DNA of 64,000 bases from Streptosporangium lutulentum (lineage in GTDB: Bacteria; Actinomycetota; Actinomycetes; Streptosporangiales; Streptosporangiaceae), in contig NZ_JAUSQU010000001.1 in the NCBI RefSeq assembly GCF_030811455.1, positions 434,001 through 498,000 of the forward strand, given 5' to 3'. Numbering within the stretch: the first letter of the stretch is position 1; every line of letters begins with the position of its first letter. The translations under genes and the position numbers were made by a program. The notes below the pieces were generated by a model. That model worked only from the letters and a program-made list of their open reading frames with translations. It searched no databases and was not told where the DNA came from. Positions 1 to 64,000 of the stretch are shown in pieces.

Positions 1-513
1 CCGTTGCCTGCGCGCCGCCACCGCGGCCGAATCCTCCGTGCGCGGTGAGGCCGCATCCCACCCCTCGGGCACGAACAGCCGCCAGTTCACCGGACAGGAC
101 GCGACGTCGGTGACCAGGTGCACACTCGGGGCGACCTGGCAGTTAGCGGTCTTGCCCAGCGCCCCGCAGTACTGCGGGGCCACTCCCGGCGACTCCTCAC
201 CATCCTTGACAAAGGACACATCATCGACCACCCAGGCGGCCGGGTTGATCGCCGTGTCCATCCGCCAGGCCAGCTCGGCCAGCACCAGTTGATGTGACCA
301 GGGGGCGTCGGTGAGAAACTGCTGCAGCCCCTGGCGGTCCACGCCCAGCCGGGCCGCCATCGGCTCCATCGATTTACGGGCCCCGTCGGTCAGCAGGCCG
401 CGCACATATCGTTCGCCCCATCGCCGCTGATCAGCACGGGCGAAACAGGAGAACACCTCGGCGGCGAACGTCTCCAGTCGCGCCCGCACGGCCTCGAGTT
501 CTTGAGGGGTCAT
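1..513 (-). CDS. IS701-type transposase, N-terminal part (cut by window edge)
   Basis: The reading frame opens with ATG at 513 on the minus strand and runs off the left edge without a stop, giving about 171 residues. The protein begins MTPQELEAVRARLETFAAEV and contains WVVDDVSFVKDG around residues 95-106. This matches the first catalytic Asp region of IS701-family DDE transposases, which are common in actinomycetes and usually about 400 residues long. The following segment, with QYCGALGKTANCQV and VNWRLFVPEGW, also fits that family. The element lies directly behind the end of the XRE regulator gene and appears to have truncated it. The other end of the element is outside the window, so activity and terminal repeats cannot be judged. 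Family assignment is from recognised motifs. Confidence 0.85.
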   Translation of the reverse strand, partial: MTPQELEAVRARLETFAAEVFSCFARADQRRWGERYVRGLLTDGARKSMEPMAARLGVDRQGLQQFLTDAPWSHQLVLAELAWRMDTAINPAAWVVDDVSFVKDGEESPGVAPQYCGALGKTANCQVAPSVHLVTDVASCPVNWRLFVPEGWDAASPRTEDSAAVAARRQR

Positions 514-572
514 CTTCCCTCACCCCCAACGCAGGTGACATACCGTCTCCTACCCGAGGTAACCAAGTCCTA
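1..572 (-). mobile_element. IS701-family insertion sequence, one end only
   Basis: The transposase frame plus about 60 bases upstream of its start run up to a CTAG at 573-576, which sits exactly where the XRE regulator loses recognisable sequence. IS701 elements are known to duplicate a 4-bp YTAR-like target, and CTAG fits. The exact boundary is inferred because the other copy of the target lies outside the window. Confidence 0.55.
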
Positions 573-1320
573 CTAGTTGGCGTGCACGGTCGGCAGCCAT
601 CCAACCGAGTTGCTGCTCGTCGAGCTTGACGAGCATGCGGGTTGCCAGAACGTAGCTCTGTGAGAGGAGTGCGTGATCCGTTTCGCTGTTGCCGAGCGCG
701 TGCCCGGCGCGGATCAACCGGGGTAGGCGTACGGCGAGGCTGCCGTAACGGCAGGCGTGGAAGTCGGCGAGGGCCCGCGAGAGTTCCGCGGGCACCTGCT
801 TAGGCGACGGGTCGCCGAGAGGGTTGCCGAGGCCGAGCATCGCGTCACGTAGGCCGGCGACGAGTACCTCGCCGAGCAGGGCCTCGTTTGCCTGTGCGGT
901 GCCACTTCCAAGGATTCGAGAGCTCGCGGCGGCGGCAGCCGTGACCGCTAGGTTCGCCAGCAAATTTCGTCGACGCACCGGATCTTCCCCGTCCTCCCGT
1001 TGACCCCTCTCCACACTATGAGCAGGCAGGCACGGATATGCGGTGGTTGGTACGGTCGCCTGTCCGTGTCGGGTCTTCGGCCGGGGCGGTGCCAGGCCAA
1101 GGGCTTGATGCGGGATGCCGAGCGCCTCAGCGAAACACTTCAACACGGCGACGTCGGTCATCGGGGAGATGCCCCGCTCGTAGCGGGACACCTGGGCCGC
1201 AGAATATCCGGCGAGCTGGCCGAGCTGGGCAAGCGTCAGTTGTCGCGCTTGCCGTATCTGACGTACGAGTTCCCCAGGAGTCACGGGGGATGATGCTTCC
1301 GTTTTGTCGATCGCACTCAT
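550..1320 (-). pseudogene. XRE-family regulator, C-terminus truncated by IS insertion
   Basis: The product starts MSAIDKTEAS (ATG at 1320; a longer in-frame start at 1422 lacks family-like sequence). It has a helix-turn-helix domain at about residues 12-65 (ELVRQIRQARQLTLAQLGQL, YSAAQVSRYERG). A basic patch followed by an Ala-rich segment (RRRNLLANLAVTAAAAASS) comes next, then a helical region of the TPR-like sensor type. Family members are usually about 400 residues. This one ends after about 256, with RQL followed by VGLGYLG and a stop that appears to be encoded by the insertion sequence, so the sensor half is missing. It is divergent from the murA/murB cassette and is its likely former regulator. 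Whether the truncated protein still binds DNA is unknown. Confidence 0.75.
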
Positions 1321-1388
1321 ACCTGTCCCCGCTGGTAGCTGAGACCACGCCCCTTTCAACCTACGCGCGCCTGAGCGCCTCTGACAGG

Positions 1389-1430
1389 GCCTTTGCACCA
1401 CACGCAAACGCCTTTGCAGCACAGGGCAAC
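1389..1430. promoter_or_regulatory. Two 21-bp direct repeats in the divergent XRE/mur promoter region
   Basis: Two adjacent copies beginning GCCTTTGCA, at 1389-1409 and 1410-1430, match at 17 of 21 positions. The 21-bp period places both copies on one face of the helix. They lie between the divergent XRE regulator and the acetyltransferase gene and are a candidate tandem operator for the regulator. The operator role is inference. Confidence 0.4.
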
Positions 1431-1528
1431 GCCCCTCCCGTAGCCGGGCCGGATGCGGTCACCTCATGTGCAGGCGGCTCGCGCTCAGCGGGCCGCTACC
1501 GATTCGGTCTGCTCCCTGGGAGGACTTG

Positions 1529-2260
1529 ATGCAGTCTCCGACCTTGGTTGCGTCTGCGGCACGTACCGCAGATGCCCGCCTCGCTCCCGATTACTACTTC
1601 CGCTCCGACGGTCTCGGCGCCTACATCACGGGTCTGCTGAGCAACTGCCGGACAGTCTTCGACATCAAACCCGCCATGACGGCCGACCTCGACAACCCCG
1701 TCGCCGTGGGCCTCGAAGGTCTGCCTCGTGGCGTCGTCGAGGCCGGCGCTCTACTCAGGGGCGAGGTCATCGTCGAGGCCGGCGCCCGCGTCGAGGCCGG
1801 CGCTCAGATCGTCGGACCGGTGCTGATCTGTGCTGGCGCCGTCGTGGCCGCCGGCGCCCTGGTCCGCGATCACAGCGTGATCGGCCCCGGCTGCCGGATC
1901 GGGTTCGGCGCGGAGATCACCCGTAGCCTGCTGGCCGGGCACGTCTTCGTCAAACATCCGTGCTTCATCGGCGACTCGGTGATCGGGCGACGCGCCAACA
2001 TCGGCTCTTTCTGCTCCACCACCGGCCTACGATGCGACCGCGGGCCGGTTACCGAACCGGCGATCGACGAGATCACCGTCAACCTCGACGGGCAGCGCAT
2101 CACCACCGGGCAAACGAAATTCGGTGCCGTCGTCGGCGACGAGGTCGCTCTGCCGGCCGGAACCGTCCTGTCGCCGGGAACGCTGATCGGCCCCGGCACG
2201 GTGGTCTACCCCCGCGACCACATCGGCGGCTTTCTGCCCGCCGGCTCTCGGGTGCGGTGA
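1529..2260 (+). CDS. GlmU-like left-handed beta-helix acetyltransferase (no nucleotidyltransferase domain)
   Basis: This 243-residue protein starts at ATG 1529 behind GGGAGG. From about residue 60 it is a run of hexapeptide repeats (for example VEAGALLRGEVIVEAGARVE, VIGPGCRIGFGAEI) typical of left-handed beta-helix acyltransferases. The second half (HPCFIGDSVIGRRANIGSF, TGQTKFGAVVGDEVALPAGT) resembles the C-terminal acetyltransferase part of archaeal-type bifunctional sugar-1-phosphate nucleotidylyltransferases. The nucleotidylyltransferase domain found in GlmU is absent; the first 55 residues are too short for one. The gene is followed 5 bases later by the murA homolog. A role in acetylating an amino sugar phosphate or nucleotide sugar that feeds the next enzymes is inferred. 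The substrate cannot be read from the sequence. Confidence 0.75.
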   Translation: MQSPTLVASAARTADARLAPDYYFRSDGLGAYITGLLSNCRTVFDIKPAMTADLDNPVAVGLEGLPRGVVEAGALLRGEVIVEAGARVEAGAQIVGPVLICAGAVVAAGALVRDHSVIGPGCRIGFGAEITRSLLAGHVFVKHPCFIGDSVIGRRANIGSFCSTTGLRCDRGPVTEPAIDEITVNLDGQRITTGQTKFGAVVGDEVALPAGTVLSPGTLIGPGTVVYPRDHIGGFLPAGSRVR

Positions 2261-2265
2261 CGGCC

Positions 2266-3582
2266 ATGACCATCACTCCCACCCGCGAAACTCTCGACGC
2301 CACCATCGTTCAGATCATCGGCGGGCACCCTCTGAGCGGCCGTATCCCGGTGCAGGGCAGCAAGAACATCGCTCTGCATCTGTACGCCGCCGCACTTCTG
2401 ACCGATGCCCCGGTCGTCCTGGCCGCGGTCCCGGACATCATCGACACCGCAGTGTGCGCGCAGATCTTGACCCACACCGGAGCCACCGTCACCACCACCG
2501 GCGGCCGGTTCGCTGTGGCGCCGGCCTTGGCGACGGCCATCAACCCTGTCATCCATCCCGAGCTCGGCCACCGGGTACGGACGACCGTCGTCCTGGCCGC
2601 CGCGATGCTGGCCCGAACCGGACAGGTCATGTTGCCCTACCCCGGCGGGGACGCGTTCTGCCCCCGCCTGATCGACCGGCACCTCGCGGCGATGCAGGCC
2701 GCCGGCGCCGAGGTCACCGCCGACGCCACCGGCATCCGCGCACGGTGCGGACCCCGCGGCCTACAGGCGTTCACGGTGGACGTGAACACCCCCTACGGGC
2801 CGAGTCTGGGAGCGACAGTGACCGCCATGCTGCTCGCCGCGCGCGCCCGGGGTAGCAGCCTGATCACGCACCCGTCGATCGAGCCCGAGGTCACCGAGAC
2901 CGCTCGCTTCCTGGCCGAGCGCGGCGTCGCGATCCACTTCGACGAGCAAGGGCTACACGTCGTCGGCAGCGAATGGATCACCGGCGGCGGGTTCACGGTG
3001 GCAGGGGACCGAATCGAGGCGGCAACCATGATCATGGCTGCTGCCTCGACCGGCGGTAACGTGCACCTCGACGGGATCACCCTCGCATCCATCCCCGAGG
3101 GCCTCACCGCGGCTCTGGCAACGGCGGGCATCAGTCTCACCGACGACGCGAGCGGCGGCATCCGTTCGATCCTCGACGGCCCCTTGCGGGCCATCACCAC
3201 GGCGACCGGCCCACATCCGGCGCTGCCCACCGACACCGCACCGCAGCTCGCGGCGATGCTCACTCAGGCCGACGGGTCCTCGCTGATCGCCGAGCGCGTG
3301 TATCCCCGCCGAGACACCCACATCAAGGGCCTGCGAGCCTTCGGCGCCGAGATCTCCGCGACTGGCTCGATCATCGGCGTACGCGGGCCCGTACGGCTAC
3401 GCGCCGCCTCGGCCGCGGCTGAGGACATCCGCGCGGTGACAGCTCTGTTAATCGCCGCTCTCGCTGCTGAGGGCGCCTCTACGATCCGGGGGATGTACCA
3501 CCTTCGGCGTGGCTACGGTCGTTTGCTGGCCAATCTCGCCACGCTCGGAGCTGACATCACCATCACCTCGGAGGCCCCCTGA
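2266..3582 (+). CDS. murA: UDP-N-acetylglucosamine 1-carboxyvinyltransferase homolog (MurA family, Cys-to-Asp)
   Basis: This 438-residue enolpyruvyl transferase starts at ATG 2266. The family transfers enolpyruvate from PEP to the 3-OH of UDP-GlcNAc, the first committed step to UDP-MurNAc. Lys33 in VQGSKN corresponds to the conserved MurA lysine. The C-terminal signature (DIRAVTALLIAALAAEG, MYHLRRGYGRL) and the LPTDTAPQLAAML segment are conserved. In the loop that normally carries the nucleophilic Cys (PGGCAIG in E. coli), this protein reads PGGDAFC, with Asp129 at the Cys position and a Cys three residues later. Cys-to-Asp MurA enzymes, as in Mycobacterium tuberculosis, are known to be fosfomycin-insensitive. 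The cassette context suggests an accessory enzyme, not the housekeeping MurA. The stop codon overlaps the next start. Confidence 0.85.
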   Translation: MTITPTRETLDATIVQIIGGHPLSGRIPVQGSKNIALHLYAAALLTDAPVVLAAVPDIIDTAVCAQILTHTGATVTTTGGRFAVAPALATAINPVIHPELGHRVRTTVVLAAAMLARTGQVMLPYPGGDAFCPRLIDRHLAAMQAAGAEVTADATGIRARCGPRGLQAFTVDVNTPYGPSLGATVTAMLLAARARGSSLITHPSIEPEVTETARFLAERGVAIHFDEQGLHVVGSEWITGGGFTVAGDRIEAATMIMAAASTGGNVHLDGITLASIPEGLTAALATAGISLTDDASGGIRSILDGPLRAITTATGPHPALPTDTAPQLAAMLTQADGSSLIAERVYPRRDTHIKGLRAFGAEISATGSIIGVRGPVRLRAASAAAEDIRAVTALLIAALAAEGASTIRGMYHLRRGYGRLLANLATLGADITITSEAP

Positions 3583-4643
3583 TGCCCGTACCGTTCAGCG
3601 CCGATGACACCGCCCGTCTTCACGAGACTCTCGCCGAGGTAGTCGCCGACGGCGCGACCCCCGGCGGGGTCATCGTCTGCGGCACCGTCGACGGGCAAAA
3701 GCAGGTCCTGACCGCAGGCACCGTCGCGCCCGAGCTCGGCGAGCTCGCCCCGACCGAGCACACGACGTACGACGTCGCCTCGCTGACCAAGGTCGTCGCC
3801 ACATGGCCACTCATCGGCCAGACCCTTCAGGCCGGCCTCGGTGATCTGGACGCACCCGTACGCGACGTGCTGCCCCCGATGACGGGTGAGGCCCCCAGCG
3901 CAGAGGCGACCCTCCGTCACCTCCTGGCGCACACCTCCGGGCTGCGTGCCTCCACCCGCCTGGATCACTACCGCGGCGCGTCCGCACCGCTGCACGAACT
4001 TCTGTGCCGCGAGCCGTTGGAGGAGGAGACCGGCCGGCACCGCTACATCAACCGCGGGTACATCCTGCTCGGCCTGGCCCTCGCCCATGTCAACGGTGTC
4101 CCGCTCGACGAGCTCGCCGGCCGGTTCTGGCAGCGCCTCGGGATGGGGTCCACCGTCTATGGGCCCGTTGCCCGCGGCTCTCACGTCGCACCGACCGAGC
4201 AGCGTATTCCCGGTGCCCCGAGGACCTGGGGCTGTGTGCACGACGACAACGCCGCGCTGCTGGGCGGGGTCGCCGGGCATGCAGGGGTCTTTTCCACACC
4301 CCACGACGTGGCCGTTTACGCTGCAGGGCTGCTCGACGCCTACGCCCGCGGCGACGTCCTGGGCGAGTGGCTACGGGCGAGCCTGGTCCCACAGGCCCCG
4401 ATCGAGCCGGGCCTCGACCGCGGTGTGTCGTGGATCCTCGCCGCCGGCGGGCACGTCGCCTATCACCACGGGTTCACCGGTACCAGTCTCTATCTCGCCC
4501 CGGACGCCGGCCGGTACCTCGTGATCTGCACCAACGCCGTTTACTACGGGGCCGCCCGCACTCGCATCGCACCGTTGCGGGCCCTCGCGCTCAAGACGAT
4601 TTCCGCTTCCGCGACATGGCGCTCGGGGGTGTTGGATGAGTGA
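3582..4643 (+). CDS. Serine hydrolase of the beta-lactamase/D-aminopeptidase fold
   Basis: This 353-residue protein starts at ATG 3582, overlapping the murA-like stop by one base. It has the three motifs of class C beta-lactamase/penicillin-binding-protein-like hydrolases: SxxK as Ser67-Leu-Thr-Lys70 within YDVASLTK, YxN as Tyr155-Ile-Asn157 in RYINRGY, and HHG at residues 295-297 in place of KTG. There is no signal peptide or lipobox, so it is probably cytoplasmic, which is unusual for enzymes acting on cell wall. The family includes esterases, D-Ala carboxypeptidases and D-aminopeptidases. The substrate is unknown. Its position between MurA- and MurB-like genes, overlapping the latter by 8 bases, suggests that it acts on the same muramyl-type product. 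Confidence 0.8.
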   Translation: MPVPFSADDTARLHETLAEVVADGATPGGVIVCGTVDGQKQVLTAGTVAPELGELAPTEHTTYDVASLTKVVATWPLIGQTLQAGLGDLDAPVRDVLPPMTGEAPSAEATLRHLLAHTSGLRASTRLDHYRGASAPLHELLCREPLEEETGRHRYINRGYILLGLALAHVNGVPLDELAGRFWQRLGMGSTVYGPVARGSHVAPTEQRIPGAPRTWGCVHDDNAALLGGVAGHAGVFSTPHDVAVYAAGLLDAYARGDVLGEWLRASLVPQAPIEPGLDRGVSWILAAGGHVAYHHGFTGTSLYLAPDAGRYLVICTNAVYYGAARTRIAPLRALALKTISASATWRSGVLDE

Positions 4644-5688
4644 ACTGCTCGCCGATCACACCACGCTGCGTCTCGGCGGCCCCGCTGAGCGGCTGCTCAT
4701 TCACACCGATCCGGCTGCCTGGCCCGATCTCACGCACGCCGTCTTGCACGAGGCTATAGCGCCGTTTGTTCTCGGCGGCGGCAGTAACACCATCGCCGAC
4801 GACACCGGGTATCCCGGGCCGGTGATCCGCATGGCGACCCGCGGCATCACCGCCCGTCAGCTCGACGGGGGCGTCGTAGAAGTCACCAGTCAGGCCGGCG
4901 AGCCGCTCTCGGCCCTCGTCGCGTTCGCCATCACCGAGGGCCTATCCGGCATCGAGTACCTCGCCGGTATCCCAGGCACGGTCGGCGCCGCTCCGATCCA
5001 GAACACCGGCGCCTACGGTCAGCAGATATCCGACACCCTCGCCCGCCTCACCGTCTATGACTGGAGCCGTAGGCAGCTCGCCGTCTTCTACCCGGAAGCA
5101 TGCGGGTTCGGCTACCGCACCAGCCTTTTCAAGGCCTACCCGGGCCGGTGGACGATCCTTGAGGTCGTCTTACGTCTCACCCGTAGTGCGTACGCCGCCC
5201 CGGTCACATACCAGCATCTCGCCCATCACCTCGGCGTGCCCCTGCACGCCCGGGTTCCGCTCGTCGAGGCGGCCCGAGGTGTCATGATCGACCGCTGTCA
5301 GCGTGGCCTCTCCCTATCGGAGAGCGGGCCCGATGCCCGCCAAGTGGGGTCGGTGTTCCTTAACCCGCCGATCACCGCGACTCAAGCTGATGAGGTGTGC
5401 AAGGCGGGCGGCATGGTCTACCGCGATGACTATCGCGTTCTGCGAACGAGCGCCGGATGGCTGCTCCAACTGGCCGGGCACGATGCCGGCAGTCAGCTTG
5501 CACCAGGAGTGTCCTGCTCGACCCGTCGAGCTCTTACCCTCACCGCTCATGACGGGGCGACCTCGGCCGCCTTCAACGCGGTCCTGCAAACGCTGGCTCG
5601 TGACGTTTTCACCATGACGGGCATTCGGCTGCACCCTGAGCCCGCGCGGCCCGTCGCGGTGTTGATCGCCGAGAGGGACATGCCGTGA
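4636..5688 (+). CDS. murB: UDP-N-acetylenolpyruvoylglucosamine reductase homolog (MurB)
   Basis: This 350-residue FAD-dependent reductase starts at ATG 4636, inside the end of the serine hydrolase gene. The FAD-binding segment has LGGGSNTIADD near residue 55. The central part reads LAGIPGTVGAAPIQNTGAYG, and the substrate domain has GYRTSLFK. The proton-donating serine is present as Ser239 in QVGSVFLNP and the conserved C-terminal glutamate as Glu335 in HPEPARP. Length and the GYRTSLFK motif fit the type I MurB group. The known reaction is NADPH-dependent reduction of UDP-GlcNAc-enolpyruvate to UDP-MurNAc. Together with the MurA-like protein this would give a second complete route to a UDP-MurNAc-like compound. 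All catalytic residues seem intact. Confidence 0.88.
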   Translation: MSELLADHTTLRLGGPAERLLIHTDPAAWPDLTHAVLHEAIAPFVLGGGSNTIADDTGYPGPVIRMATRGITARQLDGGVVEVTSQAGEPLSALVAFAITEGLSGIEYLAGIPGTVGAAPIQNTGAYGQQISDTLARLTVYDWSRRQLAVFYPEACGFGYRTSLFKAYPGRWTILEVVLRLTRSAYAAPVTYQHLAHHLGVPLHARVPLVEAARGVMIDRCQRGLSLSESGPDARQVGSVFLNPPITATQADEVCKAGGMVYRDDYRVLRTSAGWLLQLAGHDAGSQLAPGVSCSTRRALTLTAHDGATSAAFNAVLQTLARDVFTMTGIRLHPEPARPVAVLIAERDMP

Positions 5689-5846
5689 GGGGACGTGTAC
5701 AGGCTGCTGCGCGGTGAGCATCGTGAAGAACGCCTCGCCGTCCATACGGGCGGCGGGGCATCGCAGTCTCCGCCAAGGCGCGACAAGACGTAAGCAACGA
5801 AAAGAGGGAGACTCCCGGCGTCGTGGCGTCGATTTAGGAGTTTCCC

Positions 5847-6077
5847 ATGCTGAATGCCGAAGATGTAAAGGTGCCGGTGGCACCGAAGTGCACGAACTGC
5901 GGGCGCATTGACAGACTCCGTCTAGCTGGGCATTCGCCCATCGAGACCAAGCGGGTACCGGTCAAGGCGTACAACGGGACGGCCTACGCCAAGGTGACCA
6001 TGCCGATGGAAGAGTGGTTCTATCGCTGCGAATGCGGCGGGGTTGTCACCGTGCAGCGTGAAGTCACGATGACATAG
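5847..6077 (+). CDS. Small zinc-ribbon-like protein
   Basis: This 76-residue protein starts at ATG 5847 behind AGGAG. It has CTNC at residues 12-15 and CECGG near residue 62, the spacing of a small zinc ribbon. Between them lies a mixed strand-rich segment (ETKRVPVKAYNGTAYAKVTM). No catalytic motif was recognised and the function is unknown. It lies 158 bases after murB in the same direction and ends just before a strong hairpin terminator shared with a convergent small Cys-containing protein. It may belong to the island's own gene set. Confidence 0.65.
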   Translation: MLNAEDVKVPVAPKCTNCGRIDRLRLAGHSPIETKRVPVKAYNGTAYAKVTMPMEEWFYRCECGGVVTVQREVTMT

Positions 6078-6086
6078 GAGACGGAC

Positions 6087-6133
6087 GACGAAGCGCCCCT
6101 GCTCCTCCCATGGAGGAGCAGGGGCGCTTCGTC
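6087..6133. terminator. Perfect 22-bp hairpin between convergent small genes
   Basis: The arms at 6087-6108 and 6112-6133 are exact reverse complements around a 3-base loop (CAT). The hairpin sits 10 bases after the zinc-ribbon gene and 5 bases from the stop of the convergent 53-residue gene, so it can end transcription from both sides. A long U-tract is lacking, as is common in actinomycetes. Confidence 0.8.
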
Positions 6134-6138
6134 TTCGC

Positions 6139-6300
6139 TCAGTCCAGGACCATGTCGGTCGAGGCCACGATCGGCTGCCCGCCGTGGGCCTCGGCCGAGT
6201 GCTGGTCATCCCACGCGGCGATCGCGGGAGCCTGGATCGTATTCCAATCCCCGAAGGGAATTACGGTTGAAGCGCCACATTCAGCGCATTTGTGGGTCAT
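6139..6300 (-). CDS. 53-residue CxxC protein
   Basis: The frame runs from ATG at 6300 to TGA at 6139 on the minus strand and encodes 53 residues beginning MTHKCAECGAST. A single CxxC pair near the N-terminus (Cys5, Cys8) suggests a half zinc site that could pair in a dimer. The rest (FGDWNTIQAPAIAAWDDQHS) resembles no family I can name. The sequence upstream is locally AT-rich (ATATATATTGACTC), as expected for a promoter in this genome. Convergent with the zinc-ribbon gene. Support is the codon pattern, the CxxC and the shared hairpin; function unknown. Confidence 0.5.
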   Translation of the reverse strand: MTHKCAECGASTVIPFGDWNTIQAPAIAAWDDQHSAEAHGGQPIVASTDMVLD

Positions 6301-6329
6301 ATATATATTGACTCACAGATCGCTCTAAG

Positions 6330-6772
6330 AGTTATAAAGTAGCGTTTCTAGTCCGATTTGGCCGGGACGCCTTCGTGTTCGTCACCTGGCGTCGGTCGCC
6401 CGGCGCTGATGAGCGTGCCCTGCTCTCGGGTGCGAACTGGAGAGCCGTCTGGTATGAGGCGATCGACGCCGCAAACGCGAAGATCCAGGAAGCCAACCGG
6501 AAGTTGCCGAAGGATCAGCGGACCGATTCGGTGCCGAGGTGCGACCCTCACGACTGCTGCCATACGGCGGCGAGCTGGCTCGTGCAGCAAGGTGTGGATC
6601 TGTACCGAGTGAAGAATCTGCTTGGTCACGCGTCGTACCAGACGACTCTTCGGTATGCACGCCTGGCGCGCACGGTGAGATCGAGGAGGCGTGGTCGAAG
6701 ATGAATGCGCACCAGATGCGCACGGGGAATGATCGTGGATCAGTAACCCTGCTTCAACCTGGGACGATTTAA
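6330..6772 (+). pseudogene. Tyrosine recombinase (phage/ICE integrase) remnant, frameshifted
   Basis: The catalytic C-terminal part of a tyrosine integrase can be read from about 6330: [14 protein letters not shown], then [31 protein letters not shown] with the active-site Tyr. Normal enzymes have HDLRHTAAS, so the catalytic Arg of the box II HxxR is Cys here. Near 6665 the frame shifts: the expected tail ([15 protein letters not shown]) continues in another frame to a stop at 6772. The N-terminal DNA-binding half is missing. This is a dead integrase that marks the edge of a former mobile island covering the mur cassette. Confidence 0.75.
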
Positions 6773-6807
6773 ATTCGACGTAATCCCGATGACCCACCAC
6801 GTCGAAT
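6773..6807. repeat. 9-bp inverted repeat after the integrase remnant
   Basis: ATTCGACGT at 6773-6781 and its complement ACGTCGAAT at 6799-6807 are separated by 17 bases, immediately behind the integrase stop. It may be a terminator or part of an attachment region; no second copy was found in the window. Confidence 0.35.
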
Positions 6808-6822
6808 GCGTGGCACACCTGG

Positions 6823-7047
6823 TCAAAGAGTCGATCTAGGCGCTGACCGGGGGCGGGTGGCGGCTCGTCCTGCCTTGACGCCGGCCGGCGCGCCGGGGTC
6901 GCGGCGTGTGAGCCGCTCTCGACCACACCCCGTGCCCGCGATCAGGCCCGCGACCACGCCGATGACCGTGCCCGATCCCCAGCCCACGATCACGCCCACG
7001 GTGATGCCCACGGTCAGGCGTATGAGCACGTGTGCGACCACGCGCAC
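6823..7047 (-). CDS. Possible small membrane protein downstream of the RHH-ClpN gene
   Basis: A 74-residue frame starts with GTG at 7047, three bases after the stop of the RHH-ClpN gene. It encodes a Val/Gly-rich hydrophobic stretch (LTVGITVGVIVGWGSGTVIG, VVAGLIAGTG) that looks like one or two membrane helices with glycine zippers, followed by a basic tail. The close spacing supports co-transcription. The C-terminal half is low-complexity and could be untranslated. No homologous family recognised. Confidence 0.35.
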   Translation of the reverse strand: MRVVAHVLIRLTVGITVGVIVGWGSGTVIGVVAGLIAGTGCGRERLTRRDPGAPAGVKAGRAATRPRSAPRSTL

Positions 7048-7050
7048 GGG

Positions 7051-7824
7051 TTACGTCTCGTCCGCGGGGTTCAGGTGCTCCTCCAACCGCTCAAGCCGTC
7101 GCAGGATGGGCCGCAGTTCCTCGCGGACGGCCGCCGAAAGGGCGCTCGCCGCGTCCGGGGGAGGCGGTGGCGTCGCGGAGGCCTGGGTCTGGGCCCGCAG
7201 GTGCACGTAGCCCGCGAGGGCGGCTGAGACCGCGCGGCGGGTCAGCCGCTGCTCGGCGCCCAGCCCCCGGAGGATCTGGCCCGCCGCCCCGTCGGGTTCG
7301 GCGATCAGACCGAGGAGCAGGTGCTCGCAACCGATGTAGTTGTGGCCCAGGGCGGTCGCGTCGGTGACGGTCATCTCCAGGGCCGCGGCGGCGGACGCGC
7401 TGAAGGTGAGCTCGTCGTCGCCGTCGGCGGGGACCTCGGGGGTTTCGACGCTCAGACGGTCCAGTCGGTGCCGCACCTCCGCGCGCTCGATCTCCAGAAC
7501 GCCGAGGACCTGGAGGGCCAGGTTGCCCCCCTCGGCCAGCAGGCCGCCCAGCAGGTGCTCGGTGCCGACCTCGGCCGCCCCCAGGGCCCGCGCCTGCTCC
7601 ACCGACAGCTTGATCACGGTACGGGCCCGCGGGGTGAAGTGCGGGAACCGTGCGGTCAGGTCGTCGAGGTCGAGGTCGGGGGCGCTCAGCGCCGTCTCGC
7701 GGATGGCGGTGACCCGCCGTACGGCCTGCTCCAGAGCGCGCTGACAGATGGCCGAGACCGGCACCCCCGCCGTCTTCACCGCCTCTGCCAGCTCGTCGGG
7801 CAGGTAGACGTTGATCTTCGGCAC
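7051..7824 (-). CDS. Ribbon-helix-helix protein with two Clp-N repeats
   Basis: This 257-residue protein starts at ATG 7824. Residues 1-35 (MPKINVYLPDELAEAVKTAG) look like a ribbon-helix-helix DNA-binding domain. Two Clp N-terminal repeats follow: the first around residues 60-120 (FTPRARTVIKLSVEQARALG, VGTEHLLGGLLAEGG), the second around 140-205 (ASAAAALEMTVTDATALGHN, IGCEHLLLGLIAEPDG). There is no AAA+ ATPase, so it is not a ClpC chaperone. In Clp proteins this domain binds adaptors or substrates. The C-terminus has a Pro-rich stretch and a short helix. A 50-bp palindrome covers the promoter, suggesting autoregulation. The fusion suggests a transcription factor that senses proteins or peptides through its Clp-N domain, which is inference. 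Confidence 0.75.
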   Translation of the reverse strand: MPKINVYLPDELAEAVKTAGVPVSAICQRALEQAVRRVTAIRETALSAPDLDLDDLTARFPHFTPRARTVIKLSVEQARALGAAEVGTEHLLGGLLAEGGNLALQVLGVLEIERAEVRHRLDRLSVETPEVPADGDDELTFSASAAAALEMTVTDATALGHNYIGCEHLLLGLIAEPDGAAGQILRGLGAEQRLTRRAVSAALAGYVHLRAQTQASATPPPPPDAASALSAAVREELRPILRRLERLEEHLNPADET

Positions 7825-7831
7825 TGTGTCT

Positions 7832-7881
7832 CCCCTTGGGGGTTAGTGAAGGGTTATAACCCATTCATAACCCCTAAGGGG
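7832..7881. promoter_or_regulatory. 50-bp near-perfect palindrome, likely RHH operator
   Basis: The half-sites 7832-7856 and 7857-7881 match at 20 of 25 positions. Inside are four alternating copies of GGGTTA/TAACCC centred on GGGTTATAACCC. It starts 8 bases upstream of the RHH-ClpN start codon. Ribbon-helix-helix proteins typically bind such arrays as pairs of dimers and autoregulate. The rest of the gap 7825-8141 holds nothing recognisable. Confidence 0.6.
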
Positions 7882-8141
7882 GGCGGGTGTCCAGTGTTCT
7901 GCGCGGGCAACCCGCCGGGGTTCCGGAGCCGTCGTGGGCCGTCGCCGCCGGATTCGCGGACGAACCGTGCGAAGCGCGGCGTTCCGCGCCGGGCGTCCCG
8001 GTCCGGAGGCCGTCCGGGTGGGCGCGCCCAGGCCGGAAGCCCCTCGGTGACCTCATCCGGGCACGCGGAGAGCTCCGTGGCCGTCCGTGTCTGCTTGCCC
8101 GCACCGGGGAGTGAGATCCGCCGGCAGGGGCGGGGACGAGG

Positions 8142-9227
8142 TCAGTACGTCGAGACCGTGAGGAACCGGGCGACCTTCGGGGTGGGGGCGGCGCCCCTGA
8201 TGGAGAGCCAGGCCAGCTTGTTGCGGCTGGTGAAGGCGATGAGCCTGCGGGCGTTGACCGGAGTGAGGTCGTGGGAACTGCTCAGGACGGGCGTGAGGGC
8301 GATCCTGCTCCAGGCGACGGGTTCGCCGAGGGACTCCGCGATCTGAGGGTGCGCGGCGCGGACGGCCGAGGCGACGGGGCGCAGGCTCCCTCGGGTGAGC
8401 CCGGGTCCCGGGGCGGGGCCGACGGTGGCCAGGAGGTTCACGGCGGTGATCTCGGCGCCGGCCTCGCGGGTGGATCGGAGCATGGTCTGGTCGCTCGGGG
8501 CCAGGCCCGCTCCCGTGACCGGGAGGGTGAAGCTCACGATGAGGGAACGGCCCCCGGCCTCGGCCTCGCGCTGCAGGGCCGCGATCGCCCTGGCGCGGCG
8601 CAGGACGGTCTCGGCGTCGGCGGGGTCCTGGACCTCGAAGTCGATGTAGGTGGCGTCGAAGGTGTCGATCGCCTGCCGGTAGGCGGCGACGAGGCGGTCG
8701 AGGTCGGTGCAGGCGGCGGCCAGCTCGCGCCCGACGGGACCGCCGAAGGCGAGACCGGCGTCGCCGCCGGCCGCGCGCAGGCGGCTCAGGCGGTCGGCGA
8801 CGAGGCCGCCGTCCCGCTCCTTCCCGCCGCCCCACGTGGGGACGCATTCCCTGCGCCCGGTGGTGAGGTGACCGAGGGTGAACCAGTGCACGCGGTCCTT
8901 GCCGGTGGCCTCGGGCAGATTGAAGAGCGGGTCGCGGACCGTGTCGACGAACGTCACGAAGCCCGACGGCCGGCCGGTGGAGGAGACGACGCTCCGTGCG
9001 GGCGACGGTCCGGCGGTGGATCGGGTGGCCAGCCCGGAAGCCGTCACCCCGGCCCGTGCGTCCAGGCCGGGCACGGCCCGGTCGTCGCCGGCCTCGGCGG
9101 GCAGGAGCCAGATCGCGACGCCGGTCGTCAGGGCGAGCGCCGCCGAGGCGAGCGCGACAAGGGAGCGGGGCGGAGTGCCCGGCTCCCGGGCCTGGCGGGC
9201 GGCGGGGCGATCTGTCGCCACCGGCAT
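8142..9227 (-). CDS. Membrane-anchored or secreted GH18 (chitinase-like) domain protein
   Basis: The 361-residue product starts at ATG 9227 (MPVATDRP) behind GGTGG; a longer frame to 9323 exists but lacks family support. A hydrophobic segment near residues 25-42 (LVALASAALALTTGVAIWLL) is a signal or anchor. The remainder resembles actinobacterial chitinase-like TIM barrels: FVTFVDTVRDPLFNLPEATG at the first strand, LAFGGPVGRELAAACTDLD, and DATYIDFEVQDPAD at the place of the GH18 DxxDxDxE motif. The catalytic Glu and preceding Asp (DFE) are kept while the outer acidic residues are altered. Activity on chitin is therefore uncertain. Transcribed away from its upstream neighbour. Confidence 0.65.
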   Translation of the reverse strand: MPVATDRPAARQAREPGTPPRSLVALASAALALTTGVAIWLLPAEAGDDRAVPGLDARAGVTASGLATRSTAGPSPARSVVSSTGRPSGFVTFVDTVRDPLFNLPEATGKDRVHWFTLGHLTTGRRECVPTWGGGKERDGGLVADRLSRLRAAGGDAGLAFGGPVGRELAAACTDLDRLVAAYRQAIDTFDATYIDFEVQDPADAETVLRRARAIAALQREAEAGGRSLIVSFTLPVTGAGLAPSDQTMLRSTREAGAEITAVNLLATVGPAPGPGLTRGSLRPVASAVRAAHPQIAESLGEPVAWSRIALTPVLSSSHDLTPVNARRLIAFTSRNKLAWLSIRGAAPTPKVARFLTVSTY

Positions 9228-9373
9228 GTGATCCACCTTCTTGACGGCATGCTGATCGCTGTCGGTGCTCGATCGACTACTGGTTGCGGTGAAAGCACGA
9301 ACGCTAGCAAGCCTTCTCGCCACGGCGTGGGCTTTCTGCGGATGCCGTCCGGAGTGCCCGGATAATGGTGACT

Positions 9374-10297
9374 ATGAAGTTGAGGATCTTCACTGAACCA
9401 CAGCAGGGCGCCACCTACGACGAGCTGCTGACGGTCGCACAGACCACGGAGCGGCTGGGGTTCGACGCCTTTTTCCGTTCTGACCACTACATGCGATTCG
9501 GCTCCGGCGACCCCGGTACCGGCCCCACCGACGCCTGGATGACCCTGGCGGGCCTGGCCAGGGAGACCTCCAGGATCAGGCTTGGCACCCTGGTCAGCGC
9601 GGCCACCTTCCGGTTGCCCGGCCCGCTGGCGATCAGTGTGGCCCAGGTGGACCAGATGAGCGGGGGCCGGGTCGAGCTCGGCCTCGGCACCGGCTGGTTC
9701 GACACCGAGCACAACGCCTACGGGATCCCGTTCCCGCCGCTCGGAGAGCGGTTCGGCCGGTTCGAGGAGCAACTCGAGATCATCACCGGCCTCTGGACCA
9801 CTCCCGTGGGCGAGAGGTTCTCGTTCGAGGGCGCCCACTACCGGCTGGCCGACTCGCCCGCGCTGCCCAAGCCCGCGCAGAGCCCCAAGCCGCCGATCAT
9901 CATCGGTGGGTCCGGTCCCAGCCGGACCCCGCGTCTGGCCGCGCGGTTCGCCGATGAGTACAACCTGCCGTTCCACGGCCTGGAGGACACCGCGGTCGGC
10001 TTCGACCGGGTCCGGCGGGCGTGCGAGGAGGAGGGGCGTGAGCCGATCCTGTTCTCCACCGCCCAGACCGTCTGCGTCGGCCGCGACGACGCGGAACTCG
10101 CGCGTCGCGCGGAGGCCATCGGGCAGGGGCTCGACGGGTTGCGCGCGCGCGGGCTGGCGGGGACCCCCGCCGAGGTGGTCGAGAAGATCGGCGAGTTCGC
10201 GAAGCTGGGCGCCGAGCGAATCTACCTGCAGGTGATGGACATGTCTGATCTGGACCACCTGGAGCTCATCGCCGCCGAGGTCCTGCCCCACGTGTAG
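9374..10297 (+). CDS. F420-dependent LLM-class oxidoreductase
   Basis: This 307-residue luciferase-like monooxygenase-fold protein starts MKLRIFTEPQQG (ATG 9374; an in-frame ATG at 9365 adds three residues). Typical features are FDAFFRSDHY near residue 36, RIRLGTLVSAATFRLPGPLA, GRVELGLGTGWFDTEH and the later IIIGGSGPSRTPRLAARFAD. These fit the actinobacterial subfamily of coenzyme F420-dependent oxidoreductases (TIGR03560-like). The substrate is not evident. The gene is monocistronic with no partner nearby. Confidence 0.85.
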   Translation: MKLRIFTEPQQGATYDELLTVAQTTERLGFDAFFRSDHYMRFGSGDPGTGPTDAWMTLAGLARETSRIRLGTLVSAATFRLPGPLAISVAQVDQMSGGRVELGLGTGWFDTEHNAYGIPFPPLGERFGRFEEQLEIITGLWTTPVGERFSFEGAHYRLADSPALPKPAQSPKPPIIIGGSGPSRTPRLAARFADEYNLPFHGLEDTAVGFDRVRRACEEEGREPILFSTAQTVCVGRDDAELARRAEAIGQGLDGLRARGLAGTPAEVVEKIGEFAKLGAERIYLQVMDMSDLDHLELIAAEVLPHV

Positions 10298-10465
10298 ACC
10301 GTGCGGAGGTGGATCCGCCTCTCGGCCTCGGGGGAAGAAGAGCCGGGGAGCGGATCCGCCGTCGGCGGGACGTGGCGGTCCGGACGGGGATCCCGCCGTT
10401 CACGCATGAGCCGGGCTCGTTTAAACGATGGCCTGACTTGTCGGACTTAAGGCACACTGAGCCGG

Positions 10466-12163
10466 GTGTTGCTAACGATCTCCACGACCGTACGGCCCGC
10501 GACCGACCTCGGATTCCTGCTGCACAAGCATCCTGACCGGGTCCAGGAGTTCGGGCAGTCGTACGGCACGGCCCGCGTCTTCTACCCGGAGGCGGACGAG
10601 GAACGCTGCACGGCGGCGTTGATGCTCGACGTCGACCCGGTCCGGCTGGTGCGCTCCCGCGGCCGGTCCACGCCCGACTACTCCATGGGCCAGTACGTCA
10701 ACGACCGGCCCTACGCCGCGTCGTCACTGCTGGCCGTGGCGCTGGGGGACGTGTTCCGCACGGCACGCACCGGACGCTGCGACAGCCGTCCGGAGCTGGC
10801 AGCCGGGCCGATCCCGCTGGAGGTCGCGCTGCCTGTGCTGCCCTGCCGGGGCGGTCCCAGGCTGGCTCGCCGGTTGTTCGAACCGCTGGGCTGGGAGGTC
10901 GAGGCGCGGGCCGTACCGCTGGACGAGGGGTTCCCCGAGTGGGGCGACTCCCGCTACGTGGGGCTGGCGCTGCGGGGTGAGGTGCGCCTGGCCGACGCGC
11001 TCAACCAGCTCTATGTGCTGCTCCCGGTGCTCGACGACTCCAAGCACTACTGGATCGCCTCCGACGAGGTGGACAAGCTGATCCGGGCAGGTGAGTCCTG
11101 GCTGGCCGCCCACCCGGAGAGGGGCCTGATCACCCGTCGCTACCTCGGCCGCCGCGGGACGCTGACCCGTACGGCCTTCGCCCGGCTGGCCGAGCTCGGC
11201 GACGACGTGGAGGAGGACCTCGAACCTCCCGTCGAGGAGGAGCCCGCCGCCGAGACCTTCCCCGTCCCGCGGGGCGAGGAGCCCCCGGCCGCGGACGGCG
11301 AGACGGTGCCGGACGGTGAGACGGTGCCGGACGGCGAGACGGTGCCGGGCGGTGATGCCGGGCCGGACGGCGAGGTGACGCGGGGTGGTGAGGCGGAAGC
11401 CGGAGGAGCGGTGCGGAAGCGGCCCCTGAACACCCTGCGGCGTGAGGCCGTGGTCGGCGTGCTGGAGGAGCTGGGCGCGCACACGGTGATCGACCTGGGC
11501 TGTGGGTCGGGCCAGTTGGTGGGGGCGCTGCTGGGCAGGCCGCGCTTCACCAAGGTGGCCGGGACGGACGTGTCGGCGCAGGCGCTGGCGATCGCGGCCA
11601 GGCGACTGAAGCTCGACCGGATGCCGGACAGGCAGGTGGAGCGGCTGAAGCTGTTCCAGGGCGCGCTGACCTACACCGACGACCGGTTCGCCGGATACGA
11701 CGCCGCCGTGCTCATGGAGGTCGTCGAGCACGTCGACCCGTCCAGGCTGAGCGCGCTGGAGCGGGTGGTCTTCGGCGCGGCCCGGCCGAAGCATGTGATC
11801 GTCACGACGCCCAACGTCGAGCACAACGTGCGCTACGAGTTCCTGGAGGGCATGCGCCACTCCGATCACCGCTTCGAGTGGACCCGGGCCGAGTTCCGGG
11901 CATGGGCCGCGACGGTCTGCGGCGAGTACGGCTACCGCGTCGCCTTCCTGCCGGTCGGCGACGACGACCCCGAGGTGGGCCCGCCCACCCAGATGGCCGT
12001 GTTCGGCATCGCGGGCGCCGGGGGTGCCGGGGAGTCCGAGAAGGCCGGGGGCGCCGGGGAGGCCGTACGCGCTGAGAACGAGGTGGGCGCCGGAAGCGCC
12101 GTGAGCACGGGAAACATCGCAAACGCTGGAAACGCCGCGGTCGTGGGAGGTGGAGATGACTGA
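10466..12163 (+). CDS. hen1: Hen1, 3'-terminal RNA ribose 2'-O-methyltransferase
   Basis: This 565-residue protein starts at GTG 10466. The N-terminal domain (residues about 1-245, MLLTISTTVRPATDLGFLLH, DYSMGQYVNDRPYAASSLLA) is characteristic of bacterial Hen1 and is known to help activate Pnkp for ligation. An acidic linker contains three perfect-length DGETVP repeats. The methyltransferase domain follows (VIDLGCGSGQLVGALL near residue 340; EVVEHVDPSRL; MRHSDHRFEWTRAEF), including the Glu/His residues that bind the metal in Hen1. It methylates the 2'-OH at the 3' end of cleaved RNA before sealing, so that the repaired RNA resists re-cleavage. The C-terminal 50 residues are Gly/Ala-rich low complexity. 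Overlaps pnkp by 8 bases. Confidence 0.92.
   Translation: MLLTISTTVRPATDLGFLLHKHPDRVQEFGQSYGTARVFYPEADEERCTAALMLDVDPVRLVRSRGRSTPDYSMGQYVNDRPYAASSLLAVALGDVFRTARTGRCDSRPELAAGPIPLEVALPVLPCRGGPRLARRLFEPLGWEVEARAVPLDEGFPEWGDSRYVGLALRGEVRLADALNQLYVLLPVLDDSKHYWIASDEVDKLIRAGESWLAAHPERGLITRRYLGRRGTLTRTAFARLAELGDDVEEDLEPPVEEEPAAETFPVPRGEEPPAADGETVPDGETVPDGETVPGGDAGPDGEVTRGGEAEAGGAVRKRPLNTLRREAVVGVLEELGAHTVIDLGCGSGQLVGALLGRPRFTKVAGTDVSAQALAIAARRLKLDRMPDRQVERLKLFQGALTYTDDRFAGYDAAVLMEVVEHVDPSRLSALERVVFGAARPKHVIVTTPNVEHNVRYEFLEGMRHSDHRFEWTRAEFRAWAATVCGEYGYRVAFLPVGDDDPEVGPPTQMAVFGIAGAGGAGESEKAGGAGEAVRAENEVGAGSAVSTGNIANAGNAAVVGGGDD
11294..11347 (+). repeat. Three 18-bp tandem repeats in the hen1 linker
   Basis: Units at 11294-11311, 11312-11329 and 11330-11347 differ only at one third-codon position and encode DGETVP three times. 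They fall in the acidic linker between the two Hen1 domains, a place where length variation should be tolerated. Confidence 0.85.
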
Positions 12164-14729
12164 GATCAATGTGCCGGAGATGTCGCTGGTCGTGCTCGTG
12201 GGGGTGTCCGGGAGCGGGAAGTCGACCTTCGCCCGCAAGCACTTCACCCCCACGCAGGTGGTCTCCTCTGACTTCTGCCGCGGGCTGGTGTCCGACGACG
12301 AGAACGACCAGACCGCCACCTCCGACGCCTTCGACGTGCTCCACTACATCGTCGGCACCAGGCTCAAGCGGGGGCTGCTCACGGTCGTCGACGCCACCAA
12401 CGTCCAGTGGGAGGCGCGCAAGAGCCTGATCGACCTGGCCAAACAGCACAACGTGCTGGTCGACGCGATCGTCGTGGACGTGCCCGAGGAGGTGGCGATC
12501 GCGCGCAACGAGGTCAGGCCCGACCGGAACTTCGGCCCCCAGGTGATCCGGCGGCAGCGCAAGGACCTGCGGCGGTCCATGGCCAAGATCTCCCGGGACG
12601 GGTTCCGCCGGGTCCACGTGCTGCGCGGGACCGAGGAGATCGAGGCCGCCGTCGTCGTCACGGAGAAGTCGTGGACCGACAGGCGTGAGCTGACCGGGCC
12701 GTTCGACATCATCGGCGACGTGCACGGCTGCCGCTCCGAGCTGGAGACGCTGCTGCGCACCCTGGGATGGCGGATCGCCCCCGGCGGTACGGGCGCCACC
12801 CACCCGGAGGGCAGGACGGCGGTGTTCGTCGGCGACCTCGTGGACCGGGGACCGGACTCTCCGGGCGTGCTCCGGCTGGTCATGGGCATGGTCGCGGCCG
12901 GAACCGCACTGTGCGTGTCGGGCAACCACGAGCAGAAGCTGGCCCGCGCCCTCAACGGCCGCAAGGTCAAGGTCGCCCACGGCCTGCAGGAGTCGCTGGA
13001 CCAGCTCGCCGCCGAGCCGGAGGAGTTCCGGCGGGCCGCGCTGGCCTTCATGGACGGTCTGATCAGCCACTACCGTCTCGACGGCGGCAGGCTCGTCGTC
13101 GCGCACGCGGGCCTGAAGGAGGCCTACCACGGCCGTGCCTCGGGCCGGGTGCGCTCCTTCGCGCTGTACGGCGACACCACCGGCGAGACCGACGAGTACG
13201 GCCTGCCGGTGCGCTACCCCTGGGCGAGGGAGTACCGGGGACGGGCCATGGTCGTCTACGGCCACACCCCTGTCCCCGAGACCGAGTGGATCAACAACAC
13301 GATCTGCCTGGACACCGGGGTGGTCTTCGGAGGGAAGCTGACCGCGCTGCGTTACCCGGACAAGGAGATCGTCTCGGTGCCCGCGGAAAAGGTCTGGTAC
13401 GAGTCGGCCAAGCCGTTCGCGGCCCCCGGCCACCGTGACCCGGGCATGCTCTCCATCGAGGACGTGCGGGGGACCAGGCACATCGAGGTACGCCACGGCG
13501 GCGGGCACATCAAGATCCGGGAGGAGAACTCGGCCGCCGCGCTTGAGATCATGAGCCGGTTCGCCGTCGATCCGCGCTGGCTGGTCTACCTGCCGCCGAC
13601 GATGGCGCCGCCGGAGACCTCCAGGCTCGACGGCTACCTGGAGCACCCGGCCGAGGCGTTCGCCGAGTTCGCGGCGGCCGGAGTGGCCCGGGTCGTGTGC
13701 GAGGAGAAGCACATGGGCTCGCGGGCGGTGGCCGTACTGGCCAGGAGCCCGGAGGCGGCGGCCGCGCGGTTCGGGATCACGGACGGGAGCGCGGGGACGG
13801 TCTACACCAGGACCGGCAGGTCGTTCTTCGCCGACACCGCCGAACTCGTGGAGCGGCTCAGGCGGGCGTGCACGCCGCTCATGGACGAGCTGGGATCGGA
13901 CTGGATCGCCCTCGACTGCGAGCTGCTGCCCTGGTCGGCCAAGGCCGAGGGGCTGATCCGCGACCAGTACGCGTCGGTGGGCGCCGCCGCCCGTACGGCG
14001 CTGCCGGAGGCGATCACCGTGCTGGAAGCGGCGGCTGGGCGCGGGTTGGATGTGAGCTCTTTGCTGGACCGCACCCGCCGCCGCTCCACCAACGCTGCCC
14101 TCTTTAGAGACGCATATGCCCGTTACTGCTGGCCTGTCTCAGGTTTGGACGGTCTGCGTCTGGCACCGTTCCAGATCCTCGCCTGCGAGGGCCGGGCGAC
14201 CGCGGTGCTGGAGCCGCACTCCTGGCACCTGGAGATGCTGTCCCGGCTCGACGATCCGCTGATCGCGCCCACCCGGCACCGGTTCGTGGATCTGAGCTCG
14301 GAGGAGTCCAGGGACGCGGCGACCGCCTGGTGGTCGGAACTGACCGCCGAGGGCGGGGAGGGCATGGTGGTCAAGCCGCTGGGGCCGCCGGACGGCCCGG
14401 TGGCGGACCCGGCGGCGGGCGGAGCCGGCGCGGCCACGGAGGTGACCGGGGGCGCGGGCACGCCAGGAGGACGGAGCCGGGTGCAACCGGGGATCAAGGT
14501 GCGCGGGCGGGAGTATCTGCGGATCATCTACGGCCCCGACTACACCGAGAGCCTGGAGGTCCTGCGCCACCGGTTCCTGGGCCGCAAACGCTCGCTCGCC
14601 CTGCGCGAGCACGCGCTCGGGCTGGAGGCGCTGTCCCGGCTGGCCGAGGGGGAACCGCTGTGGAGGGTCCATGAGGCGGTCTTCGCGGTTCTGGCCCTGG
14701 AATCCGAACCGGTGGATCCTCGTCTTTGA
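12156..14729 (+). CDS. pnkp: Pnkp, polynucleotide kinase-phosphatase-ligase
   Basis: This 857-residue three-domain RNA repair enzyme starts at ATG 12156, correctly spaced from GGGAGG; an in-frame GTG at 12150 is less likely. The 5'-kinase has the P-loop GVSGSGKST at residues 16-24. The 2',3'-phosphatase is a calcineurin-type metallophosphoesterase with GDVHG near 187, VGDLVDRGPDS and SGNHEQ. The C-terminal nucleotidyltransferase has the ligase motif KHMG with lysine 518, EGMVVKP ending at Lys740 and IKVRG with Lys781. The about 40-residue spacing between the last two motifs is filled with a Gly/Ala-rich insertion and is longer than I would expect. With Hen1 it forms the known bacterial RNA repair system for ribotoxin-cut RNAs. 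Translational coupling to hen1 is likely. Confidence 0.93.
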   Translation: MTEINVPEMSLVVLVGVSGSGKSTFARKHFTPTQVVSSDFCRGLVSDDENDQTATSDAFDVLHYIVGTRLKRGLLTVVDATNVQWEARKSLIDLAKQHNVLVDAIVVDVPEEVAIARNEVRPDRNFGPQVIRRQRKDLRRSMAKISRDGFRRVHVLRGTEEIEAAVVVTEKSWTDRRELTGPFDIIGDVHGCRSELETLLRTLGWRIAPGGTGATHPEGRTAVFVGDLVDRGPDSPGVLRLVMGMVAAGTALCVSGNHEQKLARALNGRKVKVAHGLQESLDQLAAEPEEFRRAALAFMDGLISHYRLDGGRLVVAHAGLKEAYHGRASGRVRSFALYGDTTGETDEYGLPVRYPWAREYRGRAMVVYGHTPVPETEWINNTICLDTGVVFGGKLTALRYPDKEIVSVPAEKVWYESAKPFAAPGHRDPGMLSIEDVRGTRHIEVRHGGGHIKIREENSAAALEIMSRFAVDPRWLVYLPPTMAPPETSRLDGYLEHPAEAFAEFAAAGVARVVCEEKHMGSRAVAVLARSPEAAAARFGITDGSAGTVYTRTGRSFFADTAELVERLRRACTPLMDELGSDWIALDCELLPWSAKAEGLIRDQYASVGAAARTALPEAITVLEAAAGRGLDVSSLLDRTRRRSTNAALFRDAYARYCWPVSGLDGLRLAPFQILACEGRATAVLEPHSWHLEMLSRLDDPLIAPTRHRFVDLSSEESRDAATAWWSELTAEGGEGMVVKPLGPPDGPVADPAAGGAGAATEVTGGAGTPGGRSRVQPGIKVRGREYLRIIYGPDYTESLEVLRHRFLGRKRSLALREHALGLEALSRLAEGEPLWRVHEAVFAVLALESEPVDPRL

Positions 14730-14780
14730 TTTTTGGACAAAGGCAGGTGAAGCAGGAAGACATATTCCTGATCGCGACGA

Positions 14781-14839
14781 CGGCATTCCTCTCCCCGGTC
14801 TTTAGGCTTTTAAGAGCCGACCACCGGGGAGGAACGCCG
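14781..14839 (+). promoter_or_regulatory. Hairpin that buries the ribosome binding site of the aeRF1-type gene
   Basis: The segment 14781-14799 is complementary to 14823-14839 apart from a 2-base bulge and one mismatch. The 3' arm contains the GGGGAGG ribosome binding site (14826-14832) and ends on the first base of the GTG start. The loop contains a further small stem (GGCTTTTAAGAGCC). The structure would block translation unless opened by an upstream event. The controlling signal is unknown. Confidence 0.55.
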
Positions 14840-16002
14840 TGAAATTCGATCGCGCTGCCCTGCGGGAAGTCGTTTCCATCAGCGACCGGACCGGGGTGCT
14901 GTCGTTCTATCTGAATGCGGACCCACGTGAGGAGACGTCCTCACGGCCCGCCTGGCGAATTCGTTTCCGCAACGCGCTGTCGGAGCTGCGGGGGCGGGTC
15001 ATGGCCGGCGAGGACCGGACACGGAGGACGGCTGTCCTCAAACGCCTGGAGGGGTTGGAGCGGTCTTTCCGGCGGCTCCTCGACCCCACCGAATCCGGGC
15101 TGGGGCGGGTGATGTTCGCCCCGGTCGGCGACGGCGAGGTGCGGGTCTTCTCCTTCCAGTTGCCGGTCGTCGACCAGGTCGTGCTGGAGCCGACGGCCTA
15201 CGTGCGCCCACTGGTCAACACGGTGGAGGCCGCACCGCCCGCCGGGATCGTGGTCGTGTGCAGGGACGGGCTGCGCGTGATCGACTACCGGTACGGCATG
15301 GTCGAGGACATCGGAAGGTCGTCCTACGGGGTCGGCGTCGAGGACTGGCGGGACATGCGCGGTCCCGCGCCCTCGGAGTTCTCCCAGCAGGGAGTGTCGC
15401 ACAGGGAGAGGTTCGCCAGCAGGGTCGAGGACAACCTCGCCAGGCTGCTGCGCGCGGACGCGCCGCAGCTCGGCGCCCATGCCGCGGGGAGGGGTTGGAC
15501 CACTCTCGTGCTGGTCGGCGACGTCCAGCTGACCGGCGTCCTGGCGGGAGAGCTGAGCGGCGACGTCATCCAGATCGACGCGGTGGTCGACCCGCTGTCC
15601 TCGGTGAAGATCGTCGAGTACGTGGGCCCGCAGCTGAAGGCCGCCAGGACCCGGTACGGCGCCGGCCTCGCGAACCGGGCCAAGGACGCCGCGCTGGCGG
15701 GCGGGCGCGGGGTCCTGGGACTGAGGGACACGCTCCACGCGCTGAACGAGAGCCGGGTGGCGAACCTGCTGCTGGACGAGTCCCGCGAGTGGAGCGGCAG
15801 CCGTACGGACTACGGGATGCTCCACCTGCCCGGCGAGATCCCGCCGGGAGAGTCGGAGAAGACACTCGTCCCCGAGTCCGCGATGGGTGAGCGCATGATC
15901 GAGCGCGCTCTGGACATCGACGCGGAGGTCACCGTCCTGGATCGCGAGGCCTCGAGAATTCTCGCCGATTACGACGGGGTCGCCGCGATTATGCGCTGGT
16001 AG
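14839..16002 (+). CDS. aeRF1-type (VLRF1/baeRF family) release-factor-like protein
   Basis: This 387-residue protein starts at GTG 14839 behind GGGGAGG. The opening (LREVVSISDRTGVLSFYLNA) and the later GLRDTLHALNESRVANLLLD are hallmarks of bacterial archaeo-eukaryotic-type release factor 1 homologs. The family's middle domain fold is recognisable, but no canonical GGQ is present; AGGRG occurs near residue 290. The family contains ribosome-binding factors, including hibernation factors of the Balon type. Which branch this belongs to I cannot say. It follows pnkp after 109 bases in the same direction, so a link between RNA repair and ribosome rescue or hibernation is suggested. Termination activity should not be assumed. 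Confidence 0.75.
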   Translation: MKFDRAALREVVSISDRTGVLSFYLNADPREETSSRPAWRIRFRNALSELRGRVMAGEDRTRRTAVLKRLEGLERSFRRLLDPTESGLGRVMFAPVGDGEVRVFSFQLPVVDQVVLEPTAYVRPLVNTVEAAPPAGIVVVCRDGLRVIDYRYGMVEDIGRSSYGVGVEDWRDMRGPAPSEFSQQGVSHRERFASRVEDNLARLLRADAPQLGAHAAGRGWTTLVLVGDVQLTGVLAGELSGDVIQIDAVVDPLSSVKIVEYVGPQLKAARTRYGAGLANRAKDAALAGGRGVLGLRDTLHALNESRVANLLLDESREWSGSRTDYGMLHLPGEIPPGESEKTLVPESAMGERMIERALDIDAEVTVLDREASRILADYDGVAAIMRW

Positions 16003-16079
16003 ACGACGGCCGTTGGGTGATCACCCGCATTGATCGGGGTATTGACGTCTCATACTTCCTTTCGGGGGAAAGGACTGTC

Positions 16080-17489
16080 ATGGCCAGCACTGCCCCATCG
16101 GGTACTTCCAACGAGAACCTCGGTCACGTCGTCTTCATCACCGCCGCGGCGGCGATCGGCGGATTCCTTTTCGGCTATGACAGTGCCGTCATCAACGGAG
16201 CCGTCACCGGGATTCAGAAGAACTTCGGCGTCGGCCCGGTCCAGATCGGGTTCGTGGTCGCGATCGCGCTGCTGGGTTCGGCGGTCGGCGCGTGGATCGC
16301 CGGGGGAGTGGCCGACCGCTGGGGGCGCACGAGAACCATGCAGGTGGCCGCGATCCTGTTCGCGGTCAGTTCCGTCGGCCAGGCGCTGCCGTTCGCGCTC
16401 TGGGATCTGGCCCTCTGGCGAGTGCTCGCCGGCGTGGGAATCGGCATGGCCTCGGTGATCGGGCCCGCCTACATCGCCGAGGTCTCGCCACCCGCCTACC
16501 GGGGGCGGCTGGGATCCTTCCAGCAGCTCGCCATCGTGCTGGGCATCGCGGTCTCCCAGCTGGTCAACTACGCGATCGCGGAGACGGCCGGGGGTGACGT
16601 CAACAACGAGCTGGCCGGCCTGCAGGCCTGGCAGTGGATGCTCGGCGCCTGCCTGGTTCCGGCCCTGCTCTACCTGCTCTTCTCGACGGTCATTCCCGAG
16701 TCGCCGCGGTTCCTCGTCGCGGCGGGGAAACCGCTCCAGGCGCGCAGGGTGCTCGCCGAGGTGGAGGGCGAGGGCGTCGACCTGGACGAACGGCTGGCGG
16801 AGATCCAGGAATCGCTGCGCAGCGAGCGACGGCCCCGGCTCCGCGACCTGCGGGGCCCGAGGCTCGGGCTGCTGCCGATCGTCTGGATCGGCATCCTGCT
16901 CTCGGTCTTCCAGCAGCTCGTCGGCATCAACGTCATCTTCTACTACTCGGCGTCGCTGTGGCAGTCGATCGGCATCGACCAGAGCAGCTCGCTGCTGATC
17001 AGCTTCTCCACCTCGATCATCAACATCGTCGGCACGTTCATCGCCATCGCACTGGTCGACAGGATCGGCCGCAGGCCCCTGCTGCTGATCGGCTCCGCGG
17101 GCATGGCGATCTCGCTGGCCACGGCCGCGTGGGCGTTCAGCTCGGGCGTCCCGTCCGGCGACACCGTCAGGCTGCCGGAGGCGCAGGGCTACGTCGCCCT
17201 GTTCGCCGCGCACGCCTTCGTGCTGTTCTTCGCGTTGTCGTGGGGGGTCGTCGTCTGGGTGCTGCTCGGTGAGATGTTCCCCAACCGGATCAGGGCCGCC
17301 GCGCTCTCGGTGGCCGCCTCCGCCCAGTGGCTGGCCAACTGGCTCATCACGGTCTCGTTCCCGTCGCTGGCGGCGTGGAGCCTGGCCGGCGCCTATGTGG
17401 GCTACGCCTTCTTCGCCGTGCTGTCCTTCGTCTTCGTGCTGTTCAAGGTGAGGGAGACCAAGGGCCGGAAGCTGGAGGAGATGGGGTAG
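16080..17489 (+). CDS. MFS sugar porter family transporter
   Basis: This 469-residue, 12-helix transporter starts at ATG 16080 (MASTAPSGTS). Sugar-porter signatures are present: FGYDSAVINGAV in helix 1, DRWGRTRTMQ in loop 2-3, PESPRFLVAAGK after helix 6, QQLVGINVIFYYS in helix 7, DRIGRRPLLL in loop 8-9, and a C-terminal KVRETKGRKLEEM. It is a proton-sugar symporter or facilitator of the GlcP/XylE type. The exact sugar cannot be told. It stands alone between the aeRF1-type gene and mug. Confidence 0.9.
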   Translation: MASTAPSGTSNENLGHVVFITAAAAIGGFLFGYDSAVINGAVTGIQKNFGVGPVQIGFVVAIALLGSAVGAWIAGGVADRWGRTRTMQVAAILFAVSSVGQALPFALWDLALWRVLAGVGIGMASVIGPAYIAEVSPPAYRGRLGSFQQLAIVLGIAVSQLVNYAIAETAGGDVNNELAGLQAWQWMLGACLVPALLYLLFSTVIPESPRFLVAAGKPLQARRVLAEVEGEGVDLDERLAEIQESLRSERRPRLRDLRGPRLGLLPIVWIGILLSVFQQLVGINVIFYYSASLWQSIGIDQSSSLLISFSTSIINIVGTFIAIALVDRIGRRPLLLIGSAGMAISLATAAWAFSSGVPSGDTVRLPEAQGYVALFAAHAFVLFFALSWGVVVWVLLGEMFPNRIRAAALSVAASAQWLANWLITVSFPSLAAWSLAGAYVGYAFFAVLSFVFVLFKVRETKGRKLEEMG

Positions 17490-17517
17490 CTTCACCCCGT
17501 GTCATCGGGAGGTGTGG

Positions 17518-18135
17518 ATGTCCGGGTCTGAGCGGGTGCCTTCGGGCGAGCGGGTGCCTTCGGGCGAGGGTGGGCCTTCGTCGGCCACACCTGCGGCGCG
17601 GCCGACGAAGGCCGACCTCGCCGCGGCCGGAGACCGGATGATCGAGGATGTGCTCGGGCCGGCGCTGGAGGTGTTGTTCTGCGGCATCAACCCCGGCCTC
17701 TACTCGGCGGCGACCGGCCACCACTTCGCCCGGCCCGGCAACCGCTTCTGGCCCGCGCTGTACCGCTCCGGCTTCACTCCCCGGCTGCTGGCCCCCGGGG
17801 AGCAGGGAGGGCTTCCCTCCATGGGGCTGGGCATCACCAATGTCGTGACGCGTCCCAGTGCCGTGGCGTCGGACCTGACCCGGGCCGAGCTGGTCGAGGG
17901 CGGCGAGCGGCTGACCGCGCTGGTGGCCGAGATCCGGCCGAAGGTGCTCGCCGTCCTGGGGGTCTCCGCCTACCGTACGGCCTTCGCCCGGCCGAAAGCC
18001 GTGATCGGCCCTCAGGAGGAGACGGTCGCCGGGGTCAGGGTGTGGGTGCTGCCCAATCCCAGCGGTCTCAACGCGCACTGGCCGCTGGACCGGATCGCGG
18101 GGGAGATGCGGCGGCTCCGGGAGTCCTTGGACTGA
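17518..18135 (+). CDS. mug: G/U mismatch-specific DNA glycosylase
   Basis: This 205-residue protein of the uracil-DNA glycosylase superfamily starts at ATG 17518, five bases after GGGAGG; a GTG at 17512 overlaps that site. The water-activating motif is FCGINPGLYSA near residue 60 and the second motif is NPSGLNAH near 183. It removes uracil or ethenocytosine opposite guanine in base-excision repair. The N-terminus carries a short repeat (SGERVPSGERVPSGEG) that is not part of the catalytic fold. The start is 28 bases after the transporter stop, so the two may be co-transcribed. Confidence 0.9.
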   Translation: MSGSERVPSGERVPSGEGGPSSATPAARPTKADLAAAGDRMIEDVLGPALEVLFCGINPGLYSAATGHHFARPGNRFWPALYRSGFTPRLLAPGEQGGLPSMGLGITNVVTRPSAVASDLTRAELVEGGERLTALVAEIRPKVLAVLGVSAYRTAFARPKAVIGPQEETVAGVRVWVLPNPSGLNAHWPLDRIAGEMRRLRESLD

Positions 18136-18250
18136 GGTTCCCCCTGGAGGCGAAGGGGGAGGGTCCCGCGCCGCTCACACGGCCCCTCGGGGCCCGCGTG
18201 AGGTGGCGCGGGTGTCAGCGTCTCATGACCCGCCCGAGGTCCGGAGCCGC

Positions 18251-18820
18251 TCAGAAGGGGCCCGGACGGCCGATCCTGCGGGACCCGGCCCCGGAGTGCC
18301 GCCGCCTGCGGTGAATCCCGCCCAGCACGGCCATCACCAGCCAGGCGAGGAGGACGAACTTCAGCACCCCGAACCCGATGGTCGCCACCCCCACGACCAG
18401 CAGGAGGATCAGGACGGGAACGAACGGCGGCCCACCCCGGCGGGCCGGGTGGCGATGACGCCAGGCCGCGGAATGAGGGGCGCCCCACCGCGGGTAGTGC
18501 CCGTGATGATCGTGCCGGTGAGGTCCGTGCCGGTGAGGTCCGGGGCCCCATCCCGCACCGTGCCGCCAGGCCCGGCCGGGTCCCCCGCGCCCGCGGAAGT
18601 CCTCGGCGTCCTCGGGGTCCTCGGGGTGAGAGCCGTACAGGTCGGGAAGATCGGCACCCACGAGGGCCAGCTCGCGGCCGGTGCGCGAGGACAGGGCCAG
18701 TTCGAGGCGTTCGTCGAGCTCCTCGTGGGTCAGGCGGCCCTGCGCGTAGTGCTCGCGCAGGGCCGTCATCACCGCTTCGCGTTCGGCGTCTCCGATGCGG
18801 AGATCGTCTCGGGCGGTCAT
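18251..18820 (-). CDS. DUF1707 protein with His-rich linker and membrane segment
   Basis: This 189-residue protein starts at ATG 18820. Residues 5-57 (LRIGDAEREAVMTALREHYA, GRLTHEELDERLELALSSRT) are the DUF1707 domain common in actinomycetes. A linker rich in His and Arg (PHRHGPHRHDHHGHYP) follows, then one or two hydrophobic helices near residues 130-165 (VPVLILLLVVGVATIGFGVL) and a basic tail. It lies 7 bases after the PadR gene in the same operon, so it is likely the membrane partner or target of that regulator. Function is not established; the His-rich segment could bind metal. Confidence 0.8.
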   Translation of the reverse strand: MTARDDLRIGDAEREAVMTALREHYAQGRLTHEELDERLELALSSRTGRELALVGADLPDLYGSHPEDPEDAEDFRGRGGPGRAWRHGAGWGPGPHRHGPHRHDHHGHYPRWGAPHSAAWRHRHPARRGGPPFVPVLILLLVVGVATIGFGVLKFVLLAWLVMAVLGGIHRRRRHSGAGSRRIGRPGPF

Positions 18821-18827
18821 CGTCTGC

Positions 18828-19619
18828 TCACTCCTCGCCGGGGTCGCCGTCGGCCAGAATCTGGTAGAGCTTGCGGCGCGTCTCGATCATGGTCTGCCGG
18901 GCCTGCTGGATCTGCGCGTCGCTGCCGGTCTGCAGGATCTGGAACATGGCGAACCCTGACTGGCGGGCGAGGTCCATCAGCTCCCAGGTGCTGCCGTCGA
19001 CGTCGGGCGTCATCTCCTCCCAGGGAGCGCGCACCTCGTCGGAGTGCTCGGCCACATATGCCCGGCCGGCGTCGGTGAGGCGGAAGGTCTTGCGGCCGTC
19101 GTTCTCCTCCGACAGGACCAGGCCCTCGTCGGTGAGCTGCTGCAGCGCCGGGTAGACCGCCCCCGGGCTGGGCTTCCAGCCGCCCTGGCTGCGCTGCTCG
19201 ATCTCCTGGATGATCTGGTACCCGTTGTGTGAGTCCTCGGTGAGCAGCGCGAGGATCGCGGCGCGGACGTCGCCCCGCTTCGCCTTGCGCCCCCGGCCGA
19301 ACGGGGGTCCTCCGCCGAACGGGCCGCCGCCGAACGGGCCTCCGCGCCCTCGGCCGCCCCGGCCGAAGTCCCAGGGGAAGCCGCCGGGGAAGGGGCCGCG
19401 GTGACCGCGGTGCCGATGCTCGTGCGGGCCTCCCTCATGGGGTCCCCCCTGGTGAGGTCCGCGCTGTTCCCCGTGGTGGGGCCCTCCGTGATGTGGCTCT
19501 CCGTGGTGCCAGCCGGCGGCCATGTTCCGCCAGGCCTCCCTGGCCGCGCGCTTCATCTCGCGCCGGACCTCGTGCGGGACGCCGATCCACTGGCCGCCCA
19601 TCGCGTCTGCTGAATTCAT
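18828..19619 (-). CDS. PadR-family transcriptional regulator with His-rich N-terminal extension
   Basis: This 263-residue regulator starts at ATG 19619 behind AAGGAG. The winged-helix domain spans about residues 110-185 (AILALLTEDSHNGYQIIQEI, PSPGAVYPALQQLTDEGLV). The PadR C-terminal helix follows. The first 100 residues are unusual: they are packed with His and Gly (HHGEPHHGGPHHGE, GGPHEHRHRGHRG) and then Gly/Arg/Phe. PadR proteins are normally 110-200 residues, so this is a long extension. Both proteins of the operon are His-rich, which suggests nickel, zinc or copper binding. An inverted repeat lies 36 bases upstream of the start. Confidence 0.88.
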   Translation of the reverse strand: MNSADAMGGQWIGVPHEVRREMKRAAREAWRNMAAGWHHGEPHHGGPHHGEQRGPHQGGPHEGGPHEHRHRGHRGPFPGGFPWDFGRGGRGRGGPFGGGPFGGGPPFGRGRKAKRGDVRAAILALLTEDSHNGYQIIQEIEQRSQGGWKPSPGAVYPALQQLTDEGLVLSEENDGRKTFRLTDAGRAYVAEHSDEVRAPWEEMTPDVDGSTWELMDLARQSGFAMFQILQTGSDAQIQQARQTMIETRRKLYQILADGDPGEE

Positions 19620-19654
19620 GTCGTCTCCTTGTATCGCGATCGTCTTTGGATCGC

Positions 19655-19681
19655 TCTCGATGCTTCAAAGATATATCGAGA
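19655..19681. promoter_or_regulatory. Inverted repeat upstream of padR, candidate operator
   Basis: TCTCGAT at 19655-19661 and ATCGAGA at 19675-19681 are reverse complements in an AT-rich patch (AAAGATATATCGAGAACATT) ahead of the PadR gene. PadR repressors commonly bind AT-rich dyads at their own promoters. Confidence 0.4.
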
Positions 19682-19689
19682 ACATTCTA

Positions 19690-20256
19690 TCTAGCAAGAC
19701 TGTATGGGGACATAAGGAGTTTTGGCTGGTCAGATGCCTTGCCTGAGAGCGGGAGGGCATGCTTCTTTTGTCCGGTCCGTGCCGCCGGACCGGGGTCAGG
19801 CCCGCTCGCCGTACGCCGCGGGCGAGTGATCGCAGGAGCGGCAGCCGGTGGCCGGGCGCTCCGGAACGCCGGCCATGGACCGCCCGGCCACGGACCGCCC
19901 GGCCACGCCGCTCGACGGGGTCCCGGCGTCGCCGTCGTGGAGGCGACGTCACGGTTGACCACGGGGGCGGCGGGCATATCGCCCTCATCGACGGGGGGAG
20001 AACGCGCATGTCACAGAGAGTGGCACGACCACGTGACGGTCACCCGGAAGCGGCGCCCGCGCCCGTGGATCGGCCGCTCCCCAGGCGGCGAGACCCCCAA
20101 GGGCCGGGGCACGGCCACGGGGTCGTCGCCCCGCCCGGGCCCGGCGGTCTCCTTCCGGTGAGGAGGCGCCGTCCATGAGCTTGATGGCGGGAATCTTCGC
20201 GGGCGCAGGGGAGCCCCATCCAGACGAAGGAGGCCCCATCCAGACGGAGGGGAGCC
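19690..20256. other. Gap between padR promoter and ornithine cyclodeaminase-like gene
   Basis: No frame here has convincing family sequence. The stretch includes a 15-bp tandem pair (GGACCGCCCGGCCAC near 19875-19905) and, at its right end, the start of a 21-bp tandem repeat array. I see no RNA gene. Confidence 0.5.
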
Positions 20257-20290
20257 TCATCCAGACGGAGGGAGGCCTCGTCCGGGCGGG
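20208..20290. repeat. Four degenerate 20-22-bp tandem repeats at the end of the ocd gene
   Basis: The core (G)GCCCCATCCAGACGGAG recurs four times with substitutions (CCCCATCCAGACGAA, CCCCATCCAGACGGA, CCTCATCCAGACGGA, CCTCGTCCGGGCGGG). The array straddles the stop codon of the ornithine cyclodeaminase-like gene at 20257, so repeat slippage could change the C-terminus. Confidence 0.7.
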
Positions 20291-21237
20291 GGGCCGAGGA
20301 AGTCGACCTCGGTGCCGAGGCCGCGACGCTCCGCCTCGCGATAGGCGAGCCAGGCCAGGGCGAGGTCCTGCCACGGAAGCCCCACGGGGGCGTAGACGGT
20401 GCGCCGGCCGGGGTCGGTGCGGCCGGGATGCTCACCGCGCAGGATCTCGCCCAGGGTGGCGTGAGCGGCCTCCGGCGGCAGCCCGGCCGAGGCGAGCACG
20501 CCCATGGCGGCGGCGAGCGGCCGGTCGTCGACGGCGAGCAGGGCGGCCTCCAGCACGTCGGCGGCGAGTTCCCGCTTGCCGGGCTCGTCGACGCCCAGGC
20601 TGGTGAGGTGCTGCCCGGGCCGGGTGTCGGCGAGTCGGAGCAGCGGGGCGCGTGACCACGTGGCGAGCAGGACGATGTCGGCGCGGGCGGCGACCTCGGC
20701 GGCCGAGCCGACGCTGTGGCCGCCGTGGCGGGCGGCGAAGGAGGCCGCGCGGGCCGGGTCGAGGTCGTACGCGACCAGCCCGTCCACCCGGCGGAGCCGT
20801 CCCAGACCGAGGACCGTCAGTTCGGCCTGGGCTCCCGCGCCGATGACGCCGAGGACGGTCTCCCTCCCGGGATCGGCGGTGGCCAGGACGTGGGTGCCGA
20901 GCGCCGCCGCCAGGCCGGTACGCCAGGCCGTGATCGTCGCCGAGTCGAGCAGCGCGAGCAACTCGCCGTCCTGTCCGCTGTGCAGGCAGATGACCCCGCG
21001 CAGGGCGGGCCGGGCCCCGGGGAACTTGGCGTTGACCTTCACCGTGTAGGCGTCGATCCCGGGCAGCAATCCCGGGATCAGCGCGGTGGCGGTGCCCGGG
21101 AACGGCAGGTCGGTGCGGATGCGCTGCCCGGGGACGGCCGTGGCGTCGCTCCGGGTGAAGCCGTCGCGCAGAGTCTCGACGCAGGCGTCCGGGTCGAGCA
21201 GGGAGATCAGGTCTCGGTGGGTGAGGATCCGGGTCAC
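20257..21237 (-). CDS. Ornithine cyclodeaminase/mu-crystallin family protein
   Basis: This 326-residue protein is best started at GTG 21237 (VTRILTHRDLISLL); upstream in-frame sequence is Arg-rich and not family-like. Family features include YTVKVNAKFPGARPALRG near residue 75, LLDSATITAWRTGLAAALG near 108, and the NAD-binding GVIGAGAQAELTVLGL near 140. The family covers ornithine cyclodeaminase, alanine dehydrogenase and ketimine reductases, so the substrate cannot be fixed. No proline or siderophore genes adjoin it. The ribosome binding site is weak and the message may be leaderless. Confidence 0.8.
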   Translation of the reverse strand: MTRILTHRDLISLLDPDACVETLRDGFTRSDATAVPGQRIRTDLPFPGTATALIPGLLPGIDAYTVKVNAKFPGARPALRGVICLHSGQDGELLALLDSATITAWRTGLAAALGTHVLATADPGRETVLGVIGAGAQAELTVLGLGRLRRVDGLVAYDLDPARAASFAARHGGHSVGSAAEVAARADIVLLATWSRAPLLRLADTRPGQHLTSLGVDEPGKRELAADVLEAALLAVDDRPLAAAMGVLASAGLPPEAAHATLGEILRGEHPGRTDPGRRTVYAPVGLPWQDLALAWLAYREAERRGLGTEVDFLGPPPGRGLPPSG

Positions 21238-22283
21238 GCCGACGATGGTGCCAGCCCGGTGCGGATCGGCCGGATCCGGGTATCGCCGTCGGCGGCCCGG
21301 CTGTACGCCCGGCCGTGGGCGTCGAAGCCGGCGGCGCACGCCTCGTAGTCCGTCGGCTCACCGAACGCTCCGGTTGGACCGTTCCGCATTCGCGGTCCCA
21401 CCTTCGGGGACGTGCGGCTCGGAGACCCGGCGGGGGATTTCCGGGGCTTCGGCGCACCGGCGGATCCTGTCCGTCGAGCCGTCCCCGAAGTCCGTTACCA
21501 GGCGTGATTTTGATGTTACCCAGAGAAGAAGTGAGGCAGATCACCTAAAACTTGGCGGATTTTGGAACAAGCATTGAGACCTGCACGTTACAAATGACAT
21601 AGACGGGATTCGTTCCGTGCCGGAAGGGCTGGGGGGTGCTTTCGGTGCGGAACGGTCCCGTCTGTTGTTTCAGGACCTTGACGCCGATCCGCCGGAGATC
21701 CTCCGGCGGATCGCGTGTCTTCTCAGGCGAAGGCCGCGTCGGCCGCGATCTCGGCCGGCGGCGGGGATCGCACTCCCTCTGAACGGCGCCATCCGTCTTC
21801 GACGAGCGGCGGCCGTCGCCGGATCCGCCTGTCCTCCGGCCATCCCGGCCGTCACCGGATCCGCCTGTCCTCCAGACATCCCGGCTGTCGCCGGGCCCGC
21901 CTGTCCTCCAGCCATCCCGGCCGTCACCGGACCTGTCTGTCCTCCGGTCACCTCGGCCACCTCGGTCACCCCGTTCTCCCCGTGCTCTCCGGCGACCCTG
22001 GCCCTTCCGGTCTCTCCGTTCACGGAGGTGTTCGTGACCGCCCGGCGACCGCCACCGCCGTCAGGGGCCCGACCAGGCGAGACTCGCACGGGCGGGCGCG
22101 TCGGCCGGGGCGGGCCTCTCCGCCTCGGATGACCTTGGAATCAAGGAAGGGCAAAGAGCGCCACCGTGGCGGGTTGATCTCGCTTGCGCGACACATCGAT
22201 ACTGCAAAATGGCACGGTCCTCCGCCCGGAGGAGGCTTTGCCGTAGAGTCGCCCGGGGTGATCTTGATGGTGGTGTTTGAGCG
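21238..22283. other. 1-kb gap holding a 36-bp tandem repeat array
   Basis: Apart from the repeat at 21812-21955 I find no convincing gene. A minus-strand frame from GTG 22089 to 21670 (139 residues) reads through the repeats as (A/T)GGQxxPxTAGM units and then becomes Arg-rich. It has no recognisable start signal or homologous family, so it is not called. An AT-rich patch at 21500-21600 may hold the ocd promoter or an end of transcription. Confidence 0.5.
21812..21955. repeat. Four 36-bp tandem repeats
   Basis: Units at 21812-21847, 21848-21883, 21884-21919 and 21920-21955 share the pattern GCCGTCRCCGGAYCCGCCTG followed by TCCTCCRGNCATCCCG. The period is a multiple of three, so both strands stay open through the array. 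There are no unique spacers, so it is not CRISPR. Confidence 0.85.
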
Positions 22284-23012
22284 ATGATGGGGCATACGCA
22301 CGCGCTGACGGGAGCGATCGCCTGGTTGGGCTTGGCACCCGCACTGGCGGCCCTGCCGCTGCTCACCGAGTCCTCCAGGTTCATGGAGACCGGCGTCATG
22401 GTGAACGCGCTCACCCCGGCCGAGTTCGTCGCGGGGACGATCATCTGCGCCGGGGCCGCGATGCTGCCCGACCTCGACCATCCCAGCGCGACGATCGCGC
22501 AGACCTTCGGGCCGATCACCTGGGGGTTGAGCAAGGCCGTGTCGTGGCTGAGCGGCGGTCACCGTAACGCCACACACTCGCTGGCGTTCGCGATCGCCAT
22601 GGGATTCGGCACCCACTACCTCGCCAACAGTTTCACGATCGGCCGCGACATCATGGTCGTGCTGCTGATCGGCCTGTCGCTGCGGTCGATCGGGATCGGC
22701 ATCCCGGGCAAGAAGTTCGCCTCGGCCGTCCTCAACATCGGCATGACCGCAGGGCTGTTCGTGGTGTTCCGCAGTGAGAACGTGGGTTATGCCTGGCTGG
22801 GGCTGGCGGTCGCGGTCGGGTGTCTCATCCACGTCTTGGGAGACTGCTGCACGGAGAAGGGCTGTCCGGTGCTGTGGCCGCTGCAGCAGAACTGGCTGCT
22901 GCCATGGAAGATCGGCATCAAGACGGGCAAGAAGTTCGAGCAGAAATTCCTCGCCCCGGTGCTCTCGGTCGCCGTTCTCGGACTGCTGTACTTCCGCCTC
23001 GCCCCCCTGTGA
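22284..23012 (+). CDS. YdjM-type membrane metal-dependent hydrolase
   Basis: This 242-residue integral membrane protein starts MMGHTHALTGA at ATG 22284. Conserved His/Asp motifs of the YdjM/DUF457 family are present: GHTHALTGA near residue 3, MLPDLDHPSAT near 70, GGHRNATHSLAF near 93 and HVLGDCCTEKGCPVLWP near 178. Several hydrophobic helices separate them. In E. coli YdjM is a LexA-regulated inner membrane protein; no SOS box was seen here. Enzymatic role is unproven for the family. Monocistronic, followed by the aconitase promoter. Confidence 0.82.
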   Translation: MMGHTHALTGAIAWLGLAPALAALPLLTESSRFMETGVMVNALTPAEFVAGTIICAGAAMLPDLDHPSATIAQTFGPITWGLSKAVSWLSGGHRNATHSLAFAIAMGFGTHYLANSFTIGRDIMVVLLIGLSLRSIGIGIPGKKFASAVLNIGMTAGLFVVFRSENVGYAWLGLAVAVGCLIHVLGDCCTEKGCPVLWPLQQNWLLPWKIGIKTGKKFEQKFLAPVLSVAVLGLLYFRLAPL

Positions 23013-23028
23013 GCATACTGGCGGGTAA

Positions 23029-23077
23029 CTTGATGTCGAGATATCTGTAGGGATATCTTGATATCGAGACATCCGCT
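23029..23077 (+). promoter_or_regulatory. Two direct copies of a palindromic CTTGATxTCGAGAxATC motif upstream of aconitase
   Basis: CTTGATGTCGAGATATC and CTTGATATCGAGACATC are separated by a short TGTAGGGATAT spacer. Each is itself a near-palindrome centred on GATRTC. Boundaries are good to a base or two. They lie about 130-170 bases before the aconitase start, and are candidate binding sites for a regulator of central metabolism, unidentified here. Confidence 0.5.
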
Positions 23078-23099
23078 GCAACCCGTGGGCGACCGACAA

Positions 23100-23115
23100 G
23101 TTAGGCGTACCTAAC
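23100..23115. promoter_or_regulatory. Inverted repeat GTTAGG-n4-CCTAAC upstream of aconitase
   Basis: Perfect 6-bp arms at 23100-23105 and 23110-23115. The arms resemble halves of an actinobacterial iron box, but the 4-base spacer is too short for the usual 19-bp site, so an IdeR/DmdR role is doubtful. Confidence 0.3.
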
Positions 23116-23202
23116 AGACTCGGGCACTCCGATGGTGCGGCAGGATTCAACTGCGCCTTCAGTACGGCGCACCAGACACCAGGGTGATGAGGGAGGCGAA
23201 CC

Positions 23203-25998
<2,796 letters not shown>

Positions 25999-26054
25999 GG
26001 CAGGGGGGCGGGGCCGCACGTAAGCCCCGCCCGCAACCGGGGAGACACCCCATA

Positions 26055-26095
26055 CGAAACCGCCCGAAGGGACACCCTCCCTCCGGGCGGTTTCG
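26055..26095 (+). terminator. Hairpin terminator after acnA
   Basis: CGAAACCGCCCG at 26055-26066 pairs perfectly with CGGGCGGTTTCG at 26084-26095 across a 17-base loop, 57 bases after the aconitase stop, and is followed by CGTTTCC. Confidence 0.8.
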
Positions 26096-26179
26096 CGTTT
26101 CCGCCGGTGTCCCCGCCACGTGGGCGGCCCTGCGGGCAGAGGAGATTGTCCACTCGCCCGATAGAGATGATCGGGTTCT

Positions 26180-26920
26180 ATGGTCCTCGTCATGAACGAC
26201 GAGGTTTTTACCCTGCTTTTGGTTGGTTTATCAGTTTTTGTCGGAGCCATCGTGCAAGGGGCGGTCGGCTTCGGCATGGGACTGGTGGCCGCGCCGATCA
26301 TCACGATGGTGAACCCCTCGGTCATGCCCGGGGCGATCCAGGTCGTGAACGTCACGCTGCCCCTGTTCACGCTGGCGGCCGAGTGGCGCAGGGTGGACTG
26401 GCGCGGGCTGGGTTTCGCGGTCCTCGGCAGGCTGCCGGGCAGCGTCCTCGGCGGCCTGGTCGTCGTCTACGTCTCCACCCAGGCCCTGGGCGTCTTCGTC
26501 GGCACGATGGTGCTTGTCGCGGTCGGCCTCACCGCCTGGGCGGTGACCGTGCCGCGCAACGGATGGACCATCACGGGAGCGGGTTTCGTCTCGGGGATCA
26601 CCGGCACGGCGACCGGGGTCGGCGGCCCGCCGATAGCGCTGGTCTACCAGAACGCCAAAGGGCCGCAGATCAGGGCCACGCTCGCGATGTTCTTCCTCCT
26701 CAGCGCGGCCCAGTCGCTGGGCATCCTCGCGCTCCTCGGCAAGCTCCCCGCGCAGGCGCTGACCTCCGGGGCACTGCTGATCCCGTTTCTCGTCGTGGGC
26801 TTCCTGGCGTCCAGGCCGTTGCGGCGCTTTCTGGACGGCGGGCGGGTCAGGGGCGCGATCCTCGCGCTGGCCGGAGTGTCCGCCCTGCTGCTGATCGCTA
26901 CGACTCTCCTTGAGGGGTGA
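26180..26920 (+). CDS. TauE/SafE-family sulfite or organic-anion exporter
   Basis: This 246-residue, roughly eight-helix membrane protein is annotated from ATG 26180; ATG 26192 (MNDEVFTLLL) is equally possible. Two family repeats are seen, the first with GAIVQGAVGFGMGLVAAPII near residue 22 and the second with SGITGTATGVGGPPIALVYQ near 140. The family exports sulfite, taurine-derived sulfoacetate or related anions. No sulfur genes adjoin, so the substrate is open. Confidence 0.85.
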   Translation: MVLVMNDEVFTLLLVGLSVFVGAIVQGAVGFGMGLVAAPIITMVNPSVMPGAIQVVNVTLPLFTLAAEWRRVDWRGLGFAVLGRLPGSVLGGLVVVYVSTQALGVFVGTMVLVAVGLTAWAVTVPRNGWTITGAGFVSGITGTATGVGGPPIALVYQNAKGPQIRATLAMFFLLSAAQSLGILALLGKLPAQALTSGALLIPFLVVGFLASRPLRRFLDGGRVRGAILALAGVSALLLIATTLLEG

Positions 26921-26974
26921 CCCCTGGCAGATCCGCTCACCGGCGGTGACGGCGCGGGCGAGCCGGAACGGTTG

Positions 26975-27580
26975 TCACTGGACGATCAGCCAGGCTCCGA
27001 GGCCGATCATGGCGGCTCCGGATAGGCGGCTGACGAGGCGCGCCGCGGCGGGCCGGCGGTGCAGGACGGTGCGGGTGAGGGCGCCCAGGCAGAGGTAGAA
27101 GAGGGCGCAGGTGGCCATGAAGGTCAGGCCGAGGACGCCGATCTGCCCGGCGACGGGCCAGGCGCCGTGCGGGTCGGTGAACTGCGGGAGCAGGGCGAGG
27201 AAGAGCAGCAGACCTTTGGGATTGAGGCCGCTGACGCCGATGCCCCGCAGGAAGGTGTTCCAGTCGGTGCCGGCCGGCCCGCCGGCCGGAGCGTCGGGTG
27301 TGGCGGGGTGGGCGAAGGTCATCGCGCCGTGCCACACCAGGTAGAGGCCGCCGACGAGGGTGAGGCCGGTCAGGGCGGCCGGGGATCCGGCGACCAGGGC
27401 CCCGACCCCGGCCGCGACGACGAGGGTGATCGCGGCGTAGCCGACGATCAGCCCGCTCACCGCCGGGTACACCGACCGGCCCCGCAGTCCGGCACCGATG
27501 GTGAAGGCCCAGTCCGCGCCCGGGACGACGATGAGCAGGAACGCGACCGCCCAGAAAGCGAGCACGGAGCTGGCGGCCAT
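26975..27580 (-). CDS. LysE-family amino acid exporter
   Basis: This 201-residue membrane protein starts at ATG 27580 behind AGGA. The family opening (FLLIVVPGADWAFTIGAGLR) and the mid-protein GVSGLNPKGLLLFLALLPQF are typical of LysE/RhtB exporters, which have about six helices. The divergent neighbour is an Lrp/AsnC regulator, the classic partner arrangement for controlled amino acid export. The transported amino acid cannot be named. Confidence 0.9.
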   Translation of the reverse strand: MAASSVLAFWAVAFLLIVVPGADWAFTIGAGLRGRSVYPAVSGLIVGYAAITLVVAAGVGALVAGSPAALTGLTLVGGLYLVWHGAMTFAHPATPDAPAGGPAGTDWNTFLRGIGVSGLNPKGLLLFLALLPQFTDPHGAWPVAGQIGVLGLTFMATCALFYLCLGALTRTVLHRRPAAARLVSRLSGAAMIGLGAWLIVQ

Positions 27581-27691
27581 GAGCGGATTCCTCCCGGTCG
27601 AGCAGCGAATATGGGAAGAATACGTTCAATGCGCCCAAAGGTGTTTCCAACTTTTCCCCGATGGGGCCGTACATGTGGAAGTATTTTCTAC
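27581..27691. promoter_or_regulatory. Shared LysE/Lrp divergent promoter
   Basis: This 111-base region is AT-richer than its surroundings. It contains GGAAGAATACG at 27613-27623 and GGAAGTATTTTC at 27677-27688, related half-sites that could serve as Lrp-type binding positions. The binding role is inference. Confidence 0.4.
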
Positions 27692-28144
27692 GTGGATGCG
27701 ATCGACCGGAAGATTCTTGCTGTGCTTCAGGAAGACGGCCGTCTGACGATCACGGAGCTCGCCGCACGGGTGGGGCTGAGTGTCTCGCCGTGCCACCGCC
27801 GGCTGCGGGAGCTGGAGCGCGGCGGGACGATCCGCGGCTACCGGGCGATCGTCGACGCGAGCGCCCTCGGCCTGACGTTCCAGGCGCTCGTCTTCGTCAC
27901 CATGCGCCAGGAGGACCGCGACACCCTGCTGGGCTTCGAGGAGGCCGTCGCGCGGGTGCCCGAGGTGGTGCAGGCGCAACGGCTGTTCGGCGACCCCGAC
28001 TACCTGCTGCGCATCGTCACCGCCGACCTGACCGCCTACCAGGAGCTGGAAGACGACGTCCTGTCCGCGCTCCCCGGCGTGCAACGCCTGAACTCCACCC
28101 TCGTCATGAAACACGTCGTGAACGACCGGCCCCTGCCCACCTGA
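27692..28144 (+). CDS. Lrp/AsnC-family transcriptional regulator
   Basis: This 150-residue regulator starts at GTG 27692 (VDAIDRKILAVLQEDGR). The winged helix spans residues 3-62 (LTITELAARVGLSVSPCHRR) and the ligand-binding RAM domain follows (FQALVFVTMRQEDRDTLLGF, FGDPDYLLRIVTADLTAYQE). It is divergent from the LysE exporter, which it probably activates in the presence of the exported amino acid. Confidence 0.9.
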   Translation: MDAIDRKILAVLQEDGRLTITELAARVGLSVSPCHRRLRELERGGTIRGYRAIVDASALGLTFQALVFVTMRQEDRDTLLGFEEAVARVPEVVQAQRLFGDPDYLLRIVTADLTAYQELEDDVLSALPGVQRLNSTLVMKHVVNDRPLPT

Positions 28145-28326
28145 CCTCGGACCAGGACGCCTGGTCCCGCCCGGACCCCGGGCACCGATCCTCACCCAAG
28201 CGCTGCCCGGTCCCATCCTTCCGGCATGTGAAACGGTGGCGAGAGGTGACGGCGCCCGAGCCTTTCCCGCGGCCGGGTGGCTTCCGGCGGGTCCGGCCTG
28301 TACGGCGCCGCTGACGTCGGGCCGGA

Positions 28327-29196
28327 CTAGCCGGAGAGGTGTTCGAGGAGGGCGAACCGCTGGGCGAACGCGGACATCTCCTCGCGTTGCCGGTCCGGTT
28401 CGGTGGCGGTGGCGCCCACGACGATGCGGGTCACGCCTTGCGCGGCGAATGCCTCGACCTGGTCGACGGTCATGTCGATCGACCCCGATCGCGTGTACTC
28501 CAGCGTTTCCGGGCTGCGGCCGGCTTCGACGGCGGCCGATCGGGCGAGGTCCAGCTGGACGGCGCGCTCGTCGGGATCGAGCGCGCCACCGGGGAAGTAG
28601 CCGTCGCCGCGTCGCCCGGCACGGCGTGCGGCCGCCCGGCTCGATCCGCCGATGTGGATCGGCAGGTGGGTGACCCCGTAGGGCTTCGGGAACTGGCACA
28701 GGTTGTCGAAGGCGAAGAACTCCCCGGCGAAGCCGACACCGTCTTCGCCGCCGCCCCAGAGCAGCCGCATCACGTCGATCGCCTCGTCGGCGCGACGGCC
28801 GCGGGTGCCGAAGTCGACCCCCATCGCCTGAGCCTCGCCGGGCAGGGCGCCGAGCCCCACGGTCAGCAGCCTCATCCGCCCCTTGGACAGCACGTCGACG
28901 GTCGCCAGGCGCTTGGCGAGGACCACCGGATGGTGGTACGGCAGCAGCAGCACACCCGTTCCGAGCAGGATCCGTCGCGTGGCCGCGGCGACGAAGCTCA
29001 GGCAATCGAGCGGATCGAAGTACGGCAGCGACGGGGGGAGTTCAAAGCGCCCGGCCGTCGCACCGGGATACAGCACGATGTGCTCGGGCAGGTACAGCGA
29101 CTCGAAGCCGCAGTCCTCGGCGTGCTGGGCGTAGGCCATGAGTTTGTCAGGGTCGATGCCGTAGTAGGGCGTGCTGTAGCTGACTGCGAACTTCAT
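28327..29196 (-). CDS. F420-dependent LLM-class oxidoreductase (TIGR03619-like)
   Basis: This 289-residue luciferase-like protein starts MKFAVSYSTPYYG at ATG 29196. Typical segments are CGFESLYLPEHIVLYPG near residue 30, RILLGTGVLLLPYHHPVVLA near 75, GRMRLLTVGLGALPGEAQAM near 108 and HIGGSSRAAARRAGRRGDGY near 180. It belongs to a different subfamily from the oxidoreductase at 9.4 kb. The substrate is unknown and no partner gene is linked. Confidence 0.87.
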   Translation of the reverse strand: MKFAVSYSTPYYGIDPDKLMAYAQHAEDCGFESLYLPEHIVLYPGATAGRFELPPSLPYFDPLDCLSFVAAATRRILLGTGVLLLPYHHPVVLAKRLATVDVLSKGRMRLLTVGLGALPGEAQAMGVDFGTRGRRADEAIDVMRLLWGGGEDGVGFAGEFFAFDNLCQFPKPYGVTHLPIHIGGSSRAAARRAGRRGDGYFPGGALDPDERAVQLDLARSAAVEAGRSPETLEYTRSGSIDMTVDQVEAFAAQGVTRIVVGATATEPDRQREEMSAFAQRFALLEHLSG

Positions 29197-29713
29197 CGTC
29201 GTTTCTCCGGTCGGTCAGCCGATGCGATGGGTGGGCGGTCGCCGGTCGGCGTGACCGGTATCGCGGAGGCGTCGTGGCCTCGTCATGCGTCGACGGCTTT
29301 CCCCACCTGCTTGTCGCAGCCACGTTAAAACCCTGTCGTCGGCGTCAAGGCAACGTGCGCCCGGTCACGACTGTGTCTCGCGGTCGTCATGCGCGAACCC
29401 CCGGGGTGGCCCCCGTCGCGGGCCACGGCTCACCTCGGCCCAGATCGGTGACGACGACCGTGACCAGGTGACAGCCGTCTCGGCGAATCACGATCGCGCG
29501 GAGCACCCGGGGTTAAGCGTGCGTTTCTGGATTGTTACCGGCCACAACAAACTTTACCTACAGGGGGTCTGGCGTTCCAGGCCAACGGCAGAATACGTTG
29601 CCGCAAACAACATTCAAAGGAACGGTGAGCCGAGACCCGGAGCGCCGTACCCGTGAATTCGGCATGCCGCACTCCCAGACCCCCCACCTTTTCGAAGAAA
29701 GGACCCGTGCATC
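29197..29713. other. Intergenic region upstream of the xyl operon
   Basis: No gene recognised. The right end (29515-29620) is AT-richer, with ACAACAAACTTTACC near 29545 and GCAAACAACATTCAAAGG near 29604. These similar A/C-rich motifs could be operator half-sites for the ROK repressor of the operon. The latter is about 100 bases before xylF. Role inferred from position only. Confidence 0.35.
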
Positions 29714-30838
29714 ATGCGCAAGGGGATCCTCAGCCTGACCGCCGCCGCCGCGGTAATGACCCTCGGCCTCACCGCCTGCGGGGGCGATGGTGACACCACC
29801 GCTGCCCCGAGTGGCGCAGCATCCTCCGGAAGCGCGTCCGCTCCCGCCGCCGCCGGCAAGGTCGGCGTCATCCTGCCGGACAGCAAGTCCTCCGCCCGCT
29901 GGGAGACCGCGGACCGCAAGTACCTGGAGGAGGCCTTCAAGGCCGCGGGCGTCGCCTACGACATCCAGAACGCGCAGGGTGACAAGACCCAGTTCCAGAC
30001 CATCGCCGACCAGATGATCACCAATGGCGCCACGGTCCTGATGATCGTCAACCTGGACAGCGGCACCGGCAAGGCCGTACTCGACAAGGCCAAGGCCCAG
30101 GGTGTGGCCACCATCGACTACGACCGCCTGACCCTGAACGGCGGCGCCTCCTACTACGTCAGCTTCGACAACACCAAGGTCGGCACCCTTCAGGGTGAGG
30201 GCCTGGTCAAGTGCCTGACCGACAAGAAGATCGAAAAGCCGATCGTGGCCGAGCTCAACGGCTCGCCCACCGACAACAACGCCACGCTGTTCAAGAACGG
30301 CTACGACGGCGTGCTCACGCCCAAGTACGACGCCAAGGAGTACGTCAAGGGCCCGGACCAGTCGGTTCCGGACTGGGACAACGCGCAGGCGGGCACGATC
30401 TTCGAGCAGATGCTCACCGAGCAGCCGAAGATCGCCGGCGTTCTCGCCGCCAACGACGGCCTGGGCAACGCCGCCATCGCGGTGCTGAAGAAGAACAGCC
30501 TCAACGGCAAGGTCCCGGTCACCGGCCAGGACGCCACCGTGCAGGGTCTGCAGAACATCCTCGCCGGCGACCAGTGCATGACGGTCTACAAGGCGATCAA
30601 GAAGGAGGCCGACGCGGCGTCCGCGCTCGCCATCGGCCTGGCCAAGGGTGAGAAGCCCACGGCGCCCGCGACGGTCAAGGACACCGAGAGCGGCGCCGAC
30701 GTGCCCGCCGTCCTCCTCGACCCGCAGGCCATCTTCTTCGACAACGTGAAGGACGTCGTCGCGGACGGCTACGTGACCAAGGACGAGCTGTGCACCGGCG
30801 AGTTCGCCGCCAAGTGCACCGAGGCCGGAATCCAGTAA
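29714..30838 (+). CDS. xylF: Xylose-type ABC transporter substrate-binding lipoprotein
   Basis: This 374-residue lipoprotein starts at ATG 29714. The signal peptide ends in a lipobox (GLTAC, Cys near residue 22), followed by a Ser/Ala-rich spacer. The periplasmic-binding-protein fold follows: KVGVILPDSKSSARWETADR, IADQMITNGATVLMIVNLDS, ATIDYDRLTLNGGASYYVSF and AANDGLGNAAIAVLKKN. These align with XylF of the D-xylose system. It is the first gene of a sugar ABC operon. A pentose is the likely ligand; the exact sugar is inferred. Confidence 0.82.
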   Translation: MRKGILSLTAAAAVMTLGLTACGGDGDTTAAPSGAASSGSASAPAAAGKVGVILPDSKSSARWETADRKYLEEAFKAAGVAYDIQNAQGDKTQFQTIADQMITNGATVLMIVNLDSGTGKAVLDKAKAQGVATIDYDRLTLNGGASYYVSFDNTKVGTLQGEGLVKCLTDKKIEKPIVAELNGSPTDNNATLFKNGYDGVLTPKYDAKEYVKGPDQSVPDWDNAQAGTIFEQMLTEQPKIAGVLAANDGLGNAAIAVLKKNSLNGKVPVTGQDATVQGLQNILAGDQCMTVYKAIKKEADAASALAIGLAKGEKPTAPATVKDTESGADVPAVLLDPQAIFFDNVKDVVADGYVTKDELCTGEFAAKCTEAGIQ

Positions 30839-30844
30839 CGCGCT

Positions 30845-30888
30845 GAGGGGGGTACGGCCGGTGACCTTCACGCCGGCCGTACCCCCTC
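30845..30888 (+). terminator. Intercistronic hairpin between xylF and xylG
   Basis: A stem of about 16 bp (30845-30861 with 30873-30888, one bulged G) starts 6 bases after the xylF stop. Such hairpins commonly stabilise the binding-protein message and reduce read-through into the ATPase and permease genes. Confidence 0.7.
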
Positions 30889-31018
30889 GGCCCGGGTGCG
30901 GCGGCGGTGCCCCCAGGGACGAGGAAATGCGCGTGACGAGCACTTCCGAGCGACGAGGGAAGGCACACGCCTCAGACGCCCGGGCCTCGCTACGGGAAAT
31001 GAACACAGGGAGCACCTA

Positions 31019-31783
31019 ATGACCCCCGTACTGGAACTTCGTGGGATCGACAAGAGTTTCGGTCCCGTACAGGTCCTGCACGACGTCGACTTCTCCGTCC
31101 ATCTCGGAGAGGTGACCGCGCTGGTCGGAGACAACGGCGCAGGCAAGTCCACCCTCGTCAAGTGCGTCGGCGGGATCTACCCGATCGACTCCGGCGAATA
31201 CCTGTTCGACGGCAAGCCCGTCCAGGTTCACAGCCCACGCGACGCCGGCGCCCTGGGCATCGAGATCGTCTACCAGGACCTCGCGCTCTGCGACAACCTC
31301 GACATCGTCCAGAACATGTTCCTCGGCCGCGAGCAGAAGCGCGGCCTCGTCCTCGACGAGGACACCATGGAGGAGATGGCGGCCAGAACGCTGGAGAGCC
31401 TGTCGGTCAGGACGGTCAAGTCCATCCGCCAGCTCGTCGCCAGCCTCTCCGGCGGACAGCGGCAGACCGTGGCCATCGCCAAGGCCGTGCTCTGGAACGG
31501 CAAGGTCGTCATCCTCGACGAGCCGACCGCCGCGCTCGGCGTCGCGCAGACGGCCCAGGTGCTGGAGCTGGTCCGCCGCCTCGCCGACCAGGGACTGGCC
31601 GTCGTCCTGATCTCGCACAACATGAACGACGTGTTCGCCGTGTCCGACCGGATCGCCACCCTCTACCTCGGCCGGATGGCGGCCCAGGTGAAGACCTCGG
31701 ACGTCACCCACGCGCAGGTCGTCGAACTGATCACCTCTGGCCGCAGCGGGGACCTCGGCCTCACCAACGGAGTCACCGTATGA
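31019..31783 (+). CDS. xylG: Sugar ABC transporter ATP-binding protein
   Basis: This 254-residue single-cassette ATPase starts at ATG 31019 behind AGGGAG. Walker A is GDNGAGKST near residue 40, the signature is LSGGQRQTVAIAKA near 142, and Walker B is VVILDEPTAALG near 162, with the H-loop in VLISHNMND. E. coli XylG has two fused cassettes of about 510 residues; this protein has one, as is common for actinobacterial homologs. The stop overlaps the permease start (ATGA). Confidence 0.87.
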   Translation: MTPVLELRGIDKSFGPVQVLHDVDFSVHLGEVTALVGDNGAGKSTLVKCVGGIYPIDSGEYLFDGKPVQVHSPRDAGALGIEIVYQDLALCDNLDIVQNMFLGREQKRGLVLDEDTMEEMAARTLESLSVRTVKSIRQLVASLSGGQRQTVAIAKAVLWNGKVVILDEPTAALGVAQTAQVLELVRRLADQGLAVVLISHNMNDVFAVSDRIATLYLGRMAAQVKTSDVTHAQVVELITSGRSGDLGLTNGVTV

Positions 31784-33027
31784 CCGCCACGATTTCCCCG
31801 AAGCGTGCGCACGAGGCGCCCTCGATCAGGACCAACGTCCGCGGTTACGCGGAGCGGGTCCGCGGCGGCGACATGGGCGCGCTACCCGCCGTGTTCGGCA
31901 TCGTCGTGCTCTGCACGATCTTCGCCGTCCTGCGGCCCTCCTTCCTGACCACCGGCAACTTCGCGAACCTGTTCACCCAGGGCGCCGCGGTCACCGTGAT
32001 CGCCATGGGCCTGGTCTTCGTGCTGCTCCTCGGCGAGATCGACCTGTCGGCGGGCTTCGCCAGCGGCGTCTGCGCCGCGGTGCTCGCGATCATGCTCAGC
32101 AGCCAGGGACTGCCCTGGTACGTGGCGGTGGGCGCGGCCATTCTCACCGGCGTGGTGATCGGCACCACCCTCGGCGCCATCGTCGCGAAACTCGGCATCC
32201 CGTCCTTCGTGGTGACGCTCGCCGCCTTCCTGGCCTTCCAGGGACTCGTCCTGCTGCTGGTCCAGGGCGGCACCATCATCGCCATCCGCGACGAGACGAT
32301 CCTCGCCATCGCCAACAAGAACCTCCCGCCCGTGCTGGGCTGGATCCTGCTGGCCGCCTGCGTCGCCGCCTACGCGGGACTCCAGCTGCTGCGCGCCCGC
32401 AAGCGCGCCGCCCGGGGCCTGACCTCCGACCCGATCTCGCTGATCGCGGTCCGGGTGGGCTCCCTCACGCTGCTCGGCGGGCTCGCGGTCTACTTCCTCA
32501 ACCTGGAGCGCAGCCGCAACCCCGCGGTCGTCTCGCTCGCGGGCGTGCCGATCGTGGTGCCCATCATCGTGGTGCTGCTGCTGGTCCTGACGTTCGTGCT
32601 GCGCCGTACCGCGTTCGGACGCCACCTCTACGCGGTCGGCGGCAACGCCGAGGCCGCGCGCCGGGCGGGCATCAACGTCGACCGGATGAAGATCAGCGCC
32701 TTCGTGATCTGCTCCTCGATGGCCGCCGTCGGCGGCATCATGGCAGCCTCCCGGGCCAGCTCCGTCGACCCCAACACCGGCGGCAGCAACGTGCTGCTCT
32801 ACGCGGTCGGCGCCGCCGTCATCGGCGGCACGAGCCTGTTCGGCGGCAAGGGCCGGGTGCTGGACGCCGTCCTCGGCGGCGCCGTGGTCGCGATCATCGA
32901 GAACGGCATGGGCCTGATGGGCTACAGCGCCGGCATCAAGTTCATGGTCACCGGCTCGGTCCTGCTGCTGGCCGCCATGGTGGACGCGCTGTCCCGCAAG
33001 CGGGCGGCCGCCACTGGTCTAAGGTGA
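31780..33027 (+). CDS. xylH: Sugar ABC transporter permease (XylH-like)
   Basis: This 415-residue membrane protein starts at ATG 31780, overlapping xylG by 4 bases. It has about ten helices. Family motifs are VTVIAMGLVFVLLLGEIDLS near residue 67, KLGIPSFVVTLAAFLAFQGL near 137, the cytoplasmic YAVGGNAEAARRAGINVDRM near 282 and GGTSLFGGKGRVLDAVLGG near 349. These are typical of the ribose/xylose-type BPD_transp_2 permeases. It forms the membrane pore of the XylFGH system. Confidence 0.87.
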   Translation: MTATISPKRAHEAPSIRTNVRGYAERVRGGDMGALPAVFGIVVLCTIFAVLRPSFLTTGNFANLFTQGAAVTVIAMGLVFVLLLGEIDLSAGFASGVCAAVLAIMLSSQGLPWYVAVGAAILTGVVIGTTLGAIVAKLGIPSFVVTLAAFLAFQGLVLLLVQGGTIIAIRDETILAIANKNLPPVLGWILLAACVAAYAGLQLLRARKRAARGLTSDPISLIAVRVGSLTLLGGLAVYFLNLERSRNPAVVSLAGVPIVVPIIVVLLLVLTFVLRRTAFGRHLYAVGGNAEAARRAGINVDRMKISAFVICSSMAAVGGIMAASRASSVDPNTGGSNVLLYAVGAAVIGGTSLFGGKGRVLDAVLGGAVVAIIENGMGLMGYSAGIKFMVTGSVLLLAAMVDALSRKRAAATGLR

Positions 33028-33062
33028 TCAGCGACCTCGATCCACCGAAGGAATCCCACGCG

Positions 33063-34265
33063 ATGCGGGCAGGCCCCTCTCAAGAGGAGATCCGGCGCCA
33101 CAATCTTGGTGCTCTGCTCCGTCACGTCCATCTTGGCGGGCCGACCTCGCGCGCGGAACTCACCAGCCGGATGGGGCTCAACCGCAGTACGATCATGGCC
33201 CTCACGGCGGACCTGACCGCCGCGGGCCTGGTCAGGGAGGAACTCCCCAGGGAGACGGGCAGGGCCGGACGTCCGTCCCTGGTGGTGCGCCCGGAGTCGG
33301 CGAGGGTCTACGTGTTCGCCCTGGACGTGGGTGTCGACCGCCTGGTCGCCGCCCGCGTCGGCCTGGGCGGCACGATCCTGGACCGGCGGGAGACGGTACG
33401 GCGGCGCGGCGCCTTCTCCCTGGAGGAGATCGTCGGGCCGCTGGCCTCCTTCGCGCGGCAGATGCACCGCAAGACCCGGCCCGACACGGTGTGTGTCGGG
33501 GTGGCGGCCGCCTTCTCCGGAGGGGTGGCCCGCGGCGACGGCGTCGTCAGGTTCGGGCCGAACATGGGGGCGGTGGACGTGCCGTTCGCCGACGAGATGG
33601 CCCGGAGGCTGGCGTTCGGCCTGCCGGTCATGGTCGGCAACGACGCCAACCTCGCCGCTCTCGCCGAGCACACCCGCGGGGTCGGCGTCGGCTGCCGCGA
33701 TCTCGTCTACCTCCACGGCGACGTCGGCATCGGCGGCGGAGTGATCGTCAACGGCCAGCTCCTCGGCGGCTACGGGGGATTCGGCGGCGAGGTCGGGCAC
33801 ATGGTCGTCAACCCCAAGGGCCGCTCCTGCGGGTGCGGCTCGCTCGGCTGCCTGGAGGCCGAGGTGGGGGAGCGGGCCCTGCTCGAATCCGCCGGCCTCT
33901 TCGGCTCCGGCGTCGGCAGGGACGCCGTCCGCGCCGTGGTCGACGCCGCCGACCGCGGCGACATCGGCGCCCAGGCCGCTCTGAGCCGCGTCGGCGACTG
34001 GCTCGGCCTGGGCGTCGCCAACCTGGTCAACATCTTCAACCCCGAGATGGTCGTGTTCGGGGGCATGCTCCGGGAGATCTATCTCGGCTCCGCGGCGCAG
34101 GTCCGCAGCCGCCTCGCCGTCGACGCCCTCCCCACCTGCCGCGACACCCTCCGCCTGCGCACCTCGGCCCTCGGCGACGACGCCACCCTCGTAGGCGCCG
34201 CCGAACTGGCCTTCGCCCAGGTTCTCGCCGACCCCATCGAGGTCCTCGCCCGCGCCGGCTCCTGA
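33063..34265 (+). CDS. ROK-family transcriptional repressor
   Basis: The 400-residue regulator is started at ATG 33063, nine bases from GAAGGAA; a GTG at 33024 overlapping xylH lacks a site. The N-terminal winged helix is at residues 10-70 (LGGPTSRAELTSRMGLNRST). The ROK sugar-kinase-like domain follows with VGNDANLAALAEH near 190 and the zinc motif CGCGSLGCLEAE near 260. It ends the xylFGH operon, so it is likely its repressor, responding to the imported pentose or a phosphate of it. Confidence 0.88.
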   Translation: MRAGPSQEEIRRHNLGALLRHVHLGGPTSRAELTSRMGLNRSTIMALTADLTAAGLVREELPRETGRAGRPSLVVRPESARVYVFALDVGVDRLVAARVGLGGTILDRRETVRRRGAFSLEEIVGPLASFARQMHRKTRPDTVCVGVAAAFSGGVARGDGVVRFGPNMGAVDVPFADEMARRLAFGLPVMVGNDANLAALAEHTRGVGVGCRDLVYLHGDVGIGGGVIVNGQLLGGYGGFGGEVGHMVVNPKGRSCGCGSLGCLEAEVGERALLESAGLFGSGVGRDAVRAVVDAADRGDIGAQAALSRVGDWLGLGVANLVNIFNPEMVVFGGMLREIYLGSAAQVRSRLAVDALPTCRDTLRLRTSALGDDATLVGAAELAFAQVLADPIEVLARAGS

Positions 34266-34384
34266 GCCTCCCCCGTACGGCTCCCGCCGGCCGCCCCCGT
34301 CCTTTCGCGCGGTCGTTCCCCCGCGCGGGCCCGCCGCCGACCGGCGGCACCCCGCGTCTCCGGGGCGCCGCCGGTCGGCACGCG

Positions 34385-34741
34385 TTACCTGACCAGGCCG
34401 GAGACCAGGTTGCGCAGCTCGATGTGCCCGGCCTTGAGCTCGGCCACATCACCCTCGACCCGCTTCATCGAAACCTCAAGATTCCCGACGGAGCGCTTGA
34501 CCGTGCCGAGCTCCTCTCGGAGTTCGGCGTGGCCCGCCCGCATCTCGGCCCGGAGCTCGTTCGTGGTCGTACGGAGCTCGTTCGTGGTGGCCCGGAGCTC
34601 GTGCGTGGTCGTGCGGAGGTCGTTGAGGATGATCATGATCGCCGCCGTCGTGGCCCGATGCTCCCTGGACTCCTCGCGGAGCAGAACGATCTCGCCCTCC
34701 ACGATCTTTACCCGCGTTTCCATGTTCGCGTCCAACGCCAT
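34385..34741 (-). CDS. Heptad-repeat coiled-coil protein
   Basis: This 118-residue protein starts at ATG 34741, with GAGGAG close upstream; ATG 34723 is an alternative. Nearly the whole chain is predicted coiled coil. Residues about 42-68 contain near-identical 7-residue units (LRTTTHE, LRATTNE, LRTTTNE, LRAEMRA), followed by further heptads to the C-terminus. It has no membrane segment. Similar small coiled-coil proteins occur in actinomycetes with unknown function. It stands alone. Confidence 0.7.
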   Translation of the reverse strand: MALDANMETRVKIVEGEIVLLREESREHRATTAAIMIILNDLRTTTHELRATTNELRTTTNELRAEMRAGHAELREELGTVKRSVGNLEVSMKRVEGDVAELKAGHIELRNLVSGLVR

Positions 34742-34999
34742 CTCTCCTCGCAGTCGAACAGTAGGGGGAACCAGACCTGGCGGTCGATGACACGTGGAGG
34801 GCGCTCAGGTGGTGGCACCAGACTACGCACGGTCAATGGGACTTCGCCATTCGTGATCGAGCCCGGGGGTGTCGGCCGCGGCCCGGTCCGGGGTGGCGGG
34901 AATTCCATCGGGTGGAAAGGAACCGTTCCCCGGGCGGAAGCGATTGTACGGGTGACGGCCGGGCGATCCCGGATGAGAGCGCGGAGAGGGGCGTGGGAG

Positions 35000-35917
35000 T
35001 CAGCTGACGCTGCGCGCGGAGGCGAGCCCGGTGTTGCAGGAGGCGGGGGAGCCTGAGCTGAAGCCGCGTTCCATCCAGTAGGCCTGGCTGCGGCCCTTGC
35101 CGTGGTCGTTGCGCGGCCAGGTCTTGTCGCCGTTGGCGGCGATCCACTGGATCATGGAGTTCCAGTGCTGCCGCGTGACCGGCAGGTCGGCGGCGACCCC
35201 GCGGAGGAAGGCGGCGGCCAGGCAGTCGGCCTGGAGTTCGAGGCGCCGGGAGAGGGCGAGTTTGGCGGACGGCTTGGCCTTCCAGGCGCTCTGGCCGTAG
35301 TAGGGCAGGATGCCGGCGAGCTGCTGCACGTGGTGAGCGTACTCATGCGCCATGAACTGGGCGTGGTTGGGGCCGTACGCGTCCTTCAGCGTCTTACGGG
35401 TCACGCCGATGTACATGGTGCGGTTGGCGGAGCAGTAATAGCCGCCCGCCCCGGTGGGCCAGCGGCCGCAGGGGCTGCTCACCCGGGAGGTCACGAAGCG
35501 GAGTCTCGGCTGGGAGAAGGGAAGTTTGGCCTTCCTGAACTGGGTCTTCCAGGTCTGGTTCAGGCACCGGTTCACGCGGGTCATGAAGGCCCGGTAGGAG
35601 GCCGCGTCCCCCGCGCGGATCTGTCCTGCCCGGCAGCCGGTCCTGGGCAGCGCGCCGACGCGGTAGAGAGGGCTCGCGGTCGCGGCGGCGCGACCGCGCG
35701 GCGCCGCCCGTTCCCCGGCGAGAGGAGCCTTGGCGGGGGGAGGGGCTTTGGCGACGGAGGTCGTTCTGGCGATGGGGGAGCCCGCCTCGGAGGCGGGCGG
35801 GACACCGGAGGAGACGAGGGAGGGACCGGCGATGACGATGACTCCCGCGCCCGCCACCAGGAAGATTAGGGAGGCGACGAGCAGTGACGATGGTCGCCTG
35901 GGGGGGAAGGTGTCCAT
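35000..35917 (-). CDS. Secreted neutral zinc metallopeptidase (YpfJ-like)
   Basis: The 305-residue protein is started at ATG 35917 ([11 protein letters not shown]), where a signal/anchor helix follows ([20 protein letters not shown]). A Pro/Ala-rich spacer leads to the catalytic part. The zinc motif is HEYAHHVQQ near residue 200 and the third ligand region is [14 protein letters not shown] near 230, which together define the neutral zinc metallopeptidase family. Paired cysteines (GCRAG, RCLNQTW, PCGRWP, YYCSANR) suggest an extracytoplasmic fold. The gene is divergent from dxs. Confidence 0.85.
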
Positions 35918-36037
35918 TGTGAGGAAAAGGCTAGGGCAAGTGTGGACAAAGTGCGCAGGATCTCGCCTCTTGGAGGCAGTGCCCTCCGCGCGAACTACAC
36001 TCGTTTCGACGGTGACCTGGACAGAGGAGATGATTCC

Positions 36038-37957
36038 GTGAGCGAGCGGACCGGGCAGCCTGGAAGTCTTCTGGAGTCGGTCAAGGGACCACGAGATCTG
36101 AAACTCCTGTCCACCGACGAGTTGCCACAGCTCGCTGTGGAGATCCGGGACCTGCTGATCAGCTCCACAGCCCGAATCGGCGGCCATCTGGGGCCCAATC
36201 TCGGAGTGGTCGAGCTGACGATCGCGCTCCACAGGGTCTTCGACTCGCCGAACGACCGCATCCTGTGGGACACCGGCCATCAGGCCTACGTCCACAAGAT
36301 GCTCACGGGCCGCGCCGGGCAGTTCGACACGCTCCGCCAGGAGGGCGGGCTGTCGGGCTACCCGAGCCAGTCCGAGTCCGAGCACGACATCATCGAGAAC
36401 TCCCACGCCTCCACCGCGCTGTCGTACGCCGACGGCCTGGCCAAGGCGTACAAGCTGCGCCGCGAGGCCGATCGCACGGTGGTCGCGGTGATCGGCGACG
36501 GGGCTCTCACCGGTGGCATGGCCTGGGAGGCGCTCAACAACATCGCGGCGCACAAGGATCTGCCGCTGATCATCGTGGTCAACGACAACGGCCGCTCCTA
36601 CTCGCCGACCATCGGCGGGCTGGCGTCGCACCTCGCCTCGCTGCGCGCCACCGAGCGCTACGAGAACATGCTCGACTTCGTCAAGGGCAACCTGACCAGG
36701 GTCCCGGTGGTCGGCCCTCCGGTCTACGACGCCCTGCACGGGGTGAAGAAGGGCATCAAGGACGTCCTGGCCCCGCAGGTCATGTTCGAGGACCTCGGCC
36801 TGAAATACATCGGGCTGGTCGACGGCCACGATGAGCAGGCCGTGGAGACCGCGCTGCGCAAGGCCCGCGGGTTCCGCCGCCCGGTCATCGTGCACGTGCT
36901 CACCAAGAAGGGCTTCGGCTACTCGCCCGCCGAGAACCACGACGAGGACTGCTTCCACTCGCCGGGGGTCTTCGACCCGCTGACCGGCGAGGAGAAGCCC
37001 AAGCCGCACGGCTGGACCAACGTCTTCAGCCAGGAGATCGTACGGCTGGGCGCCGAGCGGCAGGACATCGTGGCGATCACCGCGGCGATGCTCGGGCCGA
37101 CCGGCCTGATCCCGTTCTCCCAGGCCTACCCCGACCGCCTCTACGACGTCGGCATCGCCGAGCAGCACGCGCTGACCAGCGCCGCCGGTCTGGCGCTCGG
37201 CGGCCTCCACCCGGTGGTCGCCCTCTACGCCACCTTCCTCAACCGGGCCTTCGACCAGCTCCTGATGGACGTCGCCCTGCACAGGCTGCCGGTCACGGTC
37301 GTGCTCGACCGCGCGGGCGTCACCGGCGACGACGGCGCCAGCCACAACGGCATGTGGGACCTGTCGATCCTGCAGGTCGTCCCCGGCCTGTCCGTCGCGG
37401 TCCCGCGCGACGAGCCGCGCCTGCGCGAGCTGCTGGCCGAGGCCGTGAGGGTCGACGACGGCCCCACCGTCGTCCGCTATCCCAAGGGGCCGGTGGGCGC
37501 CGAGATCGAGGCGGTCGGCCGGCTCGGTGAGATGGACGTGCTGCGCGAGGGCGATCCCGACGTGCTGATCGTGTCCGTCGGTCCGATGGCCGAACTGTGC
37601 CTGGAGGCCGCAGCCCTGCTCGACGCCCAGGGGATCTCGGCCACCGTGGTCGACCCGCGCTGGGTCAAGCCGCTGGACGAGGCGCTGGTGCCGGCCGCCC
37701 GCGCGTACAAGCTGGTCGTGGTGGTCGAGGACAACGGCAGGGTGGGCGGTGTCGGCGACGCGGTCGCCCGGTCGCTGCGCGACGCCGACGTGGACGTGCC
37801 GGTCCGCACCTACGGCATCCCGCAGCGTTTCCTGGAGCATGCCAAGCGGGCGAAGATCCTCAGCGAGATCGGCCTGACCTCGCAGGACATCGCCCGGGAG
37901 ATCACCGAAGCGGTCGCGAAGAGGTCTCCGGAATTCGAGAACCAACCGGCTCGCTGA
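36038..37957 (+). CDS. dxs: 1-deoxy-D-xylulose-5-phosphate synthase
   Basis: This 639-residue thiamine-diphosphate enzyme starts at GTG 36038 behind GAGGAG; an in-frame ATG at 35942 gives an atypical leader. It condenses pyruvate and glyceraldehyde-3-phosphate in the first step of the MEP isoprenoid pathway. Motifs include [35 protein letters not shown], the ThDP-binding [25 protein letters not shown] with the catalytic Glu, and the C-terminal transketolase domain ([19 protein letters not shown]). Its last 56 bases overlap the convergent dedA gene. Confidence 0.96.
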
Positions 37958-38558
37958 TCTCCGCCCTCCTGTTCGCACGGGCCCGCAGGCCGATCACGAC
38001 GAGCCCCGCGATCACCACGGCGACGCATCCGGCGACCGGCACCATCAGGTGCTCGTTGTGCCGGACGAACTCGCCGGCGGCGGAGCCGAGCGCCAGGTAG
38101 GCGCTCACCCAGACCGCGCTGCCGGCCAGGGCCCAGCGGATGAAGCGGTGGTAGGGCATGCCGAGGGTCCCGGCGAGGACCGGGGTCAGCGAGTTGACCA
38201 CGGGCAGGAAACAGGCGGCGGCCAGCGCGGGGCCGCTGCCTGTGCCCGTGGCCAGTCGTTCGGCGCGGGCCCACCGGTGTTCGCCGATCCACCGTCCGGC
38301 CCTGTTGTGGCGGACGCGCGAGCCGTACCGCCGGCCGATCAGCCAGCCGCCGGTGGCGCCGAGGTAGCACCCGATCACCCCGCCGGCCGCCGCGATCGCG
38401 ACCTCGAGGGGGCCGGTCAGCGCGGTTCCCGCCACGGCGGTCGCCGCCTCTCCGGGGAGCACGGCTCCGATCAGCGGCGAACCGTCCAGCGCCAGCACCG
38501 CCAGCAGCACGGCGCCGACCAGATATGGGTCCAACTGTCCGAGAGTTTCCATGAGCAT
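37902..38558 (-). CDS. DedA-family membrane protein
   Basis: This 218-residue membrane protein starts at ATG 38558 (MLMETLG). DedA/VTT-domain signatures are [17 protein letters not shown] near residue 32, [17 protein letters not shown] near 63, [19 protein letters not shown] near 115 and [18 protein letters not shown] near 140. The family includes flippases for undecaprenyl phosphate and phospholipids. The Arg usually seen in the second motif is replaced by Asn (VVNS), which may alter function. Its 3' end overlaps dxs by 56 bases in the opposite direction. Confidence 0.8.
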
Positions 38559-38700
38559 GGATCAAGGGTGTCGTCCGGGGCTCAGGGAGGACATCCGGAT
38601 TTTCCCTCGAAGAACCCCGAGTTTGCCGTTCGTCGATTGATCTGGCGGGCATGACCTGATTCATGGAAGTTGTCGACTCCGGACGGTCAAGGTGAGCGGC

Positions 38701-40167
38701 ATGGATGCTTTACGCGTCAAGTCGGTGGAGCAGTCGGTCCAGGACACCGAGGCTCCCGAACACCGGCTGCGCAAGGATCTCAGCGCGCTCGACCTGACCG
38801 TCTTCGGCATCGGCGTCATCGTGGGAACCGGCATCTTCGTGCTCACCGGCCGGGCCGCCAGGGAGACGGCCGGACCGGCGGTCGCCCTGTCGTTCGTGGC
38901 CGCGGGAATCGTCTGCGCGCTGGCCGCGCTCTGCTACGCCGAGTTCGCCTCCACGGTGCCGGTGGCGGGGTCGGCCTACACCTTCGCCTTCGCCACGCTC
39001 GGCGAGTTCCCCGCCTGGATCATCGGCTGGGACCTGATGCTGGAGATGATGCTCGGCGCCGCGGTCGTCGCGGTCGGCTGGTCGGGATACCTGAACTCGC
39101 TGCTGGAGTCCCTGGGGATTCCCCTGCCCGATGCGATAGCCGGGGAGAGCCCGGTGTTCAACCTGCCCGCCGCGCTGATCGTGCTCATCCTCACCGCGGT
39201 CCTGGTCATCGGGATCAAGCTGTCGTCCCGGGTCAACCTGATCATCGTCTCGATCAAGCTGGCGGTGATCGCCCTGGTCGTCCTGGTGGGGTTGTTCTAC
39301 GTCAACCGGGACAACTACACCCCGTTCATCCCGCCTTCCAAGGCGACCCCCGCGGTGGAGGGCCTGTCGGCGCCGCTGATCCAGGTGCTGTTCGGGGTCA
39401 CTCCCGTCGCCTTCGGCGTCCTGGGCATCTTCAGCGCCGCGGCGGTCGTGTTCTTCGCCTACATCGGGTTCGACGTGGTGGCCACCGCGGCGGAGGAGAC
39501 CCGCAACCCCCGGCGCGACCTGCCGATCGGCATCATCGCCTCGCTGGTCATCTGCACGATCCTCTACGTCGCGGTCTCCATGGTGGTCGTCGGCATGCAG
39601 CCCTACCAGCAGCTCAGCGAGGCCGCGCCGCTGGCGGACGCGTTCAAGGCGGTCGGCCTGACCTGGGCGGCGTCCCTGATCAGCATCGGCGCCCTGGCCG
39701 GGCTGACCACGGTCGTGATGATCCTCATGCTGGGCATGTCGCGGGTGATGTTCGCGATGAGCCGGGACAACCTGCTGCCGGGCCGGCTGGCCAGGGTTCA
39801 TCCGACGTACCGCACGCCGTACCTGATCACCATCATCATGGGCGTCGTGGTCGCGCTGCTGGCGGGGATGCTGCCGCTGGCCACGATCGCCGAGCTCGTC
39901 AACATCGGCACGCTCTTCGCGTTCGTGATCGTCTCGATCGCCGTGCTCATCCTTCGCCGCACCCGCCCCGACCTGCCGCGCTCCTTCCGCACCCCGCTGG
40001 TGCCCCTGGTGCCCATCCTGTCGGTGCTGGCCTGTCTCTACCTGATGCTCAACCTGCCGGTGGAGACCTGGGTCAGGTTCGTCGTGTGGATGCTCATCGG
40101 GGTCGTGGTCTACATCGGGTACGGCTACCGCCACAGCAGGCTGTCGGAGCACTCCCCGAAGGGCTAG
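38701..40167 (+). CDS. APC-family amino acid permease
   Basis: This 488-residue, 12-helix transporter is started at ATG 38701, six bases from AAGGTG; a GTG at 38692 is in frame. The N-terminal helix has the substrate-binding [15 protein letters not shown], followed by [20 protein letters not shown] and [20 protein letters not shown], typical of the cationic amino acid transporter branch. It imports or exchanges amino acids; the specificity is open. It stands alone. Confidence 0.9.
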
Positions 40168-40235
40168 GGGGCCAGGGGGGCGCCGGTGGGGCTCCGGCGG
40201 TCGTGGCGGCGCCGCCCGGCCGCGGCGCCCCGCGA

Positions 40236-40403
40236 TCAAGAGATGACGCTGTTGGCGAAGACGACGACCGCGCCGAACGTGGCGCCGCCGTACATGAGTG
40301 AGGACGGCCACGACTTCCCCTCGGTGCGCTTCAGCGCCACCGCGGTGGCCGAGACACTGATTCCGAGACCGAAGATGACAGCGGCCCGTGTGGTGAGCAG
40401 CAT
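40236..40403 (-). CDS. Small two-helix membrane protein
   Basis: This 55-residue protein starts at ATG 40403 (MLLTTRAAVIFG) with AAGGAG correctly spaced upstream. It has two hydrophobic helices (AAVIFGLGISVSATAVAL and LMYGGATFGAVVVFANSVI) joined by a charged loop. Similar short proteins are common and uncharacterised in actinomycetes. It is convergent with the APC permease. Confidence 0.6.
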   Translation of the reverse strand: MLLTTRAAVIFGLGISVSATAVALKRTEGKSWPSSLMYGGATFGAVVVFANSVIS

Positions 40404-40886
40404 CTGGAGACTCCTTGCGTTCGGTGACCTCTCATTTCCAGCGGCAGCCGGGCGACCGGTTCCCGTCATCAGCTATGTAACCGCTCATATGTTCGAATAT
40501 TCGAGAGCCGCGCGCTGTGTGGTGATCTTTTGCTCTGGCCTGGACAACGATGGGAATCACGGCCGAGCCGGGGGATTCGACGGAACGTGTCCGGGTGGGT
40601 ACCCGGTCGTGCGCCGATCGGGGGATTCGCCCGCCCCTGACGGGTGACTCATAACGCCTTATATCGTGAGTTGCAATATCGGCACGGGCAGGGGGACGGC
40701 ATGACGCGGGGGCCGGGGCAGAGCGACGCCCAGGGCATCCCGACACGGCCGGGAGCGCGTCCGACGAGCGAGGCCCCGGGCCGGGAAGCGCGTGTCTCCC
40801 GACCCGGCGGGAGCCTCCCCGCCGCGGCGTGTTCGACGGAGCGCCAAGACCCGTGACGACAGTCCGCCGTACGACAGGAGCAAGCC
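40404..40886. other. Gap upstream of the maleylacetate reductase fusion
   Basis: No gene recognised. At 40481-40496 a sequence resembles the actinobacterial LexA box with one intact half (ATATGTTCGA) and a poor other half. It overlaps a 12-bp palindrome TCGAATATTCGA at 40493-40504. These lie about 80 bases upstream of the small membrane protein gene. An AT-rich patch near 40650-40680 may hold the promoter of the fusion gene. Confidence 0.4.
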
Positions 40887-42824
40887 ATGCGGGAGTTCAC
40901 CTACGTCAGCCAGGCCGCGCGGGTCCTGTTCGGGGCCGGGACGCTGGCGCGGCTGCGTGAGGAGCTCGAGCGGCTGAGCTGCTCGCGAGCGGTGGTCCTG
41001 ACCACCGCGGGCCAGGCGGACCTGGCCGCCCGCGCACGGGAGCTGCTCGGGCCGCTGGCCGCCGGAGCGTTCACCGGCGCCGCGATGCACACCCCGACCG
41101 CCGTCACTGAGCAGGCCCTCGCCCTCGTGCGCGAGCTGGGCGCGGACTGCGTCGTGGCGATCGGCGGCGGCTCGACGACCGGCCTGTCCAAGGCCCTGGC
41201 GGTACGCACCGGCCTGCCGCAGATCGTCGTCCCCACCACCTACGCCGGCTCCGAGGTCACCCCCGTGCTCGGCGAGACCGACAACGGGGTCAAGACCACG
41301 CGGTCCTCCCCGGCGATCCTGCCCGAGACCGTCGTCTACGACGTGGACCTCACCCTGGGTCTGCCGGTGCCGCTCTCGGTGACCAGCGGTGTCAACGCCA
41401 TGGCCCACGCCGTCGAGGCGCTGTACGCGCCGCAGGCCGATCCGGTGACCGACGAGCTGGCGCTGCGCTCGATCGCGCTGATGTCCGCCGCCCTCCCCCG
41501 GATCGCCGAGGATCCCGCCGACCTCGAATCACGGGCCGACGCCCTGCAGGCCGCCTGGCTGGCGGGCACCTGCCTGGGCACCGTCGGCATGGGCCTGCAC
41601 CACAAGCTGTGCCACACCCTCGGCGGTTCGTTCGGCCTGCCGCACGCCGAAACCCACACGGTCGTCCTGCCGCACGCCATGGCCTACAACGCGAGGGCGG
41701 TGCCGGACGTCATGCGGCGGATCGCCGAGGTCCTCGGCGCGGCCGACGCGCCGGCCGCCGTGTACGACCTGGTATCGGCCCTGCACGGGCCCGTCTCGCT
41801 GGGCGGGCTCGGCCTGCGCGAGGAGGATCTGGCCAAGGCGGCCGAGCTCGCGGGCGGCGCCTCGTACCCCAACCCCCGGGAGGTCACCGCCGACGGCGTC
41901 GCCGCCCTGCTCCGCGACGCCTGGGAGGGGCGCAGGCCCGCCTCCGAGAGCCGTGCGCTCCCGACCACCGCGCTGCGCACGCTCACCGACCAGGTGGTGG
42001 CGAGCTTCGACGGCGCCCCCGATCCGCGAGTGCGGCGGTTGCTCGCCGACCTGGTCCGCCGGCTGCACGGTTTCGTGGCGGACAACGACCTCACCGAGGA
42101 CGAGTGGCGGTACGCCATCGGATTCCTCACCCGAACCGGTCAGCTGTCCAGCGACACCCGGCAGGAGTTCATCCTGCTCTCCGACACGCTCGGCGTCTCC
42201 AGCGCCGTCGACCTGCTCACCAACTCCCGCACGGCCGAGAGCACGCCCTCCGCCGTGCTCGGCCCGTTCTACGTCGAGGGCCCGCCGCCGTTGCCAGGCG
42301 GGGCGGACATCTCCCAGGGCCTGGCGGGCACGCCGCTGTGGACCTCGGTACGGATCACCGGCACGGACGGCACCGCGCTGCCGGACGCGGTGGTGGACGT
42401 CTGGCAGTCCAACGACGACGGCTTCTACGACGTCCAGCTCCCCGACCTCGACGGCCCCGCCCTGCGGGCACGGTTCCGCTCGGACGCCGAGGGGCGGGTG
42501 GAGTTCTGGTCGATCCTGCCGTCGGCGTATCCCATCCCGGGCGACGGCCCCGTGGGGCAGATGCTGGACGCCGCCGGCAGGCACCACTACCGGGCGCCGC
42601 ACCTGCACTTCATGATCAGCGCTCCGGGCCGGCAGCGCCTGATCACCCAGTTGTTCGTCGCCGGCGGCGCCTACCAGGACTCCGACACGGTCTTCGGGGT
42701 CAAGGACGCGTTGATCGTCGACTTCCCCGAGCGTGGGGGCCCCACGCCCGACGGCCGTGCGCTGGACGGCCCGTGGCACTCCCTCGACTACACCTTCCGT
42801 CTCGCCCCCGAGACCCCGCGCTGA
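40887..42824 (+). CDS. Maleylacetate reductase-hydroxyquinol 1,2-dioxygenase fusion
   Basis: This 645-residue protein starts at ATG 40887 behind AGGAG. Residues 1-350 are an iron-containing-alcohol-dehydrogenase-type maleylacetate reductase (FGAGTLARLREEL, AIGGGSTTGLSKALAVRTG, VPTTYAGSEVTPVLGETDNG, HKLCHTLGGSFGLPHAETH). Residues about 360-645 are an intradiol dioxygenase of the hydroxyquinol type, with the N-terminal helical dimer domain (DEWRYAIGFLTRTGQLSSD), VLGPFYVEGPPPLPGG, VDVWQSNDDGFYDVQ and the iron ligands around YPIPGDGPVG and HHYRAPHLHFMISAPG. The two activities open hydroxyquinol to maleylacetate and reduce it to 3-oxoadipate. The fusion therefore joins consecutive steps of resorcinol-type degradation, in reverse order along the chain. 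No other pathway gene is adjacent. Confidence 0.9.
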   Translation: MREFTYVSQAARVLFGAGTLARLREELERLSCSRAVVLTTAGQADLAARARELLGPLAAGAFTGAAMHTPTAVTEQALALVRELGADCVVAIGGGSTTGLSKALAVRTGLPQIVVPTTYAGSEVTPVLGETDNGVKTTRSSPAILPETVVYDVDLTLGLPVPLSVTSGVNAMAHAVEALYAPQADPVTDELALRSIALMSAALPRIAEDPADLESRADALQAAWLAGTCLGTVGMGLHHKLCHTLGGSFGLPHAETHTVVLPHAMAYNARAVPDVMRRIAEVLGAADAPAAVYDLVSALHGPVSLGGLGLREEDLAKAAELAGGASYPNPREVTADGVAALLRDAWEGRRPASESRALPTTALRTLTDQVVASFDGAPDPRVRRLLADLVRRLHGFVADNDLTEDEWRYAIGFLTRTGQLSSDTRQEFILLSDTLGVSSAVDLLTNSRTAESTPSAVLGPFYVEGPPPLPGGADISQGLAGTPLWTSVRITGTDGTALPDAVVDVWQSNDDGFYDVQLPDLDGPALRARFRSDAEGRVEFWSILPSAYPIPGDGPVGQMLDAAGRHHYRAPHLHFMISAPGRQRLITQLFVAGGAYQDSDTVFGVKDALIVDFPERGGPTPDGRALDGPWHSLDYTFRLAPETPR

Positions 42825-42881
42825 CGGGCGCGCTCCCCGCCCTTCCGCGTCTCCTGGCGGGCGGGGATTCGCCGGCCCCGG

Positions 42882-43352
42882 TCAGATGGAGAAGACCGGA
42901 CCGGTGAGAGCGGTCATCTCGCAGGCGTTGTCGTAGGTCTTGGTGAACGAGACGAACCTGCCGTCCCAGTTGCCGATGGCTCTCACCGTGTGCGGGGAGT
43001 ACTCGGCAGTACAGATCATGTCGATGTCGTACGTCATCTTCGACAGGTCGCCGCCGACCTTGTGGATCATGTCGCAGGACGTGATGAGAGCCGGGCGATC
43101 GCTGAGATCCTGGTCGCAGTCGAGAAAGGACTTCCTGGCCGGGGCGCCGCCGACGGAGACGCTGAGGGCCAGGGAGCGCTGGTTCTCCGGGGCGGGATCG
43201 GTGACCGTCGCCGGCGACGACCGGTCGCCCGCCGCGGGCGCGATGTTCGCGGGCGGCGACGACCGGTTGTCCGAGGCGGGCGCGGAGGTCGGGGGAAGCG
43301 TGGTCGCGAGCGCGAACATCGCGCCCGCGGACACGATCTTGACGGTTCTCAT
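42882..43352 (-). CDS. Subtilisin inhibitor-like (SSI family) secreted protein
   Basis: This 156-residue protein starts at ATG 43352. A signal peptide (MRTVKIVSAGAMFALATTLP) and a Ser/Pro-rich spacer precede the inhibitor domain. Four cysteines match the Streptomyces subtilisin inhibitor family: FLDCDQ and TSCDM form the first pair, ICTAEYSP and NACEMT the second. The family ending TGPVFSI is kept. The reactive loop reads CTAEYSP, which puts Ala at the P1 position, where trypsin-type relatives have Lys. It is expected to inhibit extracellular subtilisin-like or elastase-like proteases. It stands alone. Confidence 0.8.
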   Translation of the reverse strand: MRTVKIVSAGAMFALATTLPPTSAPASDNRSSPPANIAPAAGDRSSPATVTDPAPENQRSLALSVSVGGAPARKSFLDCDQDLSDRPALITSCDMIHKVGGDLSKMTYDIDMICTAEYSPHTVRAIGNWDGRFVSFTKTYDNACEMTALTGPVFSI

Positions 43353-43447
43353 GCGAGGGGTGATTCCCTCTGCCGGACTAAGATCCGAGCTTTTTCAGGT
43401 CAAGGATTCCCCCGTTTTCCAACCCGACGGTCCGGCGCGGTGAGGCG

Positions 43448-45520
43448 TCAGGCGGGGAGAGAGGCCACGCCCGGAGAAAGGAAGCGCGGCTCGGCGATGC
43501 CGGTCCGGTCCAGATAGGGAGTGATGCCGCCCAGGTGGAACGGCCAGCCCGCTCCGAGGATCATGCACAGGTCGATGTCCTGGGCTGCCGCGACCACGCC
43601 CTCGTCGAGCATGAGGCGGATCTCCTCCGCGAGGGCGCGCAGCGCGCGCAGCCGCACCTCCTCGGCCGTCGACGGAGAGGTCCCGCCGGAGAAGAGGGCC
43701 ACCGCCTCGGCGTCCAGCGAGAAGTCGGGCGCGTAGACGCCGGGCTTGCCCGCCGCGACCAGCTTGGCGAGGTTCTCCGAGACGGAGTAGCGGGCGGGGA
43801 AGGCCTCGCGCATGGTCTCGGCCACGTGCAGCGCGACGGCCGGGCCGACGAGCTGCAGCAGCGTGAACGGGGTCATCGGCAGGCCGAGCCCGTCCAGCGC
43901 GTGGTCGGCGACCTCCAGCGGGGTGCCCTCGTCGACGGCGCCGATGACCTCACCCATGAACCGGGTCAGGAGCCGGTTGACCACGAACGCGGGCGCGTCC
44001 TTGACCAGCACGGACGACTTCTTCAGCGACCGGCCGACGGAGAAGGCCGTGGCCAGCGTCGCGTCGTCGGTCCCGGCGCCCCGGATGATCTCCAGTAGGG
44101 GCATCACGGCGACCGGGTTGAAGAAGTGGAAGCCCACGACGCGCTCGGGGTGCCGCAGCCCGGAGGCCATCTCGGTGAGGGAGAGCGAGGAGGTGTTGGT
44201 GGCCAGCACGCACTCGGCGGAGACGACCTCCTCCACCTCGGCGAACACCTTCTGCTTGACCGCCAGGTCCTCGAACACGGCCTCGATGACGAAGTCGGCG
44301 TCCGCGAACGCGTCCTTGGCCAGCGAGCCGGTCACCAGGGACGTGAGCCGGTTGGCCTGGTCGGCGGAGACGCGGCCCTTGCCGAGCAGCTTGGCGATCT
44401 CGGCGTGGACGTAGCCGACGCCCTTGTCCAGCCGGGCCTGGTCCAGGTCGGTCAGCACGACCGGGACCTCCAGGCGGCGGGCGAACAGCAACGCCATCTG
44501 GGAGGCCATCAGGCCCGCGCCGACCACTCCGACCTTGGTGACCTTGCGGGCCAGGGCTTTGTCGGGTGCGCCCGCCGGCCTCTTGGCCCGGCTCTGCACC
44601 AGATCGAAGGAGTACAGGCCCGCGCGGAGCTCGTCGCCCATGAGCAGGTCGGCCAGCGCCTGGTCCTCGGCGTCGAAGCCCTCGTCGCGGGAGGCGGTGC
44701 GGGCCAGCTCGATCAGCTCCAGCGCCCGGTAGGGGGCCGGGGAGGCTCCGTGCAGCTTCATGTCGAGCAGGAAGCGGGCGTCGGCGACGGTCTTGGACCA
44801 GTCGTCGGCGGTGTGGTCGGTGCGGGAGACGGTCACGTCGCCGCGCAGCACCCGGGCGGCCCAGCGCAGCGACTCCTCCAGGAAGTCGGCCGGCTCGAAC
44901 ATCGCGTCGGCGATCCCCGACGCGAAGGCGTCCCTGCCCTTGATCATGCGGTTCTGCGAGAGCGGGTTCTCGATGATCAGCTTGATGGCCGCGGCCGGGC
45001 CGATCAGGCGGGGCAGCAGCTGCGTGCCGCCCCAGCCGGGGACCAGGCCGAGGAAGCACTCGGGTGTCGCGACCGCGGGCACGCCGGAGGAGATGGTCCG
45101 GTAGGTGCAGTGCAGCGCGACCTCCAGGCCGCCGCCCATGGCCGCGCCGTTCACGAAGGCGAACGACGGCACGTCCAGCTCGCCGAGGCGGCGGAACACG
45201 TCGTGGCCCAGCCGGCCGATCCGCAGCGCCTGGTCCCGCTCGGAGACCACGGCGGCGCCCTTGAGGTCGGCGCCGACCGCGAAGATGAACGGCTTGCCGA
45301 TGACGCCCACGGCCACGAGGTCGTCTCGGGCGGAGATCGCGTCGAGGGCCTCACCGAGCGAGGTCAGGCCGCCGGGGCCGAACGTGGACGGCTTGGTGTG
45401 GTCCAGGCCGTTGTCCAGGGTGATCAGCGCCATGGTGCCCGCGCCGTACGGCAGCTCCACATCGCGGGAGATCGCCCTGGTGACGATCTCGTCGGCGAAG
45501 AGTTCCTTGATGTCCGTCAC
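43448..45520 (-). CDS. fadB: Fatty acid oxidation bifunctional enoyl-CoA hydratase/3-hydroxyacyl-CoA dehydrogenase
   Basis: This 690-residue protein starts at GTG 45520, overlapping the thiolase gene by 4 bases. Residues 1-270 are a crotonase domain with both catalytic Glu residues (GGGLEVAL and ATPECFLGLVPGWGG). The NAD-binding domain begins at VGVVGAGLMASQMALLFARR near residue 330 and has FHFFNPVAVMPLLEIIRGAG. Two C-terminal 3-hydroxyacyl-CoA dehydrogenase domains follow. It hydrates enoyl-CoA and oxidises 3-hydroxyacyl-CoA in beta-oxidation, and works with the upstream thiolase as a trifunctional unit. FadB versus FadJ cannot be settled. Confidence 0.92.
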   Translation of the reverse strand: MTDIKELFADEIVTRAISRDVELPYGAGTMALITLDNGLDHTKPSTFGPGGLTSLGEALDAISARDDLVAVGVIGKPFIFAVGADLKGAAVVSERDQALRIGRLGHDVFRRLGELDVPSFAFVNGAAMGGGLEVALHCTYRTISSGVPAVATPECFLGLVPGWGGTQLLPRLIGPAAAIKLIIENPLSQNRMIKGRDAFASGIADAMFEPADFLEESLRWAARVLRGDVTVSRTDHTADDWSKTVADARFLLDMKLHGASPAPYRALELIELARTASRDEGFDAEDQALADLLMGDELRAGLYSFDLVQSRAKRPAGAPDKALARKVTKVGVVGAGLMASQMALLFARRLEVPVVLTDLDQARLDKGVGYVHAEIAKLLGKGRVSADQANRLTSLVTGSLAKDAFADADFVIEAVFEDLAVKQKVFAEVEEVVSAECVLATNTSSLSLTEMASGLRHPERVVGFHFFNPVAVMPLLEIIRGAGTDDATLATAFSVGRSLKKSSVLVKDAPAFVVNRLLTRFMGEVIGAVDEGTPLEVADHALDGLGLPMTPFTLLQLVGPAVALHVAETMREAFPARYSVSENLAKLVAAGKPGVYAPDFSLDAEAVALFSGGTSPSTAEEVRLRALRALAEEIRLMLDEGVVAAAQDIDLCMILGAGWPFHLGGITPYLDRTGIAEPRFLSPGVASLPA

Positions 45521-46716
45521 TTCGTACCTTCCCAGCCGAGGTTCTCCCAGATGACCGTTCCGCCCATGCCCATGCCGACGCACATCGTGGTCACGCCGTA
45601 CCGGATGTCGGGGCGCTCGCCGAACTCGCGGGCGAGCTGCGTCATCAGGCGCACGCCGGAGGAGGCCAGCGGGTGGCCGAAGGCGATCGCGCCGCCGTAG
45701 GGGTTCACCCGGGCGTCGTCGTCGGCGATGCCGAAGTGCTCCAGGAACGCCAGCACCTGTACGGCGAAGGCCTCGTTGATCTCGAACAGGCCGATGTCGG
45801 AGATGGACAGCCCGGCCAGGCGGAGCGCCCGCTCGGTGGAGGGGATCGGCCCGACGCCCATGAGCTCGGGGTCCACCCCCGCGAAGGCATAGGAGACCAG
45901 GCGCATCTTCGGCGCGAGACCCAGCTCCTCGGCGACCTCGGAGGCGGCCACGATGCAGCCGGTCGCGCCGTCGTTGATCCCGGAGGCGTTGCCGGCGGTG
46001 ATCCGGCCGTGCGGGCGGAACGGGGTCTTCAGGGCGGCGAGCCCCTCGAGCGTGGTGCCGGGGCGAGGGGCCTCGTCCGTCGTCGCCAAGCCCCAGCCTT
46101 TCTCGGCCGTCCGGATCGCCGTCGGCACCAGGTCGGGCTGGATCTTGCCGTCGGCGTAGGCCTTGGCGACCTTCTCCTGCGAGGCGAGGGCGAAGGCGTC
46201 CGCGCGGTCCTTGGTGATGGACGGGTAGCGGTCGTGGAGGTTCTCCGCGGTCATCCCCATGACGAGGGCGGAGCCGTCCACGAGCTGCTCGGCCAGGAAA
46301 CGGGGGTTGGGGTCCACGCCCTCGCCCATCGGGTGGCGGCCCATGTGCTCGACGCCACCGGCGATGGCGACGTCGTAGGCGCCGAAGGCGATGCCTCCGG
46401 CGAGCGAGGTCACCGCGGTCATGGCGCCGGCGCACATGCGGTCGATCGCGTAACCGGGCACGCTCTTGGGCAGCCCGGCCAGGATCGCGGCGGAGCGGCC
46501 GATGGTCAGGCCCTGGTCGCCGATCTGCGTGGTGGCCGCGATGGCCACCTCGTCGACGCGGTCGGGCGGCAGGTTCGGATTACGCCGAATCAGCTCGCGG
46601 ATGACGCGGACCACCAGGTCGTCGGCGCGCGTCTCGGCATACAGGCCCTTGGGACCCGACTTGCCGAAAGGTGTGCGCACACCGTCGACGAATACGACGT
46701 CACGAGACGAAGGCAC
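45517..46716 (-). CDS. fadA: Acetyl-CoA acyltransferase (thiolase)
   Basis: This 399-residue thiolase starts at ATG 46716 (MPSSRDVVFV). The nucleophilic Cys is in DRMCAGAMTAVTSLAGG near residue 93, the catalytic His in GGAIAFGHPLASSGVR near 350, and the second Cys in TMCVGMGMGG near 382. It cleaves 3-ketoacyl-CoA to acetyl-CoA in the last step of beta-oxidation. It is the first gene of the fadA-fadB operon and is divergent from the LacI regulator. Confidence 0.93.
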   Translation of the reverse strand: MPSSRDVVFVDGVRTPFGKSGPKGLYAETRADDLVVRVIRELIRRNPNLPPDRVDEVAIAATTQIGDQGLTIGRSAAILAGLPKSVPGYAIDRMCAGAMTAVTSLAGGIAFGAYDVAIAGGVEHMGRHPMGEGVDPNPRFLAEQLVDGSALVMGMTAENLHDRYPSITKDRADAFALASQEKVAKAYADGKIQPDLVPTAIRTAEKGWGLATTDEAPRPGTTLEGLAALKTPFRPHGRITAGNASGINDGATGCIVAASEVAEELGLAPKMRLVSYAFAGVDPELMGVGPIPSTERALRLAGLSISDIGLFEINEAFAVQVLAFLEHFGIADDDARVNPYGGAIAFGHPLASSGVRLMTQLAREFGERPDIRYGVTTMCVGMGMGGTVIWENLGWEGTK

Positions 46717-46912
46717 GGAGTTCGCTCCTCGTTGCTGGATTGCTTCGTCCCTATGCTACTCGCCAGTAACAACCTGGGCGCGACCAGGTGCCCGATGAAC
46801 GCGGGACGGGACGAACGGGAAAGTAGATTGTTTCCTGCAGGCGTGCGCGGATCGGGGGTCGCGTCCCGCCGACGCGTCCAGAATGCGAGAAGAAAGCATC
46901 TCTGGCAGATTT

Positions 46913-46926
46913 GGAGAACGCTTTCC
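46913..46926. promoter_or_regulatory. LacI-type operator at its own promoter
   Basis: GGAGAACGCTTTCC differs at 2 of 14 positions from the perfect palindrome GGAAAGCGCTTTCC at 51098. It sits 13 bases before the LacI-family start and overlaps the ribosome binding site, consistent with autorepression. Confidence 0.55.
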
Positions 46927-46938
46927 TGGAGGTTTTCT

Positions 46939-47934
46939 GTGGCCACGCTTGAGGATGTCGCCCGGCACGCGGGTGTCTCACTCGCCACGGCGTCGCGAGT
47001 GCTCAACGGAAGCACCCGGCAGGTGGGAGCCTCCCTGCGCGTCAAGGTGGAGCTGGCCGCCGCCCAGCTCGGCTACCGGACCAACCTGGCCGCGCAGACC
47101 CTGGCCAAGGGGGCCAGCAACGTGATCGGGCTGGTCGTCCACGACCTCACCGACCCCTACTTCGCCGCTCTCGCGGACGGGGCCATGCGGGTGGCCGAGA
47201 GTCAGGAGCTCATGGTCATGGTCGGTACCACGCATCGCGACGCCGAACGGGAGATCGCCTACGTCTCGACCCTGAACGCGCAGCGGGTCTGCGCCGTGCT
47301 GCTCGCCGGATCCAGGATCGCCGACCCCCATGTGACCCGCAGGCTCCGAGAGGAGCTCGATCGTTACCGGGACACCGGCGGGCGGGTGGCCTGCGTGGGC
47401 CAGGACCTGCTGGGCGTGAACACGGTGGCGCCGAGCAACCACGAAGGCGCCGCCGCGCTGGCCCGGGCCCTCGCCGGACTGGGACACCGGCGCTTCGCCG
47501 TGCTCGCCGGTCCTGTCGGGCTGATCACGGCCCGGGACAGGCTGGCGGGGTTCACCGGGGCGCTCGACGAGCTCGGCCTGCCCGCACCGCAGATCGTTCA
47601 GGGTTCCTTCGACCGGGACGGCGGTTACGCGGCGGCGTCCCAGGTGTCCGACGCCACCTGCGTGTTCGCGGTCAACGACGTGATGGCGGTGGGCGCGCTG
47701 GCGGCCTTCAGGGATCGGGGGATCAGGGTGCCCGACGACGTCTCGGTGGCGGGGTTCGACGACATCGCCACGCTGCGGGACCTGGTTCCGGCGCTGTCCA
47801 CCGTACGGCTGCCGCTGGCGTACATGGGGGCCCGCGCGCTGGAGCTGGCCCTGGGGGAGCCCGGGGGAGCGCAGGTGGAGTCCGTGGCCGGAGAGGTCGT
47901 CCTGCGGGAGAGCACGCGGGGGCCGGCCTTCTGA
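46939..47934 (+). CDS. LacI-family transcriptional regulator
   Basis: This 331-residue repressor starts at GTG 46939 behind GGAGG. The helix-turn-helix is at residues 2-50 (ATLEDVARHAGVSLATASRV, with the hinge LAKGASNVIG). The periplasmic-binding-like effector domain follows (GLVVHDLTDPYFAALADGAM, FAVNDVMAVGALAAFRDRGI, VSVAGFDDIATLRDLVPALS). Its tail faces the convergent three-gene Gfo/Idh operon, and both promoters carry related GGAAAGCGCTTTCC dyads, so it probably controls that operon and itself. Confidence 0.92.
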   Translation: MATLEDVARHAGVSLATASRVLNGSTRQVGASLRVKVELAAAQLGYRTNLAAQTLAKGASNVIGLVVHDLTDPYFAALADGAMRVAESQELMVMVGTTHRDAEREIAYVSTLNAQRVCAVLLAGSRIADPHVTRRLREELDRYRDTGGRVACVGQDLLGVNTVAPSNHEGAAALARALAGLGHRRFAVLAGPVGLITARDRLAGFTGALDELGLPAPQIVQGSFDRDGGYAAASQVSDATCVFAVNDVMAVGALAAFRDRGIRVPDDVSVAGFDDIATLRDLVPALSTVRLPLAYMGARALELALGEPGGAQVESVAGEVVLRESTRGPAF

Positions 47935-47947
47935 CCGGCCCGCCGCG

Positions 47948-48811
47948 TCAGCCCGCGATGAGCTCGCCGAACCTGGTCCTGACCCTGGTCAGGACCTCGT
48001 CGGGGTCGGCGGCCCACACGTCGGCGTTGAAGATCTCCACCTCGATGTCCCCGGTGTAGCCCGCCTCGGCCACGGCCCCGGTCAGCGGGGCGAAGTCGAT
48101 CACACCGTCGCCCATCACGCCCCGGCCGAGCAACACGTCGGGCGGGAGGGGGGACAGGAAGTCGCAGACCTGGTAGCTCGCGATCCGCTCACCCGCCCTG
48201 GCGATCTGCTGGAACACCTGCGGGTCCCACCAGACATGGAAGGTGTCGACGACGACGCCGACCTGCGCGGACGGGTACGGCTCCGCGAGGTCGAGGGCCT
48301 GGCCGAGCGTGGAGAGCACGGCCCGGTCGGCGCAGTACATCGGGTGGAGCGGTTCCAGGGCCAGCCTGACCCCGCGCTCGCCCGCGTACGGCGCCAGCAC
48401 GGCCAGCGCCTCGGCGACCCGATCCCGTGCCCCGGGCAGGTCGCGGGAGATCGCGCCCAGAGGCTCGCCGGGCACCACCCCCGGCAGGCCGCCGACGACC
48501 ATGACCAGGCACGCGGCGCCGAGCTCGGCCGCCTCGTCGATCGCCCTGCGGTTGTCGTCCAGGGACTCCCGGCCGCCGGAGGTGAGGAAGCCGCCCCGGC
48601 ACAGGGACGACACCCGGAGCCCGGCGTCCGAGACCAGCTTCACGGTCTCGTCCAGCCCCTGCTCGGCGACGTCCTGCCGCCACAGGCCGATGGCCTCGAC
48701 GCCGTGCCGCACGCACCCGTCGACGGCCTCGGCCACCGACCACCGCTTGGTGGTCCACTGGTTGAGCGAGAGACGGCCCCCGGCCGGTCTCCTCCCGGCT
48801 TGTTCGCTCAC
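47948..48811 (-). CDS. Sugar phosphate isomerase/epimerase-like TIM barrel protein
   Basis: This 287-residue AP-endonuclease-2-type TIM barrel starts at GTG 48811, overlapping the DUF993 gene by 4 bases. Family features are LSLNQWTTKRWSVAEAVDGC, GVEAIGLWRQDVAEQGLDET, VRLALEPLHPMYCADRA (metal-binding Glu), VGVVVDTFHVWWDP and GYTGDIEVEIFN (second Glu). Members isomerise or epimerise sugars, keto-sugars or inosose-like cyclitols. It is the last gene of the LacI-controlled operon. Confidence 0.83.
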   Translation of the reverse strand: MSEQAGRRPAGGRLSLNQWTTKRWSVAEAVDGCVRHGVEAIGLWRQDVAEQGLDETVKLVSDAGLRVSSLCRGGFLTSGGRESLDDNRRAIDEAAELGAACLVMVVGGLPGVVPGEPLGAISRDLPGARDRVAEALAVLAPYAGERGVRLALEPLHPMYCADRAVLSTLGQALDLAEPYPSAQVGVVVDTFHVWWDPQVFQQIARAGERIASYQVCDFLSPLPPDVLLGRGVMGDGVIDFAPLTGAVAEAGYTGDIEVEIFNADVWAADPDEVLTRVRTRFGELIAG

Positions 48812-49938
48812 AGCCCGTTCACCGCCAGCAGGGATCTCATCCGGTGGACCGCCAGCTCGGGGTCGGCCAGCAGCCCGGCCCGGTCGGCCAGGCGGAACAC
48901 CTCGGCCAGGTGCGGAACAGAGCGGGCCGCCTGGGCGCCGTTGACCATGTTGAAGGCGTCCTGGTGGCCGTTGAGCCAGGCCAGGAAGACGATGCCGGTC
49001 TTGTAGTTGTAGGTCGGCGCCTCGAAGATCTTCCGGGAGAGCGGGACCGTCGGGCCCATGATCTCGTCGTACCGCTCGAGGTCGCCCTCGTCGAGCGCCT
49101 GGAGGCCCGCCGCGGCGGCGGGGGCGATCGCGTCGAAGATGCCCAGCAGCGCGTGGCTGCCGGACCTGATCAGCGAGGGGTAGTTGAAGTCGTCGCCGGT
49201 GTAGAGCCTGACGCCCTCCGGCAGGGCCGCCCGCAGCCCGATCTCGTGCTCGGCGTCCAGCAGCGAGACCTTGACCCCGTCCACCATCGGCGCGTGCTCG
49301 CGGATCAGCGCCAAAAACGACGCGGTGGCCTCGGCCACGTCATCCGAACCCCAGTAGCCCGCGAGCCGCGGGTCGAACATCTCGCCCAGCCAATGCAGGA
49401 TCACCGGGCGGTCCGTCTGGGTCAGCAACCGGCCGTAGACCCGGTGATAGTCCTCGGGGCCCCGGGCGATCGCGGCGAGCTGCCGGCTGGCCATGACGAC
49501 GACCCCGGCGCCGGCGGCGCGCACGGTCTCGATCTGCTCGGTGTAGGCGGCCACGATCTCGTCCGGCGTCCGGGCCTGCGGCGCGTGGTCGGTGCCCGCG
49601 CCACACGCCACCAGCGTCGCGGGGTCGCCGAACTCCTTGGCCTCGCGGGCGCTGCGCTGGATCAGCTCGCGGGTGGCCGCCCAGTCCAGGCCCATGTTGC
49701 GCTGCGCGGTGTCCATGGCGTCGGCGATCCGCAGGCCGTGCGACCACAGGTGGCGGCGGAACCGCAGGGTGGCCTCCCAGTCCACGACGGCGGGGGAGCC
49801 CGGGGTGTTGTCGCCGAGCGGGTCGGCGGTCACGTGGGCGGCGGCGTAGGCGATACGGCTCCTGGCGGGACCGGAGGGCCTGTCCCAGGTGACCGGTTCG
49901 CGAAGGGTGTGGTCCCCGCCGGGGAGCGCGATCCTCAT
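48808..49938 (-). CDS. DUF993 (dihydrodipicolinate-synthase-like) protein
   Basis: This 376-residue protein starts at ATG 49938, overlapping the Gfo/Idh stop by one base. It matches the DUF993 family, which is predicted to be a class I aldolase-like TIM barrel (RSRIAYAAAHVTADPLGDNT, VVDWEATLRFRRHLWSHGL, GVVVMASRQLAAIARGPEDY, VILHWLGEMFDPRLAGYWGS, DGVKVSLLDAEHEIGLRAAL, YTGDDFNYPSLIRSGSHALL). The Lys in GVKVSLLD is a candidate Schiff-base residue. No activity has been established to my knowledge. Its place between a sugar dehydrogenase and an isomerase suggests cleavage of a keto-sugar acid or related compound. Confidence 0.82.
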   Translation of the reverse strand: MRIALPGGDHTLREPVTWDRPSGPARSRIAYAAAHVTADPLGDNTPGSPAVVDWEATLRFRRHLWSHGLRIADAMDTAQRNMGLDWAATRELIQRSAREAKEFGDPATLVACGAGTDHAPQARTPDEIVAAYTEQIETVRAAGAGVVVMASRQLAAIARGPEDYHRVYGRLLTQTDRPVILHWLGEMFDPRLAGYWGSDDVAEATASFLALIREHAPMVDGVKVSLLDAEHEIGLRAALPEGVRLYTGDDFNYPSLIRSGSHALLGIFDAIAPAAAAGLQALDEGDLERYDEIMGPTVPLSRKIFEAPTYNYKTGIVFLAWLNGHQDAFNMVNGAQAARSVPHLAEVFRLADRAGLLADPELAVHRMRSLLAVNGL

Positions 49939-51080
49939 CACGGCGCCACGGGCAGCCGGCGGCCCTCGGCGGAGGAGCGCAGGCCCAGCTCGGCGATGCG
50001 GACGCCGCGGGCGCCGGAGACGAAATCGTGGGGGAAGGGCGCGTCCTCGATCACGTGGCGGACGAACATCTCCCACTGGGTCTTGAAGCCGTTGTCGAAC
50101 TCGGTGTTGTCGGGCACCTCCTGCCAGGCGTCGCGGAAGCGGGCGGTGGCGGGCAGGTCGGGGTTCCAGACGGGTTTGGGGGTGGTGGCGCGGTGCTGGA
50201 CCCGGCAGTTGCGCAGGCCCGCGACCGCGCTGCCGTGCGTGCCGTCCACCTGGAACTCCACCAGTTCGTCCCGGTTCACTCGAACGTTCCAGGAAGAGTT
50301 GATCTGCGCGATGACCCCGCCCTCCAGCTCGAACACGCCGTACGCGGCGTCGTCGGCGGTGGCCGGGTAGGGCACGCCCCGCTCGTCCACGCGCTCCGGC
50401 ACGTGGGTGACGGCCTGGGCGTAGACCGACTGGATGCGGCCGAAGAGGTTCTCCAGCACGTAGGCCCAGTGCGGGAACATGTCCAGGACGATGCCGCCGC
50501 CGTCTTCGGCGCGGTAGTTCCACGACGGGCGCTGCGCGGCCTGCCAGTCACCCTCGAAGACCCAGTAGCCGAACTCGCCGCGCACCGACAGGATCCGGCC
50601 GAAGAAGCCCCCGTCGATCAGGCGCCTGAGCTTGAGCAGGCCCGGAAGGAAGAGCTTGTCCTGCACGACGCCGTTCTTCACGCCCCTGGCGGTCGCGGCC
50701 TCGGCCAGCGCCAGCGCGTCGCTGAACGTCTCGGCGGTCGGCTTCTCCGCGTAGATGTGCTTGCCCGCCTCCACCGCCTTGAGGACGGCCTTCACCCTGG
50801 CCTGCGTGACCTGGGAGTCGAAGTAGATGAGGTTGTCGTCGTCGGCCAGGGCCTCGTCGAGGTCGGTGGTCCAGCCGGTGATGCCGTGATCGGCGGCGAT
50901 TTTCGCCAGTTTCTCGGGGTTCCGGCCCACCAGCACCGGCCTGAGCACGATCCGGCTACCGTCGGTCAGTGCCACGCCGCCCTGCTCGTTGATCGCCAGG
51001 ACTGAGCGGACCAGGTGCTGGCGGTAACCCATGCGGCCGGTGACACCGTTCATCACGACACCGATGCTTCGCGGGGACAT
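49938..51080 (-). CDS. Gfo/Idh/MocA-family oxidoreductase
   Basis: This 380-residue dehydrogenase starts at ATG 51080 behind AGGAGG. The N-terminal Rossmann domain (MNGVTGRMGYRQHLVRSVLA, DSQVTQARVKAVLKAVEAGK, IYAEKPTAETFSDALALAEA with the EKP motif) is followed by the alpha/beta domain (GILSVRGEFGYWV-type region, GGGIVLDMFPHWAYVLENLF, with the Asp and His of the active site). It oxidises or reduces a sugar or cyclitol at a ring carbon with NAD(P). First gene of the operon that carries a LacI-type operator 18 bases upstream. Confidence 0.88.
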   Translation of the reverse strand: MSPRSIGVVMNGVTGRMGYRQHLVRSVLAINEQGGVALTDGSRIVLRPVLVGRNPEKLAKIAADHGITGWTTDLDEALADDDNLIYFDSQVTQARVKAVLKAVEAGKHIYAEKPTAETFSDALALAEAATARGVKNGVVQDKLFLPGLLKLRRLIDGGFFGRILSVRGEFGYWVFEGDWQAAQRPSWNYRAEDGGGIVLDMFPHWAYVLENLFGRIQSVYAQAVTHVPERVDERGVPYPATADDAAYGVFELEGGVIAQINSSWNVRVNRDELVEFQVDGTHGSAVAGLRNCRVQHRATTPKPVWNPDLPATARFRDAWQEVPDNTEFDNGFKTQWEMFVRHVIEDAPFPHDFVSGARGVRIAELGLRSSAEGRRLPVAP

Positions 51081-51097
51081 CTTTTCGGGCCTCCTAT

Positions 51098-51111
51098 GGA
51101 AAGCGCTTTCC
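51098..51111. promoter_or_regulatory. Perfect LacI-type operator upstream of the Gfo/Idh operon
   Basis: GGAAAGCGCTTTCC is a perfect 14-bp palindrome with the CG centre typical of LacI-family sites. It lies 18 bases before the operon start and matches the site at the LacI gene 4.2 kb away. Confidence 0.7.
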
Positions 51112-51112
51112 C

Positions 51113-51611
51113 TCATACCGTACGGCAGCCGCCATACCTTCGGCAAGCACCCGGCCGGTCCCGCCCGCTCCGGAAAACCGGTCGGCGCCGGCCTTCCGGG
51201 GGGCGGATCCGGACGGCCCGGCGGACGGCGGCGCCCCGCGCCGGCCGTTCCCGGCCTCGGCCCTCGGCCTTGTCCGGCTCCGAGCGGAGGGAGCAGGGGC
51301 CGGACGGTGCTCGGTCTGTCATCTCGTGACCACCTGGCCCGGTGCGTTCGGCGGTCGCCACGGGTCCGTTAACGAGAGTTTCACGCCGCGTTCGGCGTCG
51401 TGAGATGTGGGCCGTCGTTCAGGGCCGGGGCGTCGTGGCAGATCAGACGCCTGCGGCGCGAATCGGAGACATGATCCGACCAAACGTGCCCTGACTCATC
51501 GTCAAACCCTGACATTTCTGTATTTGTCAGGAATTGAGAAGTTCCGTCTGTCCCGCCTCGCAGTGCCCAGACCCCCCGACTGGCCGAGGTGGAGGACAGA
51601 AGGGGCCACTC
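51113..51611. other. Intergenic region before the HNH nuclease gene
   Basis: No gene recognised. A 7-bp inverted repeat (CCTGACA at 51508-51514, TGTCAGG at 51525-51531) lies in an AT-richer patch about 80 bases upstream of the nuclease start and may be part of its promoter. Confidence 0.4.
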
Positions 51612-52244
51612 GTGAAACGAGTCGTCACCGCGGTTCTCGCTGCCCTCACAACGATTCTTCTCGCGCTTTCCCTGACCACGGGAACGGCGTGGGCCACCCC
51701 GCCCAACATTCCCTCGGCGGCCACCGCCGCCACCCGGCTCGCGACGCTCACCGTCGCTCCCGAAACCAACCAGTCCTCCTACGACCGGGCGTTGTTCAAC
51801 CACTGGATAACCGTCAGCGGCGCGTGCAACACCAGGGAGACCGTGCTCAAGAGAGACGGCGTCGGCGTGGTCGCCGGTTCCAACTGCGCGCCCACCTCCG
51901 GCCGCTGGTACTCCCCGTACGACGGCGCCACCTGGACGGCCGCGAGCGACGTCGACATCGACCACATGGTGCCGCTCGCCGAGGCCTGGCGATCCGGCGC
52001 CCACGCCTGGACCAGCGCGCAGCGGCAGGCCTACGCCAACGACCTGGGCGGCCCCGAGCTGTGGGCCGTGACGGACAACGTCAACCAGTCGAAGGGCGAC
52101 CAGGACCCGACGACGTGGCAGCCCTCGCTCAGCTCGTTCCGCTGCACCTACGCCAGGGCCTGGATCCAGGTGAAGTACTACTGGAAACTGACGCTGCAGA
52201 GCGCCGAGAGGACCGCCCTGCAGAACATGCTCGCCACCTGCTGA
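51612..52244 (+). CDS. Secreted HNH-family nuclease
   Basis: This 210-residue protein starts at GTG 51612 (VKRVVTAVLAAL). A signal peptide ending near TGTAWA precedes the mature part. The nuclease motif DVDIDHMVPLAEAWRSGAHA near residue 118 and the later NVNQSKGDQDPTTWQPS are typical of the secreted GmrSD/DUF1524-like HNH proteins of actinomycetes. Cysteines (SGACNTRE, GSNCAPTSG, FRCTYA, LATC) suggest disulfides. It probably degrades extracellular DNA for nutrients; no immunity gene is evident. Confidence 0.87.
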   Translation: MKRVVTAVLAALTTILLALSLTTGTAWATPPNIPSAATAATRLATLTVAPETNQSSYDRALFNHWITVSGACNTRETVLKRDGVGVVAGSNCAPTSGRWYSPYDGATWTAASDVDIDHMVPLAEAWRSGAHAWTSAQRQAYANDLGGPELWAVTDNVNQSKGDQDPTTWQPSLSSFRCTYARAWIQVKYYWKLTLQSAERTALQNMLATC

Positions 52245-52261
52245 ACAACCAGTGGTGACGT

Positions 52262-52295
52262 CGGCTCGGGTCCGAGGCGCCTCGGACCCGAGCCG
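52262..52295 (+). terminator. Perfect 16-bp hairpin after the HNH nuclease gene
   Basis: Arms 52262-52277 and 52280-52295 are exact complements around CG, starting 18 bases after the stop. A second GC-rich stem follows at about 52295-52327. It may serve both directions. Confidence 0.75.
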
Positions 52296-52393
52296 GCGCC
52301 CGGTCCGGCGGGCGCCGGTCCGGGCGCACCCATTGATCTACTTTGTAAAGGATCCGCGCGGGCCGAGAAGGCGGATCACCGCGGCCGGACCGA

Positions 52394-53620
52394 TCAGGCC
52401 TCGCCCTTGGTCGCCAGGCGGATGAGGGCCTTGGCCATCGGATGCGCGGTCAGCTCGATCTGCCACTCCCGGGCCCCGAGTTCGCGGAGCCGGTCGGCGA
52501 CGGTCTCGTCGTCGATGGTCGAGGGGGGCTCCCAGGTCAGGCGGCGCACGGAGTCGGGCTGGATGAGGTTCTCGGTCGGCATGTGGTGCTCGTCGGCGAG
52601 CGCGGCCACCACGGCCCTGGCGGCGGCCAGCCTCCGGGCGGCCACGGGATCGCGATCCATCCACCGGTTGGCGGGCGGCGGTCCGTCACCCGCCGCGCTG
52701 GGCTGGGGGAGCTCCGAGTCCGGCAGCGCCCGCGCCGCGGCGACGGCGGCCAGCCACTCGCGCAGGTGCCGGCGGGCACTGCGGCCGGTGAACGGGGCGA
52801 TGTCGGTGAGCGCCTTGGTGGTGCGGGGCATCTCCAGGGCGGCGGAGACGATCGCCGCGTCGGGCAGGACCCGTCCGGGGGCGACGTCCGACTCGCGGGC
52901 GAACTCGTCGCGGAGCGTCCACAGCTCCCGGACCACGGCCAGCCCGCGTAATGAGCGGACCTTGTGTATTCCGGAGGTGCGCCGCCACGGGTCGGAGCGC
53001 GGGCCGGGGGACTTGTAGGCCAGTACGGCGGCGAACTCCTCCTGCGCCCAGGCCAGCTTCCCGCTGTCCTTCAGCTCCTCGTAGAGGATGTCGCGGAGCT
53101 CGATCAGGACCTCGACGTCGAGTGCCGCGTAGCGCAGCCAGTCTTCCGGCAGCGGACGGGTGGACCAGTCGGCGGCCGAGTGGCCCTTCTCCAGTTTGAG
53201 CCCGAGGACGTTCTCCACCATCAGGCCGAGCCCGACCCGCTCGTAGCCGAGCAGCCGGCCGGCCAGCTCGGTGTCGAACAGCTCACGCGGACGGAAGTTC
53301 AGCTCGGCCAGGCACGGCAGGTCCTGGGAGGCCGCGTGCAGAACGATCTCGGCGTCGGCCAGTGCGGTGTCGAGCTCCGACAGATCCGGGCAGTGGATCG
53401 GATCGATCAGAGCGCTGCCCGCGCCGACGCGGCGCAGCTGCACCAGGTAGGCACGGCCGCTGTAGCGGTAGCCGGAGGCGCGCTCGGCGTCCACCGCGAC
53501 GGGGCCGGTGCCCTCGGCGAAGGCGCGCACGACGCGCGCGAGGTCGGCTGGGCTCTCGATGACCGGTGGGATTCCGTCTCGGGGCTCCAGCAGCGGGACT
53601 ACGGTCGTCTCGTCGGTCAC
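52394..53620 (-). CDS. rnd: Ribonuclease D
   Basis: This 408-residue 3'-5' exoribonuclease starts at GTG 53620 (VTDETTVVPLLEP), overlapping DUF3000 by 4 bases. DEDDy residues are visible: VAVDAERASGYRY (Asp, Glu), VLHAASQDLPCL (Asp), and YAALDVEVLIEL (Tyr, Asp). The HRDC domain follows (RGLAVVRELWTLRDEFARES). It trims structured RNA 3' ends, such as tRNA precursors. A Pro-rich linker precedes a second HRDC-like C-terminal region. Confidence 0.93.
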   Translation of the reverse strand: MTDETTVVPLLEPRDGIPPVIESPADLARVVRAFAEGTGPVAVDAERASGYRYSGRAYLVQLRRVGAGSALIDPIHCPDLSELDTALADAEIVLHAASQDLPCLAELNFRPRELFDTELAGRLLGYERVGLGLMVENVLGLKLEKGHSAADWSTRPLPEDWLRYAALDVEVLIELRDILYEELKDSGKLAWAQEEFAAVLAYKSPGPRSDPWRRTSGIHKVRSLRGLAVVRELWTLRDEFARESDVAPGRVLPDAAIVSAALEMPRTTKALTDIAPFTGRSARRHLREWLAAVAAARALPDSELPQPSAAGDGPPPANRWMDRDPVAARRLAAARAVVAALADEHHMPTENLIQPDSVRRLTWEPPSTIDDETVADRLRELGAREWQIELTAHPMAKALIRLATKGEA

Positions 53621-54213
53621 GTTCGGAAGGGCTCCGGATCCTCGCGGCGACGAGACGGCAGTGCCGTCACGTCGGGGGGCAGGGGTGGTATGCCGGCCGC
53701 CAGGCACATCAGGTCGCACCAGGCCGCGACGTGCCCGGAGAGGTCTTCCTGCAGCGGAGACCAGGAGGCGCGCAGTTCGAGCTCCGTGGTCACCGGATCT
53801 TCGGCTTTGTTGCCGAATCCCTCGGAGACCGCTCTGGTGACGGTGCCTCCGGCGGCGGTGTAGCCGGCGTCGTGTGCTTCCAGCGCCTCGGTGAGCCAGC
53901 TCCACGCGACGGGGCCGAGCAGCGGGTCTTCGGTGATCTCGGGCTCCATGTCGGCCCGGACGTAGGCGACGAGGCGGAACTGGCCGTCCCAGCCGCGCTG
54001 GCCGTCCGGGTCGAAGAGCAGGATGAGGCGGCCGACCGCGAGCTCGTCGTCGTCACGATAGACGGAGGCGCCGATGGCGGCCGAGTAGGGGGCCAGGCGC
54101 TGCGGCGCCGGGATGTCCTCCAGCTCGATCTCCGGTCTGACCTCCACAGGGCGCATGCTGGCCGCCGCACGCCGGAAGGCGGCGGGAGCGGGCGGCGCAT
54201 CACCGAGGGTCAT
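53617..54213 (-). CDS. DUF3000 protein
   Basis: This 198-residue protein is started at ATG 54213 (MTLGDAPPAPAAF); ATG 54243 is in frame. It matches the actinobacterial DUF3000 family (FRRAAASMRPVEVRPEIELE, PYSAAIGASVYRDDDELAVG, GRLILLFDPDGQRGWDGQFR, LLGPVAWSWLTEALEAHDAG). The GTGA overlap with rnd and the nearby hemE fit a layout I have seen as conserved in actinomycetes. Function is unknown. The overlap implies co-translation with RNase D. Confidence 0.85.
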   Translation of the reverse strand: MTLGDAPPAPAAFRRAAASMRPVEVRPEIELEDIPAPQRLAPYSAAIGASVYRDDDELAVGRLILLFDPDGQRGWDGQFRLVAYVRADMEPEITEDPLLGPVAWSWLTEALEAHDAGYTAAGGTVTRAVSEGFGNKAEDPVTTELELRASWSPLQEDLSGHVAAWCDLMCLAAGIPPLPPDVTALPSRRREDPEPFRT

Positions 54214-54282
54214 ATCGGAAGAGTAGGTCGAAACTGAGTGCATGGGGACCACTGGGGTGCGTGTAGGAGCCATGAGAGCCGA

Positions 54283-54495
54283 TCAAGCCGATGCCATCGA
54301 CCTGCGGGAGGCGAATGCGCCCCCGCCTGGGGAGGCTCCCGAAAGGAGCGCGTGACCGCACTCGACGCAGGTCCGTTCGGGGCGTTCGCCCGGTCGGTGG
54401 TCGTCGAGACAGGGTGGTTGCTCGAAAACCCGCTCGCCGGCACAGGAAGCACAGCGCTCACCGCGACGTTCAGGTGAACTCCACATTGTGGACAT
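54283..54495 (-). CDS. 70-residue double-CxxC zinc-finger-like protein
   Basis: The frame starts at ATG 54495 (MSTMWSSPERRGERCASC) with AAAGG upstream and ends at 54283. Cysteines occur as CASC near residues 15-18, a lone Cys near 29 and CVECG near 43-46, the layout of a small zinc ribbon. The tail is Gly/Ser-rich. It lies upstream of DUF3000 on the same strand. Conservation in this location is my recollection of actinobacterial genomes, not something shown here. Function unknown. Confidence 0.6.
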   Translation of the reverse strand: MSTMWSSPERRGERCASCAGERVFEQPPCLDDHRPGERPERTCVECGHALLSGASPGGGAFASRRSMASA

Positions 54496-54897
54496 CGCAC
54501 GGGCCTTTCGTCGGGTCGTGGTCCGACGTTGGCACGTCGCGCCGACATTTCCGCGCAGCGTGCTCGGCGTGTCCCGAAAGTGGTGCGGGAATCGATGCCG
54601 CGCGGTGACTTGGTGAACATTTGGACCAGCTGGGGGCTGGCACAGATTCCCCAATGGGAGGAACTGTACCCGGAAACATGATCGTGTCGTGCCGTCTGGC
54701 ACCGCCTAAGGCGTGTTGACATCGGGTTTTGGAGGACGAAGTACTCCAAACCGGTAAGACGCGATCATTATCGGTACTTGAAACTGTCTGGGTGTTGTTA
54801 GGTGCAATCTCATCGAATAACTGGTGATTTCGTACTCGATGCGCCGGTCAACGGCCTTGGTGAGCGGACCGAGCCCCTGACATGGCACTCTGGGGGG
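54496..54897. promoter_or_regulatory. Divergent promoter region before hemE
   Basis: No gene recognised. It contains a good -35-like TTGACA at 54716-54721. Overlapping it downstream is a 7-bp inverted repeat, TTTGGAG at 54728-54734 and CTCCAAA at 54744-54750, which could be an operator for hemE. The rest is divergent leader sequence. Confidence 0.45.
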
Positions 54898-55935
54898 GTG
54901 ACTCCCGAGCTTGCCGATTCTCCGTTCCTGCGCGCCTGCCGCCGCGAGCCCGTCTCCCACACGCCCGTGTGGTTCATGCGTCAGGCGGGCCGTTCGCTGC
55001 CCGAGTACCGGGCGTTGCGCGAAGGCGTGCCGATGCTCACCGCCTGCGCCACCCCGGACCTGGTCGTGGAGGTCACGATGCAGCCGGTCCGTCGTTACGG
55101 CGTGGACGCGGCCATCCTCTTCAGCGACATCGTGGTCCCGCTCAAGGCGATCGGCGTCGATCTCGACATCAAGCCCGGGATCGGCCCGGTGGTGGCCGCC
55201 CCGATCAGGGACGCCGCCGCGCTCGAGGTCCTGCGCCCGATCGAGCCCGACGACGTCTCCTACGTCAGCGAGGCCGTCCAGGCGCTGACGAAGGAGCTGG
55301 GAGCGACCCCGCTCATCGGCTTCGCGGGCGCGCCGTTCACCCTGGCGTCCTACCTGATCGAGGGCGGCCCCTCCAAGAACCACGACCACACCAAGGCCAT
55401 GATGTACGGCGAGCCGCGACTGTGGCACGCCATGATGGACCGGCTGACCGAGATCACCCTCGGGTTCCTGCGCGTCCAGCTCGCCGCCGGGGCCTCCGCC
55501 GTCCAGCTCTTCGACTCCTGGGTCGGCGCCGTGTCGCCCGACGACTACCGGGAGTTCGTCCTCCCCTACACCAGCCGCATCTTCGCGGGCCTGGCCGAGC
55601 TGGACGCCCCGCGCATCCACTTCGGCGTCGGCACCGGCGAGCTGCTCGGCCTGCTCGGCGAGGCCGGGGCCGACGTGGTCGGCGTCGACTGGCGGGTCCC
55701 GCTCGACGAGGCCGCCCGGCGGGTCGGCCCGGACAAGGCGCTGCAGGGCAACATGGACCCGACGATCCTGTTCGCCCCCTGGGAGGTCGTCGAACGCCGC
55801 GCGAGCGACATCCTCACCCGCGCGGCCAAGGCCGAGGGTCACGTCTTCAACCTCGGCCACGGCGTGCTGCCCAGCACCGACCCCGACCAGCTCGCCCGCC
55901 TCACGGACTTCGTGCACGAGGCCTCCGCCCGCTGA
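54898..55935 (+). CDS. hemE: Uroporphyrinogen decarboxylase
   Basis: This 345-residue enzyme starts at GTG 54898 ([11 protein letters not shown]), directly behind a G run. It removes four carboxyl groups from uroporphyrinogen III to give coproporphyrinogen III. Signatures are [16 protein letters not shown] near residue 22, [20 protein letters not shown] near 78, [17 protein letters not shown] near 141 and the C-terminal [13 protein letters not shown]. It heads a heme cluster with the oxidase and coproheme decarboxylase genes. Confidence 0.95.
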
Positions 55936-56002
55936 CCCGCCCGCCGGCTCCGCGCCTCCGGCGGCCCGTTCCCGGCTCGGGGGCGCCGGAGGCGGGGGCG
56001 GG

Positions 56003-56995
56003 CTAGGGCCGTTCGTACGGAACCGCCTCGTCCTCGTCCTCGTCCTCGGACTCGTGGGGGCGGACGGGCCGCGCCGGCGGCGCGTTCCTCCGGTTACGGC
56101 GGAGCACGAAGGCCACCAGCAACCAGACGGGCACGATCACGATCAGCCAGGGGAGCAACGCGCCCAGGACGGTCAGGACGACCTTGACGGTCGTGACGAA
56201 GCCGTTCCAGCCCGCCTCGAGCCCGGCGAGGAAGCCCGACGACTCCTCCTCGACCTCGGGGATCACGGCCGCCGGGCCGACCAGGTTCAGGGTCAGCGTC
56301 GCCATGCTCGTCTGCGAGGCCAGGGACTTCTGCCTGGCCTGGAGGGACTCCAGCTCGCTCTCGCGGTTGGAGACCTCCCGCTCGACCTCCAGCACCTGGC
56401 CGATCGTCTCGGCCCTCTTCATCAGGGTGCGCAGCGAGTCCAGGGCGGCCTTCGCCGACTTCAGGCGGCTCTCCACGTCGGCCACCTGCTCGGTGACGTC
56501 CTCGGTGTTCTGCTGCAGCGACTCGCGCGTGCCGAGATCCTTGCCCAGCCGGTCGACGGCGCCGGGATAGGCCCCGGGCGGGATCTTGAAGACCAGCGTC
56601 GCGGAGCCTTCGCCGCCGGAGAAGGAGCCCGACTTCTCCATGGCCAGGTAGCCGCCCGCGGTGGTGACGAGCCGCCGGGCCTTGTCGGCCGCCACGGTGA
56701 CGTCCTTGGCCCTGACCGTCATCTCCGCCGTGTAGACGATCGCCCGGTCCTGCGGGACCACCTGCACCCGGCCGGTCTTCGACGGGTCGGTCCCGCCTTC
56801 GGAGGCCTGTGCCCGCGCGGTCTGGGACTCCGCGACGGCGCCGCCGGCCGTGTTCGCCCCGGCGTCCTGTGCCGCCGCCGGGGCGGGGGCCGAATCCCCG
56901 CTCGTGGGATTCTCCGAGCTCCCGCAGGCGGACACCGACAACACCAGGGCGGCGAGGGGGATCGCCAGGCGCGGGCCGTACCGGAATCTGTTCAT
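56003..56995 (-). CDS. DUF4349 lipoprotein
   Basis: This 330-residue protein starts at ATG 56995 (MNRFRYGPRL). A signal peptide ends in the lipobox SVSAC near residue 24. The DUF4349 domain (RAIVYTAEMTVRAKDVTVAA, ARRLVTTAGGYLAMEKSGSF, ATLVFKIPPGAYPGAVDRLG) is followed by a coiled coil (VADVESRLKSAKAALDSLRT, EVEREVSNRESELESLQARQ), a membrane helix (LPWLIVIVPVWLLVAFVL) and an acidic tail. The topology fits a surface-anchored protein. Its role next to heme genes is unknown. Confidence 0.85.
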   Translation of the reverse strand: MNRFRYGPRLAIPLAALVLSVSACGSSENPTSGDSAPAPAAAQDAGANTAGGAVAESQTARAQASEGGTDPSKTGRVQVVPQDRAIVYTAEMTVRAKDVTVAADKARRLVTTAGGYLAMEKSGSFSGGEGSATLVFKIPPGAYPGAVDRLGKDLGTRESLQQNTEDVTEQVADVESRLKSAKAALDSLRTLMKRAETIGQVLEVEREVSNRESELESLQARQKSLASQTSMATLTLNLVGPAAVIPEVEEESSGFLAGLEAGWNGFVTTVKVVLTVLGALLPWLIVIVPVWLLVAFVLRRNRRNAPPARPVRPHESEDEDEDEAVPYERP

Positions 56996-57126
56996 GCCCT
57001 TGTGACGGGTCCGGCGGCGGCGAGGTTTGAGACAGGCAGTCACGATGACGTCACGTTCTCCGTGCCGCCGGGTCACGGGGGCGGGGGGACACACGACCAC
57101 GCGTGGGTGACGGTACGGTCGGAGTC

Positions 57127-58569
57127 ATGGAAGGCAACCGGTGGCATGTGGTGGTCGTCGGCGGCGGGATCGCCGGGCTGGCCGCCGCGTGGTACCTGCG
57201 GCAGGGCGGCGAGCGCGTCCGGGTGACCGTCCTCGACGGAGCCGGGCGGATCGGCGGCAAGCTCCACGCCACAGAGGTCGCGGGAGTCTCGATGGACGCG
57301 GGGGCCGAGGCGATGCTCGCCCGGCGACCCGAGGGCAAGGACCTGGCCCGGATGGTCGGCCTGGGCGAGGAGTTACGGCTCCCCGGCACCACCCAGGCGG
57401 GCATCCTGAGCCGGGGCACGCTGCGGTCGATGCCCAAGGGGCACGTCATGGGCGTCCCGTCGGACGTGGCGACGCTGGCCAAGTCGGGCATCCTCAGCCT
57501 CGGCGGCCTGGCCCGGGTGCCGCTCGACCAGGTCCTCCCGGAGACGCGCGTCACCACCGACGTGTCGGTGGCCGCCTACATCGGCGCCAGGATGGGCTCC
57601 GAGGTGGTCGAGCGCCTGATCGAGCCGCTGCTCGGCGGTGTCTACGCCGGTAGGGCCGAGAGGCTGTCGCTGGACGCGACGATGCCGCGGATCGCCATCG
57701 CGGCCAGGTCCGAGAGGTCGCTGCTCAACGCGGCGCGGGAGATCGCCGCCGAGGCGCCCAAGGACGCCGGGCCCGTCTTCACCACCCTGCGGCAGGGGAT
57801 GGGAAGCCTGCCGGAGGCCGTGGCCGCCGCCTCGGGCGCGGAGATCAGGACCGGGGTCATGGTCAGGGAGATGCGGCGGACCGAGGGCGGCTGGCGGCTG
57901 GTGGCCGGATCGGTGCCCGAACCGGAGGTCATCGAGGCCGACGCGGTGATCGTCGCCACCCCGGGTCCCGCGGCGAGCCGCCTGCTCGCCGCGGAGGTGC
58001 CGCAGGCCTCCGCCGAGCTGGCCAGGATCGAGTACGCCAGCATGGCCATCGTCACCCTCGCCTACCCGCGTGAGGCGTTCCCCGAGCCGCCGACCGGCAG
58101 CGGTTACCTGGTCCCGCCCGTCGACGGGCGGGCGATCAAGGCCGTCACCTTCAGCTCGGTCAAGTGGCCGCACCTGACCGAGACCGATTCCGGCCTGATC
58201 CTGCTGCGCTGCTCGATCGGCCGGATCGGCGAGGAGGCCGTGCTCCAGCGCGACGACGCCGAGCTGGTCGCGCTGGCGATGGCCGAGATGGTCGAGGTCA
58301 TGGGTGTGCGGGGGCTGCCCCGAGACTCCCGGGTGACCCGCTGGGGCGGCTCCCTGCCGCAGTACGACGTGGGTCACCTCGACCGGGTCGCCCGCATCCG
58401 CGCGGCCGTCGCCGCCGCGCCCGGCCTGGCCCTGTGCGGGGCCGCATACGATGGCCTCGGCATTCCCGCCTGTATCTCCACCGCCCGCACCGCGGCGGCC
58501 CGGATTCTGGAGCACTTGGATCCGGCGGGAGAATGGCAGCAAGAATCCGATTCGCTGACGAAGGGGTGA
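57127..58569 (+). CDS. cgoX: Coproporphyrinogen III/protoporphyrinogen oxidase (HemY/CgoX type)
   Basis: This 480-residue FAD enzyme starts at ATG 57127 ([14 protein letters not shown]). The dinucleotide motif is [19 protein letters not shown] near residue 8. Other HemY features are [20 protein letters not shown] and [20 protein letters not shown] near 160. The FAD-binding C-terminus is [20 protein letters not shown]. In actinobacteria this enzyme oxidises coproporphyrinogen III to coproporphyrin III in the coproporphyrin-dependent route. That route is supported by the overlapping chdC gene (GTGA). Confidence 0.92.
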
Positions 58570-59273
58570 GGACGACGGACGGGAACGCACGGCCCAAGGC
58601 ACGTGACCTGAACCAGGTGATCCGCTACACGATGTGGTCGGTCTTCAAGCTGAGCGAGCCGTGCCCGGGACACCGTGAGGGCATCGCCGACGAGGTTGAG
58701 GACCTGATGGCCCAGATGGCGGAGAAGGACGTGGTCACCCGCGGCCTGTACGACGTGGCCGGGTTCCGCGCCGACGCCGACTTCATGTTCTGGTGGCACG
58801 CGCCGACGGCCGAGGACCTGCAGGAGACCTACTCCCGTTTCCGCCGCACCGGCCTGGGACGGCTGACCGAGCCGGTCTGGTCGGCGATGGCGCTGCACCG
58901 CCCCGCCGAGTTCAACAAGTCGCACATCCCGGCCTTCCTGGCCGAGGAGGAGGCGCGCGCCTACGTGAGCGTCTACCCGTTCGTGCGCTCCCTTGAGTGG
59001 TATCTCCTGGACGACGCCGACCGCCGCAGGATGCTCGCCGAGCACGGCAAGATGGCTCGTGACTACCCCGACGTCCGGGCCAACACCGTCGCCTGTTTCT
59101 CCCTGAACGACTATGAGTGGATGCTGGCGTTCGAGGCCGACGAGCTGCACCGCATCGTCGACCTGATGCGCACCCTGCGCGCCGCCGAGGCCCGGCGGCA
59201 CACCCGGGAGGAGACCCCCTTCTACACGGGGGTCAGGAAACCGGTCAGCGAGCTGGTCGCCGCCCTGCCGTAG
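58566..59273 (+). CDS. chdC: Coproheme decarboxylase (HemQ/ChdC, chlorite-dismutase fold)
   Basis: The 235-residue enzyme is started at GTG 58566, overlapping cgoX by 4 bases; an in-frame ATG at 58533 is an alternative. It has the chlorite-dismutase-like fold of actinobacterial Hem[18 protein letters not shown] near residue 12, [40 protein letters not shown] (the Tyr used in radical decarboxylation lies in this region), [20 protein letters not shown] with the heme-proximal His region, and [20 protein letters not shown]. It decarboxylates coproheme to heme b in the final step. Confidence 0.92.
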
Positions 59274-59612
59274 CAGGCGGGCCACCGGCCGGGGCACGCC
59301 GTGCCGGGTCCCGTCCGGGCGGACGGCGGTCACCCGACCGCCGTCGGCTGCGGCCCGTCCGGGCGGCCACACCGGCCTCGTCGCCCCCGGTGCCGACCGG
59401 CGTCCACCGCGCCGGCGCCGGGTGTTCGACCCGGCCGGCCGTCCGCTCGCAGGACCCCGCCGGACCCGCGGACCCGGTGCCCTGTGAGGGGCGGGGGCGA
59501 TGTTTCCCGAGGTACGGGTGGTGTCCTCGTGGGGGATGTCACTCGAAGATAATCCGATGAAACGCCCATACCATCCCTAGGTTTTGTCATACTCAGGGAA
59601 ATCACCTGCTTT
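59274..59612. other. Intergenic region after chdC
   Basis: No gene recognised. The last 70 bases are AT-richer (CATACCATCCCTAGG, TTGTCATACTCAGGG), which is probably the promoter and leader of the following gene. Confidence 0.4.
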
Positions 59613-60284
59613 ATGAAGAAGCCAAGGGTGAAAAGGGGCGAAGGCTTGGCACGGTCCACAGGGCGCGCGCGCGGACGCCGTAGGAAGAAGTCACGGTCAT
59701 GGGTTCTTGAGGTCTCGGTGGGGGCGGCCGCGATGGCGGTCGCCGGTCTGGTCCTGGGGGGACCCTGGTTGCGGGGAGACACGCCGGAGCGGGAGGCGGG
59801 GGTGGCCAACGCGGACGCGGCGCCTCCGGTGGCGTCGTCCGCCCCGCCGAAGGCGGTCGGGGGAGGTCCGGTGGCGGCCGGCGAGCTGGACAAGGAGGAC
59901 CAGGGGAAGGCGAAGCCGTCCGCGAGTGCCGACAGGAAGCGGCGGGTGAACGAGGACGAGGCCGCGGGGCCGTCCAAGCACACCGACAAGGACGCGGTCG
60001 CCTACTTCGAGAAGCGCAAGGAGACCAAGCGGGTCAAGGACATCCGGATCGTCGGCGGTTACCTCAGGATCTATACGGATCTACCTGATTCGGCGGACAA
60101 CTCGAAGCAGGCGATCAAGCTCTGCGAGGCGGGGCGCGACTATCTCGTCGGAGAGCTCGGCAGGCTCAACCCCGTGGTCTTCGTCCAGGCGGAGTTCGGG
60201 GAGAACGGCAATCCCGTGCTGGCCAACATCCTCGGCCCGGACGACTCCGACTGCCGGGTCACCTATCCCGAACCGGGGAAATGA
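59613..60284 (+). CDS. Membrane-anchored hypothetical protein
   Basis: This 223-residue protein starts at ATG 59613 (MKKPRVKRGEG). A very basic N-terminus is followed by one helix near residues 32-52 (VSVGAAAMAVAGLVLGGPWL). A low-complexity linker of about 75 residues (Ala/Pro then Lys/Asp/Glu) leads to a small globular domain from about residue 128 (KRVKDIRIVGGYLRIYTDLP, IKLCEAGRDYLVGELGRLNP, ANILGPDDSDCRVTYPE). The type II topology places the domain outside. Similar domains occur in other actinomycete proteins of unknown function. Confidence 0.7.
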   Translation: MKKPRVKRGEGLARSTGRARGRRRKKSRSWVLEVSVGAAAMAVAGLVLGGPWLRGDTPEREAGVANADAAPPVASSAPPKAVGGGPVAAGELDKEDQGKAKPSASADRKRRVNEDEAAGPSKHTDKDAVAYFEKRKETKRVKDIRIVGGYLRIYTDLPDSADNSKQAIKLCEAGRDYLVGELGRLNPVVFVQAEFGENGNPVLANILGPDDSDCRVTYPEPGK

Positions 60285-60354
60285 CGAGCGTTCCGAAGCG
60301 GAGAAACGGCGAGAGCCGAGACTCGTGGTCTGAGGTAGTGATCATCGTGGCCGG

Positions 60355-60453
60355 TCAGGTCACCCGGACTCGGGTCTTGCCGCAGATCGCGCAACGCTGA
60401 GTGATCACCCGGCCGATGGTCTCGATGATCTCCCATCTGTGGCGGAAATGCAC
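60355..60453 (-). CDS. 32-residue CxxC microprotein
   Basis: The frame begins at GTG 60453 (VHFRHRWEIIETIGRVITQR), with GGAG five bases upstream, and ends at TGA 60355. It contains one CxxC (CAICG) near the C-terminus and a basic amphipathic front. Short proteins of this kind with a HRWE motif and a CxxC exist in actinomycetes to my recollection. Function unknown. Confidence 0.5.
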   Translation of the reverse strand: MHFRHRWEIIETIGRVITQRCAICGKTRVRVT

Positions 60454-60620
60454 GGGGGCTCCTTGAGGGGCTCCTGAGGCAAAATACGCTGCGGAGACGA
60501 CCGCATACCATGCGTGATTTTGCTGTGCCCTTCCCGGCCCCTCGTTAACCTCGCCCGGCGGTGCGACGCCCCATCGGCTTTTCGCCGACGGGGGTCGCGG
60601 GAGATCGTGGGATCCGGTGC

Positions 60621-61022
60621 CTACTTGACGGGTTCCAGCCTCAGCGAGACGGAGTTGATGCAGTAGCGGTCGTCGGTGGGTGTGGCGTAGCCCTCGCCGT
60701 GGAAGACGTGGCCGAGATGGGAGTCGCAGGCCGCGCACCGGACCTCGACGCGGGTCATGCCGAACGAGCGATCCTCGATCAGCGTCACCGTCTGGGATTC
60801 CGACGGCTCGTAGAAGCTCGGCCAGCCACAGTGGCTCTCGAACTTGGTGTCCGATCGGAACAGTTCGGCGCCGCAGGCCCGGCAGCTGTAGACGCCTTCG
60901 GTCTTGGTGTCGACGTACTCCCCGGTGAAGGCGGGCTCGGTGCCCGCCTGGCGGAGAACGCGAAACTCTTCGGGAGAGAGCTCGACACGCCATTCGGCGT
61001 CGCTCTTGACCACCTTGTCCAT
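60621..61022 (-). CDS. msrB: Peptide-methionine (R)-S-oxide reductase
   Basis: This 133-residue enzyme starts at ATG 61022 (MDKVVKSDAEWRVEL). Zinc-binding CxxC pairs are CRACGAELF near residue 47 and CAACDSHLGHVF near 95. The catalytic Cys is in DDRYCINSVSLRL near 120, and FESHCGWPSFYEP holds the substrate-side motif. It repairs methionine-R-sulfoxide in proteins. It stands alone. Confidence 0.95.
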   Translation of the reverse strand: MDKVVKSDAEWRVELSPEEFRVLRQAGTEPAFTGEYVDTKTEGVYSCRACGAELFRSDTKFESHCGWPSFYEPSESQTVTLIEDRSFGMTRVEVRCAACDSHLGHVFHGEGYATPTDDRYCINSVSLRLEPVK

Positions 61023-61356
61023 TTCTTAAGCCTATGCGGTCGCGGGAGCGTTCCGATGGGCGGGATCCGGGCCGGATGACCGAAAAAGATCTTGAAGGGT
61101 GAAGCATCCATTTATAGCCGATTTTGCGTCTTTATAGGTGTGGAGGGTGATTTTGCCTTCCATCTGAGGGGTGAGGCCATCTGTCCGACCGTCCCACAGG
61201 CTGTGGAACGGCCGAGAATGCCACCGGCCAGGTGGCGCGCCAGCGCCTGGAACCGGAGTGCGACAGGTGGTCGTACGGTCCGTCCCGTTGAGTGCCCGGT
61301 CCCGCCGCCGCGGCGGCTCCGGGACGGACCTGCCCCGGCAAGAGTACGGTTCGGGT

Positions 61357-62361
61357 ATGGCGTCGCCTTACATCGAGTTCACGGTAGGGGACAGGGTCGT
61401 CAAGGTCACGAACCCTGACAAGATCTACTTTCCGGAAATCGGGGGGACCAAGCGAGAACTGGTCGAGTACTACCTCGGCGTGGGTGAAGGCGCCCTGCGT
61501 GCCCTGTACGACCGGCCCACCCACCTCAAGCGTCATCCGGACGGCGTGGAGGGCGAGGCGATCTACCAGAAGCGCGCTCCCGTCAAGCGTCCCGACTGGC
61601 TGGAGACGGTCGAGATCCGCTTTCCCAGCGGGCGCACCGCCGAGGCGATCCAGGTGACCGAGGTCGCCACCATCGCCTACTGCGCGAACCTGGCGACCAT
61701 CGACTTCCACCCCTGGCAGGTCCGGGCCTCCGACGTGGACCATCCCGACGAGCTGCGCATCGACCTCGACCCGCAGCCCGGCACCGGTTTCGACGAGGCG
61801 CGCCGGGTGGCCTTCGCGGCCCACGAGGTCCTCGGCGAGCTCGGGATCACCGGTTTCGTCAAGACCTCGGGTGGCCGGGGAATCCACATCAACGTGCGGA
61901 TCGAGCCGCGCTGGGACTTCACCGAGGTGCGCTACGCCGGGATCGCCCTCGCCCGGGAGGTGGAGCGCCGCGTGCCCGGCCTGGCCACCACCGCGTGGTG
62001 GAAGGAGGAGCGGGGAGAGCGGGTCTTCATCGACTACAACCAGAACGCCCGCGACCGGACCGTGGCCAGCGCCTACTCGGTGAGGGCCAAGCCGCACGCC
62101 CCGGTCTCCACGCCGCTCACCTGGAACGAGCTCGCGGACGCCGACCCGCGCGACTTCGACATCCGTACGGTCCCCGCCAGGTTCGCGAAGCTGGGAGACG
62201 TGCACGCCGCGATCGACGATCGGGCCTTCTCGATCGAGCTCCTGCTGGAGTGGTTCGAGCGCGACGGCCGGCAGGACATGCCCTATCCGCCGAACTACCC
62301 AAAAATGCCCGGTGAGCCCAAGCGGGTCCAGCCCAGCAAGGCCCGGCACGATCCGCAGTGA
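61357..62361 (+). CDS. ligD: LigD-type polymerase/primase (stand-alone NHEJ polymerase)
   Basis: This 334-residue archaeo-eukaryotic-primase-like protein starts at ATG 61357 (MASPYIEFTVGD). It corresponds to the polymerase domain of LigD: LTNPDKI-like front (VTNPDKIYFPEIGGTKRELV), HLKRHPDGVEGEAIYQKRA, ATIDFHPWQVRASDVDHPDE, the metal-binding DLDPQPG and SGGRGIHINVRI. Ligase and phosphoesterase domains are absent. It fills gaps with ribonucleotides in non-homologous end joining. A LigC-type ligase lies 0.5 kb away, so the separate polymerase and ligase likely cooperate. No ku gene is in the window. Confidence 0.9.
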   Translation: MASPYIEFTVGDRVVKVTNPDKIYFPEIGGTKRELVEYYLGVGEGALRALYDRPTHLKRHPDGVEGEAIYQKRAPVKRPDWLETVEIRFPSGRTAEAIQVTEVATIAYCANLATIDFHPWQVRASDVDHPDELRIDLDPQPGTGFDEARRVAFAAHEVLGELGITGFVKTSGGRGIHINVRIEPRWDFTEVRYAGIALAREVERRVPGLATTAWWKEERGERVFIDYNQNARDRTVASAYSVRAKPHAPVSTPLTWNELADADPRDFDIRTVPARFAKLGDVHAAIDDRAFSIELLLEWFERDGRQDMPYPPNYPKMPGEPKRVQPSKARHDPQ

Positions 62362-62410
62362 ACGGCGCCGGCGCCCCGTCTCGGCCGGCCCGGGAGCGGT
62401 GACGCCGGCC

Positions 62411-62779
62411 TTACCGGTGGCGCCGCCCGAGGGTGAAGGACGCGTTCACCCCGAGGATGCCGACCCACAGGAGCACGAGCACGAACCCGAGGAACGGGCC
62501 GCTCAGATCGCTGAAGGATATGGCTATCGTCCCGGGCACGCCGAGACCGAGAGAGATGATCGCCAGCGCCAGCCGCTGGCCGGCGTCCACGGAGGGCCGG
62601 ACCGCGGGGCTCTCCTTGCGGACGCGGGCGGCGACCCGGTCGTCCACCCGCCTGTCGATCTCCTGGTCCATCTTCTCCAGGAAACCCTCGACGAGGGAGT
62701 CTTCGTAGTCGGGTCCGAGGTCTCGGCGGGCCGCGAGCGAGGCGCGTAACTCGTCGCCGGAGGAGGGTGATCGTGCCAT
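62411..62779 (-). CDS. Small two-helix membrane protein
   Basis: This 122-residue protein is started at ATG 62779 (MARSPSSGDELRASL); ATG 62815 is in frame. An acidic-basic helical N-terminal half (EDSLVEGFLEKMDQEIDRRV) is followed by two membrane helices (LALAIISLGLGVPGTIAISF, FLGFVLVLLWVGILGVNASF). No domain recognised beyond this; similar proteins of unknown function occur in actinomycetes. It lies between the NHEJ polymerase and ligase genes. Confidence 0.7.
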   Translation of the reverse strand: MARSPSSGDELRASLAARRDLGPDYEDSLVEGFLEKMDQEIDRRVDDRVAARVRKESPAVRPSVDAGQRLALAIISLGLGVPGTIAISFSDLSGPFLGFVLVLLWVGILGVNASFTLGRRHR

Positions 62780-62834
62780 AGTCGAGATATATCGCTTCTT
62801 TGCGGCTCTGTCCATCGTCCGTGCGAATGAGGTC

Positions 62835-63872
62835 TCAGCGGGCCAGGATGTCGTCCAGGTCGTAGGACACCGGATGTTCGAGCTGTTCGAAGGTGCACGA
62901 CTCGGGGGTGCGGTCCGGGCGCGGGCGGCGGAACTGGGCGGTGTGGCGGAAGCGGTGTCCCTCCATGTGGTCGTAGGCGACCTCGATCACCAGCTCCGGC
63001 CGCATGGGCACGAACGACAGATCCTTGGAGGCGCTCCACTTGGAGAGCGCGCCGGGCAGGGACTCGGCACTCCAGGGGTGAGGGTCGTGGCTCACGTAGG
63101 GAGCGAGCTCCTCGACCATCTCGGCCCGGCGCCTCATCGAGAACGAGGCCGCCACACCGACATGGCGGAGCACGCCCTGCGCGTCGTAGAGCCCCAGAAG
63201 CAGGGACCCGACCACCGGGCCCGACTTGTGCTCCCGGTATCCCGCCACCACGACGTCGGCGGTGCGTTCGTGTTTGACCTTGAGCATCACCCTCTTGTCC
63301 GGCTGGTACGGCAGGCCGCCGGACTTGACCACGAGGCCGTCCAGCCCCGCGCCCTCGAACGTCTCGAACCACCCGGCCGCCTGTTCCTCGGACGTCGTGA
63401 CCGGCGTCAGCCGCACCGCGTCACCGGCTCCGCCGAAGATCGACTCCAGTCGCTCGCGGCGCGCGGAGAACGGGACGTCCATCAGGGACTCCTGTCCCAG
63501 AGCCAGCAGGTCGAAGGCGACGAACGACGCCGGGGTCTGCTCGGCCAGCAGCCTCACCCGGGAGGCGGCGGGGTGGATGCGTTGCTGCAGCGCCTCGAAG
63601 TCGAGCACCTGGCCGCCGCGGATGACGATCTCCCCGTCCACCACCACCCGGTCGGGCAGCTCCGCTCTCACCGCCTCGACCAGTTCGGGGAAATAGCGGG
63701 TGAAAGGTCGTTCGTTGCGGCTGCCGAGATAGACCTCGTCCCCGTCGCGGAACGCGACGCACCGGAAACCGTCCCACTTGGGTTCGTAGAGGAGCGTGCC
63801 GTCCTGCGCGGGCAGGACCTTGACGGGTTTGGCCAGCATCGGGGCCACCGGCGGTGCTATCGGCAGGTTCAC
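62835..63872 (-). CDS. ligC: ATP-dependent DNA ligase (LigC type)
   Basis: This 345-residue ligase starts at GTG 63872 (VNLPIAPPVAPMLA). The nucleotidyl-accepting Lys is in motif I EPKWDGFRCV near residue 32. Motif III (SFVAFDLLALG), motif IV (GLDGLVVKSG) and motif V (VMLKVKHERTADVVV) are present, followed by the OB domain. LigC enzymes are auxiliary ATP-dependent ligases of actinobacteria linked to NHEJ or base-excision repair. Its length is right for LigC. The neighbouring LigD-type polymerase supports a shared role. Confidence 0.9.
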   Translation of the reverse strand: MNLPIAPPVAPMLAKPVKVLPAQDGTLLYEPKWDGFRCVAFRDGDEVYLGSRNERPFTRYFPELVEAVRAELPDRVVVDGEIVIRGGQVLDFEALQQRIHPAASRVRLLAEQTPASFVAFDLLALGQESLMDVPFSARRERLESIFGGAGDAVRLTPVTTSEEQAAGWFETFEGAGLDGLVVKSGGLPYQPDKRVMLKVKHERTADVVVAGYREHKSGPVVGSLLLGLYDAQGVLRHVGVAASFSMRRRAEMVEELAPYVSHDPHPWSAESLPGALSKWSASKDLSFVPMRPELVIEVAYDHMEGHRFRHTAQFRRPRPDRTPESCTFEQLEHPVSYDLDDILAR

Positions 63873-64000
63873 CCCCTCATCCTGTCCGAAGGACGTTCGC
63901 CATGGGTGTTCTCTCGCCGTGCGGTCTGATGATCCGGTACGGCCTCACCCGGCCGGCGGGAGGGTCTCCGGGCGTGGCCGGTGACGGTTCTAGGACTCCC

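Follow-up and report, generated by a model that had tools for sequence, protein, structure and literature searches.

We propose that four adjoining genes in Streptosporangium lutulentum form a horizontally mobile accessory module, usually accompanied by an adjoining HTH regulator, that would make a muramic-acid-type sugar separately from wall synthesis and feed it into a small molecule. We hold this reading, which is drawn from sequence comparison, at about even strength. The genes, their order, their mobility, the purifying selection acting on them and their kept catalytic residues are directly supported in this analysis.

The cassette and its flanks

The features below are numbered from the first letter of the window, which is the whole stretch of 64,000 nucleotides that was analysed.

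1..513, minus strand: 5′ part of a DDE transposase gene inserted in the regulator (PF13546 DDE_5, 5.3e-88)
550..1320, minus strand: 5′ part of a divergent HTH (XRE-type) regulator gene (PF13560, 1.3e-10)
1321..1528, no strand: intergenic region that separates the divergent regulator gene from the cassette and, judging by the gene layout, presumably holds the promoter/operator
1529..2260, plus strand: HEX, a stand-alone left-handed beta-helix (LbH) protein (243 aa; Pfam Hexapep, 1.1e-13)
2266..3582, plus strand: MurA-like enolpyruvyl transferase (438 aa; Pfam EPSP_synthase, 8e-46)
3582..4643, plus strand: AMI, an S12/beta-lactamase-fold serine hydrolase of predicted YfeW (PBP4B)/murQ-linked type (353 aa; PF00144 Beta-lactamase, 6.1e-37)
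4636..5688, plus strand: MurB-like FAD oxidoreductase (350 aa; Pfam FAD_binding_4, 9.7e-13, and MurB_C, 5.4e-10)
6375..6701, plus strand: C-terminal fragment of a tyrosine recombinase (integrase), a mobile-element remnant (109 aa; PF00589, 9.1e-10; phrog_1, 5.3e-12)

The four enzyme genes that the first-pass annotation had described are all present and intact, with their families backed by Pfam and NCBIfam; the MurA and hydrolase genes overlap by 1 base and the hydrolase and MurB genes by 8 bases. The transposase and integrase remnants that it placed on either side were also recovered, as DDE transposases on the left and the 109-aa integrase fragment on the right. The complete DDE transposase gene encodes 411 aa (G000:C1:433278-434513), begins at window position 513 and extends leftward past the window start, and a second DDE transposase gene lies further left; we take the IS701 label of the first-pass annotation to belong to the 411-aa protein. 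Residues 1-240 of a 450-aa plasmid regulator correspond to window positions 574-1284, and residues 240-450 lie at G000:C1 431332-431961. This second part lies 2.0-2.7 kb or so before the window begins and about 2.6 kb from the 5′ part, with the transposase genes between both parts. Full-length matches to this regulator occur in G002 and in S. canum. The term degraded island is apt for the split regulator and the integrase fragment, but not for the four enzymes, for which the comparison with G002 gave dN/dS values of 0.22, 0.26, 0.19 and 0.30, and a degraded remnant was rejected.

The window copy sits in an insertion hot spot, and the same spot is nearly empty in six relatives. At the edges of this copy, we found no matching transposon ends and no target-site duplication of at least 7 bases, in a search that barely covered words shorter than 7 bases.

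Recurrence of the module and its neighbours

The host genome encodes two further MurA proteins, AroA and one further MurB, which rules out the explanation that the cassette genes are the only copies. The first-pass annotation had named sole copies and a gene order without conservation as findings that would speak against it, and neither was observed: the same order occurs in plasmids of Streptomyces and in Streptosporangium, Microtetraspora, Kitasatospora and others, on plasmids as well as islands. Among 40 distinct HEX loci (a hand count in which L050=G012 and L058=G011 were each entered once), 37 match HEX, MurA and AMI; all three genes are uninterrupted in 33, with L059, L060, L070, L075 and L076 treated as complete where their stop falls at the natural gene end, and 20 of these 33 also have an uninterrupted MurB. 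Over 33 loci, the protein distances of the cassette genes co-vary (r 0.89-0.95).

MurB is optional in the family and has been lost repeatedly. The plasmid regulator was matched in 26 of the 40 loci; beside several of the others, different large HTH or TPR-type proteins adjoin the cassette, and a Pfam scan gave no domain in three of ten. The absence of MurB from 11 loci with sequence to spare and the lack of a plasmid-regulator match in 14 of 40 loci both count against our main reading.

Outside the actinobacteria, 17 far HEX loci showed neither MurA nor MurB in the available DNA, and one gave a weak AMI match (8e-4). A phage origin was rejected: viral contigs scanned with HEX yielded two 37% relatives, with no MurA or AMI in the stretches examined, those scanned with AMI yielded no match, and in the phage collection MurA matched 41 records and the hydrolase 11, all of them below 60% identity.

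Apart from the plasmid group of Streptomyces and a chromosomal site of Kitasatospora type shared by three loci, a clustering of neighbour families based on simple gene calls gave no recurrent family of clear role. In the plasmid group, the recurrent neighbours are RmlD-like, PIG-L, nitrilase-like, deformylase, fxlM, M15 and GNAT genes. Because no neighbour family of clear role recurs elsewhere in this clustering, only the regulator points to a pathway in most loci, which again counts against our main reading.

Proposed chemistry and competing explanations

The order of reactions that we propose would begin with HEX acylating an amino sugar or its nucleotide, and this is the weakest step of the scheme. 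HEX matches TIGR03992 at 8.8e-34 over the C-terminal part of the profile, under the cut-off, and 2ggo/5z09 at 5.8e-23. The His, Tyr, Asn and Lys positions of ST0452, which we take to be its acetyltransferase active site, are not kept in HEX as a full set: His143 alone is invariant (38/38 sequences), Tyr311 is replaced by Phe (27/27 in one alignment and 8/8 in another), Asn331 is Asn in 2 of 38 and mostly Gly instead, and Lys337 and Lys340 occur in 1/8 and 0/8, respectively. Three stand-alone relatives (32-35% identity) have the Tyr and Asn and lack Lys337. The earlier designation of HEX as a GlmU-type acetyltransferase is sound for the fold region; at the known site, Tyr and mostly Asn are replaced. 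The loss of the Tyr, and mostly of the Asn and Lys, also counts against the main reading.

The MurA-like enzyme would then transfer the enolpyruvyl group of PEP to a nucleotide-activated N-acyl hexosamine; its family and catalytic residues are observed, and the substrate is our prediction. It scores 317 bits against the NCBIfam MurA subfamily PRK09369 (cut-off 297) and 305 bits against the murA equivalog TIGR01072, below the cut-off of 392.7. In the 36 aligned cassette MurAs, which include L065 with its two in-frame stops, K22, N23, R91, R120, D123, H125, S162, R331, R371 and R397 are kept throughout and D305 in 35; the window copy has K22, N23, R120, D305 and R397, the catalytic residues for PEP and the UDP-sugar. 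A MurB, either that of the cassette or that of the host, would perform the reduction to a D-lactyl ether, as the residues and the repeated loss of MurB suggest. The MurB-like protein scores 256 bits (4.5e-76) against PRK13903 (cut-off 231) and 120 bits against TIGR00179, short of 144.5; R159 and E325 are kept in 21/21 and S229 in 20/21 cassette MurBs, a count that includes the interrupted L080, and all three are kept in the window copy. These MurA and MurB positions are the catalytic-site residues of the peptidoglycan enzymes.

The hydrolase, judged from its family and its linkage to murQ, may act on a lactyl-carboxyl amide or ester. Its SxxK, YxN and HxG motifs read SLTK, YIN and HHG in the window copy, no signal peptide was seen by eye in the sequence, and its match to PRK03642 (PBP4B), at 6.1e-15, is under the cut-off. 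The signature HD..A-GG..GHAG.F is present in 36 of 39 AMI rows; the misses are L052 (at a contig end), L080 (with an internal deletion) and L065. The same signature occurs in the best host paralog (35% identity, 2.4e-22), whose gene overlaps murQ, whereas three other S12 proteins of the host lack it. AMI thus resembles YfeW, and the previous statement that the hydrolase has no textbook place is not supported.

The product would itself serve as a small molecule or be incorporated into one. This role gains support because in one genome, G599, all four genes lie within about 25 kb of biosynthetic-type family matches, in a cluster whose limits we infer; to that extent, and for that one genome, the early suggestion of a muramyl-containing metabolite is strengthened. 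The matches near the cassette are to Condensation, acyl-CoA dehydrogenase (2), AMP-binding, AurF and Aminotran_3, with further matches to Orn/DAP decarboxylase, carbamoyltransferase and HAD families and weaker ones to acyl-carrier, fatty acyl-AMP-ligase and MFS families, of which the carrier and the exporter are under the cut-offs. G599 is the only carrier of the module among 54 genomes of its genus. Carrier, activating, tailoring or exporter genes were not found beside the module in the window, nor as recurrent partners elsewhere. That the cluster context is carried by G599 and, more weakly, by L142 counts against the main reading. Tentatively, and with less than even confidence, we suggest that accessory pathways of a so far unrecognised family, with the cassette at their core, take muramic-acid chemistry out of wall synthesis to build small molecules. 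In these pathways, a MurA clade with a rebuilt nucleotide pocket would use a non-standard nucleotide sugar, and clusters of the G599 type would acylate, carbamoylate and export the muramyl unit. Our literature searches listed no paper recognisably devoted to the cassette.

The kept catalytic residues of MurA and MurB would also suit an ordinary accessory role in wall metabolism, in which, under stress control, the extra enzymes boost the UDP-MurNAc supply while AMI trims muropeptides in the cytosol so that they can be recycled. The murQ overlap of the host paralog is in line with such a role, and the host MurB could stand in where the cassette MurB is lost (11 loci). However, the nucleotide loop of the cassette MurAs is altered (L124R in 34/36), TIGR01072 is matched below its cut-off, and sister MurAs have an epimerase or NUDIX protein as partner instead. 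Moreover, the general neighbour clustering from simple gene calls brought up no recurrent MurNAc-salvage family next to the cassette, and the G599 module lies among biosynthetic-type genes. We consider the wall-supply explanation unlikely.

All 36 cassette MurAs have Asp at the fosfomycin cysteine position (Cys115), which, together with carriage on plasmids and islands beside a regulator, could indicate a resistance or bypass cassette, which the first-pass annotation had also considered, in which this MurA and its helpers allow survival under an inhibitor of early wall synthesis. However, one of the two host MurAs already has Asp at this position (L003; L002 has Cys), and HEX and AMI would have no obvious role, so that we find this explanation improbable. 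Equally hard to credit is a conflict or signalling module, whose product would act as a signal resembling a nucleotide sugar, to which the HTH regulator responds, or would take part in phage defence: the regulator recurrence and the large HTH/TPR-type proteins described above, a S. subroseum copy between type I restriction and GmrSD genes, and a G002 copy adjoining phage tail and endolysin genes would fit it, but the cassette has no toxin, nuclease or effector, and a PADLOC scan of proteins from 223 of 263 listed neighbour genes gave at most two matches per family, mainly restriction-modification (for the first 25 families in lists of 66 and of 32), which also speaks against a defence island.

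Significance and comparison with known systems

Muramic acid is commonly regarded as a sugar of the wall only. If our main reading is true, a mobile module that recurs among biosynthetic-type genes and makes a nucleotide of muramyl type away from the wall pathway would open up a class of compounds and explain the three MurA proteins of some actinobacteria. Plasmid proteins annotated as UDP-N-acetylglucosamine 1-carboxyvinyltransferase would gain a testable, possibly different, function.

According to PMC5061867, yfeW and the B. subtilis gene amiE, which encodes a MurNAc-L-alanine amidase, both lie in murQ operons. In E. coli, yfeW follows murQP, whereas AMI is linked to MurA and MurB without MurQ or MurP. 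The sequence comparison was made with E. coli YfeW (PBP4B), which shares the AMI signature and matches 38 of 39 AMI rows at 23-32% identity over the matched part; the link to AmiE is drawn from operon context.

HEX is homologous to the acetyltransferase half (LbH region) of archaeal-type GlmU/ST0452, including His308 of ST0452, but it lacks the nucleotidyltransferase half. NikO is a MurA-fold enolpyruvyl transferase used in the natural product nikkomycin; we know of no MurB or hydrolase partner for it, and it is a weaker match to the cassette MurA than the best MurA (3.4e-27 vs 3.1e-60). The cassette MurA shares its family and catalytic-site residues with peptidoglycan MurA, and the cassette MurAs differ from it at L124R, at a variable P121, at F328Y and mostly at E329P. 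In a 19-row tree they group separately from the MurAs of the host (support 100/100). Unlike peptidoglycan MurA and MurB, the cassette copies are accompanied by HEX and AMI and are additional to the copies of the host.

The four-gene unit and its insertion site

The cassette encodes HEX (an LbH acyltransferase homolog), a MurA-like protein, AMI (an S12 serine hydrolase, PF00144) and a MurB-like protein, and we read it as an accessory muramyl-nucleotide module. The MurA gene overlaps the AMI gene, which in turn overlaps the MurB gene. Because the host genome also carries aroA, one other MurB and two MurA proteins that score above the murA cut-off, the cassette MurA and MurB are extra copies. The features of the locus are as follows (window positions).

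513, extending left beyond the window: start of one of two DDE transposase genes
550-1320: divergent HTH regulator gene, incomplete
1529-5688: HEX, MurA-like, AMI and MurB-like genes
6375-6701: integrase fragment
10466-14000: two adjacent genes that may be a Hen1/Pnkp RNA-repair pair

Compared with the 450-aa plasmid regulator, the 5′ part of the regulator occupies 574-1284 and the 3′ part ends approximately 2.6 kb further left, and the two DDE transposase genes separate the parts.

The cassette stretch is an island in an insertion hot spot. The site is bordered by two conserved genes, whose matches end at G000:C1:430795 on one side and begin at G000:C1:442145 on the other (contig coordinates of the host). 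These genes were matched in 16/16 and 15/16 genus genomes, respectively, and are 11.3 kb apart in the host. Among the 14 other genomes with both genes, the spacing is 0.1-1.2 kb in six (G001, G007, G008, G010, G011 and G012) and 4.5-44 kb in the remaining eight. Moreover, the cassettes of G011 and G012 are located on contigs other than the hot-spot one. Therefore, the site is variable, and the position of the cassette differs between species.

Distribution, integrity and mobility

At E<=1e-20, HEX was found in 4 of 16 Streptosporangium genomes, in 1 of 394 genomes of the class sample (the window's own) and in 12 of 200 genomes of the family sample. Three of these 12 are stand-alone relatives at 32-35% identity, whose retrieved surroundings contain neither MurA nor AMI; relative to the known acetyltransferase site they possess the Tyr and Asn but not Lys337. 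A genome-collection scan restricted to two short peptide patterns yielded 51 loci, 34 of them actinobacterial. With plasmids and relatives added and two duplicates counted once, there are 40 distinct HEX loci.

MurA was matched in 38 and AMI in 37 of these 40 loci, and HEX, MurA and AMI are uninterrupted in 33. The cassette is cut at contig ends in L052 and L074 and internally deleted in L080, MurA is interrupted in L065 and L081, and L062 and L079 hold HEX alone. Of the 33 intact loci, 20 also have an uninterrupted MurB; across all 40, this gene is damaged in five and absent from 15, 11 of which have enough sequence to judge. The loci without MurB are scattered across the joint tree.

HEX-MurA-AMI(-MurB) is a conserved unit. 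Over 33 loci, protein-distance correlations are 0.945 (HEX-MurA), 0.892 (HEX-AMI) and 0.931 (MurA-AMI), and MurB-MurA reaches 0.898 over 20. Between the window and G002, a genus relative, dN/dS is 0.218 (HEX), 0.255 (MurA), 0.185 (AMI) and 0.301 (MurB). The joint tree splits Streptosporangium, with S. subroseum grouping with Embleya (93/88, below the strong mark). Linear plasmids of Streptomyces (pFRL4, S. longwoodensis and S. mirabilis pI) carry the unit; the G002 copy adjoins phage tail and endolysin genes, and the S. subroseum copy is flanked on both sides by restriction genes.

HEX relatives also occur on two more Streptomyces plasmids, in one case accompanied by MurA and AMI that fall in several frames, in the other without partners. 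The Streptomyces NBC_01207 plasmid has a 57% HEX relative (L136) next to one NUDIX and one small XRE gene; the retrieved sequence contains neither MurA nor AMI, and the same record has a second HEX-like place. In the Streptomyces plasmid group (L044, L045, L046, L053, L054 and L080), the cassette is accompanied, in two arrangements, by some of the following genes: RmlD-like, PIG-L, nitrilase-like, peptide deformylase, fxlM methyltransferase, M15 and GNAT.

Residues and relatives of the four proteins

All 36 aligned cassette MurAs, L065 with its in-frame stops among them, retain the catalytic residues, except that D305 is present in 35/36. The Cys115 position is Asp in 36/36, as in one host MurA. 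In addition, P121 is variable, and L124 is changed to Arg (34/36), F328 to Tyr (35/36) and E329 to Pro (26/36). In the MurB-like proteins, R159 and E325 occur in 21/21 and S229 in 20/21.

The cassette MurA clade stands apart from the E. coli and host MurAs (support 100/100, 19-row tree). Streptomyces plasmids also carry MurAs of this clade without HEX, AMI or MurB. In L137 (8444-12272) and L138 (8508-12269), an accessory MurA accompanies a large regulator and an NAD-dependent epimerase, with a NUDIX gene on the regulator's far side. Another clade MurA, with Gly at N23, is accompanied by NUDIX and a kinase-like gene in the vicinity of PseB, condensation and ABC genes, and those of L139, L140 and L141 have unrelated neighbours (the L141 protein lacks the N-terminus). 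The long-branch accessory MurAs of L139 (10977-12269) and L140 (10959-12290) have Asn at the D305 position and are possibly no longer enolpyruvyl transferases.

The closest solved structure to HEX is 2ggo/5z09, across the acetyltransferase half. At positions that we take to be the active-site residues of known acetyltransferases, His is present in 38/38 and Asn in 2/38, Tyr is replaced by Phe in 27/27, and the two Lys are present in 1/8 and 0/8.

The first-pass annotation found no textbook place for the hydrolase. E. coli YfeW matches AMI in 38 of 39 rows (23-32% identity), and yfeW follows murQP. PMC5061867 locates B. subtilis amiE in a murQ cluster. Furthermore, the top host paralog of AMI overlaps host murQ, and the two hydrolases have in common the signature HD..A-GG..GHAG.F, absent from three other host S12 proteins. 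The YfeW similarity, the murQ linkage and the common signature therefore supply the missing place. The host murQ and its overlapping YfeW-type hydrolase gene, with no obvious signal peptide (L125 8836-10822; G000:C1:3482835-3484821), resemble a MurNAc salvage operon of actinobacterial type, and inspection by eye places a GNAT-like gene and ABC transporter-like genes upstream of them.

Putative biosynthetic setting and proposed function

When 341 family genomes were searched for MurA, nine matches reached E<=1e-60, including the one in the window. In the relative G599 (13.1 Mb), HEX, MurA, AMI and MurB occur together at 51, 48, 43 and 40% identity to the window proteins; this is the only carrier among 54 genomes of its genus. 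Within approximately 25 kb, on both strands, are genes for a carbamoyltransferase, two acyl-CoA-dehydrogenase-type proteins, a condensation domain, AMP-binding, fatty-acyl-AMP-ligase-like and AurF-like oxygenase proteins, a class III aminotransferase, a PLP decarboxylase and a HAD hydrolase; carrier-protein and MFS matches are weaker, below their cut-offs. G599 retains those motifs of MurA, MurB and AMI that were checked; MurB Y190 is Thr in the window and G599 in the G599-motif alignment, versus Tyr in the family alignment. The putative biosynthetic-type cluster that includes the module would span G599:C1 ~558700-592900 (L152, L154). It includes two carrier-protein-like genes supported by weak matches and possibly a third picked out by eye.

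Our reading of the cassette as an accessory muramyl-nucleotide module builds on what the sequences show: the genes and their order, the presence of further copies in the host, mobility, purifying selection, retained catalytic residues, the AMI family link and the G599 setting. HEX would perform an acylation, the MurA-like protein would transfer an enolpyruvyl group to a nucleotide sugar, the cassette or host MurB would carry out the reduction, and AMI may act at the lactyl carboxyl. That MurB has been lost repeatedly is consistent with a product open to reduction by host MurB, or with one that remains an enolpyruvyl ether. Counting against this reading, most loci have no recurrent partner, G599 provides the one clear cluster, and the HEX site is atypical. 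An extra supply for the wall, or recycling, is a rather unlikely alternative to the module reading, and we believe that a bypass, or equally a role in signalling or conflict, is improbable.

A title-level search of open papers did not find these families combined as a mobile unit. The parts of the cassette belong to known families, and what appears to be new is their combination.
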